DNA from: an uncultured Pelagibacteraceae bacterium
Lineage (GTDB): Bacteria; Pseudomonadota; Alphaproteobacteria; Pelagibacterales; Pelagibacteraceae
Direction of reading: 5' to 3'
Length of the DNA stretch: 45,532 nucleotides
Assembly: GCA_902518595.1 (NCBI GenBank)
Contig: CABYGR010000005.1
Span: 1 to 45,532, forward strand
Shown here: one piece after another, positions 1-45,532 of the stretch
Position numbering within the stretch: position 1 is the first letter of the stretch
Layout of the letters: the number at the start of each line of letters is the position of its first letter
Program-made: the position numbers and the translations under genes
The notes under the pieces: model-generated
Database searches by the model: none
What the model was told of the DNA's origin: nothing
What the model saw: only the letters and a program-made list of their open reading frames with translations

Positions 1-1
1 T

Positions 2-340
2 AAGCCAACTCTGAGCTTTAGTTCATCTGATAATTTCTTTAAAGTCTTATGGAATAACGCACTTAAGGATGAGATTGAAAATGATAAATTCAAAAGTGAT
101 TTTAACCACATGCGACAATTCAAATTTGACCATAAAGATATAAAAGCTTTTGAAATTTTGGGAATTTCTGTTGGTTTAAAATGGCAAAAAATACAGAAAA
201 AATTTAAAATCCTTGTCAAAAAATATCACCCCGATATAAATGCTGGAAATAAAAAATACGAGGAAAAACTAAAACAGATTACATTAGCTTACACACAGTT
301 AAAAAATACATATAGAGAAAAAATTGACACCAAATATTAA
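2..340 (+). CDS. J-domain (DnaJ-family) protein, 5' end outside window
   Basis: The reading frame is open from base 2, so the gene begins upstream of the window; the ATG at 110 is internal. The last ~60 residues form a J domain: the hallmark HPD tripeptide is visible in [10 protein letters not shown], preceded by a basic helix and followed by a helix ending AYTQLK. J domains recruit and stimulate Hsp70 (DnaK) ATPase. The domain is C-terminal, as in the alphaproteobacterial J-protein usually found just before cobS, rather than N-terminal as in classical DnaJ. The stop codon lies 17 bases inside the cobS reading frame, so the two are probably translationally coupled. The client protein is unknown; by position it may be the CobS/CobT pair (inference). 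Confidence 0.85.
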
Positions 341-1298
341 TTTACAACCAGATATAAAAATTTCTATCAAACAAACTTTTGGTTTGGATTCAGACATGGA
401 AGTTGATGCCTTCTCACAAAAAAGTGAGTACGTGCCTGAAATTGATAAAACATATAAATTTGATAGAGACACTACTCTTGCTCTTATCTCTGGATTTTCT
501 TTTAATAAAAGAGTTCTAGTTCAAGGATATCATGGCACAGGTAAATCTACTCATATTGAACAAATTGCTGCAAGATTAAACTGGCCGTGTATAAGAGTTA
601 ATCTAGATAGTCATATTAGTCGTATAGATCTAATTGGTAAAGATGCAATAGTTTTAGAAGATGGAAAACAAGTAACTCAATTTAATGAAGGAATATTACC
701 CTGGTCAATTCAAAATCCAGTGGCTCTTGTTTTTGATGAATATGATGCTGGTAGACCAGATGTAATGTTTGTTATTCAAAGAGTATTAGAAGCTGAAGGA
801 AATTTTACTCTTCTTGATAAAAACAAAGTTATAAAACAAAATAAATATTTTAGATTATTTGCAACTTCCAACACTGTTGGTTTAGGAGACACAACAGGTC
901 TTTATCATGGTACTCAGCAAATTAACCAAGGCCAAATGGATAGATGGAATATTGTAACAACTTTGAACTATCTAAGTCTTGAAAAAGAAATGGAAATAAT
1001 TTTAGCAAAAAATAAAAATTTAAATAATCAAAAAGGAAAAGAAAAAGTTGCAAATATGATTAAGGTTGCATCCTTAACTAGAAAAGGTTTTGTAGCTGGT
1101 GATATTTCAACTGTTATGAGTCCTCGTACTGTCATGCATTGGGCTGAAAATGCAGAAATTTTTAAAGATACAGGATATGCTTTTAGAGTAACTTTTTTAA
1201 ATAAATGTGATGAAATTGAAAAAAATACTATCGCTGAATATTACCAAAGATGTTTTGGTGAAGATCTTCCAGAGTCTCTTGTAAATATTCAAATATAA
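324..1298 (+). CDS. cobS: CobS-like AAA+ ATPase (cobaltochelatase small subunit family)
   Basis: 324 residues. Walker A is GYHGTGKST (68-76) and Walker B is LVFDEYD (135-141), both typical of the MoxR/CobS branch of AAA+ ATPases. In cobalamin producers CobS forms a ring with CobT and drives cobalt insertion by CobN. The start is a TTG at 324: the N-terminal stretch [15 protein letters not shown] resembles the conserved family N-terminus, so the ATG at 396 would cut into it. It overlaps the J-protein by 17 bases and cobT by one base (TAATG). No cobN or other cobalamin gene is in the window, so the function may be a generic MoxR-VWA chaperone role rather than cobalt chelation (inference). Confidence 0.9.
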
Positions 1299-3093
1299 TG
1301 AGCGAAGAGACGAACCTAAAAGAAAAATTAAGACAAGCTCTTGCATCAACAGTCAGGGTAATTTCTGACGATTTAGAATTAAAAATAAAATCTGAAGACA
1401 ATAAAAGTTCAAAAAAATTTGATTTTTTTGAATTAGATAATCTAAATAACAAAAATGACTTTATTAAAGCTAGAGCTAAAGCTGACTCTACCGCATTAAA
1501 GAAAAAATTTTCTAACGACGCAATATATAAAAAAAATTCACCTAATAATTCTAATTGTAAATCTCTTTACTCTATAGCAGAAAAAGTTAGATATGAAAGT
1601 TTAGGTGGTAAAATGCTAAAAGGAATAGAAAAAAACTTTAAAGAAAACTATAACCAGTTAATAAATTTAAAAAGAAAAGATCAATTAAAAACAAAAGAAG
1701 ATGTTCCTCTATCTGAAGCCTTTGAGCTTTATATGCTTAAAAACTTTCATAATATTAAATTAAATTCGTTAACGTCTAAAATGCTTAATTTTTGGGAAAA
1801 AGATTTTGATGAGTCAATTAAAGAACATTTAAAGTTTTTAAAAGATAATTTAGAGGATCAAAATAGATATAGTTTAAAGTTTTCAGAAATACTTCAAAAT
1901 TTAGATATCTTTCAAAATGATGATGAAACTGACTCAAGCAATGAAAACCAAGATAGTGGCCAAGACAATCCATCTAGTGAAGATCAAGAAAGTGAAAATA
2001 AAGATCAAAAAGATCAAAGAAAAGAAGAAGAAACTGAAGCAAGTTTGGATTCTGAATATGATATTGACGAATATAAAATGGATGAGCAGCTAGTTGATAC
2101 AGACTCTGAAAAACAAAGTTCCAATCAAGTAATAGAAAAAAAGAGTCTTAATGATCTAAATTTAGATTATAAAATTTATACAAATCAATTCGATGAAATA
2201 TTAAAAGCAGAAAATTTAGAAAATCTGGATGAAACTAATAAACTTAGAAAAACTTTAGATCAACAATTAGTTGGTTTTCAAGATATCGTAACTAAGCTTG
2301 CAAATAAACTTCAAAGACAACTTCTTGCAAAACAAAATAGAGCATGGGAATTTGATTTAGAGGAAGGTCTTTTAGATAGTTCAAAACTACCTAGAATAAT
2401 TATGGATCCATATAATTCTTTATCTTTTAAAAAAGAAAAAGATTTAGATTTTAAAGATACTATTGTAACACTTTTAATTGATAACTCTGGTTCTATGAGA
2501 GGAAGACCAATAACTATTGCAGCAATTTGTGCTGATATTTTATCTAGAACTTTAGAACGTTGTTCAGTGAAAGTTGAAATTTTAGGTTTTACTACAAAAA
2601 ATTGGAAGGGTGGTCAAAGTAGAGAGTTTTGGAATAAAGAAGGAAAGCCTAAAAAACCTGGAAGATTGAATGATTTGAGACATATAATTTATAAAGGTGC
2701 AGATACTCATTGGAGACAAGCCAAAAGCAACCTTGGGTTAATGTTGAAAGAAGGTTTGCTTAAAGAAAATATAGACGGAGAAGCAATCAATTGGGCATTT
2801 ACTAGATTAAAAAAACGTAAAGAAGAAAGAAAAATTTTAATGGTAATTTCTGATGGTGCTCCAGTTGATGACTCAACTTTATCAGTAAACTCTGGTGACT
2901 TCTTAGAAAAACATTTAAAAAAAATTGTAAAGTTTATTGAGGAAAAAACTGAGATAGAAATATTAGCGATTGGAATTGGTCATGATGTTTCAAGATATTA
3001 TAATCGAGCAATTAAGATTACGGATGTAAATGAACTTGGAGATGTTATGATCTCTCAACTAAGCTCATTATTTGATACAAAAAATAAATTACA

Positions 3094-3097
<4 letters not shown>
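1298..3097 (+). CDS. cobT: CobT-like VWA-domain protein (cobaltochelatase subunit family)
   Basis: 599 residues. The C-terminal third is a von Willebrand A domain with a MIDAS metal site, D395-x-S397-x-S399 (DNSGSM), in the usual CobT context [16 protein letters not shown]. Upstream is a low-complexity acidic linker (about residues 205-255, rich in D, E, S, N, Q), normal for CobT. The N-terminal half is the CobT-specific helical region. The gene starts with ATG sharing one base with the cobS stop. It overlaps the convergent regB gene by 4 bases, leaving no room for a terminator. The CobS partner is certain from context; cobalt chelation itself is not shown here. Confidence 0.9.
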
Positions 3098-6440
<3,343 letters not shown>

Positions 6441-6457
6441 TTATTTAGGAAAAAATA

Positions 6458-6466
6458 ATTATAACA
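6458..6466 (-). promoter_or_regulatory. Candidate extended -10 promoter of gyrB
   Basis: Read on the minus strand this is TGTTATAAT: a perfect TATAAT with the extended TGn motif. Transcription would begin near 6451, giving a leader of roughly 17 nt before the gyrB ATG at 6434. No good -35 hexamer is seen at 16-18 bp, as expected if the extended -10 is sufficient. In such an A+T-rich sequence TATAAT arises often by chance, so the TG extension and the position are the main support. Confidence 0.5.
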
Positions 6467-6579
6467 TTTTTTAATAAAATTGCTTATTTTTAAATCTAAA
6501 ATTGCTAAAAAAATTGTCTAATATAGCTAATAAATTTATCTTATTTAATTATTATATGAATTAATTAAAATTTCTTTGA

Positions 6580-6669
6580 TGGCGGAGAGAATGGGATTCG
6601 AACCCATGAAAGAGATTACCCTTTACACGCTTTCCAAGCGTGCGCCTTCAACCACTCGGCCATCTCTCC
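6580..6669 (-). tRNA. tRNA-Ser (anticodon GGA)
   Basis: The minus strand reads GGAGAGA ... TCTCTCC-G-CCA, a perfect 7-bp acceptor stem with encoded CCA. The D-loop has GGCCGAGTGG, the anticodon arm is ACGCTT-GGA-AAGCGT, a long serine-type variable arm follows, and the T-arm contains GGTTCGAATCC. The length of 90 nt fits a class II tRNA. Its 5' end lies only 4 nt after the stop codon of the upstream GT17 gene, so it either has a promoter inside that gene or is processed from its transcript. Confidence 0.97.
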
Positions 6670-6673
6670 AAAA

Positions 6674-7480
6674 TTACAATATATAAAATTTGTATTTTTC
6701 ATAATTTTCAATCAAATATTTTGGAAATGTGTTGTCCAAAATTACTTTTTTGTAATTATGACCTCTTTCAAAAAGGTCAATTCTATTTTCAATTTTAGAT
6801 TTTATAATATTTACATCTGAAAATTTTTTTTCACTAAACTCTGAATGTGCAAATGTTTTTAATTTAAGTGAAATCAATTCAGGTGACATTGTGTTATTAA
6901 AATGCCAACCACCCTCTTTAAATAATTCTATATTTTTTTCTTTATCAAGCCTGTAAAATTTATAATTTAAATTTTTTGATTTAACCTTTTGTCTCATAAA
7001 ATCTATAGATTTTAAATTTTTCTTTCTACATACTCTAGTCCCTTCCCAAGGTGACTCGTAAGGATTGTAAAGATTAAATTTGTAATTAAAACATCTTTGT
7101 AAAAAAATTCCATATTTTTTTTTTAAATCAAAGTTTTTAAATATTTTAGGATCAGGAATTTCATCTGGATCTGAAAAAAAAATATAATCATTAGGTTCTA
7201 CATTTGATAAATTCTCTAATAAAAATTCTCTTTGTATTGCTTGATTTTCCCATAAGTTTGTATTTTTTGGAAAAGGTTTTTCTAAAACTAAATATTTAAT
7301 TTTATCTGAGTTATAAATTTTGGTATTAAAATTTAATTTTTTTATATTATTACGGTGATCATATTTTGATTCACATATTACAAAATAATCTACGTATTCT
7401 TTTAAAATATTATATCTTAATTCAAATATAAAATTATTATCAAAAAAGGTAATGCAATCTATAATTTTATTCTTATCCAT
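6674..7480 (-). CDS. Glycosyltransferase family 17-like protein
   Basis: 268 residues. The N-terminus IIDCITFFDNNFIFELRYNIL followed by VDYFVICESKYDHR is the signature of GT17 (beta-1,4-N-acetylglucosaminyltransferase-like) proteins. FSDPDEIPDP (about residues 102-111) is the family's acidic nucleotide-sugar/metal site, and GGWHFN follows further on. No signal peptide or membrane helix is visible, so it is probably cytoplasmic. It overlaps the upstream Gfo/Idh gene by 8 bases and ends 4 nt before tRNA-Ser. Together with the GT61 gene this suggests O-antigen or capsule modification. The acceptor and donor cannot be inferred. A and T runs and Lys/Asn/Ile content are higher than in the neighbouring housekeeping genes. 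Confidence 0.8.
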   Translation of the reverse strand: MDKNKIIDCITFFDNNFIFELRYNILKEYVDYFVICESKYDHRNNIKKLNFNTKIYNSDKIKYLVLEKPFPKNTNLWENQAIQREFLLENLSNVEPNDYIFFSDPDEIPDPKIFKNFDLKKKYGIFLQRCFNYKFNLYNPYESPWEGTRVCRKKNLKSIDFMRQKVKSKNLNYKFYRLDKEKNIELFKEGGWHFNNTMSPELISLKLKTFAHSEFSEKKFSDVNIIKSKIENRIDLFERGHNYKKVILDNTFPKYLIENYEKYKFYIL

Positions 7481-8504
7481 TAAGCCATCTATCTAAAATT
7501 TGAGAACTAATTAAAATTTCATTTTTTTTTGTACCTGGATAACTGGCTTCAATTCTATTATTCAAAATATCATCACTTATTCTCTCAATTTCTAAGGAAT
7601 AAATATTTTTTTTATTTTCCATCTTTAATAATTTTTTTTCCTTACCTTTAAGATAAATCTCACCAGCATCTGAATTCCATGTATTTGAAATTATAATTTT
7701 ACCATTTTTACCATTTATGATTGTTCGATTTCCAATATCATTTAAAAATGATGCAGTTATTTTTGATTTAAACTTATTATCAAAAAATAATTCTATTGAG
7801 CTTTCCACATCGATATCTTCAATCATATGTTTTTTATTATTAATTGATAATTTGAAATTTTTAATATCTATCCCATCTATCAAAGAGGCTATAAGTAAGC
7901 TCATTGAAACAGTATATGAACCATGGTCCAATATAGCACCTCCTCCTAATGATTTATTGAAAATTCTTTTTTGGTTATCAAGCTTCTGTGATTTAAAAAA
8001 TCCAAAAAATTTTTTTTTTGTTATTAAATTTTTTCCAAAAGAAGTTTCCATCGAAATAATATCTCCAATTTCATTACTTTTAATTAATTCAATAGTTTTC
8101 GTTATTTGAGGGTGATACCTAAACATAAAACCTTCTCCCAAAAAAAAATTATTTAAATTAGGGTGGCTTAATATTTTTTGAGCATCTTTAAAATTTATAA
8201 AGGCAGGTTTCTCAACTAATATATGTTTATTTAATTCAATAGACTTATATATCCATTCACTGTGAAAATTATTTGGTAATGCTATATAAATTATATCTAC
8301 TTCATTATTTTTTAACAATTTTTCATATTCGTCATAACAATTATTAGGACTAATGCTAAATTCATCTTTAAATTTAAATAATTTATTTTGTGTTTTACTG
8401 GCAATAGCTATTAACTTTGCATTTTTTATATTATAAAAAGATTTTGCAAATTTATATGCTATATTTCCTAGTCCAATAATTCCCCATTTAATGATACCAT
8501 TCAT
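7473..8504 (-). CDS. Gfo/Idh/MocA-family NAD(P)-dependent oxidoreductase
   Basis: 343 residues. The Rossmann fold starts at WGIIGLGNIAYKFAKS (GxGxxA dinucleotide motif near residue 12). The family signature HILVEKPAFI (EKP lysine) is present, followed by the alpha/beta C-terminal domain with GGGAILDHGSY. Family members oxidise or epimerise sugars and inositols, often making nucleotide sugars. Its placement between two glycosyltransferases points to synthesis of a surface sugar. The next gene (GT17) starts 8 bases before its stop codon. The divergent GT61 gene begins 24 bases away, leaving a 23-bp intergenic region. The substrate is unknown. Confidence 0.88.
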   Translation of the reverse strand: MNGIIKWGIIGLGNIAYKFAKSFYNIKNAKLIAIASKTQNKLFKFKDEFSISPNNCYDEYEKLLKNNEVDIIYIALPNNFHSEWIYKSIELNKHILVEKPAFINFKDAQKILSHPNLNNFFLGEGFMFRYHPQITKTIELIKSNEIGDIISMETSFGKNLITKKKFFGFFKSQKLDNQKRIFNKSLGGGAILDHGSYTVSMSLLIASLIDGIDIKNFKLSINNKKHMIEDIDVESSIELFFDNKFKSKITASFLNDIGNRTIINGKNGKIIISNTWNSDAGEIYLKGKEKKLLKMENKKNIYSLEIERISDDILNNRIEASYPGTKKNEILISSQILDRWLNG

Positions 8505-8506
8505 AT

Positions 8507-8512
8507 TATAAT
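8507..8512 (+). promoter_or_regulatory. Candidate -10 box (TATAAT) for the GT61 gene
   Basis: A perfect TATAAT lies in the 23-bp gap between the divergent Gfo/Idh and GT61 genes. Initiation would fall near 8519, only about 9 nt before the ATG at 8528, so the mRNA would be nearly leaderless. No convincing -35 element is seen, and any -35 would lie inside the Gfo/Idh coding sequence. Chance occurrence is possible at this A+T content. Confidence 0.35.
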
Positions 8513-8527
8513 GATACTTTACAATAA

Positions 8528-9625
8528 ATGATTAAGAAAAAAATAAAATTATATTACAAGAATGTTATTTCAAAAACTTTTGAAAATATTCATGGAAAAG
8601 TATTTTTAAAAAAAAACACATCCACCTTATTAGATATATCTCAAGTAAATGACCCATTTTTCAGATCATATGAAAACAAAAAATATAATATTTACATAGT
8701 AAAAAAGGCAAGAATATTTACTGATAATAATGAAAATGTTGCTGTTATAAAAAATAATATATTAATTCCTAAATCATCATTTCAACAAATAAAAGGAAGA
8801 TTACATGATGCAAAATATAACTCTGTTATTAAAAAAGGTACACCTTCCTTTGTCAAAAAAATCTCTGGTACAGTTCTAAATTTAGCGCAAGGAGGAAGTG
8901 GAAATAATTATTTTCATTTTTTTTTTGATATAATTCCAAAAATATATCTTGTTAAAAAAAAGATAAAAAAAAAAATAAATTTTTACTATGTATCTGCTCC
9001 AAAAAAATGGCAAATTAAAATATTCAAAATTTTAGGTATTGCAAAAAATACATTGATTAGTAGTTCTAAAAATAAACATATATTTGCTGATGAAATAATA
9101 TCTTTAGACCACCCTTGGTATAAAAAAGGTTATATTCAAAATCAAGTTAAAAAAATACCTAGATGGATAATTCTAGTTAATAGAAAAATATTTTTAAATA
9201 AAGCTAAAAAAGTTAAAATTATGAATAAAATTTTTTTAGATAGATCAAGTTCAAAATTTAATCATTGCCAGATTTACAATCAAAAAGAAGTTAATAAATG
9301 GATTAGAAAAAACAAAATAAAATCCTATAAACCAGAAAAACTCTCTCTTGAAAAACAGATATATCTTTTCAATAAGGCTTCAATTATTCTAGGTGCACAT
9401 GGTGCTGCTTTTACAAATATAATTTTTTGTAAGCCTGGAACAAAAGTCATTGAAATAATACCAGCAGATCATCCAAATAGAAAATGTGAGAGAATTAGTA
9501 AAATTCTTAAGTTAAAATATTTTAGAATTAATACCAAGCCTGATAATGTTAATAAAAATTTTCCATATAGAATTCATTTAGAAAAAAAACATTTAAAAAT
9601 GATTAATAAAGTAATTAATCTTTAG
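8528..9625 (+). CDS. Glycosyltransferase family 61 (DUF563) protein
   Basis: 365 residues. The C-terminal half carries the GT61 signature [24 protein letters not shown], preceded by FLDRSSSKF, typical of this family from plants to bacteria. The middle has a conserved [21 protein letters not shown] segment, the usual 'H-W/F' substrate region. The protein is very rich in Lys, Ile and Asn, and homopolymer A runs fill the gene. It is probably cytoplasmic or membrane-peripheral and transfers a sugar to a surface polysaccharide or lipid. It is divergent from the Gfo/Idh-GT17 pair, forming a three-gene sugar block. Its last 11 bases overlap the 3' end of lepA on the other strand. Confidence 0.82.
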
Positions 9626-11420
9626 TAATTTTTAAAACACCTATAAAGGCCTCTTGAGGAATTTCTACCCTACCAAATTGTTTGGATCTAGCTTTACCTT
9701 TTTTCTGTTTTTCTAATAATTTTCTTTTTCTATCAGTAGCTCCTCCTCCATGAATTTTTGTTAAAACATCTTTTTTAAAGCCTTTGATCGTCTCTCGGGC
9801 AATAATTTTACCTCCAATAGCAGCCTGTAAAGGTATCATGAAATTATGTCTTGGAATTAAATCTTTCAATTTTTCACAAACTTCTCTTCCTGTCCTTTGA
9901 GCAAAATCTTTATGTATCATCATTGCAAGAGCATCTACTGGCTCTCCATTTACAAGAATACCCAATTTAACTAAATCACCTTCTCGATGACCTATAATTT
10001 CATAATCAAAACTTGCATAACCACTAGTCATAGATTTTATTCGATCATTAAAATCAAATACAACTTCATTTAAGGGAAGCTCATAACTTAAAACTGCTCT
10101 ATTTCCTGAGTAATTTAAGTTTGTTTGTTGACCTCTTTTATCCTGACATAATTTGATTATTGAACCCAAATATTGGTCTGGAGTAATAATTGTTGCTTTT
10201 ATCCAAGGTTCTTCTATGGACTTTATCAGTGTAGGATTAGGAAGACTTGATGGATTTTGTAAATCAGTAGAATTTCCATCATTAAAATTTATCCTATAAA
10301 CAACACCTGGTGTTGTCGTTAGTAAGTTAACATCAAATTCTCTCTCTAATCTTTCTGTTATAATTTCAAGATGAAGTAATCCTAAAAAACCACATCTAAA
10401 TCCCAATCCTAAAGCAGAGGAAGACTCCGCCTCAAAAGAAAAACTTGCATCATTAAGTTGTAATTTTGCTAATCCATCTTTTAATTTTTGATATTCGGAA
10501 CTATCAACTGGAAATAATCCACAAAAAACAACTGGCTTACTTGGTTTAAATCCAGGTAACGCTTCTATTTTAGGTTTTAACGCATCACAGATGGTATCAC
10601 CAACCTTTGTTTCAGATAAAACTTTAATACCAGTAGTAATAAATCCAATTTCTCCTGAATTCAATTCAGTTATATCTTTAGCTTTAGGTGTAAAAACTCC
10701 TACTTTTTCTACAATATAATCTTGATTTGTTGAAATCATTTTAATTTTCATATTTTTAGTAATTTTACCATTAATGACTCTTACTAAAATTACTACTCCC
10801 AAATAAGTATCATACCAACTATCAACCAATAAACATTTTAAATCTTCATTAGGATTTCCCTTTGGACCAGGTAGTTGACTGATAATCTGTTCTAGAATTT
10901 CTTCAATGCCTTCACCCGTTTTTCCTGAACATGGTACTGCATTTTCAGTGTCTATACCAATTACATCTTCTATTTGTTTATTTGTTCTCTCTAAATCTGA
11001 TGCTGGTAAATCTATTTTATTTAATACAGGAATAATTTCATGATTGATGTCTAATGCTTGATAAACATTTGCTAAGGTTTGAGCTTCAACTCCTTGGGTG
11101 CTATCCACAATTAATATTGATCCCTCACACGCATAAAGAGATCTGCTAACTTCATAACTAAAGTCTACATGTCCAGGTGTATCTATAATATTTAGAATAT
11201 ATTCTTTTCCATTTTTTGCTTTGTAATTTAATTTAACGGTTTGAGCTTTAATAGTTATTCCCCTTTCTCTTTCAATATCCATAGAGTCTAAAACTTGTGC
11301 TTTCATTTCACGTTCAGTCAGTCCACCACACTTATGTATAATTCTATCAGCTATAGTTGATTTGCCATGATCAATGTGAGCAATGATTGCAAAATTTCTT
11401 ATATTATCAATAGTGCTCAT
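9615..11420 (-). CDS. lepA: Elongation factor 4 (LepA)
   Basis: 601 residues, the normal LepA length. GTPase motifs: P-loop AHIDHGKS (14-21), switch region RERGITI, DTPGH (80-84), NKID (133-136). Domain order is G, II, III, V and the LepA-specific C-terminal domain ([18 protein letters not shown]), which separates it from EF-G and TypA. LepA back-translocates or remodels stalled ribosomes and aids 30S assembly. It follows pheT after only 7 bp, so it probably belongs to the same transcript as the thrS-to-pheT block. Its stop is overlapped by the convergent GT61 gene. Confidence 0.97.
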
Positions 11421-11427
11421 TTAATTT

Positions 11428-13836
11428 TTAGGATCGAATTTTGGCACCTGTTTTATTTTCTACAGTTTCAATGATTAGTTTATTTATTTTTTCTAAATCA
11501 CTGTCTTTCAATGTTTTTTCAGATGATTGAATTGTTACACTAATTGCTATTGATTTTTGATCTTCAGGAATATTCTCACCCTCGTAAACATCAAAAACCT
11601 TTACGTTACTAATTAAATTTAAATCAACACTTAAAATTGCATTTATTAAATCTTGTGAACTTACATCTTTATTTATTATAAATGCAAAATCTCTCTCAGA
11701 TTTTTGGAAATCTGAAACTGTAAATTTTGTTTTTTGATCATTTAATGTTTTTTTAGGTAATTTCAAATCATCCACAAAAATTTCAAAGCCTACAAGGGAC
11801 TCTGTTTTAATATCTATTTTTTTAATAATATTAGGATGAATTTCACCAAAATAGGCTGCTACTTTATCCTTTTCCTTGTTCAAAAATAGTCTACCTGATT
11901 TCCCAGGGTGATAATAGTTAGGTGTTTCACTATCTATAAAAAATTTATCAGAGTCATAACCAGCCTCAACTAAAGTTTGGACTACATCTCTTTTAACATC
12001 AAATACATCTACGTTTCTTTCCCTATCAATCCAGGATTGTCTATATTTTTTTCCTGCTGATAAACCACAAACTAGTGTATTTTGTTCTCCGGGATTAGAA
12101 CCAGTAAAAATAGGACCTATTTCAAATATTGATAAATCTTTAAAACCTCTATCCAGATTTTTAATCATATGCATAATTAAATTTGAGAATATTGAATTTC
12201 TTAAAACCCCCAACTCAGAACTTATGGGATTTACAATTTTAATTTCTTTATTCTTTCCTTTGAAATAATTGTTATAGTTTGAATCTGTAAATGACCAAGT
12301 GATTGCCTCTAAATACCCTTTTGAAGCTATTGCTCTTTGTAAATAATGAAATAACTTTTGTGGTTTAGTTAAAGTAGATTTCGTTCTTTCTTTTACTGGA
12401 TCTATAACTTTAATCTTATCATAGCCAATAATTCTTACTAACTCCTCAATAATATCTACTTCTTGTAAAATATCTGGCCTCCATGATGGGATACTTAATC
12501 TTAAAGTTTTTTTTTCTTTTTTAATTTCAAAACCAAGATCTTCTAATATTTTAAGCATTTCTTTAATTGAAATTTTAAAACCAGTTATTTTGTCAAATAG
12601 ATTAGGATCAAACTTTATAGATCTGGCTTTGTAAGATTCAATTTTCTGAACATCTATTTTACTTATTTCACCTCCACAAATTTCTTTAATCAATGATGCA
12701 GCTTTATTTAAACCTTCCTCAATAGATAATGGGTCAATACCTCTTTCAAATCTAAACTTTGCATCTGTATCAAGATTTAATTTTTTTGCCGTACTTCTAA
12801 TTGATCTAGGTTCAAAATAGGCAGATTCTAATAGTATATTTTTTGTATCAAATTCTGTACCTGATCTTATACCTCCAATAATTCCGCCTAATCCTAATAC
12901 ACCCTTATTATCGCTTATTACACACATGCCCTTTTCCAATTTATATTTTTTATTATCAAGAGCTGTAAACTCTTCTTCTGATTTAGAGTTTCGAACTATA
13001 ATGTCTTTTTCAATTTTGTCTGCATCATAAGCATGCAAAGGACGGTTAATATCAAGCATAATAAAATTCGTAATATCAACTATTGCTGAAATTGGTTTTT
13101 GACCAATTGAAACTAGTTTATCTTTTAACCATTGTGGACTTTCAGTATTTTTTACATTAGTAATCAAGCAGCTTCCGAAAGTAATACATCCTTGACCCTT
13201 TTCATCATTGATTTTTACCTTTATACTTTGTTTAGTATTTGATTTAATTTTTTTAACTTTTGAATCTTTCATCTTACCAAATCCTGAGGCAGCAAGATCT
13301 CTAGCTATTCCTCTGACCCCAAGACAATCTGGTCTATTAGGTGTAATTGATAAATCAATAAGGTTTGAATTTGATTTTGAAAAATAACTCTTTCCAATAC
13401 TTTTTTCATATTTTATTGATGATAATTCCGATATTCCGTCACTTTCATCTGACAAATTCAATTCAGCTTCTGAACAAAGCATTCCGTGAGAAGTAACTCC
13501 TCTAATTTTAGCCTCTACTAATTTTACTTTATTTTTTGGAATAACTGCACCTGGAGGGGCATATACAGTAATCAATCCTTCAATTGCATTTGAAGCTCCA
13601 CATACAACTTTTTTTAGTTCTTTTTCTCCAACATCAACGTCACAAATTTTAAGTCTATCAGCGTTTGGGTGTTTTACAGTTTTAATAATTTTTGCTACTT
13701 TAAATAATTCTTTTTCGGCAGATATGTTTTCCACACTTTCGACCTCTAAACCTATATTAGTAAGTTGCTCTAAAAGATTTTCTTCTTTTGAATTAGTCTT
13801 TAAATGATCTTTCAGCCAATCAAATGTGATCTTCAT
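11428..13836 (-). CDS. pheT: Phenylalanine--tRNA ligase beta subunit
   Basis: 802 residues, a full-length bacterial PheT. Domains in order: the N-terminal [12 protein letters not shown] segment, the EMAP/tRNA-binding domain (about 39-150, with [11 protein letters not shown] and [14 protein letters not shown]), the B3/B4 editing domain (LHAYDADKI), B5 (about 400-475), the catalytic-like core, and the C-terminal FDX-ACB anticodon-binding domain starting near [15 protein letters not shown]. It forms the alpha2-beta2 synthetase with PheS. Its ATG overlaps the pheS stop as ATGA, indicating translational coupling. Confidence 0.97.
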
Positions 13837-14900
13837 CTACTTAAACCTCTATAATTTGTTGGTACATCTAAAGGATCAAATCCATAATGATTTAACCATC
13901 TGTAATCACAATCAAAGAAAGATCTTAAGTCATTAATGCCATATTTAAGCATTGCTAATCTATCTATTCCAATACCAAATGCATATCCCTGAAACTTTGT
14001 TGGATCAACTTTTACATTTTTTAAAACATTTGGATGAACCATTCCACATCCTAAAATTTCAAGCCATTGATCCCCTTCACCTATTATAATTTTTCCATTT
14101 TTCATTTCATATCCAATATCAACTTCAGCAGAAGGTTCTGTAAAAGGAAAATGACTTGGTCTAAACCTCATTTTAATTTTTTTAACTTCAAAAAACTCTT
14201 TTATAAAATAATTTAAACAACCTTTTAAGTGACCCATATTTATGCCATTATCTATATGGAGACCTTCAACTTGATGAAACATTGGAGAATGTGTTTGATC
14301 ACTATCGGATCTATAAGTTCTACCAGGCGCAATAATCTTAAATGGTGGTTTATCATTCAACATAGTTCTTATTTGAACAGGAGAAGTATGAGTGCGTAAT
14401 AGTCTTTCTTTTTTTTCATCAAGATAAAATGTATCATGCATGTCCCTTGCAGGATGATTATCTGGAGTATTTAATGCAGTAAAATTATTATACTCATTTT
14501 CAACATCTGGACCTTCTTCAATACTAAAACCTATTTCAGAAAAAATAGACGATATTTCATCAATTGTTTGGGAAACTGGGTGAATTTTTCCTCTAACAAA
14601 ATTTCTTTCAGGTAATGTTACATCAATTTTTTCTTTTTCTAATTTTTTATTAATTTCTACATTTTGAATTTCATCTAGTTTAAATTCTATTAAATTTTGT
14701 AATTCATCTTTAATAACATTTAGATCTGAAGCAAATTTTTTTCTTTCACTCTCAGCAATAGATCCTATTTTTTTAAATTGTGATGAGACCAGTCCATTTT
14801 TTCCAAATAGTTCGGACTTTATTTTGTTTAGTTCTAAAAGATTTAGTTTACCATTTAGTTTTGAAAGATATTCATCTTTTATTTTTTTAAGATCAGACAT
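13833..14900 (-). CDS. pheS: Phenylalanine--tRNA ligase alpha subunit
   Basis: 355 residues. An N-terminal coiled-coil tRNA-binding arm (about 1-90) is followed by the class II catalytic core. Motif 2 is [19 protein letters not shown] and motif 3 is [18 protein letters not shown]. The phenylalanine pocket region [10 protein letters not shown] is intact. It catalyses charging of tRNA-Phe with PheT. It follows rplT after 43 bp that contain a small potential hairpin, and is coupled to pheT by a 4-base overlap. Confidence 0.97.
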
Positions 14901-14909
14901 CTTTACAGA

Positions 14910-14929
14910 TTATTTCTTCGGTGAAATAA
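14910..14929 (-). other. Potential RNA hairpin between rplT and pheS
   Basis: On the minus strand TTATTTC and GAAATAA are perfect 7-bp complements around a 6-nt loop ACCGAA, within the 43-bp rplT-pheS gap. No U-tract follows directly, so it is not a classical terminator. It could be an RNase processing site or a weak attenuator separating ribosomal-protein from synthetase expression. The stem is A+T-rich and weak. Confidence 0.35.
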
Positions 14930-14943
14930 AACAATAGTGAAGA

Positions 14944-15300
14944 TTAATTTAAAGCAGATTGTGCTTTTTGAACTATAGTTTTAAAAGCTTCTGGGCTATC
15001 ATAAGCGATTTCTGCTAAAATTTTTCTATCAATTGTTATTCCACATTTATTCAATCCATTAATAAACTTAGAATAAGTTAAACCTTCAGCCCTCACACCA
15101 GCATTAATTCTTTGTATCCAAAGGGACTTAAAATCTCTTTTTTTATTTCTTCGATCTCTGTAAGCATATTGCATAGCTTTTTCCATTGCTTGCTTTGCAA
15201 CTCTAATCGTATTTTTTCGTCTGCCCCATTGTCCTTTGACAGCTTTTAAAACTTTTTTATGTTTTGCTCGGCTAGTTACACCTCTTTTAACTCTTGCCAT
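14944..15300 (-). CDS. rplT: 50S ribosomal protein L20
   Basis: 118 residues, full length. The N-terminus [23 protein letters not shown] and the segment [23 protein letters not shown] are diagnostic of L20, which binds 23S rRNA early in 50S assembly. A clear Shine-Dalgarno sequence (AGAGGAT) precedes the ATG by a few bases. It starts one base after the rpmI stop, in the classical infC-rpmI-rplT order. In other bacteria L20 represses this operon autogenously; no matching operator was identified here. Confidence 0.98.
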
Positions 15301-15301
15301 T

Positions 15302-15508
15302 TTATCCTCTTAAACTGTAGGGCATATACGATTTAACGATTTTACCATCTTGTTTTTTCATCGTTGTTGTGCCTCTTAACTTACGTATTTGCGAATTTGT
15401 TCTTTTAATCATGCCATGTCTTTTACCAGCTTGAGCAGTCATAACCTTACCTCTGGCTGATATCTTAAATCTTTTTTTTGCTGAGCTTTTAGTTTTAAGT
15501 TTTGGCAT
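15302..15508 (-). CDS. rpmI: 50S ribosomal protein L35
   Basis: 68 residues starting [15 protein letters not shown], the invariant L35 N-terminus. The frame stays open seven codons further upstream, but family length and sequence fix the start at 15508. It is a small basic protein of the 50S subunit. It lies between infC (54 bp upstream) and rplT (1 bp downstream) in the universal translation operon. Confidence 0.97.
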
Positions 15509-15562
15509 AATTTCTGCGAGGTTATACAAAGAATGATTTAAATTTACAACCTTAATTAAAGC

Positions 15563-16108
15563 TTATAATGGTTGAATTACCATAATCATCTGCTTACCAT
15601 CAAACTTTGGTTGCAATTCTACCTTACTCACTTCTTTCATGTCTTCTTTAATTTTGGTCATTAATTGATTGCCTAAATGAGAATGTTGAAGCTCTCTTCC
15701 TTTAAATCTAATAGTAAATTTAACTTTATCACCTTTAGATATAAATTTTTTAGCATTTTTTACTTTAAATTCATAATCATGGGTCTCTGTAACTGGTCTC
15801 ATTTTAATTTCTTTAAGTAAAACTATTTTTTGTTTTTTTTTTGCAAGGTTAGCTTTTTTTTGAGAATCATATTTAAACTTACCCATATCCATAATTTTAC
15901 AAACTGGGGGTTTAGCATTTGGTGAAATCTCAATTAAGTCTAGGCCTTGGTTTTTAGCAATTGATATAGCCTCATTGGTACTCAGAATTCCTAAATTCTC
16001 TCCATCATTAGTTATTACCTGAACATCTGGAGATGAAATTCTATTATTAGACCTTGGTCCTCTATCCTTAGTTCTTTTTTGGAAATAATTTTGTTTGAAA
16101 TCTGCCAC
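15563..16108 (-). CDS. infC: Translation initiation factor IF-3
   Basis: 181 residues. The IF3 N-domain (VQVITNDGENLGILSTNEAISIAKNQGLDLIEISPNAKPPVCKIMD) and the C-domain (IKMRPVTETHDYEFKVKNAKKFI ... VKFTIRFKGRELQHSHLG) are both complete. IF3 binds the 30S subunit and discriminates against wrong start codons. The start codon is GTG, immediately after the thrS stop with no intervening base. A non-ATG start recalls the autoregulatory AUU start of enterobacterial infC, although GTG is a common start and proves nothing alone. Confidence 0.97.
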   Translation of the reverse strand: MADFKQNYFQKRTKDRGPRSNNRISSPDVQVITNDGENLGILSTNEAISIAKNQGLDLIEISPNAKPPVCKIMDMGKFKYDSQKKANLAKKKQKIVLLKEIKMRPVTETHDYEFKVKNAKKFISKGDKVKFTIRFKGRELQHSHLGNQLMTKIKEDMKEVSKVELQPKFDGKQMIMVIQPL

Positions 16109-18025
16109 TTAATTTGAAGAAGCTTTGTTTAAAGCTGAGAAAGTTTTTAAAAATAAATTTAAATCCATATTTTCTTGTTTATTAGAGTCCAACCTTCTAA
16201 TAGTTACTGAGTTACTGTCAACTTCTTTTTTACCACAAATTAATAAAATAGGTATTTTTGCAAGAGAATGATCTCTAATTTTATAGTTTAAATTATGTTT
16301 CTTTAAGTCAACAAAAGAACTTATCCCTGATTGATTTATTTTTTTTGAAACTTTGATCGCATAATCATCAAAATCATCAGAAATTGGAATTACAACAGTT
16401 TGAAGAGGTGAAATCCAAAAAGGAAATTTGCCAGCATAATGTTCTATAAGAATTCCAATAAATCTCTCTAATGAACCAAATAATGCTCTGTGCAACATCA
16501 CAGGAACTTTTTTTGTGCCATCTTTATCTACATAAGAGGCATCTAGTCTGCCAGGTAAATTTAAATCCACTTGAAGAGTTCCACATTGCCAATCTCTTCC
16601 AATAGCATCTCTTAAAACAAATTCTATTTTTGGTCCATAAAAGGCTCCTTCACCTTTATTAATACTATATTCTAGTTTTGATGCTTTAACAGCAGCTAAT
16701 AAAGATGCCTCTGCTTTATCCCATACCTCATCATCACCAACCCTTATTTCAGGACGATCTGCATATTTTAGTATTACATTTTCAAAACCTAGATCTTTAT
16801 AGATATCTAGAATCAAATTTGTAACATTTAAACATTCACTTGTAATTTGTTCTTCCGAACAAAAAATATGTGCATCATCTTGGGTAAATGCTCTTACTCT
16901 TAGCAATCCATGTAGGGCACCTGAAGGTTCATATCTATGAACTTTACCAAACTCTGTAATTCTTAGAGGAAGATCTCTGTAACTTTTAAGGCCTTGATTA
17001 AAAACTTCTATATGTCCTGGACAATTCATTGGTTTAATTGCAAATACTTTTTCATCAGGAGTCTTGGATGTATACATATTTTCTCCATATTTTTCCCAAT
17101 GACCAGATTTTTCCCATAATAATCGATCTAAAACTTCAGGTGTATTTACCTCCTTATATCCAGCAGCATCTTGTCGTGCTCTCATATAATTTATTAGTTT
17201 TTGAAATAGTGACCAACCCCTTTCATGCCAAAAAACAGAGCCTGGACTCTCTTCCCTAAAATGAAATAGATCCATCTCTTTACCCAATTTTCTATGATCT
17301 CTTTTTTCAGCTTCTTCAATTCTTTTTAAATAAGTATCCAAGTCTTTCTGACTTGCCCAGCTTGTTCCATATATTCTTTGAAGCATTTCATTATTTGAAT
17401 CACCTCTCCAATAAGCACCTGATACTTTCATTAATTTAAAATATTTTCCAATTTTTCCAGTTGAAGATAGATGTGGTCCTCTACAAAGATCGTGCCATTC
17501 TCCATGAAAATATACTGTTACTTCTTCTTCTTTAGGAATACTTTCTATTAGCTCAGCTTTGTAATGTTCTCCTTTCTTCTTAAAATGTTCAATTGCTTTA
17601 TCTCTATCCCAAACTTCTCTTTTTGTAACTTCATCACGATCTACAATTTCCTTCATCTTATTTTCAATCTTTACCAAATCTTCTTCTGTGAAAGGTTCTT
17701 TCCTTGCAAAATCGTAATAAAAACCATTTTCAATCACTGGACCAATAGTAACTTGAGTTCCTGGAAATAACTCTTGAACAGCCATAGCTAAAATATGAGC
17801 TGTATCATGTCTTATAGTTTCAAGGCCTTCCTGATTTTTTGAAGTAAAAATTTTTACTTTGCAGTCTTTATCTATTACATAATCTAAATCTTTTAATTGA
17901 CCATCCACTCCAATTACTACAGCTTGTTTAGCAAGTGACTTGCTTATTTTTTCTGCAATTTGTAATCCTGTAACTTTATTAGGAAAATCTAAATTATTCC
18001 CATCTGGTAATGTAATATTAGGCAT
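16109..18025 (-). CDS. thrS: Threonine--tRNA ligase
   Basis: 638 residues. Order: TGS domain (1-60), editing domain with HDTAH (73-77) and the DLCRGPHL motif, class II core with the zinc/threonine-site cysteine in KPMNCPGHIEVF, motif 2 RITEFGKVHRYEPSGALHGLLRVRAFTQDDAH, motif 3 RALFGSLERFIGILIEHY, and the C-terminal anticodon-binding domain. It charges tRNA-Thr and edits mischarged serine. Its start codon directly follows the stop of the upstream GT4 gene, so it lacks its own leader. No T-box or tRNA-like leader regulation is possible at that junction. Confidence 0.97.
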   Translation of the reverse strand: MPNITLPDGNNLDFPNKVTGLQIAEKISKSLAKQAVVIGVDGQLKDLDYVIDKDCKVKIFTSKNQEGLETIRHDTAHILAMAVQELFPGTQVTIGPVIENGFYYDFARKEPFTEEDLVKIENKMKEIVDRDEVTKREVWDRDKAIEHFKKKGEHYKAELIESIPKEEEVTVYFHGEWHDLCRGPHLSSTGKIGKYFKLMKVSGAYWRGDSNNEMLQRIYGTSWASQKDLDTYLKRIEEAEKRDHRKLGKEMDLFHFREESPGSVFWHERGWSLFQKLINYMRARQDAAGYKEVNTPEVLDRLLWEKSGHWEKYGENMYTSKTPDEKVFAIKPMNCPGHIEVFNQGLKSYRDLPLRITEFGKVHRYEPSGALHGLLRVRAFTQDDAHIFCSEEQITSECLNVTNLILDIYKDLGFENVILKYADRPEIRVGDDEVWDKAEASLLAAVKASKLEYSINKGEGAFYGPKIEFVLRDAIGRDWQCGTLQVDLNLPGRLDASYVDKDGTKKVPVMLHRALFGSLERFIGILIEHYAGKFPFWISPLQTVVIPISDDFDDYAIKVSKKINQSGISSFVDLKKHNLNYKIRDHSLAKIPILLICGKKEVDSNSVTIRRLDSNKQENMDLNLFLKTFSALNKASSN

Positions 18026-19180
18026 CTAATTTATTAACTTTTTATATTCTGAATATGTAGAAAAACACATTTTTTCAACATTAAATTTATTAACAACATT
18101 TTTTCTACCTTCAATACCTAAGGATTTTATCGTTATTTCATCCAAATTTAATACTTTAAGAATTTTTTCACTTAAAGATTTTGCATCACCAGATGTAAAT
18201 AAATAACCCGTTTTTTCATCAATAACTGTCTCATTTGATCCACCTAAATTACTAGCAATTATAATCTTTTGCATAGATTGTGCTTCAACAGATACTCTAC
18301 CAAAAGCTTCTGGCTCAGTAGAAGCAGATACAATAATATCAGATACTTTATAGGCTAATGCCATATCTTTACAAATATCAATGAATTTTACTTGTTTGGT
18401 CATTCTAAATTGTTCCGTTAAACGGACTAACTTTTTTTTATATAAATCTCGGCCTTGATCATTACCTAATATAACAGCATAAAAAGCTTCGTAACCTAGT
18501 TGGATGTTTACTAAATTTATAGCCTCTAAAAATAATTCTTGCCCCTTCCAAGAAGTTAAACGTCCAGGCATTAAAATTATTTTTTTATTTTCATTAATTT
18601 CCCATTTTTTTAATAATTTATTTTCTTCGGATTCTATTTTTGTACTAAGATCAAAATAATCAACATTGATACCTCTAAAAATAACTAATAATTTTTTCTT
18701 ATCATTTAAAAGCTTCGAATAATTTTCTTTTATGTGAGAAAATATAAAATTAGATCCAGCTATAATCAAATCTGATCTAACCATGACAGAATTATAAAAT
18801 TTTTTCATCTTATTATCAAAATTATAAGTACCATGAAAAGTTGTTACAAATTTTCTTTTAGTCATTTTAGTAGCAAATAAACACGACCAAGCAGGTGCTC
18901 TACTTCGAGCATGCACTATTTGTATATTATTCAATAAAATAATTACAATTAATGCAATTGCATTAAATAAAATTAATAAAGGATTTTTACTATGAACAGG
19001 AAGTTTAATTAATTTTACTTTTTTTTTATCTACATATTTAGTTAAATCACCGCCGCTAGTAATTATAAAAGACTTACAATTATTTTCTGGCAAATAATGT
19101 GCAATATCATAGCAGCCTGTTTCGGCACCTCCATACCCTAGTTTTGGAATTACTTGTAAAACTTTTAAATTAGATGACAT
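18026..19180 (-). CDS. Glycosyltransferase family 4-like protein
   Basis: 384 residues with a GT-B fold. The N-terminal Rossmann half begins KVLQVIPKLGYGGAETGCYDIAHYL, a GT4 acceptor-side signature. The C-terminal half has the donor site, with PGRLTSWKGQELFLEAI and the EX7E motif in STEPEAFGRVSVEAQ. It should transfer a nucleotide-linked sugar to an envelope glycan or lipid; the substrate is unknown. It lies immediately upstream of thrS on the same strand with no gap and probably shares its promoter. Only 45 bp separate it from the divergent hydrolase gene. Confidence 0.88.
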   Translation of the reverse strand: MSSNLKVLQVIPKLGYGGAETGCYDIAHYLPENNCKSFIITSGGDLTKYVDKKKVKLIKLPVHSKNPLLILFNAIALIVIILLNNIQIVHARSRAPAWSCLFATKMTKRKFVTTFHGTYNFDNKMKKFYNSVMVRSDLIIAGSNFIFSHIKENYSKLLNDKKKLLVIFRGINVDYFDLSTKIESEENKLLKKWEINENKKIILMPGRLTSWKGQELFLEAINLVNIQLGYEAFYAVILGNDQGRDLYKKKLVRLTEQFRMTKQVKFIDICKDMALAYKVSDIIVSASTEPEAFGRVSVEAQSMQKIIIASNLGGSNETVIDEKTGYLFTSGDAKSLSEKILKVLNLDEITIKSLGIEGRKNVVNKFNVEKMCFSTYSEYKKLIN

Positions 19181-19188
19181 CTGTTATG

Positions 19189-19194
19189 ATTATA
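19189..19194 (-). promoter_or_regulatory. Candidate -10 box (TATAAT) for the GT4-thrS transcript
   Basis: On the minus strand TATAAT lies 8 bp upstream of the GT4 start codon at 19180; a weak -35 (TTTCAT) sits 17 bp further upstream. Initiation would fall within a few bases of the ATG, implying a nearly leaderless mRNA. This would be the promoter nearest the thrS-infC-rpmI-rplT-pheST block that lies in an intergenic region. Confidence 0.35.
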
Positions 19195-19225
19195 TATTAA
19201 TAGAATTTACTATGAAACTCTTATA

Positions 19226-19969
19226 ATGAAATTCAATTACTATAAATTATCAAATTCAAAAAAAATCAGATATTTAATGAACTATAAAAAAAATAGTTCC
19301 TACATTGTATTTCTTCATGGTTTTAAGTCTGATCTAGAGGGAAAAAAGCCAAAAGCTTTTTTAAATTTTGCAAAAAAAAACAAACTAGGGTTTTTAGCAA
19401 TTGAATACTCTGGTCATGGAAAATCATCTGGTAAATTTATTAATGGAAATATTTCTAAATGGAGCAAAGAGACTAGATTGTTAATCAAAAAAATAGTAAA
19501 GAAAAATCAAATAATTTTTGTTGGATCAAGTATGGGGTCCTGGATAGCTCTTAATCAATTTAAAAATTATAAAAAACAAATTATAGGTTTTTTAGGTATC
19601 GGGTCTGCTCCTGAATTTTTAGAAAACTTGATGTGGAAAAAATTTTCTGAAAAAATGAAAAATGAAATTATAAAAAATGGAATTATCAATTTGAAACATG
19701 GGGAATATGAATACCCAATTACCCATCAACTAATTAAAGATGGAAGAAAAAACAAGGTTTTAAACAGATCTATTTTGGAAAAAATAAAAGTTACTATGGT
19801 TCATGGAGAAAAAGATAAATCTGTTCCAAAAACTTATTCAAAAAAAGTTTTGAAAATTTTTAAAAAAGCTGAAAAAAGATTAGTCATTATAAAAAATGGA
19901 AACCATAGTTTATCCACAAAAAATTGGCTCAAAAGATTAATTAAAGAATTAAGTTTAATTATTAACTAA
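19226..19969 (+). CDS. Alpha/beta hydrolase
   Basis: 247 residues. The oxyanion segment is FLHGFKSDLEGKK, and the nucleophile elbow is GSSMGSW (G-x-S-x-G). The likely acid is the Asp in HGEKDKSVP, and the catalytic His is in NGNHSLS near the C-terminus. Small cytoplasmic serine hydrolases of this kind act as esterases, lipases or thioesterases; no substrate can be assigned. There is no signal peptide. It is transcribed divergently from the GT4 gene, and its end overlaps the convergent gltB gene by 8 bases. Confidence 0.85.
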   Translation: MKFNYYKLSNSKKIRYLMNYKKNSSYIVFLHGFKSDLEGKKPKAFLNFAKKNKLGFLAIEYSGHGKSSGKFINGNISKWSKETRLLIKKIVKKNQIIFVGSSMGSWIALNQFKNYKKQIIGFLGIGSAPEFLENLMWKKFSEKMKNEIIKNGIINLKHGEYEYPITHQLIKDGRKNKVLNRSILEKIKVTMVHGEKDKSVPKTYSKKVLKIFKKAEKRLVIIKNGNHSLSTKNWLKRLIKELSLIIN

Positions 19970-22900
19970 CTTTTTTAACCATTTTTTTTAAAGTTATTGG
20001 ATTCTCAAGTTTATCTAGCATCTCTTTAGGACATACTTGAACAAAATTTTTTATTTCATTATCAATATTATCTAAAATTTTTTTTGAAAGTTGAGAATTT
20101 GTCTCTTGATAATGTTCATTAATTAAATCTTTTAAATAATTAATCCAATATTTTGTCTCTACATATTGCCAAATAACTGACTCTTCATTTACTTTTTTTT
20201 CAAAGTCTTTTGATTTATCATAAATAAAAGCCATCCCACCAGTCATGCCAGCTGCAAAATTATCTCCAACATTTCCAAGTATTACTACTGTTCCACCAGT
20301 CATATATTCACATCCATTGGAGTCGCATCCTTCTATAACGGCAATTGCTCCAGAATTTCTAACTGAAAATCTCTCACCTGCTTGACCAGCTGCAAAAAGT
20401 TTTCCTGATGTTGCTCCATATAAAACTGTATTTCCAATAATTGTATTTTCATTAGACACTAAATTACTTTCGTCAGGTAGCTTTATTATTATTGAGCCAC
20501 CAGATAAACCTTTTCCCACATAGTCATTTGCATCACCTTTTAAAACTAATTTTAGACCTTTTATAGAAAATGCCCCAAACGATTGTCCAGCTGAACCCTT
20601 AAAATTTAATGTCAAAAAACTTTCATCAAGTTTTTCATATCCATATTTTTTATAAAGATGATGAGAAATTCTAGTTCCAACAGCTCTATTAGTATTTTTA
20701 ATTAAATATTCTTTTTCAATTTTTCCAGAATTATATAAAGTTTTTTCTATTTCTGGCCAAATTTCTTGGTCTAATGTATTTGGCACAGGATTTATTTCTG
20801 AAGCTTCACAATATCTTTTATTTTCTCCTGAGTCTGCTTGAACAAATAATGGACTCAAATCAAGATCATCTAGATTTGACGAGGCTTTACTTACCTGCAT
20901 TAATAGATCTGTTCTTCCAATAATTTCATTTAAAGATTTAAAACCCAATTCTGCTAAAATTTCTCTTACTTCACTAGCAATAAAGGTAAACAAATTTACA
21001 ATTTTATCTGGTGTTCCAGTAAATTTTTCTCTCAGTTTTTTATCTTGGGTACAAACTCCAACTGGACAGGTATTAGAGTGACACTGTCTAACCATAATGC
21101 ATCCCATTGCTACTAAAGCAGTAGTTGCAACTCCATATTCCTCTGCTCCCATCATGGCAGCAACTACAACATCTCTACCAGTTTTAATTCCACCATCAGT
21201 TCTTAATGTAACTTTATGTCTTAGATTATTTAGAGTTAGAACCTGATTAGCCTCAGTAAGTCCCATTTCCCATGGTATACCTACATATTTTACACTAGTT
21301 TGAGGGGTGGCCCCTGTTCCTCCATTATGTCCAGAAATCAAAATAATATCTGCTTTAGCTTTTGCAACACCCGCAGCGATTGTTCCAACGCCTGAAGATG
21401 CTACAAGCTTAACTCCAACTCTAGCATTAGGATTTACTTGTTTAAGGTCATAAATTAATTGAGCTAAATCCTCAATAGAATAAATATCATGGTGTGGTGG
21501 TGGTGAAATTAAAGTTACTCCCGGAGTTGAATGTCTTAGTCTTGCTATTTCTTTAGTAACTTTAAATCCTGGTAATTGTCCACCTTCACCTGGTTTTGCT
21601 CCTTGAGCAATTTTAATTTCAATTTCATTGCAATTATTTAAGTAATTTATTGTTACACCAAATCTTGCTGATGCAATTTGTTTTACTCTAGAGTTTGCAC
21701 TATCTCCATTATCTTGAGTGTGAAATCTACTCTGATCTTCACCACCTTCTCCACTGCAAGAAGCCCCTTTAATTCTATTCATTCCAATTGCTAAAGTTTC
21801 ATGAGCTTCTTTTGATAGAGCTCCATGAGACATACTTCCACTTCCAAATCGTCTTAATATTTTTTTTATTGGTTCTACTTCGTTAATGTTGATCGGAGGA
21901 CCTAATTTTTTTTTTCTAAAATTTATTAGATCTCTTAAATTTATTGGTGGTAAATCATAAATACCTTTTGCATATTTTTTATAAGCTTCATAAGAATTTG
22001 ATCCAACTGCATTTTGTAATAAATGAATTAATCTTCCTTGATATTGATGTGTTTCTCCATTTTTTCTATATCTATAAATTCCACCGATGGGTAAAACAGT
22101 ATCTGTTGTTTCAAAAGCTTCCTTGTGAATTACTCTTATTTTTTTTTCAATACCCAACAGGCCAATTCCAGAAATCTTAGAAATTATTCCTGGAAAAAAA
22201 TCATCTACGATAGTTCTGCTTAGCCCCACTGTTTCAAAATTACAACCACCCCTGTAAGAGCTTAAAACTGAAATTCCCATCTTAGACATTATCTTTAATA
22301 AGCCAGCATTTACTGATTTTATGTATCTTTCTATACATTCATCAAAACTGAATTGGCCAAATAATTTCTTTTCAAATCTTTGATATAAACTATCAAATGC
22401 AAGATAAGGATTAACTGTAGTTGCTCCTACCCCAATTAAAGTTGCAAAAGAATGCGTATCTAACGCTTCACCAGACTGAACATTTATTGAAACGTATCCT
22501 CTTAATTTTTTTTTAATTAAAAATGAGTTGACTGCTCCAACACATAATAACATTGGAATTGGAAGTTTTTCTTGCGATAAATTTTTATCACTTAATATTA
22601 ATTGTGTAATACCTTGTCTTACAGCAATCTCAGCCTCCTTTTGTAAATTGTCAATTGCAGATGCTAGTGTCTTTTTTTTTGAAAAAGTACAATCTATTTC
22701 TACTGAATTCTTTCCAAAAAAATTAATAAATTTTCCAAACTGTGTATTTGATAGAATTGGGCTATTTAATACATAAATATTTTCTTTTGTTAAGGTATCG
22801 AAATCTAAAATATTTCCAAGATTCCCAAACCTTGTCTTTAAACTCATAACTTTATTTTCTCTTAAAGAATCAATTGGAGGATTGGTTACTTGGCTAAAAT

Positions 22901-24467
22901 TTTGTCTAAAAAAATGGTATAAAGGCCTATATTTATCTGACAAAACAGCTAAGGGAGTATCGTCTCCCATTGACCCTGTTGCTTCTTTAGCATCCTCAGC
23001 CATAGGGTGCAAAATTAACTCTAGATCCTCAAGACTAATTCCAAAAGAATGTTGTCTTCTTCTCAAATCTTCACCCGAAAAATTATTTTTTTCGTTTGAA
23101 ATTATTAATTTGTCATCAAGATCAACTATCTGAGAGTTAAAGTGTTTATATTCTTTAGCTAAGTAATCTTTTATCTTTTCATTGTTAAAGACTTTTCCTT
23201 TTTCAATTCTTACTCCTATAATTTCACCTGGTCCTAATCTACCTTTTGTTATTATTTTTTTTTCATTTAATTCGAACATTCCTGTTTCTGAGCCAGCAAA
23301 TAAAAATTTGTCTTTAGTGATTGTATATCTCAATGGCCTTAAACCATTTCTATCATTAGCAGCAATAACCCATTCATTATCTGTTGCTGCTATAGCAGCT
23401 GGTCCATCCCAAGGTTCCATTGTACTATTTAAAAAATTGAATAACTGCTGATTAGATTTTGAAAGTGTTTTACTTTTTTTTGACCAAGCATCAGGAACTA
23501 ACATCAATTTTGCAAGGGGTGCTGGTTGACCAGATATATTTAATAATTCAAAAACATTATCTAAAGCAGCAGAGTCTGATGCGCCCTTTTGAATTACAGG
23601 TTTAAGATTATTTACATTTTCAAATAATGGACTATTCATTTCTTCTTCATGAACTTTCATCCAATTTTTATTTCCCCTATAAGTATTTATTTCTCCATTA
23701 TGTGCTATAGCTCTAAAAGGTTGAGCTAAATTCCAACTTGGTGCTGTGTTGGTGGAAAATCTTTGATGAAAAATTGCATATCTAGATATAAATCTTTCAT
23801 CTTTAAGATCTAAATAAAAATCGGCTATACTTTCAGCCAAAAACATACCTTTATAAATAATTGATTTAGAACTTAATGAGCATACATAAAAATTGTTTAG
23901 AGATAAATTAAGAGCTTTATTTTCTATTTTTCTTCTAGTTTCATATATTTTTCTCTCTAATTCTTTATTTAACAAATTTTGATCATTAGACTTAAAAAGT
24001 ACTTGAATAATTTCTGGCATTGTTTGAAAAGCTTTAACACCCAAAACTTTTGAATTAACCGGAACCTGTCTCCACCCAAAAATATTAAAATTATTTTTTG
24101 TTAGTTCACTTTCGACTATTGTTTTACAACTTTCTTGTGCGTCATAATCATTTCTCGGTAAGAAAATCATACCAACGCAAATTTCACAATCATCATATTT
24201 GTGGCCTGTTACTTCTACTTTTTCTATAAAAAAATCTTTTGGAATCTCTACATGTATTCCAGCCCCATCTCCTGTTTTACCATCTGCGTCTACTGCACCT
24301 CTGTGCCAAACAGCTTTTAATGCTTCAATTCCATATTTAACCACTTGCCTTGATTTTTTACCCTCTGTAGAGGCAACTAAGCCCACTCCACATGCGTCAT
24401 GCTCCATTTCTTTTGAATAGACATGATTTTTTTCAAGTAATTTTAAATTTTTATAATATTTTTTCAT
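19962..24467 (-). CDS. gltB: Glutamate synthase large (alpha) subunit
   Basis: 1501 residues, the usual GltB size. The class II glutaminase domain begins at C26 (HDACGVGLVAS), so a 25-residue propeptide is removed to expose the catalytic cysteine. Next are the central domain, the FMN-binding TIM-barrel synthase domain (GEGGEDQSRF, ISGHNGGTGATPQTS) and the [3Fe-4S] cluster cysteines (CIMVRQCHSNTCPVGVC). The C-terminal GXGXG beta-helix (GGTVVILGNVGDNFAAGMTGG) completes it. With GltD it makes two glutamates from glutamine and 2-oxoglutarate, the main ammonium-assimilation route with glutamine synthetase. Its ATG shares one base with the gltD stop. Confidence 0.98.
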   Translation of the reverse strand: MKKYYKNLKLLEKNHVYSKEMEHDACGVGLVASTEGKKSRQVVKYGIEALKAVWHRGAVDADGKTGDGAGIHVEIPKDFFIEKVEVTGHKYDDCEICVGMIFLPRNDYDAQESCKTIVESELTKNNFNIFGWRQVPVNSKVLGVKAFQTMPEIIQVLFKSNDQNLLNKELERKIYETRRKIENKALNLSLNNFYVCSLSSKSIIYKGMFLAESIADFYLDLKDERFISRYAIFHQRFSTNTAPSWNLAQPFRAIAHNGEINTYRGNKNWMKVHEEEMNSPLFENVNNLKPVIQKGASDSAALDNVFELLNISGQPAPLAKLMLVPDAWSKKSKTLSKSNQQLFNFLNSTMEPWDGPAAIAATDNEWVIAANDRNGLRPLRYTITKDKFLFAGSETGMFELNEKKIITKGRLGPGEIIGVRIEKGKVFNNEKIKDYLAKEYKHFNSQIVDLDDKLIISNEKNNFSGEDLRRRQHSFGISLEDLELILHPMAEDAKEATGSMGDDTPLAVLSDKYRPLYHFFRQNFSQVTNPPIDSLRENKVMSLKTRFGNLGNILDFDTLTKENIYVLNSPILSNTQFGKFINFFGKNSVEIDCTFSKKKTLASAIDNLQKEAEIAVRQGITQLILSDKNLSQEKLPIPMLLCVGAVNSFLIKKKLRGYVSINVQSGEALDTHSFATLIGVGATTVNPYLAFDSLYQRFEKKLFGQFSFDECIERYIKSVNAGLLKIMSKMGISVLSSYRGGCNFETVGLSRTIVDDFFPGIISKISGIGLLGIEKKIRVIHKEAFETTDTVLPIGGIYRYRKNGETHQYQGRLIHLLQNAVGSNSYEAYKKYAKGIYDLPPINLRDLINFRKKKLGPPININEVEPIKKILRRFGSGSMSHGALSKEAHETLAIGMNRIKGASCSGEGGEDQSRFHTQDNGDSANSRVKQIASARFGVTINYLNNCNEIEIKIAQGAKPGEGGQLPGFKVTKEIARLRHSTPGVTLISPPPHHDIYSIEDLAQLIYDLKQVNPNARVGVKLVASSGVGTIAAGVAKAKADIILISGHNGGTGATPQTSVKYVGIPWEMGLTEANQVLTLNNLRHKVTLRTDGGIKTGRDVVVAAMMGAEEYGVATTALVAMGCIMVRQCHSNTCPVGVCTQDKKLREKFTGTPDKIVNLFTFIASEVREILAELGFKSLNEIIGRTDLLMQVSKASSNLDDLDLSPLFVQADSGENKRYCEASEINPVPNTLDQEIWPEIEKTLYNSGKIEKEYLIKNTNRAVGTRISHHLYKKYGYEKLDESFLTLNFKGSAGQSFGAFSIKGLKLVLKGDANDYVGKGLSGGSIIIKLPDESNLVSNENTIIGNTVLYGATSGKLFAAGQAGERFSVRNSGAIAVIEGCDSNGCEYMTGGTVVILGNVGDNFAAGMTGGMAFIYDKSKDFEKKVNEESVIWQYVETKYWINYLKDLINEHYQETNSQLSKKILDNIDNEIKNFVQVCPKEMLDKLENPITLKKMVKKVS

Positions 24468-25906
24468 TAAGCTACTTTTGCTTTTTGGGCTACTTTAGTT
24501 TCTAAATATTTTTTAATAGAAGATGCAGCATCTCTTCCATCTTTAATTGCCCAAACAACTAAAGAAGCTCCTCTAACTATATCTCCAGCGGCAAAAACTC
24601 CTTCTAAATTGGTCTCCATAGTGTCAAAGTCAGTTTTGATTGTTCCCCATTTTGAGACTTGTAATTCTTGTGAATCAAATAAATTTGGTAAATTTTCTGG
24701 ATCAAAACCTAGGGCCTTAATAACCATATCAGCTTTAATTTCAAAATTTGATCCTTTTTTAATTTCAGGCCTTCTTCTTCCACTTTCATCAGGATCTCCT
24801 AATTGAATCTTGTCTACAATCAAACTTTCAATTTTACTAGTTCCCTTAAATTCTTTTGGACTTGATAGCCAAACAAATTCTACACCTTCTTCTTCTGCAT
24901 TTGAAACTTCTCTCGCTGAACCTGGCATATTTTCTTTATCTCTTCTGTATAAACATTTTACTGATTTTGCTTTTTGTCTTATAGAAGTTCTAACACAATC
25001 CATAGCTGTATCACCTCCACCTATAACCACTACATCCTTTCCTTCAGCGTTTAAAACTCCTTTATCAAATAACTCAACTTCATCACCTAATCCTTTTCTA
25101 TTAGAGGCAGTTAAAAATTCCATCGCTGGAAAAATGTTATTTAAATCATTTCCAGGTAAGTTAATCTCTCTAGCTTTATAAACTCCAGTTGCGATCAATA
25201 AGGCATCATGTTTTTTTCTTAATTGTTCTAAATTAGAATCTTTTCCTACTTCAAAATTTTGAATAAATTCTATCCCACTTTCATCTAGGAGTTTTGTTCT
25301 TCTCTGTACTACAAATTTTTCTAATTTAAAATTAGGTATTCCATAGATTAAGAGACCACCTGGTCGATCATAGCGATCATAAATGGTGATTTTATAACCA
25401 CATTTTCTTAGTTGTTCAGCAGCTGCTAGTCCAGCTGGTCCAGCTCCTATAATTCCTATGCTTTGATTTTTTTCATTTTTAATCTTTAATGGTTTAATCC
25501 ATCCTTTCTCCCAAGCAGTATCCGTAATATATTTTTCAACTGAACCAATAGTAACTGTTCCATGACCAGACTGTTCTATTACACAATTTCCTTCGCATAA
25601 TCTGTCCTGTGGACATATTCTTCCACAAACCTCAGGCATATTATTAGTACTTTGTGACAATTCATAAGCCTCTTGAACTCTCCCCTCTGCAGTTAATTTT
25701 AACCAATCTGGAATATTATTACTTAAAGGGCAATGAATCTGACAAAATGGAACTCCACACTGAGAGCATCTACTTGATTGTTCTTTTGCTTTGTCTTTAA
25801 TAAACTGGTTATATATTTCCTTAAAATCTGATTTTCTATTTTCAACATCTCTTTTAGGTGGATTTTGTTGACCTATTTTTACAAATTTTAACATTTTATC
25901 AGTCAT
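24467..25906 (-). CDS. gltD: Glutamate synthase small (beta) subunit
   Basis: 479 residues. The N-terminal cysteine-rich segment (CSQCGVPFCQIHCPL; CGRICPQDRLCEGNC) binds [4Fe-4S] clusters. The FAD-binding motif GIIGAGPAGLAAAEQL and the NADPH-binding motif VVVIGGGDTAMDC follow, and the C-terminal GVFAAGDIVRGASLVVWAI closes the FAD site. It passes NADPH electrons to GltB. Here gltD precedes gltB, with a one-base overlap (TAATG). The divergent uppP gene lies 184 bp away across a region containing several inverted repeats. Confidence 0.97.
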   Translation of the reverse strand: MTDKMLKFVKIGQQNPPKRDVENRKSDFKEIYNQFIKDKAKEQSSRCSQCGVPFCQIHCPLSNNIPDWLKLTAEGRVQEAYELSQSTNNMPEVCGRICPQDRLCEGNCVIEQSGHGTVTIGSVEKYITDTAWEKGWIKPLKIKNEKNQSIGIIGAGPAGLAAAEQLRKCGYKITIYDRYDRPGGLLIYGIPNFKLEKFVVQRRTKLLDESGIEFIQNFEVGKDSNLEQLRKKHDALLIATGVYKAREINLPGNDLNNIFPAMEFLTASNRKGLGDEVELFDKGVLNAEGKDVVVIGGGDTAMDCVRTSIRQKAKSVKCLYRRDKENMPGSAREVSNAEEEGVEFVWLSSPKEFKGTSKIESLIVDKIQLGDPDESGRRRPEIKKGSNFEIKADMVIKALGFDPENLPNLFDSQELQVSKWGTIKTDFDTMETNLEGVFAAGDIVRGASLVVWAIKDGRDAASSIKKYLETKVAQKAKVA

Positions 25907-25941
25907 AATTTTTTTTGAATATAAAGCAAAATATACATTGT

Positions 25942-25955
25942 TTTTACTAGTAAAA
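25942..25955. promoter_or_regulatory. 14-bp perfect palindrome upstream of gltD
   Basis: TTTTACTAGTAAAA reads identically on both strands. It lies about 36 bp upstream of the gltD start, where a promoter-overlapping operator could sit. It is A+T-rich apart from the central ACTAGT, so chance is possible, but it adds to two further dyads in the same 184-bp gap. Confidence 0.35.
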
Positions 25956-25962
25956 GAATTAT

Positions 25963-25985
25963 TTAGGTCAGTATTTATGACCTAA
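25963..25985. promoter_or_regulatory. Inverted repeat, candidate operator between gltD and uppP
   Basis: TTAGGTCA and TGACCTAA are perfect 8-bp inverted arms separated by 7 bp, a geometry typical of a dimeric transcription factor. It lies 57-79 bp upstream of gltD and just before a TATAAT box pointing toward uppP, so it could activate gltDB or repress uppP. The GGTC/GACC cores make it less A+T-biased than its surroundings. No known regulator is recognised. Confidence 0.5.
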
Positions 25986-25992
25986 TTTTAAC

Positions 25993-25998
25993 TATAAT
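25993..25998 (+). promoter_or_regulatory. Candidate -10 box (TATAAT) toward uppP
   Basis: A perfect TATAAT on the plus strand, 8 bp downstream of the 23-bp dyad. It would give a leader of roughly 85 nt before the uppP ATG at 26091. No consensus -35 is visible at 17 bp, where the right half of the dyad's spacer lies; that fits activator dependence or chance equally. Confidence 0.3.
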
Positions 25999-26038
25999 CA
26001 CCTTTAAATAAAGAAATTTTAATAATTGCATATCTAAT

Positions 26039-26053
26039 ATTCGAAAATCGAAT
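26039..26053. repeat. Short inverted repeat in the uppP leader region
   Basis: ATTCGA-AAA-TCGAAT: 6-bp perfect arms around a 3-nt centre, 38 bp upstream of the uppP ATG. It could form a small hairpin in the mRNA leader or act as an operator. Support is weak because of its size. Confidence 0.3.
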
Positions 26054-26090
26054 TGTTTAAAATGAATATTTTTTAAGTTACCACAATTAT

Positions 26091-26858
26091 ATGTTCCAAG
26101 ATTTTATAGAAATACTAATACTTTCAGCTATCCAAGGAATATCTGAGTTTTTACCAATCAGTTCATCAGCACATTTAATATTAATATCAAACTTTTACGA
26201 TTTTAGATCTAGTTCATTATTGATTGATATTAGTTTACATCTAGGATCTTTATTTGCGATAATATTTTATTTTAAAAATGAATTATTTGACCTTAAAAAT
26301 AATCAAAAAATTTTAATTCTTTTAATCATTGGCTCAATACCCCTTATCATTTTTGGGTACTTGCTATACACAACTGATCTAATCTATTTATTTAGAAATC
26401 CAAAGATTATTGCTTTTACAACTTTATTTTTTGGAATAATACTTTATTTTGCGGACCAAAGAAAAATTGAAAAAAATATTTCAGCAAATTTAAATTTTAG
26501 ATCAATATTGTTTATTGGTTTATTTCAGATACTTGCTTTAATTCCAGGTGTAAGTAGGGCAGGTATTACAATTACTGCTGCGAGATTTCTCAAATTTAAT
26601 AGAGTTGATGCTAGCAAAATTTCTTTTTTATTATCCATCCCTGCACTTACTGGTGCAAGTTTTCTAGAATTAAAGGATATAATTAATCATTCAATTGAAA
26701 TAAATTTAATTATATTTGTTGCAATTATATTATCATTTTTATTTTCTTTTATTACTGTTAAATTCTTTTTAAAATATATAGAAAAATTTTCATTAAATAT
26801 TTTTGTAATATACAGAATTATCGTTAGTTTAATTTTATTTAAATTAATTTATTTTTAA
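26091..26858 (+). CDS. uppP: Undecaprenyl-diphosphatase (UppP/BacA)
   Basis: 255 residues of hydrophobic polytopic protein with about seven or eight membrane segments. Both family signatures are present: the N-terminal GISEFLPISSSAHLIL (catalytic Glu and Ser-rich loop) and the second motif LIPGVSRAGITITAARFL with its conserved arginine. It dephosphorylates undecaprenyl pyrophosphate to recycle the lipid carrier for peptidoglycan and O-antigen synthesis. It is slightly shorter than the ~270-residue average. It is divergent from gltD, and its stop overlaps the convergent EamA gene by 4 bases. Confidence 0.95.
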   Translation: MFQDFIEILILSAIQGISEFLPISSSAHLILISNFYDFRSSSLLIDISLHLGSLFAIIFYFKNELFDLKNNQKILILLIIGSIPLIIFGYLLYTTDLIYLFRNPKIIAFTTLFFGIILYFADQRKIEKNISANLNFRSILFIGLFQILALIPGVSRAGITITAARFLKFNRVDASKISFLLSIPALTGASFLELKDIINHSIEINLIIFVAIILSFLFSFITVKFFLKYIEKFSLNIFVIYRIIVSLILFKLIYF

Positions 26859-27745
26859 GCTACCTTTTTTACCAAAGGCAATAACTGAGATAATAAAACA
26901 CCACATAAAATAAAAAAACATCCTAATAAATTATTAATGTTAAGTAATTGATTTAATAAAAACCAAGCTGCTATAGTTGCAAAAACACCTTCTAAAGAAA
27001 AAATTATAGCTGCTGGAGCAGGTGTAATATTTCTTTGAGCATATATTTGAAGTACAAAAGCAAGTCCTCCGGATAAAATACCGGCATATAAAATTGAATT
27101 TATTTCATTTAAAATGTTTTCAAAAATAAATTCTTCGTATATTGATCCGATGATAAAAGAAAATAAAGAAACAATTAAAGTTTGTGTAGCTCCAACTGTT
27201 AGTGGTAGATTATATTTTTTAACCATAAGTCCTGTAAAGATTATATGAGTGCTCCAAAATAAAGCTCCAAGTACAACTAGAGTGTCCCCAAGTCTAATTG
27301 TAGCATCTTGAAAATTTGTAAGCAAGTAACCTCCTATCACACATAAAAAAACTGAGGGCCAAACACTCCAATGGATAGACTCTCTTTTAAATATAAAAAT
27401 TATTATCGGTACCATTGGTACATAAAAAATTGTAAAAAAAGCTGCATTAGCAACATCTGTATAAAGAAGAGCGACTTGTTGGAGTGCTGATCCTAAAAAA
27501 AGGGATATACCTATTAAAAATGAAAGAATAAAAAATGTTTTTTTATCTATTCTAATTTCAGATTTTATTTTTTTTGCTTCAAACCAAAAAGCTAGAGGTA
27601 TTATAGCTAAAAAACCAACAAAAAATCTCACAGCATTAAAAGTAAAAGGGCCTATGTCATCCATTCCTGTATCCTGTGCTATAAATGTAGTGCCCCAAAT
27701 AAAAGTGCAAAGAAGAGCACTAAATAATGAAACAGTTTTGGACAT
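26855..27745 (-). CDS. EamA/DMT-superfamily transporter
   Basis: 296 residues with about ten predicted membrane helices in two EamA repeats. The first starts LFSALLCTFIWGTTFIAQD; the second has LGALFWSTHIIFTGLMV and ends with the typical SLEGVFATIAAWFLLNQ segment. Members export or import small metabolites such as amino acids and nucleosides; the substrate is not predictable. It starts 6 bp after the aceF stop on the same strand and is probably cotranscribed with the PDH genes, which may hint at a pyruvate- or amino-acid-related substrate (inference). Confidence 0.88.
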   Translation of the reverse strand: MSKTVSLFSALLCTFIWGTTFIAQDTGMDDIGPFTFNAVRFFVGFLAIIPLAFWFEAKKIKSEIRIDKKTFFILSFLIGISLFLGSALQQVALLYTDVANAAFFTIFYVPMVPIIIFIFKRESIHWSVWPSVFLCVIGGYLLTNFQDATIRLGDTLVVLGALFWSTHIIFTGLMVKKYNLPLTVGATQTLIVSLFSFIIGSIYEEFIFENILNEINSILYAGILSGGLAFVLQIYAQRNITPAPAAIIFSLEGVFATIAAWFLLNQLLNINNLLGCFFILCGVLLSQLLPLVKKVA

Positions 27746-27751
27746 GATTTT

Positions 27752-28681
27752 TTATACAGCTAACTTATAAGCAAAATTTTTTCCTAAATTTTCTTTTAAT
27801 TCATTATTAAATCTAGATGCTTCTGCTCCATCTATTATCCTGTGATCATAAGAGAGTGACAATGGTAACATTATTCTGTTAACAAATTTTCCTTCTATAA
27901 AAACTTGCTTCCTTTGTGACTTTCCTATTCCTAAAATAGCAACCTCTGGAAAGTTAATAATTGGAGTGAAAAATGAACCACCTATTCCACCAAGACTTGT
28001 TATGGTCATTGATCCTCCAAATAATTCTTTTTTATCAATTTTAAGCTTTCTACATTTTTCACTCAATTCTTTGAGCTCATCAGCTATTAATGAAATATTC
28101 TTATTATTTACATTCCTAACTTTAGGCACCATTAAACCATTTTGTGTGTCTACCGCTATACCAATATGATAATATTTCTTTAAAGTCATTTTTCCTTTTT
28201 CAACTTCATCAATTGATGAATTAAAATTAGGAAATTTTTTTAATGATGCAACTAAAGCTTTAATAATAAAAGCTAATGGAGTTATTTTTTTTTTTTCACC
28301 TGTATAAATATCTGTAAGTGAAGTTCTAAATTCTTCCATTTCTGTGATGTCTGCCTCATCATGATTGGTAACATGGGGTATATTAGTCCATGAGTTCATT
28401 AAGTATCTAGAAGAAAGTTTTTTAACTCTTGGGATATCTTTTACTTCTATTTCTCCAAATTCTGAATGCAAATATTCTAATTTAATTTTTTGTTCATTTT
28501 TAATCTTAACTTCCTTATTTTGACTAGATTTATTAGAAACAAATAACTTAATATCACTCTCTGTAACTCTTCCGTTTCTTTCGTTACCTCGAACTTTATT
28601 AATATCAACTCCAAGTTCTCTTGCAAATTTTCTTACTTTTGGGGAAGCAGATACTATTGAATAAGTTTCATTTTCAGTCAT
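27752..28681 (-). CDS. aceF: Pyruvate dehydrogenase E2 (dihydrolipoamide acetyltransferase), without lipoyl domain
   Basis: 309 residues. It begins directly with a peripheral-subunit-binding domain (about 10-50: ASPKVRKFARELGVDINKVRGNERNGRVTESDI, shown in part), then a short linker and the catalytic acyltransferase domain. The active-site motif is H280-x3-D284-G (HRIIDG). Standard E2 proteins carry one to three N-terminal lipoyl domains; none is present, and the start follows the aceE stop after one base, so none has been missed upstream. The missing lipoyl domain is instead fused to E1 in the preceding gene. No E3 gene is in the window. Confidence 0.92.
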   Translation of the reverse strand: MTENETYSIVSASPKVRKFARELGVDINKVRGNERNGRVTESDIKLFVSNKSSQNKEVKIKNEQKIKLEYLHSEFGEIEVKDIPRVKKLSSRYLMNSWTNIPHVTNHDEADITEMEEFRTSLTDIYTGEKKKITPLAFIIKALVASLKKFPNFNSSIDEVEKGKMTLKKYYHIGIAVDTQNGLMVPKVRNVNNKNISLIADELKELSEKCRKLKIDKKELFGGSMTITSLGGIGGSFFTPIINFPEVAILGIGKSQRKQVFIEGKFVNRIMLPLSLSYDHRIIDGAEASRFNNELKENLGKNFAYKLAV

Positions 28682-28682
28682 C

Positions 28683-31600
28683 TTATAATTTTGTAGGCAT
28701 TGGTTTTTCAGTGTCTATTTTATATTTTTTTATTGCATCTTTTGCATATTTTGATGTCAAAAGTTGTTCCTTGGCTAATATACTCAATCCATATGTAACA
28801 ATATGTTCTTTATCAACTTCAAAAAATTTTCTTAATTTGGTTCTTGTATCACTTCTTCCAAATCCATCTGTTCCTAAAGAATAAAAACTTTTATTAATAT
28901 AAGGTCTTATCTGATCTGAATTCATTCTCATATAATCTGAAGCTGCTAATATAGGACCTTCAGTATCTCCTAAACATTTTTCAACAAATGATTTTTTTTG
29001 ATCCTTATCTGGATTTAGAAGGTTATACCTTTCAATTTCTAACCCATTTCTTCTTAATTCGTTAAAACTTGTAACACTCCAGATTTCACTATCTATTTTA
29101 TATTCCTTCTGTAATATTTCTGCACCAGCTATCATTTCTCTAAGGATCGATCCTGAGCCAAGAAACTGAATTTTTGTTTTTTTGTATTTGTTAAATTCTT
29201 TAATCTTGTACATTCCATTTAAAATTCCTTCTTCGCATTTTTTATCTTTTGGCATTTCAGGATGTGGGTAATTTTCGTTCATTGTTGTAATGTAATAAAA
29301 AATATTCTCATTTTTTTCATGCATTCTTCTTAATCCTTCTCTAAAAATAACAGCAAGTTCATAATGAAAAGTTGGATCATAAGAGACACAATTGGGAATA
29401 GTTGATGCCATCAAGTGACTGTGACCATCTTGATGTTGTAATCCCTCACCAGCTAATGTTGTTCTGCCAGCAGTTGCTCCAATTAAAAAACCCCGAGATT
29501 GACTATCTGCTCCTGCCCAAGCAAAATCACCGATCCTTTGAAAACCAAACATAGAATAAAATAAATAAATAGGTATCATTTCTATATCATGATTGGTGTA
29601 TGAGGTTCCTGCTGCAATCCAAGATGACATTGCTCCTGCCTCAGTTATTCCTTCTTCTAAAACTTGACCACTTTTTTCTTCTCTATAGGAACTCAGTTGA
29701 GCAGCATCTTCTGGTTCATACTTTTGGCCTTCATGAGCATATATTCCAATTTTTTGAAAAAATCCTTCCATACCAAATGTTCTTGCCTCATCAGGAATAA
29801 TAGGAACTAATCTTTGTGCTAAATTTTTATCTCTAAGTAAATTTGTTAACATTCTTACTAAAGCCATTGTAGTAGACATTTCCTTTTTTCCTGTGGACTC
29901 TTTCATATTATCAAAAATATTTTTTGGTGGTGCTTTGATAGGTTTAGCATATGTAGTTCTTTCTGGAATAAATCCGCCAAGTTGAAGTCTTCTCTCTTTA
30001 ATGTACTTTATCTCTGGTGAATTTTGATCAGGTTTATAATATTCAATATTTCTTACTTGATCATCGTTTAATGGAACATCAAATCTATCTCTGTAATACA
30101 TTAAATCATCTATATCTAATTTTTTAGTTTGATGAGTAGTATTTACACTTTCTCCACTTTTTCCCATGCCATAACCTTTAATAGTTTTAGCAATTACAAC
30201 TGTTGGGCTTCCAATATTTTTTGAAGCCTTGTCGTAAGCTGCAAATACTTTATGGGGATCATGTCCACCTCTATTTAATCTCCAAATATCTTTATCAGAT
30301 AGGCTCGAAATTAAATTTTTAGTTTCTTGGTATTTACCAAAAAACTTTTCTCTAACATAAGCACCATCTCTTGCTTTCATTGCCTGATATTCACCATCCA
30401 CTGTTTCATTCATGGTTTTAACTAAATGTCCTGTTTTATCGTTTGCTAATAAAGAGTCCCAGTAAGATCCCCATATTACTTTAATTACATTCCACCCAGC
30501 ACCTCTAAAAATTCCCTCTAATTCTTGAATAATTTTTCCATTTCCTCTAACAGGACCATCTAACCTTTGTAAATTACAATTAACAACAAAAATTAAATTA
30601 TCTAATTTTTCTCTAGCTGCTAAACCAATAGCTCCTAAAGACTCAGGTTCATCCATTTCACCATCACCTAAGAATGCCCAAACTTTTCTTCCTTCATCTT
30701 TTATTAAACCTCTATTAATTAAATATTTCATATATCTTGCTTGATAAATTGCTAACATTGGACCTAAGCCCATAGATACTGTTGGGAATTGCCAAAAATT
30801 TGGCATTAACCATGGATGGGGATAAGATGATAGTCCCCCAGGATTTACTTCTTGTCTAAAACTATCCAATTGTTTTTCGCTAAGTCTTCCCTCTAGAAAA
30901 GCTCTTGCATACATTCCAGGCGCACTATGACCTTGGAAGTAAATTAAATCTCCCCCAAATTTATTATTTTTTGCTCTCCAAAAATGATTCATTCCGACAT
31001 CATATAGGGTTGCTGCAGATGCAAATGTTCCTATATGCCCTCCGAGCTCAGGAAACTTTTTATTAGCTCTGACTACCATTGCAGCTGCATTCCATCTTAT
31101 TAAAGATCTAATTCTTCTTTCAGTATTTTGGTCTCCATTAGATTTTTTTTCCTCACTAACAGGTATTGTGTTTATATATGGAGTATTTTGCGTATATGGA
31201 ATATTTGCACCTTCTTTATAAGCTTTGTTAATTAATTCCTTAATAAGATAATGAGCTCTCTGGTTACCATCTTTTTCAATAACAGATGACAATGATTCTA
31301 ACCATTCACTAGTTTCTAGAGGATCAATATCACCCTTATTTACTACCTGAATTATTTCAGATTTTTTTTCTCTTGCTTTTTCTGTCTCTTGTATGTTTCC
31401 AGTGGGTTTTTTTACTGATACTTTAGAAGCTTGTTCTTGAGAATTTTTTAAAGAAATCTCAGCTTCTTGAATTAAGTTTTCAGTATTTTTTGGAACTTCT
31501 TCTGAAGATGAAATGGCATCCTTTTTGCTTGATACTATTAAAAGCAAATCATCTTTCGAAACTTTATCTCCAACTTTTACCTCTATTTTTTCTATCTTAC

Positions 31601-31757
31601 CCTCAATAGTAGATGGAATTTCAACACTTGATTTATCACTTTCAATAGTAACTATAGGATCATTCTTTTTGATTTCTTGTCCTTCTTTAACTAAGAGTTC
31701 AATTACCTCAACATTTTCAAATTCACCAATATCAGGAACTAATAATTTTTCAGACAT
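28683..31757 (-). CDS. aceE: Pyruvate dehydrogenase E1, homodimeric type, with N-terminal lipoyl domain
   Basis: 1024 residues from the ATG at 31757; an in-frame ATG 17 codons upstream is possible, but MSEKLLVPDIGEF is a typical lipoyl-domain start. Residues 1-76 are a lipoyl domain with the modifiable lysine K42 in ESDKSSVEIP. A charged flexible linker (about 77-140) leads into a complete AceE-type E1 starting near DPLETSEWLE. The thiamine diphosphate motif is GDGEMDEPES...NCNLQRLDG. E1 decarboxylates pyruvate and acetylates lipoate, here on its own arm. Ordinary AceE is about 885 residues with no lipoyl domain. The E2 gene follows after one base. Confidence 0.93.
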   Translation of the reverse strand: MSEKLLVPDIGEFENVEVIELLVKEGQEIKKNDPIVTIESDKSSVEIPSTIEGKIEKIEVKVGDKVSKDDLLLIVSSKKDAISSSEEVPKNTENLIQEAEISLKNSQEQASKVSVKKPTGNIQETEKAREKKSEIIQVVNKGDIDPLETSEWLESLSSVIEKDGNQRAHYLIKELINKAYKEGANIPYTQNTPYINTIPVSEEKKSNGDQNTERRIRSLIRWNAAAMVVRANKKFPELGGHIGTFASAATLYDVGMNHFWRAKNNKFGGDLIYFQGHSAPGMYARAFLEGRLSEKQLDSFRQEVNPGGLSSYPHPWLMPNFWQFPTVSMGLGPMLAIYQARYMKYLINRGLIKDEGRKVWAFLGDGEMDEPESLGAIGLAAREKLDNLIFVVNCNLQRLDGPVRGNGKIIQELEGIFRGAGWNVIKVIWGSYWDSLLANDKTGHLVKTMNETVDGEYQAMKARDGAYVREKFFGKYQETKNLISSLSDKDIWRLNRGGHDPHKVFAAYDKASKNIGSPTVVIAKTIKGYGMGKSGESVNTTHQTKKLDIDDLMYYRDRFDVPLNDDQVRNIEYYKPDQNSPEIKYIKERRLQLGGFIPERTTYAKPIKAPPKNIFDNMKESTGKKEMSTTMALVRMLTNLLRDKNLAQRLVPIIPDEARTFGMEGFFQKIGIYAHEGQKYEPEDAAQLSSYREEKSGQVLEEGITEAGAMSSWIAAGTSYTNHDIEMIPIYLFYSMFGFQRIGDFAWAGADSQSRGFLIGATAGRTTLAGEGLQHQDGHSHLMASTIPNCVSYDPTFHYELAVIFREGLRRMHEKNENIFYYITTMNENYPHPEMPKDKKCEEGILNGMYKIKEFNKYKKTKIQFLGSGSILREMIAGAEILQKEYKIDSEIWSVTSFNELRRNGLEIERYNLLNPDKDQKKSFVEKCLGDTEGPILAASDYMRMNSDQIRPYINKSFYSLGTDGFGRSDTRTKLRKFFEVDKEHIVTYGLSILAKEQLLTSKYAKDAIKKYKIDTEKPMPTKL

Positions 31758-31852
31758 TTGTTTATATTTATACACCATAAAACTATAGTAAATTGCAAAT
31801 TTTAACACATTCTGATCAATTTTTGGACATTCTTAAATTGTAACTTATTCAA

Positions 31853-31969
31853 ATGTTTAAAAAGTTATTAAATGTGCTCATCCAACCAAAAGTGAGTACT
31901 TATCTAGATGCTAGAACTTGGATACAAATGATTTTGTTAGAAGAGAAATATAGGAAAATTAATTCTTAA
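31853..31969 (+). CDS. Possible small protein, 38 residues
   Basis: ATG to TAA encodes 38 residues containing PKVSTYLDARTWIQMILLEEKY in the middle and C-terminal part (shown in fragments: LDARTW, LLEEKYRK). The amphipathic, mixed composition with Trp, Arg and Asp looks like real protein rather than random A+T translation. It fills the 95-bp gap between aceE and the thiolase gene and overlaps the thiolase stop by 4 bases, the same tail-to-tail pattern as other genes here. No ribosome-binding site or promoter is obvious. Function unknown. Confidence 0.45.
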   Translation: MFKKLLNVLIQPKVSTYLDARTWIQMILLEEKYRKINS

Positions 31970-33141
31970 TTTCTCTCAATACATAAGGCTATACCCATTC
32001 CTCCGCCTATACAAAGTGTGGCACAGCCTTTCTTTTTATTTTGCTTTTTCATTTCATGTAAAAGAGTAACTAATATTCTTGCTCCTGATGCCCCAATTGG
32101 ATGACCAAGAGCTATAGCTCCTCCATTTACATTTACTTTATCCTCATCAATATTTAAATCCCGAATTACAGCAATACTTTGAGCTGCAAAAGCTTCATTA
32201 ATTTCAAAAAGATCTATATCCTCTAATTTCCAATTTGCTTTTTTTAAGGCTTCTTTAACTGCCCCTATAGGTCCTAATCCCATTAGTGATGGCTCAACTC
32301 CAACTGAGGCCCATGATACTATTTTGGCCAATGGTTTAATCGATTTTTTTTTAGCTTCTTCCAATTCTGATAATAATAAAACTGCTGCTCCATCATTAAT
32401 TCCAGAAGAGTTTCCTGGAGTAACTGTTCCATTTTCTCTAAAAACAGTTTCTAATTTTTTAAGATCTTCAATCTTTAAATTTTTTCTAGGGTGCTCATCT
32501 TTATCTAATAAGTGGTTATCTATATTAATTTCAACTAATTCATCTTTAAATTTATTCTGTTCTAAAGCCAGTTGAGCTTTGGCTTGAGATTTTAATGCAA
32601 AATCATCTTGCTCATCTTTGGAAATTTCATATTTCTCAGCAATATTTTCTGCCGTAACTCCCATATGATAATTATTGAATGCATCAATTAAGCCATCATA
32701 AATCATTGTATCAATCAATTTTTCTTCTGATATTTTTTTGTCTTTTCTATAAAATAAAGAATGAGGTGCTATTGACATATTTTCCTGACCTCCTGAAATA
32801 ATATTTTTAGCATCTCCTAATTTAATTGATTGATAGCCAGAAATTACTGATCTTAAACCAGATCCACATACCTGATTAATTAAAAATGCTGGAATAGATT
32901 TTGACAAACCTGCATTAATAGAAGCTTGTCGAGCAGGATTTTGACCACAACCAGCTGTTAAAACTTGCCCTAAAATTACTTCATCAATTTCATCAATATT
33001 AATTTCTGATCTTTTTATAATTTCTTTAATTACTATTGCACCAAGCTTGTGAGCTTTAATATCTTTTAGTGACCCCTTGTAAGATCCTATAGGAGTCCTT
33101 ATGGCATCAACAATTACAACTTCTTTATGTGTATTTCTCAT
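31966..33141 (-). CDS. Acetyl-CoA acetyltransferase (thiolase)
   Basis: 391 residues from ATG 33141; the upstream in-frame ATG at 33162 would add seven residues not typical of the family. The acylated nucleophile is C92 (NQVCGSGLRSV). The other catalytic motifs are NEAFAAQ, GGAIALGHPIGASGARI (His) and the C-terminal CIGGGMGIALC (second Cys). It matches biosynthetic-type thiolases (PhaA/AtoB) that condense or cleave acetoacetyl-CoA. It stands alone, transcribed away from tRNA-Arg; the partner pathway (ketone bodies, polyhydroxybutyrate or beta-oxidation) is not evident here. Confidence 0.93.
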   Translation of the reverse strand: MRNTHKEVVIVDAIRTPIGSYKGSLKDIKAHKLGAIVIKEIIKRSEINIDEIDEVILGQVLTAGCGQNPARQASINAGLSKSIPAFLINQVCGSGLRSVISGYQSIKLGDAKNIISGGQENMSIAPHSLFYRKDKKISEEKLIDTMIYDGLIDAFNNYHMGVTAENIAEKYEISKDEQDDFALKSQAKAQLALEQNKFKDELVEINIDNHLLDKDEHPRKNLKIEDLKKLETVFRENGTVTPGNSSGINDGAAVLLLSELEEAKKKSIKPLAKIVSWASVGVEPSLMGLGPIGAVKEALKKANWKLEDIDLFEINEAFAAQSIAVIRDLNIDEDKVNVNGGAIALGHPIGASGARILVTLLHEMKKQNKKKGCATLCIGGGMGIALCIERN

Positions 33142-33187
33142 TTTAGAAAGTGTTTTAAACAAGATATCTTAAAAAATGATAATACTA

Positions 33188-33193
33188 TATAAT
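33188..33193 (+). promoter_or_regulatory. Candidate -10 box of tRNA-Arg
   Basis: A perfect TATAAT ends 18 bp before the mature tRNA 5' end at 33212, leaving a short 5' leader for RNase P. A matching -35 is not clear. The position relative to an independently transcribed tRNA gene is the main support. Confidence 0.45.
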
Positions 33194-33211
33194 AAAAAAA
33201 AATAACAATAA

Positions 33212-33288
33212 GCGCCTGTAGCTCAATTGGATAGAGCGCTTGGCTACGGACCAGGAGGTTCTGGGTTCGACTCCTAGCAGGCGCACCA
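33212..33288 (+). tRNA. tRNA-Arg (anticodon ACG)
   Basis: GCGCCTG pairs perfectly with CAGGCGC in the acceptor stem, followed by A-CCA (CCA encoded). The D-loop contains AGCTCAATTGGATAGAGC, the anticodon arm is CTTGG-CTACGGA-CCAGG with anticodon ACG, and the T-arm is GTTCGACTCC. The length is 77 nt. A34 would need deamination to inosine by TadA to read CGU/CGC/CGA. It lies between the divergent thiolase gene and the convergent GT2 gene, 15 nt from the latter's stop. Confidence 0.97.
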
Positions 33289-33303
33289 ATATATTTTGTA
33301 AAC

Positions 33304-34182
33304 TTAAAACTTCCCTGTTTTTTTAACAAATTTAAAATATGCTAATGTTTTTGAAAAATAATATACACTTTTTTCAAATCTCAAAATTAATAAATTTAAA
33401 AAAATTTTTACAATATATTTATAAAATTTTTTTTTAATCTCTTTTAGTTTGCTATTGTTAATATCATTTTTATAATAATAATATAGTTCATCAAAAGTAA
33501 AATGGTAGTTTCTAAAAAAAATTTTTTTTAATTTATTATCTATTTTTAAATTGCCATGAACATGCTTTGCTTTTGAATTATAAACTTGTATTACGGATTT
33601 TTTGTTTTGTCTTATTCTTCTACATAATTCATCATCCATAAAATATATAAAAAAATTTTTATCTATAGATCCAATTTTCTTAATTTCTTCAACATTAAAT
33701 AAGACAGCAGTTGTTATTACTGACTCTACGCATGCATCACCCTCTAACTTAAGTGGTGAAGATTTGTCACCGTTCTCTGGTAACAGGCCACCATTATAAG
33801 TTAAATTATCTTTTTCATCATAAAACGTAGGAGATGTTAAATAACAATCTTTATATTTGTTTTTGGCTTCTAAAAGTAAAAAAATGTTTTCTTCACTAAT
33901 AAGACAATCTGCAGTCAAAAAAAAAATATACTCAGTTTCACATTCATTTATTCCTTGATATGCAGCTGATGCGAAACCTATGTTTTTTTCATTTAATATA
34001 TATTTGTAAAAACTATGATTGGTATTTAATCTTTTTTTTAAATCTTTATCATTTGCATTGTCTATAATTATAGTTTTAAAATTTTTTATATTTCTTAAAC
34101 AACTAATAATGGTTTCAAATTTTTCTTTGTATAAAATTACAACAACTGTGATTTTTTCTTGATAATGATTTAATTTGTTCAT
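33304..34182 (-). CDS. Glycosyltransferase family 2 protein
   Basis: 292 residues. A GT-A fold opens with KITVVVILYKEKFETIISCLRNI. The nucleotide-sugar/metal site is in FFLTADCLIS, with the usual DxD replaced by an ADC segment as in rhamnosyltransferase-like members. The FIYFMDDELCRRIRQNKK segment matches the catalytic DE(D)xD/RR region of GT2. The C-terminus is basic and hydrophobic, suggesting membrane association. It converges on tRNA-Arg and is divergent from the DegT gene, forming a second small sugar block. Donor and acceptor are unknown. Confidence 0.82.
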   Translation of the reverse strand: MNKLNHYQEKITVVVILYKEKFETIISCLRNIKNFKTIIIDNANDKDLKKRLNTNHSFYKYILNEKNIGFASAAYQGINECETEYIFFLTADCLISEENIFLLLEAKNKYKDCYLTSPTFYDEKDNLTYNGGLLPENGDKSSPLKLEGDACVESVITTAVLFNVEEIKKIGSIDKNFFIYFMDDELCRRIRQNKKSVIQVYNSKAKHVHGNLKIDNKLKKIFFRNYHFTFDELYYYYKNDINNSKLKEIKKKFYKYIVKIFLNLLILRFEKSVYYFSKTLAYFKFVKKTGKF

Positions 34183-34310
34183 CTATGATTATTATTTCAT
34201 TATTTTTTTAATATTCTGTTGGAGATTAATTTTATTTTATTTAGTTTAAAAAATTGAGTTATTAAATCATTTGATATCTGCATATTAATATTATAGTTAT
34301 CAAAATTATT

Positions 34311-35453
34311 ATGAAATTTAACGATAAAACATTCTTAAAGGAAAAAAACAAAATACTTATGTTTTATCCTTATATTTCATCAAAATCTGTAAAAAATGTT
34401 GGCAAAACAATTAAATCAAGATGGATAGGCCAAGGTCCAAAGGTTGAATTGCTTGAAAAAAAATTTTCAAATAAATTTTTAAACAATAAATATGCGTTAG
34501 CAACCGGATCTGGAACTGATGCACTGCATCTATCTTATATACTATCAAAAATTAAAAAAGATGATGAGGTAATTGTGCCAATATTTACATGTACTGCTAC
34601 AAATATTCCTTTGCTTTATATTGGTGCTAAAATTGTTTTTGCAGATATAGATCCCAACAGCATGAATATTTGTACTAAATCAGTTGAAAAACTTATAACT
34701 AAAAAAACTAAAGCAGTGGTTTGTGTACATTATGGTGGACTTCCATGTGATATGAGTGAGTTAAAAAGAATTTCAAAAAAACATAATTTGATATTAATAG
34801 AAGATGTTGCTCAAGCTATAGGAGCAAAATATAAAAATAAAAATGTTGGAACTTTTGGAAATTTTTCTACATTTAGTTTTCAAGCTATAAAACATATCAC
34901 TACTGGTGATGGTGGCTTGTTAACTGTTAAAAATAAAGATGATTATATCAAAGCTAAAAGAATAAGGTGGTTTGGAATAGACAGGGATAAAAAATATAAA
35001 GGTACTTGGTCAAATGATATTTTTGAAATAGGATACAAATATCAAATGACAGATATATCTGCAACACTTGGTCTAGACTCACTTTCTGAAATAAATGATA
35101 TAATTAAGTATAGAAGAAAATTATATTTTAGATATTTACAAAATTTTTCTAAAAACTCAAAGATTAAAGTAATTGATGACTTTAATAATAATAAATTCCA
35201 TGCAGCATGGTTGATTACTATAGCAATAGAAAATAAAGATTATTTACAAAAAAAATTAAATTCTAAAAATATAGAAGCTAATCAGGTTCATTTTAGAAAT
35301 GATAAGTATACAATTTTTAAAAAATTTGCAAAAAATAAAAAATTTAAAAATATGGATTATTTAGAGGATAAATATTTAGTTTTACCTTTACACCACAAAT
35401 TAAAAATTCGTGATATAGATCATATTTGTAATATAGTTAATAAAAATACTTAA
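34311..35453 (+). CDS. DegT/DnrJ/EryC1/StrS-family aminotransferase
   Basis: 380 residues. PLP fold type I with the Schiff-base lysine K194 (FSFQAIKHITTGDGGLL). The phosphate-binding segment is ATGSGTDALHL (64-74), and EDVAQAIGAKY carries the Asp that contacts the PLP pyridine. The TFGNFSTFSF stretch is characteristic. Such enzymes transaminate keto-sugar nucleotides to make amino sugars for O-antigen or capsule. The neighbouring divergent GT2 gene supports a surface-glycan role. The A-rich coding sequence resembles the other sugar genes in the window. Confidence 0.9.
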   Translation: MKFNDKTFLKEKNKILMFYPYISSKSVKNVGKTIKSRWIGQGPKVELLEKKFSNKFLNNKYALATGSGTDALHLSYILSKIKKDDEVIVPIFTCTATNIPLLYIGAKIVFADIDPNSMNICTKSVEKLITKKTKAVVCVHYGGLPCDMSELKRISKKHNLILIEDVAQAIGAKYKNKNVGTFGNFSTFSFQAIKHITTGDGGLLTVKNKDDYIKAKRIRWFGIDRDKKYKGTWSNDIFEIGYKYQMTDISATLGLDSLSEINDIIKYRRKLYFRYLQNFSKNSKIKVIDDFNNNKFHAAWLITIAIENKDYLQKKLNSKNIEANQVHFRNDKYTIFKKFAKNKKFKNMDYLEDKYLVLPLHHKLKIRDIDHICNIVNKNT

Positions 35454-35480
35454 TAATTTTAATGTTAAGTTTAAAATAAA

Positions 35481-35564
35481 ATGAAATTTTCAATACAAAA
35501 TTCAGTAGTAATATTTTTTGCTTTTATATTTTTATTCTTATTAATTTTAACTTTAGTATTATAA
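35481..35564 (+). CDS. Possible 27-residue single-span membrane peptide
   Basis: ATG to TAA encodes a short polar N-terminus (MKFSIQNS) followed by about 19 hydrophobic residues (Val, Ile, Phe, Leu) to the end. It sits between the DegT and PaaI genes on the same strand, 5 bp before the PaaI start, where it may simply provide translational entry to that gene. T-rich sequence yields such ORFs by chance, and no Shine-Dalgarno site is seen. Confidence 0.25.
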   Translation: MKFSIQNSVVIFFAFIFLFLLILTLVL

Positions 35565-35569
35565 AAAAT

Positions 35570-35995
35570 ATGTCAAAAGAATTTGAACAAATAAGTTTAA
35601 AACCAGGTTTTATGAAACACAATGGAGGTATTTTATTTAGAAACATCTCAGAAAATGAATATGAATTCAAATCTATAATAAACGAAAATCATCTAAATGC
35701 TGCAGGAATTACACATGGAGGATATTTATCAGCTTTAGTGGATGCAGGAGCAGGAACAGCCGCACATAGGTCGGCTGAAAATGCACCATGTGTAACAATA
35801 TCATTAGACTTAAAATTTATCGGTGTATCAAAAGTAGGGGATGAAATTATTGGAAAAGTAAAAATTCTTAAAAAAACTAAAACACTTGTATTTCTATTCT
35901 GTGAGTTGAGAAGCAATAATAAGATAATTACTTCAGCTTCTGGGGTTTGGAAAATTATAAATATAAAATCATCAAAATTAGGACAAGGCGGTTAG
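35570..35995 (+). CDS. PaaI-family hotdog-fold thioesterase
   Basis: 141 residues, one hotdog domain. The family motif HLNAAGITHGGYLSALVDAGAGTAAH contains the catalytic-loop HGG and the Asp of the following helix. The strand TISLDLKFIGVSKVGDEIIGKVKIL matches the second half. PaaI-like enzymes hydrolyse acyl-CoA or phenylacetyl-CoA derivatives in the cytoplasm; the substrate is not predictable. It follows the DegT gene by about 116 bp on the same strand. Confidence 0.88.
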   Translation: MSKEFEQISLKPGFMKHNGGILFRNISENEYEFKSIINENHLNAAGITHGGYLSALVDAGAGTAAHRSAENAPCVTISLDLKFIGVSKVGDEIIGKVKILKKTKTLVFLFCELRSNNKIITSASGVWKIINIKSSKLGQGG

Positions 35996-36147
35996 TTTTT
36001 TTAATTTAAGATTTGTGTTAAGATTGATAAAATTTTAATCAAAATGAGAACTTTTTCCTCTAAGATTCGGTCATGTTATAGTCTATTTTTGTTCTTCAGC
36101 ACCAACAACATCTGGTAGGTTTTTTTTAAGATATACTAAAGATAGAA

Positions 36148-38628
36148 ATGAATAAAAACAAAATCACAGCTATTCTTGGACCAACTAATACTGGAAAAAC
36201 CCATCTTGCTATAGAGACCATGTTATCTTTTGACAGTGGGATGATCGGTTTTCCACTTAGACTACTAGCAAGAGAAGTATATGACAAAGTAATTAAAGAA
36301 ATCAGAAATGATAAAGTTGCCTTAATAACTGGTGAAGAGAAAATTATTCCTACAAATGCAAAATATTATATTTGTACAGTTGAATCTATGCCAATAGATA
36401 AAAATCTAGATTTCGTTGGAGTTGATGAAATTCAAATGTGTTCTGATCATGAAAGGGGTCATATTTTTACAGATAGATTACTAAACATGAGAGGTAATAA
36501 GCTAACAATGTTAATGGGGTCGATTACAATCAAAAATATTATTTCAAAATTGGATGATGATATTGAATTTATTAATAGAAATAGATTGTCTAAGCTCACT
36601 TATACAGGACATAAAAAAATTTCTAGAATTAATAGAAAGGCAGCAATTATTGCATTTTCTGCTGAGGAGGTTTATGCGATTGCAGAATTACTTAGGAGAC
36701 AAAAAGGAGGTGCAGCTATTGTAATGGGTTCATTAAGTCCTAAAACAAGAAATGCACAAGTTGAATTATATCAATCAGGTGATGTAGATTTTTTAGTTGC
36801 AACTGATGCTATAGGAATGGGAATTAACATGGATTTAGATTATGTGTATTTTTCCAATTTTAAAAAATTTGATGGAAAAAAATTAAGAAAATTAAATCTA
36901 TCAGAGATTGGACAAATAGCAGGGAGAGCAGGTAGATATCTAAATGATGGCAATTTTGGTATCACAGGAGATTGTAAAGAATTAAAAGCTGAAGATGTAG
37001 ATTTATTAGAAAATCATAAATTTGAAGAAATTAGAACTTTATTTTGGAGGAATTCAAACTTAAATTTTAATAATTCATACAGCTTAATTAAATCATTAGA
37101 AGAAAAACCAAATAAAGATTGGTTGAGAAAGATACATGAATGTGAAGACGAAAAAGCTTTAAAATTTTTTTTAAGGGACAAAAATTTGAAAGATATAAAA
37201 TTTAATCCTAATACACTTAAATTATTATGGGAATGTTGTCAGATCCCTAATTTTATAAAAAAAACTTATGGAAACCACATCGAGGTAATTGAAAATGTAT
37301 TTAAGTTCTTAAGTAGTAAAAAAGGTAAGATTTCAGAAGAATATATGAGATTACAGCTTATTAAATTAGATAAATTAGAAGGAAATGTCGATTCTTTATC
37401 AAATAGAATTGCAAATGTGAGAACTTGGTCTTATGTTTCAAATAAAAAAAATTGGATTGAAAATCAAGATTATTGGATAGAGAAAACAAAATTATTAGAA
37501 GATAAACTTTCAGATCGACTTCATGAGGAACTTACAAAAACATTCATTGACAAAAGAGCTAGTGTGCTCGCAAGGGGTTTAAAACAAGATATGAAATTCA
37601 AAACAGAAATTTTTGAAAATAATGATATTAAAATTGATGATCAATTTATTGGCAAAATTAAAGGGTTAAGATTAGAACTTGATCTTAAAAAAGGGTCTTT
37701 AGAAACAGATATTAAATCACTTAAAAAAGCTGCCAGACAAACAATCGGTCCTGAATTAGAAAAAAGAATTCAAAACATAATTGATACTGGTTTGGTAGAA
37801 TTAAGTAATGATTTTAAAATATATTGGAACAAATTTGCAATTGCGAAATTAATGCCTGGTAATGACTATTTAAATCCAAATTTTGAACTAATAGTTGATG
37901 ATATGTTGGAGCAGAATCAAAGAAAAAAATTATATGAGTTTCTTGATAAATTTATAAAAAATAAAGTTAATACGATCTTAGAAAGCTTGATAGATCTTAA
38001 AAATCTTAAAGATAAAAATTCTTCAATTAAAGCTTTAGCGTTTCAACTTTATGAAAATAATGGAGTTTTAAAAAGGGAAAATGTTTCTGAATATTTAAAA
38101 ATCTTAGGTCAAAATGAAAGAAAGATACTTAGGGATTTAGGTGTAAAATTTGGTCGATATCATGTTTTTTTATATAAATTAATTAAACCCGAACCAGTAT
38201 TGTTAAGAACTTTACTTTGGAAGAATTTTCATCAAAAATATTTCAATCTAACACCACCTACTTTTGGATTAAATTTCATAGAAGATAAAGATAATAGAAA
38301 TAAAAATTTTATGTTATTATGTGGATTTGAAAAATTTGATAACTATTTTGTAAGGATTGATATTTTAGAGAGATTATTTAAACAAATAATTAACTCTAAT
38401 TCTGATGAAAACAAAGAAATAAAGTTAGTATCAGAAATGTTAAATTTACTAGGATGTAGTAAGGACAATTTTAAAAAATTAATTCAAAAAATGAATTACA
38501 AAATTTATGAAAAAAAAGAAGATTTATATTTTAGATATATGTCCAAAAAAAATTTTAAAAAAACTGACAAGAAAAAACCTGTTAAAGAAAATCCTTTTAG
38601 AATACTTAAAAATTTAGAACTAAGTTAA
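36148..38628 (+). CDS. Suv3-like ATP-dependent RNA helicase
   Basis: 826 residues. SF2 motifs: Walker A GPTNTGKTHLA (from residue 11), motif II VDEIQM in place of DExH, FLVATDAIGMGINMD (motif V), and QIAGRAGRY (motif VI). The start ILGPTNTGKT...GFPLRLLAREVYDKV is the signature of the Suv3 family shared by mitochondria and Alphaproteobacteria. A long C-terminal part (about 400-826) is less conserved and ends in a lysine-rich tail. Mitochondrial Suv3 unwinds RNA for degradation. It is first in an operon with the TerB-like, fdxA and carD genes (4-bp gap to the next). The ~150 bp before it show no clear promoter. Confidence 0.88.
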   Translation: MNKNKITAILGPTNTGKTHLAIETMLSFDSGMIGFPLRLLAREVYDKVIKEIRNDKVALITGEEKIIPTNAKYYICTVESMPIDKNLDFVGVDEIQMCSDHERGHIFTDRLLNMRGNKLTMLMGSITIKNIISKLDDDIEFINRNRLSKLTYTGHKKISRINRKAAIIAFSAEEVYAIAELLRRQKGGAAIVMGSLSPKTRNAQVELYQSGDVDFLVATDAIGMGINMDLDYVYFSNFKKFDGKKLRKLNLSEIGQIAGRAGRYLNDGNFGITGDCKELKAEDVDLLENHKFEEIRTLFWRNSNLNFNNSYSLIKSLEEKPNKDWLRKIHECEDEKALKFFLRDKNLKDIKFNPNTLKLLWECCQIPNFIKKTYGNHIEVIENVFKFLSSKKGKISEEYMRLQLIKLDKLEGNVDSLSNRIANVRTWSYVSNKKNWIENQDYWIEKTKLLEDKLSDRLHEELTKTFIDKRASVLARGLKQDMKFKTEIFENNDIKIDDQFIGKIKGLRLELDLKKGSLETDIKSLKKAARQTIGPELEKRIQNIIDTGLVELSNDFKIYWNKFAIAKLMPGNDYLNPNFELIVDDMLEQNQRKKLYEFLDKFIKNKVNTILESLIDLKNLKDKNSSIKALAFQLYENNGVLKRENVSEYLKILGQNERKILRDLGVKFGRYHVFLYKLIKPEPVLLRTLLWKNFHQKYFNLTPPTFGLNFIEDKDNRNKNFMLLCGFEKFDNYFVRIDILERLFKQIINSNSDENKEIKLVSEMLNLLGCSKDNFKKLIQKMNYKIYEKKEDLYFRYMSKKNFKKTDKKKPVKENPFRILKNLELS

Positions 38629-38632
38629 TTTT

Positions 38633-39052
38633 ATGTTTACTTCTAAAAAAAAAATAATAAAAAAAGAAAAATCTTACTTACTCAATATTGCTGCATTATT
38701 GATCCATATGGCAAAAATTGATGAAAATTTTACTAATATAGAGGAAAAAATTATAGAGAAATATTTATTAGAATTAGGGGCTAATGAGCAAGATTTATCA
38801 TCTTTAATAGAAGACTCAAAAAAAATTGAGAAAGAATCTAATCAAATATTAGATTTTACAAGGGAAATAAAAAAAATGAATGAAACTGAAAAAATTAACA
38901 TTATAGAAACACTCTGGAGAATTATTTTCTCAAATAAAGATGAGGATATGTATGAGTCTAATTTGATGAGAAGGCTGGGTGGTTTACTTTATATTGATAG
39001 CAAAACCATGGGAGACATTAAGGAAAAAATTAAAAAGGAATTTTTAAAATGA
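38633..39052 (+). CDS. TerB-like small helical protein
   Basis: 139 residues, predicted all-helical and soluble. The segment [24 protein letters not shown] has the D-x6-E spacing of the TerB (tellurite-resistance B/DUF533-like) fold; a second repeat-like stretch carries [21 protein letters not shown]. TerB folds bind metal ions in some members, but their function is generally unclear. It lies 4 bp after the helicase gene and overlaps fdxA by 4 bases (ATGA). In many Alphaproteobacteria an S4-domain RNA-binding protein occupies a comparable position between helicase and fdxA (recalled, not checked). Confidence 0.72.
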
Positions 39053-39375
39053 CCTACATTGTTAATGACAAATGTATTAAATGTAAATTAATGGATTGTG
39101 TAGAAGTGTGTCCTGTTGATTGTTTCTATGAAGGGAAAAATATGCTTGTAATTAAACCGGATGAGTGTATAGATTGTGGCGTTTGTGAACCTGAGTGTCC
39201 TATTGATGCAATTAAGGCAGATACAGAGCCAGGTGGCGAAAAATGGTTAGAAATCAATAAACAATACTCAGAGATCTGGCCTAATATTACTAAAAAAAAA
39301 GATCCACCTACGGATCATGAAAAATATAAAAATGAGCAAAATAAATTTGAAAAATATTTTAAAGAAAACCTTTAG
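39049..39375 (+). CDS. fdxA: 7Fe-8S ferredoxin (FdxA type)
   Basis: 108 residues. Cysteines at 9, 12, 17, 21 and 25 lie in [17 protein letters not shown] and bind a [3Fe-4S] cluster plus one ligand of the [4Fe-4S] cluster; C40, C43, C46 and C50 ([11 protein letters not shown]) supply the others. The C-terminal extension ([19 protein letters not shown]) is typical of FdxA. It is a soluble electron carrier whose partner is not known in most bacteria. Its start overlaps the TerB gene by 4 bases, and carD begins inside its 3' end. Confidence 0.96.
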
Positions 39376-40201
39376 TAATAAAACTAAAAAAAAAGTAAAA
39401 AAAGTTAAGAAAGTAAAAAAAACTAAATTAAAAAAAGTAAAAAAAATTATAAAATCAAAATTATTAAATACTAAAAAAACAAAATTAAAAAAATCAATAA
39501 AGAAAAAAGAAGGAGCAACAGAAGTAAAAACTGACAATTTAAGAATTCCAAAAAGTAATGAGTTAAAACCAGAGATCAAAAAAGTAAAAAAACAAGAAAC
39601 TGAAAAAAGAGAATATAAAGTTAAAGACCATATTGTTTATCCAAAGCATGGCGTAGGTCAAATCACTGAGTTTAAGAAAATTAATATTGGTGGAATTGAT
39701 GTAGAAACTTATATAATTAAATTTGAAAAAGATAAAGCTAACGGTATGGTACCTGTAAATAAACAGTCTCATTTACGTCCTTTAGCAACTATTAATCAAG
39801 TCAATAAATGTATTTCCATATTAAAGAGTAAACCAAAAATCAAAAGATCAATGTGGAGTAGAAGAGCGCAAGAATATGAAGCAAAAATATCCTCAGGTAA
39901 AATATATGAGTTGGCTGAAGTTGTAAGAGATTTAAATAAGGGAGACGATTTAATGGTAGATCAATCATATAGTGAAAGACAACTTTTTGAAAAAGCATAT
40001 GATCGTATTCTTTGTGAATTTGAGATTGTTTTAGACTCTTCAAAAGAGGATACTCAGAGAAAATTAGACAAAGCTCTTAAAAGAAATTTAGCTAATCCAG
40101 AGGCTCAACCCTCTACAATAAAGACAAAAACTTCTACAGCTGAACTTCCTACTGAGGAACCAATTACAGATGTAGATGATGCAGATCCTATAGACGAATA
40201 A
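39317..40201 (+). CDS. carD: CarD-family transcription regulator with long lysine-rich N-terminal tail
   Basis: 294 residues, against about 165-170 for usual CarD proteins. The core begins near residue 100 ([17 protein letters not shown]), the RNA-polymerase-interacting domain, followed by the helical DNA-binding domain ([16 protein letters not shown] ... DLNKGDDL). Residues 1-99 are an extension of which 25 of the 44 residues 21-64 are lysine, in KKV/KKT repeats resembling histone H1 tails. CarD stabilises the open promoter complex, notably at rRNA promoters. The first ATG (39317) gives a 59-base overlap with fdxA; ATG 39332 is an equally plausible start. A hairpin terminator follows 7 bp after the stop. 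Confidence 0.9.
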
Positions 40202-40207
40202 AAAAAA

Positions 40208-40239
40208 ACGCCTCTCACACAAAAAGTTATGAGAAGCGT
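40208..40239. terminator. Bidirectional intrinsic terminator
   Basis: ACGCCTCTCA (40208-40217) pairs with TGAGAAGCGT (40230-40239) with a single mismatch, around a 12-nt loop. T6 follows on the plus strand, and an A-run precedes it that reads as T-run on the minus strand. It therefore can terminate both the helicase-TerB-fdxA-carD transcript and the opposing transcript of the small basic peptide gene. It is the only clear hairpin-plus-U-tract terminator seen in the window. Confidence 0.85.
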
Positions 40240-40263
40240 TTTTTATAAAAGAATACTAAGTTA

Positions 40264-40347
40264 CTATCTTCTTCTTCTTCTTTTTTTAGCTTTTTTCTTA
40301 GCTTTCTTCTTAGTTTTCTTTGCAGCTTTTTTTCTTCTTTTAGCCAT
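40264..40347 (-). CDS. 27-residue polybasic (Lys/Arg-rich) small protein
   Basis: The ORF encodes 27 residues: 13 Lys, 7 Arg, 5 Ala, 1 Thr and the initiator Met. It starts MAKRRKKAAKK, has Ala-Lys repeats in the middle and ends in five consecutive Arg. Tandem stops TAG-TAA follow. A strong Shine-Dalgarno sequence (AAGGGAG) lies 6 nt before the ATG, stronger than at most genes here. AAG codons interrupt what would be poly-A. A promoter and inverted repeat lie upstream, and a bidirectional terminator lies 25 bp downstream. It most likely binds nucleic acid (nucleoid or ribosome), like a histone-H1 tail; that role is inference. It could also be a regulatory RNA, but the coding signals argue otherwise. 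Confidence 0.75.
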   Translation of the reverse strand: MAKRRKKAAKKTKKKAKKKAKKRRRRR

Positions 40348-40368
40348 CTTTAGCTCCCTTTTTAGTTA

Positions 40369-40389
40369 AACGAATCAAATTGATTCGTT
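40369..40389. promoter_or_regulatory. Inverted repeat at the start of the basic-peptide transcript
   Basis: AACGAATCAA and TTGATTCGTT are perfect 10-bp inverted arms around a single central base. It starts about 3 bp after the predicted transcription start and ends 21 bp before the ATG. As DNA it is an ideal dimer operator; as RNA it can form a 9-bp stem with a 3-nt loop in the leader. GTTAA/TTAAC flank it, extending the symmetry with a 2-base offset. Confidence 0.65.
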
Positions 40390-40398
40390 ATTAACTTA

Positions 40399-40427
40399 TT
40401 TTTATTTTTTTATATAACTTATGTCAA
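40399..40427 (-). promoter_or_regulatory. Candidate sigma-70-type promoter of the basic-peptide gene
   Basis: Minus strand: a perfect -35 TTGACA (40427-40422), a 17-bp spacer, and TAAAAA (40404-40399, 4 of 6 matches) as -10. Initiation is expected near 40392, giving a leader of about 45 nt that contains the inverted repeat and the Shine-Dalgarno site. The upstream AMP-ligase gene on the same strand could also read through. Confidence 0.5.
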
Positions 40428-40529
40428 TTCTTTAATTAAAGTTAAAATTTTAAAAATATTATTTTAAAAAAAATTTTTTATAATTTTAATGTGCAAAAAA
40501 GTTAATGTTTATGCGTATAATAAACTAAT

Positions 40530-42269
40530 TTAATAAAGTTTTTCTAAATCTTCTTTATATTTTTCTAAAATTTTTTTTCTTTTTAGTTTTAAAGTTGGTG
40601 TTAACATTCCATTTTCAATAGTAAATTCTTCTTTAATTAACTTAAACTTTTTAACTTTTTCTACTGAAGATAAACTTTTATTTAAATTTTCAATGTAAAC
40701 TTGAATTTCTTTTTCATTTTCATCTATTTTACTTATTACTAGAGCTACTAAATATGTTTTTTTATCCCCATAAACAAAACTTTGTTCAATTTTATCATTC
40801 AAACATAATAAATTTTCAATTTTAGATGGTGAAATATTATCACCACCAAGATTTACTATTATTTCTTTTTTTCTATCAGTTATTTTTAAATTACCTTCTT
40901 TGGTAATTTTACCTATATCCCCAGTGTGTAACCAACCATTTTTAATAACTTCATTAGTTTCTTTTTTCATATTCCAGTAACCTAGCATTACATTTTCCCC
41001 TCTAACCAAGATCTCTCCATCTTCAGCAATTTTAATCTCATTTGTTTTGAAAGGAGGACCTACAGTCTCAATTTTTACTTTTCCTGGAATATTGCAGCTT
41101 ACTACTGGAGAGGTTTCAGTTAACCCATATCCTTGTAGGGTTGGTAAACCTATAGAGTTCAAAAATTCACCAATTTTTTTATCTAAAGCCCCGCCACCAG
41201 AAACAAAAGCTTTTAACTTACCACCAAACTGTTTCTTTATTTTTTTTCTTACTAATAATTCACACAAAAAATTAATAATTTTTTCTTTAAAATTTAGTTT
41301 TTCTTTATTCAAAGTTTTTGTTCCCAATAAAATAGTGCTTTCTATCATTTTTTTTTTAAACCCTTTTTGTTTTGAAAAATTAAAGAAAATTTTACTATAT
41401 AAATTTTGATAAAATCTTGGTACCGCAGTCATGATAGTAGGTTTTGCAACAGACATATTAGTCAGTAGTTTTTCTAAACTCTCAGCATAAAAAACTTTTG
41501 CACCAAGTAGAATTTGAACATATTGGACAGTGTGTTCATATGAATGAGATAATGGAAGCCAAGTTAAAAAAACTGGTTGATCTTTTTTAACTAATGATTC
41601 TAAAATTTCTTGTGCCCCTTCACAATTTGATAAAATTCCACCATGACTAAGCATCACTCCTTTGGGATTTCCTGTAGTTCCCGATGTATAAATTATGCAA
41701 GCCAAATCGGTTCTTCTTAAATTTTTATTATAGTGATCTTTATCGTTAGCAGGCTTTTTAAGATCTTTAATAGCTTTAAAAAAAATATTTTCAAAAAATT
41801 CTATTTTATTATCAAATTCATCTATTGAAATAACTATAGTGTTTTCTTTAATATAATTTTTGATCTTTTTAAATTGTTCATTACTTGAAACAACGCATAC
41901 TTTTGGTTCACAATCATTAATTATATATTTATAGTCATTCTCTGAATAAGTTGTAAAAAGCGGCACCGTTACTCCACCTGCATTCATTATGGCTATGTCA
42001 GAAATTAACCATTCAGGTCGGTTCTCTGATAATAAAATACATCTGTCACCTTTAGAAATAATTTGTTTTAAATAATTTGATAAAACTTTTATTTTAGTAT
42101 TTATATTTCCCCACGAGTAAGTATATGGTCCAGATAATGTATTTGGAAAATTCTTATTTTTAAGTGATATTAAAAAAAGCTCCTTACTTTTTTCAAAATC
42201 ATTTAAAGTTTTTGTCTCAAATTTTTTAAAAAAAAGCTCTACTAAACTGTTTATATGTTTTAATTCCAT
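40530..42269 (-). CDS. Long-chain fatty-acid--CoA ligase (AMP-dependent synthetase)
   Basis: 579 residues of the ANL adenylate-forming superfamily. The P-loop-like motif is IIYTSGTTGNPKGVMLSHGG, the A5 motif is GYGLTETSPVVSCN, and the hinge/A8 region is GWLHTGDIGKITKEGNLKITDRKKEIIV with the following NLGGDNISPSKIENLL. These match the FadD/AAE15-type long-chain acyl-CoA synthetases. It activates fatty acids with ATP and CoA, probably at the membrane inner face. The start codon lies 4 nt after the CCA end of tRNA-Leu, so there is no room for its own promoter or Shine-Dalgarno site. About 100 bp beyond its stop lie the promoter elements of the basic-peptide gene. Confidence 0.88.
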   Translation of the reverse strand: MELKHINSLVELFFKKFETKTLNDFEKSKELFLISLKNKNFPNTLSGPYTYSWGNINTKIKVLSNYLKQIISKGDRCILLSENRPEWLISDIAIMNAGGVTVPLFTTYSENDYKYIINDCEPKVCVVSSNEQFKKIKNYIKENTIVISIDEFDNKIEFFENIFFKAIKDLKKPANDKDHYNKNLRRTDLACIIYTSGTTGNPKGVMLSHGGILSNCEGAQEILESLVKKDQPVFLTWLPLSHSYEHTVQYVQILLGAKVFYAESLEKLLTNMSVAKPTIMTAVPRFYQNLYSKIFFNFSKQKGFKKKMIESTILLGTKTLNKEKLNFKEKIINFLCELLVRKKIKKQFGGKLKAFVSGGGALDKKIGEFLNSIGLPTLQGYGLTETSPVVSCNIPGKVKIETVGPPFKTNEIKIAEDGEILVRGENVMLGYWNMKKETNEVIKNGWLHTGDIGKITKEGNLKITDRKKEIIVNLGGDNISPSKIENLLCLNDKIEQSFVYGDKKTYLVALVISKIDENEKEIQVYIENLNKSLSSVEKVKKFKLIKEEFTIENGMLTPTLKLKRKKILEKYKEDLEKLY

Positions 42270-42273
42270 AATT

Positions 42274-42358
42274 TGGTGGGCGAAGAGAGAATCGAACTCT
42301 CACTTCTTGCGAAACACGATTTTGAGTCGTGCGCGTCTACCAGTTCCGCCATTCGCCC
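42274..42358 (-). tRNA. tRNA-Leu (anticodon CAA)
   Basis: The minus strand reads GGGCGAA ... TTCGCCC-A-CCA with a perfect 7-bp acceptor stem and encoded CCA. The anticodon arm is CACGA-CTCAAAA-TCGTG (anticodon CAA), a leucine-type variable arm follows, and the T-arm is GTTCGATTC. The length is 85 nt. A possible -10 (TATACT on the minus strand, 42389-42384) lies about 25 bp upstream. The fadD-like gene starts 4 nt after the CCA. Confidence 0.97.
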
Positions 42359-42417
42359 TCAATTGTTAAATTATTTATTAAATAGTATAAGAACTAAAAT
42401 TATATTAAAACCAAAAA

Positions 42418-43008
42418 ATGTTTAATACTCTTTACAAAAAATGTTTAAATTTAGCAGGTCATAAAAGTTCCAAATATTACTTGGCAGTTGTTTCATTTAT
42501 AGAAAGTTCGTTTTTTCCTATTCCACCAGATGTAATGATAATACCCATGGTTATTTCAAAAAAAGATGATTTCTTTAAAATTTTTCTTATTACGACAATA
42601 TCCTCTGTTTTAGGTGGTATATTGGGATATTTTATTGGAGCTTTCTTTTTTGACATAGGTATGCAAGTTATGACTTTTTATGGTTACGAGGAAAAACTCA
42701 TTAGCATAAAAAATAATTTAATCAGTAGTGAAAGTTTTTATGCTTGGATTAGTATACTCTTTTTAGCTGGTTTTACTCCATTACCTTATAAAGTTTTTAC
42801 TATTGCTAGTGGGTTAATTGGATTTAACATTCTAATTTTTATTCTAATAAGTTTAATATCTAGAGGATTTCGTTTTTTTATCGTTGCTTATTTATCTTAT
42901 AAATTTGGAGATCTATTTTCTCATTTTATGAAAAAAAATGGATCTAAATGGTTTACAGTTGTTGGAATATTAATCATTATAGTTGGGATAATAATTTATT
43001 TAATCTAA
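42418..43008 (+). CDS. DedA/VTT-domain (YqaA-type) membrane protein
   Basis: 196 residues with about five membrane segments. The family signature is VSFIESSFFPIPPDVMIIPMVI, then SSVLGGILGYFIGAF and the second re-entrant segment FLAGFTPLPYKVFTIASGLIGF. The arginine-containing SLISRGFRFFIVAY completes the VTT (SNARE-associated) domain. DedA proteins have been tied to lipid-carrier flipping and membrane homeostasis; the substrate here is unknown. It heads an operon with dsbB (7-bp gap) and coq7, and is divergent from tRNA-Leu. Confidence 0.87.
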   Translation: MFNTLYKKCLNLAGHKSSKYYLAVVSFIESSFFPIPPDVMIIPMVISKKDDFFKIFLITTISSVLGGILGYFIGAFFFDIGMQVMTFYGYEEKLISIKNNLISSESFYAWISILFLAGFTPLPYKVFTIASGLIGFNILIFILISLISRGFRFFIVAYLSYKFGDLFSHFMKKNGSKWFTVVGILIIIVGIIIYLI

Positions 43009-43015
43009 AAATTTT

Positions 43016-43501
43016 ATGTTTAATTTAAAAATTGAGTTTTATTTAAAATTAATTTTTACAATTAGTTTAATTTCAATAATTTCAGCATACTTCATAGAAT
43101 ATTTTATTGGGCATCAGCCTTGTAATTTGTGTCTAATACAAAGGATTCCCTACGGACTAAGTTTAATTTTAATAAGTTTAAATTATTTCTTCAAAAAGAA
43201 TGAAATATTTATAATTTTATTATTGATAATGATATTTACTTTCTCCTTAATAATTTCTCTTTATCACTTTGGTATTGAACAAGGTTTTTTTGAGGAGTCT
43301 GCAGTTTGTGGACTTAAAAATTCAGCAGAGATTATTTCTAAAGATGAATTATTGAAGCAATTGCAACAAAAAACTATTAGTTGCAAAGATGTGACATTTA
43401 GAATTTTTGGATTGTCTCTAACAAGTATTAATATATTTATAAGTTTTTTATTAACAATATTGCTAATGAAAATATTTGTTTCCTATGAAAAAAACAAGTA
43501 A
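43016..43501 (+). CDS. dsbB: Disulfide bond formation protein DsbB
   Basis: 161 residues with four membrane helices. The first periplasmic pair is C36-x-x-C39 (CNLC) followed by LIQRIPYG, the quinone-interacting arginine segment. The second pair is C98 and C123, in the long periplasmic loop. This arrangement is that of DsbB, which reoxidises DsbA and passes electrons to ubiquinone. No dsbA is in the window, although a thioredoxin-fold gene lies at its right end. The coq7 gene downstream starts inside its 3' end and makes the quinone acceptor. Confidence 0.92.
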   Translation: MFNLKIEFYLKLIFTISLISIISAYFIEYFIGHQPCNLCLIQRIPYGLSLILISLNYFFKKNEIFIILLLIMIFTFSLIISLYHFGIEQGFFEESAVCGLKNSAEIISKDELLKQLQQKTISCKDVTFRIFGLSLTSINIFISFLLTILLMKIFVSYEKNK

Positions 43502-44015
43502 CAAAGTTGAAGAATTTATAAGAGTTGATCATGCTGGTGAACGTGGTGCGGTAAAAATTTATGAAGGTCAATTATTAGCTCTAAATACCCTTGTAAAAAA
43601 TGATGATCTAAAAAAAACAATTGAAGAAATGAAAGTTCATGAAACTGAACATTGTCAATTTTTTGAAAGTGAAATTAAAAAGAGAAATATCAAACCAACA
43701 AAATTTTTACCTTTATGGGATTTATTGGGAGTTGGACTAGGTTTTAGTTCAACACTTCTTGGAAAAAAAGCAGCAATGTTATGTACGGCTTCAGTCGAAG
43801 AAGTAATTGATAAGCATTATTTGAGCCAAATTAATCAATTAGGTTCTGAAGAAAAAGAATTAAAAAAAAAGATTACTAAATTCAGAGATGATGAATTACA
43901 TCACAAAGATATTGCCTATGAAGAAGGAGCAACAAAAAAAGGATTTTATTCAATTATGGATAAAATTATTAAAACTGGCTCAAAATTAGCAATTAGTATA
44001 TCTGAAAAAGTTTAA
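43485..44015 (+). CDS. coq7: Demethoxyubiquinone hydroxylase (Coq7)
   Basis: 176 residues from ATG 43485; a TTG three codons upstream is also in frame. This start overlaps dsbB by 17 bases. Di-iron ligands fit the Coq7 pattern: E19 (RVDHAGERGAVKIYEGQ, with E27 in the same helix), E53-x-x-H56 (HETEH), then SVEEVIDKHY and the C-terminal DELHHKDIAYEEGA with another E-x-x-H. It hydroxylates demethoxyubiquinone in ubiquinone synthesis, peripheral to the membrane. Clustering with dsbB, a quinone user, is functionally sensible. The convergent HNH gene ends 3 bp away. Confidence 0.94.
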   Translation: MKKTSNKVEEFIRVDHAGERGAVKIYEGQLLALNTLVKNDDLKKTIEEMKVHETEHCQFFESEIKKRNIKPTKFLPLWDLLGVGLGFSSTLLGKKAAMLCTASVEEVIDKHYLSQINQLGSEEKELKKKITKFRDDELHHKDIAYEEGATKKGFYSIMDKIIKTGSKLAISISEKV

Positions 44016-44018
44016 ACT

Positions 44019-44588
44019 CTAAGCTTCTAACTCTACATCCCAATATAGGTAATCCATCCAGCTTTTATGTAGATAATTTGGTGGAAAATTTTTACCATTA
44101 CGATGAAGATCTTCCGTAGATGGTTGATAAGGATATTGAAAAAGTTTCATTCCTGAAGATTTTAGTAATTTGCCTCCCTTTTTTACATTACAAGCAGAAC
44201 AAGCAGTTACAACATTGTCCCAGTGAGTTTCTCCTCCCTTTGATCTTGGTAGCAAATGATCAAAAGTTAACTCCTCTTCACTTCCACAATATTGGCAAGA
44301 AAATTTATCTCTAAGAAATACATTAAATCTAGTAAAACTAGGTTTAGATTGTGGAACTATATAATCTTTTAAAGCTATAACACTTGGCAATTGCATGTTG
44401 AAAGATGGGCTTCTAACTATTCTATCATAATTACTTACAATTATAACTCTATCAAGAAATACTGATTTAACTGTATCTTGCCAGGACCATAAGGATAAAG
44501 GATAGTAGCTTAGAGGCCTATAATCGGCATTCAAAACTAAAGCTGGACATTTTTCTAACGAAACTTCTTGTTCAAGAAAATTATTCAT
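44019..44588 (-). CDS. HNH endonuclease-domain protein
   Basis: 189 residues. The N-terminal half (ALVLNADYRPLSYYPLSLWSWQDTVKSVFLDRVIIV) is typical of a widespread alphaproteobacterial HNH family. The nuclease part has two zinc CxxC pairs (CQYC and CSAC) flanking the HNH core LTFDHLLPRSKGGETHWDNVV. The DH-N-N residues look intact. The cellular role is unknown; it is usually a chromosomal single-copy gene, not a mobile homing enzyme. It lies convergent with coq7, and the esterase gene ends 47 bp upstream on the same strand. Confidence 0.9.
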   Translation of the reverse strand: MNNFLEQEVSLEKCPALVLNADYRPLSYYPLSLWSWQDTVKSVFLDRVIIVSNYDRIVRSPSFNMQLPSVIALKDYIVPQSKPSFTRFNVFLRDKFSCQYCGSEEELTFDHLLPRSKGGETHWDNVVTACSACNVKKGGKLLKSSGMKLFQYPYQPSTEDLHRNGKNFPPNYLHKSWMDYLYWDVELEA

Positions 44589-44635
44589 AGATAAACTTTA
44601 GCTTAAATAAAAAAAATTTTCAATATTAGCAATGA

Positions 44636-45286
44636 TTAAATTTTTTTTAAAATATAATTTAATGCTATGCTTGAGGCCTCAATAGGAATATTATGTCCAG
44701 AATTTTTAATTAAATGTGTTTCTATATTCACATTATTTCTTATAAAAAAGTCTTTTGCTTCTAGCAAATGAGTTGAAGGGACAATAGTATCAAGTTCTCC
44801 ATGAATTAATAATATATTTGATGAATTTTTTGTTCTACTTTTTAAATTTTCTTTATTAATTATTTTTCCAGAAAAACCTACTATACAATTGTAAGATTCG
44901 TTAGAAGTCAAACCAAGATTGATAGACATCATGCAGCCCTGACTGAATCCTAACAAGCATATCTTATCATTTTTAAGTTTATATTCTTTTTTAATTTCAT
45001 CTAAAAATTGATTCATTTTTTTTTCTGCTTTTAATGATTGATCTAATATATATTGAGGATCATCTTGGGTTAAATCAAACCATTGATATCCAGAAGGATT
45101 AATTGAACATGGCTCATGTCCATTTGGACAAATAAAAATAGTATTTGGTAAAAATCTTTTCCAATTTAATGATAACATACTTATATCTTTTCCATCACCT
45201 CCATACCCATGAAGTAAAATAATAGCATTATGAATATCTTGTCTTTTTTCAGGTTTAATAAAAGTAGCGTCGAGACAAAATTTCAT
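44636..45286 (-). CDS. Phospholipase/carboxylesterase-family hydrolase
   Basis: 216 residues. HGYGGDG (oxyanion loop, 26-32) and the nucleophile S115 in GFSQGCMM are the marks of the YpfH/carboxylesterase branch of alpha/beta hydrolases. The acid is in HGELDTIVP and the catalytic His in NSGHNIP. It is a cytoplasmic esterase, perhaps acting on short acyl esters or S-acyl groups; the substrate is unknown. It stands about 40 bp after the preceding partial gene and before the HNH gene, all on the minus strand. Confidence 0.87.
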   Translation of the reverse strand: MKFCLDATFIKPEKRQDIHNAIILLHGYGGDGKDISMLSLNWKRFLPNTIFICPNGHEPCSINPSGYQWFDLTQDDPQYILDQSLKAEKKMNQFLDEIKKEYKLKNDKICLLGFSQGCMMSINLGLTSNESYNCIVGFSGKIINKENLKSRTKNSSNILLIHGELDTIVPSTHLLEAKDFFIRNNVNIETHLIKNSGHNIPIEASSIALNYILKKI

Positions 45287-45327
45287 AGTAAAATTATTTC
45301 TTTTATATTTTTAAATTTTTTAATAAA

Positions 45328-45532
45328 TTAATTATAATTTGATAACCATTTAATAAAACTATTATCAGTAAAATCTATATAACCAATTATTCTTGCAAAT
45401 TCTTGACCTTTTTTATTAAAAATAATTGTAGTTGGCACTCCTCTTAAAGATAATTCTTTTGTTAAAGTAACAGGATTATCAAAATAAATTTCCAAGTTTT
45501 TTATATTTAATTCACTAAAAAATTTTTGAGAC
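45328..45532 (-). CDS. Thioredoxin-fold (TlpA-like) protein, 3' end only
   Basis: An open minus-strand frame enters from the right edge and ends with TAA at 45328-45330; the last 67 residues are visible. RGVPTTIIFNKKGQEF is the cis-proline loop and beta-hairpin of thioredoxin-like proteins (cis-Pro in GVPTT). GYIDF and a final amphipathic helix follow. The CxxC active site would lie outside the window. Most TlpA/ResA-type proteins are periplasmic reductants for cytochrome c maturation, but the N-terminus is not available to show a signal peptide. Confidence 0.75.
   Translation of the reverse strand, partial: SQKFFSELNIKNLEIYFDNPVTLTKELSLRGVPTTIIFNKKGQEFARIIGYIDFTDNSFIKWLSNYN

Follow-up and report, generated by a model that had tools for sequence, protein, structure and literature searches.

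A conserved inverted repeat upstream of glutamate synthase in SAR11 is a predicted operator shared with the MarR-family gene petP

In Bacillus subtilis, glutamate synthase has a largely dedicated regulator, GltC, a member of the LysR family. The alphaproteobacterium Rhodobacter capsulatus possesses PetP/PetR, a MarR gene adjoining an OmpR-type gene; the pair is reportedly connected with cytochrome bc1 genes, and we know of no link between it and gltBD. SAR11 bacteria, among the most abundant in the ocean, have few transcription regulators; to our knowledge, they operate without PII signalling, and no circuit for their nitrogen response has been agreed on. In some alphaproteobacteria, an NtrC site has been predicted upstream of gltBD (PMC5343134). 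In Liberibacter, the MarR protein LdtR can exert opposite effects from different positions (PMC5481520).

The window analyzed here, a stretch of 45,532 nucleotides, belongs to a SAR11 organism (Pelagibacteraceae), and the relatives of its GltD at 84-91% identity are nearly all single-cell genomes and MAGs of that family. The genome assembly containing it measures 0.78 Mb and is 57% complete. The following features of the window enter the argument:

19962..24467, minus strand: gltB, glutamate synthase large subunit, 1501 aa, 3' of gltD (open reading frame)
24467..25906, minus strand: gltD, glutamate synthase small subunit, 479 aa, first gene of gltDB (open reading frame; 60 of 61 relatives match)
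25930..25935, minus strand: predicted gltD -10 element, reading TATATT on that strand; the TGAC arm of D1 is 31 nt away (from alignment)
25942-25955, no strand: 14-bp palindrome TTTTACTAGTAAAA, located in the stretch that separates D1 from the -10 element; dyad not conserved
25963-25985, no strand: D1, the 8-7-8 predicted operator dyad TTAGGTCA-GTATTTA-TGACCTAA, conserved from genus to class and the top match of the petP matrix
26027..26043, no strand: D2, CATA-N5-TATG or GCA-N9-TGC in most relatives, with a degenerate left arm in the window
26039-26053, no strand: 6-3-6 repeat ATTCGA-AAA-TCGAAT; dyad not conserved
26091..26858, plus strand: uppP, divergent neighbor of gltD, 255 aa (open reading frame)

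The gltD-gltB order is kept in outgroups. uppP is divergent from gltD at every Pelagibacter locus compared and adjoins it at 14 of 20 outgroup loci (L297-L316) spread across the class; judged by gene order, the divergent pair uppP/gltD-gltB is an old arrangement. Elsewhere in the window, a 1041-aa open reading frame (28683-31808, minus strand) appears by eye to fuse a lipoyl-like N-terminal domain to an AceE-type pyruvate dehydrogenase E1.

The initial annotation described a cluster of three inverted repeats in the gltD/uppP gap (25907-26090, 184 bp, 18% GC). All three are present, but only the 8-7-8 dyad proved to be a real signal. Across 1,000 dinucleotide-preserving shuffles of the gap, a 14-bp palindrome arose in 12%, a repeat with 6-bp arms (spacer of at most 10) in 92%, and a repeat with 8-bp arms (spacer of at most 20) in 47%; 8-bp arms with at least three G/C each appeared in only 0.5%. 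The 8-7-8 dyad alone therefore exceeds chance, because of its GGTCA/TGACC content. Alignment with relatives told the same two repeats apart from D1: the palindrome is perfect in 2 of 27 relatives and its arm columns are 61% identical, no better than background, and the 6-3-6 repeat, with columns 74% identical, keeps perfect symmetry in 1 of 27 Pelagibacter gaps. Within D1, the GTCA/TGAC columns are 93.5% identical over the 27 gltD-uppP gaps of the genus, against 52% for the 7-bp spacer and 62% for the remaining gap.

Each of the 106 Pelagibacter gltD upstream regions examined conserves the core GTCA-N7-TGAC. Of the arm bases AGGTCA/TGACCT, 12 in number, between 9 and 12 are matched, and 72 of the regions match all of them. 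A TATA element lies 31 nt from the dyad in 88 of the 106 sequences; the first TATA stands at 29 in 11 more, and three examples of these have the sequence TATATAAT, in which a TATA is also found at 31. The distance from the dyad to the gltD start codon varies from about 55 to 67 nt in the genus. With spacing to the TATA element nearly constant and that to the start codon variable, the dyad keeps its place relative to the promoter and not to the coding start; its center would lie near -51 if the TATA element is the -10.

In the sister family of the same order (f2, loci L225-L244), the exact core occurred in 21 of 21 gltD regions, mostly in two copies: the first, at about -41, precedes a TATAA element, and the second abuts the gltD start codon. 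The half-site is usually ATGTCA there, where Pelagibacter has AGGTCA, so that both arms change symmetrically between the families. When all 4-base dyads were compared over 29 gltD regions of 360 bp each from across the class, GTCA-N7-TGAC was the most frequent, exact in 9 of 29 against 0.12 in shuffles, and the same core with a spacer of 6 or 8 was found zero times. At two outgroup loci, L301 and L304, the dyad is present where no uppP was found beside gltD; it therefore follows gltD and not uppP. The proposal that the 8-7-8 dyad behaves as the site of a dimeric regulator of glutamate synthase, which had been made to depend on conservation upstream of gltD in close relatives, is thus supported in genus, sister family, and class, far beyond those relatives. 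Second in frequency among class-wide gltD dyads was a different element, TAGT-N11-ACTA (often TAGTNCCG...GGTACTA), seen in 7 of the 29 alphaproteobacterial regions (L274, L276, L280, L284, L285, L291, and L292) and seldom together with the MarR-type dyad.

A genome scan for the dyad had also been suggested as a route to further nitrogen genes. Of 121 same-genus genomes, 49 contained a single match to WAGGTCA-N7-TGACCTW, and none contained two. With a regulon matrix applied to the complete genome G091, a relative of the window genome, the gltD site scored 27.1, clearly above background, and the next match (16.0) fell inside a gene. A match of 14.6 immediately preceded the start codon of a MarR-family gene (145 aa), which is followed by an OmpR-type gene. 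The gltD site thus stands out in G091 but no further gene does, the sole other plausible site being that of the MarR-family gene, petP. In other large genomes, most exact dyad matches away from gltD were inside open reading frames. The outgroup genome G174 (L322/L349) has a perfect dyad, TTAGGTCA-N7-TGACCTA, flanked by a LysR gene and a divergent oxidoreductase-like gene, possibly an extra target in that lineage.

Following the G091 match, the same position was examined in other genomes. Nearly every alphaproteobacterium tested has the dyad at the start of petP; the match was exact in 19 of 30 loci, and seven Pelagibacter loci agreed at 7 of the 8 core bases. Among 256 cores in combination with 14 spacers, GTCA-N7-TGAC was the most frequent dyad at this position; elsewhere in 21 distant petP loci it recurred only once, at an unrelated position in a single locus, and of 19 upstream regions of a control gene, 1 had it. 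We then built a matrix from 20 petP sites, all from outside Pelagibacteraceae and with the spacer masked. This petP-only matrix ranked window position 25963 first (20.7 bits versus 8.4 for the next match), and over all of G091 it placed the gltD site second, after a match inside a gene. The full consensus, TTAnGTCA-N7-TGACnTAA, agrees with the window site. Coding constraint does not account for the petP dyad in Pelagibacter and G239, where it lies ahead of the start codon. Many outgroups have a dyad that encloses the start codon, and part of its right arm could reflect coding in those genomes. The start-codon copy at gltD in the sister family has the same placement as the petP operator.

The petP product belongs to the MarR family (PF01047, 33.5 bits against a cut-off of 24.6), and KQSLxRVL is invariant in its helix-turn-helix region among nine sequences from the class. 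For the MarR plus OmpR-type gene pair we use the names PetP and PetR, which come from the pair in R. capsulatus. petP was found in 32 of 35 genomes, sister family included; hits were absent from the partial window assembly, G029 (92% complete), and G025 (86% complete). G209 has an exact gltD dyad, yet its petP-like hits are only weak. Conversely, G239, G202, and G289 have petP without a gltD dyad, so not every genome with petP would have gltDB as a target. petR comes after petP in essentially every locus. Our literature searches found no paper linking a petP-type MarR gene to glutamate synthase.

An inverted-repeat site common to gltD and petP, with the conservation and geometry given above, was observed. 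The reading of D1 as a dimeric-regulator site can accordingly be refined to include a likely candidate binder, a PetP-like MarR-family protein. We consider it likely, on the comparative sequence evidence, that an autoregulated, PetP-like dimer of the MarR family controls the gltDB operon, with D1 as its operator. The PetP dimer would bind the inverted repeats at both gltD and petP. At petP, the start codon adjoins the operator or falls within it, a placement that suggests autorepression, and binding would repress the regulator's own gene. At gltD, a dimer centered at about -51 would sit immediately upstream of the -35 region and activate gltDB, since that position in Pelagibacter favors activation over blocking. 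Because MarR proteins can work in both directions, as LdtR illustrates, we put the direction only somewhat on the side of activation: gltDB is probably activated by PetP.

The proteins that could compete with PetP for this role differ in distribution and in the sites they would be expected to bind. The neighbor PetR, an OmpR-type response regulator, might itself bind the dyad while PetP acts elsewhere; the near-invariant adjacency of the two genes means that the distribution of the dyad fits PetR equally well, and because the genes travel together, co-occurrence cannot separate them as binder. OmpR-type regulators usually bind direct repeats, however, and D1 is a symmetric inverted repeat whose arms change symmetrically between families; placement on the petP start codon is moreover typical of an autorepressor. 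We therefore regard PetR as an unlikely binder and infer that PetP is the protein involved. Binding by NtrX, a conserved NtrC-type nitrogen regulator, is less probable again. NtrX was found in 23 of 24 genomes tested, missing only from the incomplete window genome, and D1 has the 15-bp core with G and C at its ends that is also the geometry of Fis-type sites. The GTCA-N7-TGAC core nevertheless matches neither described NtrX motif, GCAn9TGC (PMC7240162) or CAAn3-5TTG (PMC9223101). The neighboring D2 fits the first of these better than D1 does, and NtrX binding would leave the dyad at petP unexplained. A LysR-type, GltC-like regulator, for which the T-N11-A box within the dyad could be cited along with one widely conserved LysR gene kept in Pelagibacter and the perfect dyad upstream of a LysR gene in G174, is the least credible of the candidates: none of 10 sister-family genomes has the LysR gene, nor do G274 and G198, although the gltD dyad is kept in every one of these, and G239, G202, and G289 have the gene but lack the dyad. 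This distribution contradicts the MDWDKL family of LysR proteins (L162-L170 and L331-L349) as binder. The family has clear relatives across the class.

That the dyad works as RNA, in a hairpin, terminator, or leader element, is very improbable, although a terminator-like scan flagged D1 on both strands and some of its arm changes are symmetric. D1 lies upstream of the predicted gltD -10 and between divergent genes, its outer arm positions are commonly mismatched (mean, 5.96 of 8 pairs), and in Pelagibacter it is the distance to the -10 that is kept and not the distance to the start codon; Rfam returned no known RNA family for D1, the only matches in the window being tRNAs. Several other regulators were considered and set aside. 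An XRE protein is absent from the sister family, which retains the dyad. RegA has a known motif that is GC-rich and does not fit, and the NtrC consensus, TGCACC-N5-GGTGCA, is not matched by GTCA-N7-TGAC. For Lrp, CRP, GntR, TetR, ArsR, and others, no convincing homologue was found in G091 by phmmer with seed sequences, a search that was not exhaustive.

The second conserved element of the gap, D2, is present as CATA-N5-TATG in 94 and as GCA-N9-TGC in 54 of the 106 Pelagibacter sequences, the latter form resembling the NtrX motif GCAn9TGC (PMC7240162). D2 probably belongs to uppP. NtrX controls envelope genes in Rhodobacter sphaeroides (PMC7240162); uppP is a cell-envelope gene, and the NtrX-like D2 is the nearer of the two elements to it.

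Returning to PetP, one broader reading, which we offer tentatively and hold to be somewhat less probable than its opposite, is that it may be an ancestral alphaproteobacterial switch whose core regulon comprises the petPR operon and glutamate synthase and which couples a signal to nitrogen assimilation independently of PII/NtrC, SAR11 having been reduced to little more than these two targets. With a named operator, a candidate regulator, and a short target list, one branch of the SAR11 nitrogen response becomes directly testable. The site and the gene are common to many other alphaproteobacteria, so such work is possible without SAR11 genetics, and a widely conserved but little-studied regulator pair gains a hypothesis of function.

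Of the known systems, the autoregulated MarR-family regulators, MarR itself and LdtR of Liberibacter, resemble PetP in having a MarR domain, an inverted-repeat operator, and a site at the regulator's own start. The LdtR site, ATATTCCTTGTATTTTAA (PMC5481520), differs from D1, the petP product falls below the NCBIfam cut-off for LdtR, and the LdtR target is the cell wall, whereas the target predicted here is glutamate synthase. The cyanobacterial PetR/PetP is an unrelated CopY/BlaR pair with only the name in common. NtrC regulation of gltBD likewise involves a regulator site upstream of these genes, but its consensus is unlike D1. GltC also regulates glutamate synthase but belongs to another protein family, and the LysR candidate here fails on distribution. 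What is new is the predicted operator and the predicted regulon link that joins petP to glutamate synthase; the regulator would be of a known kind, and the predicted operator is unusually well conserved.
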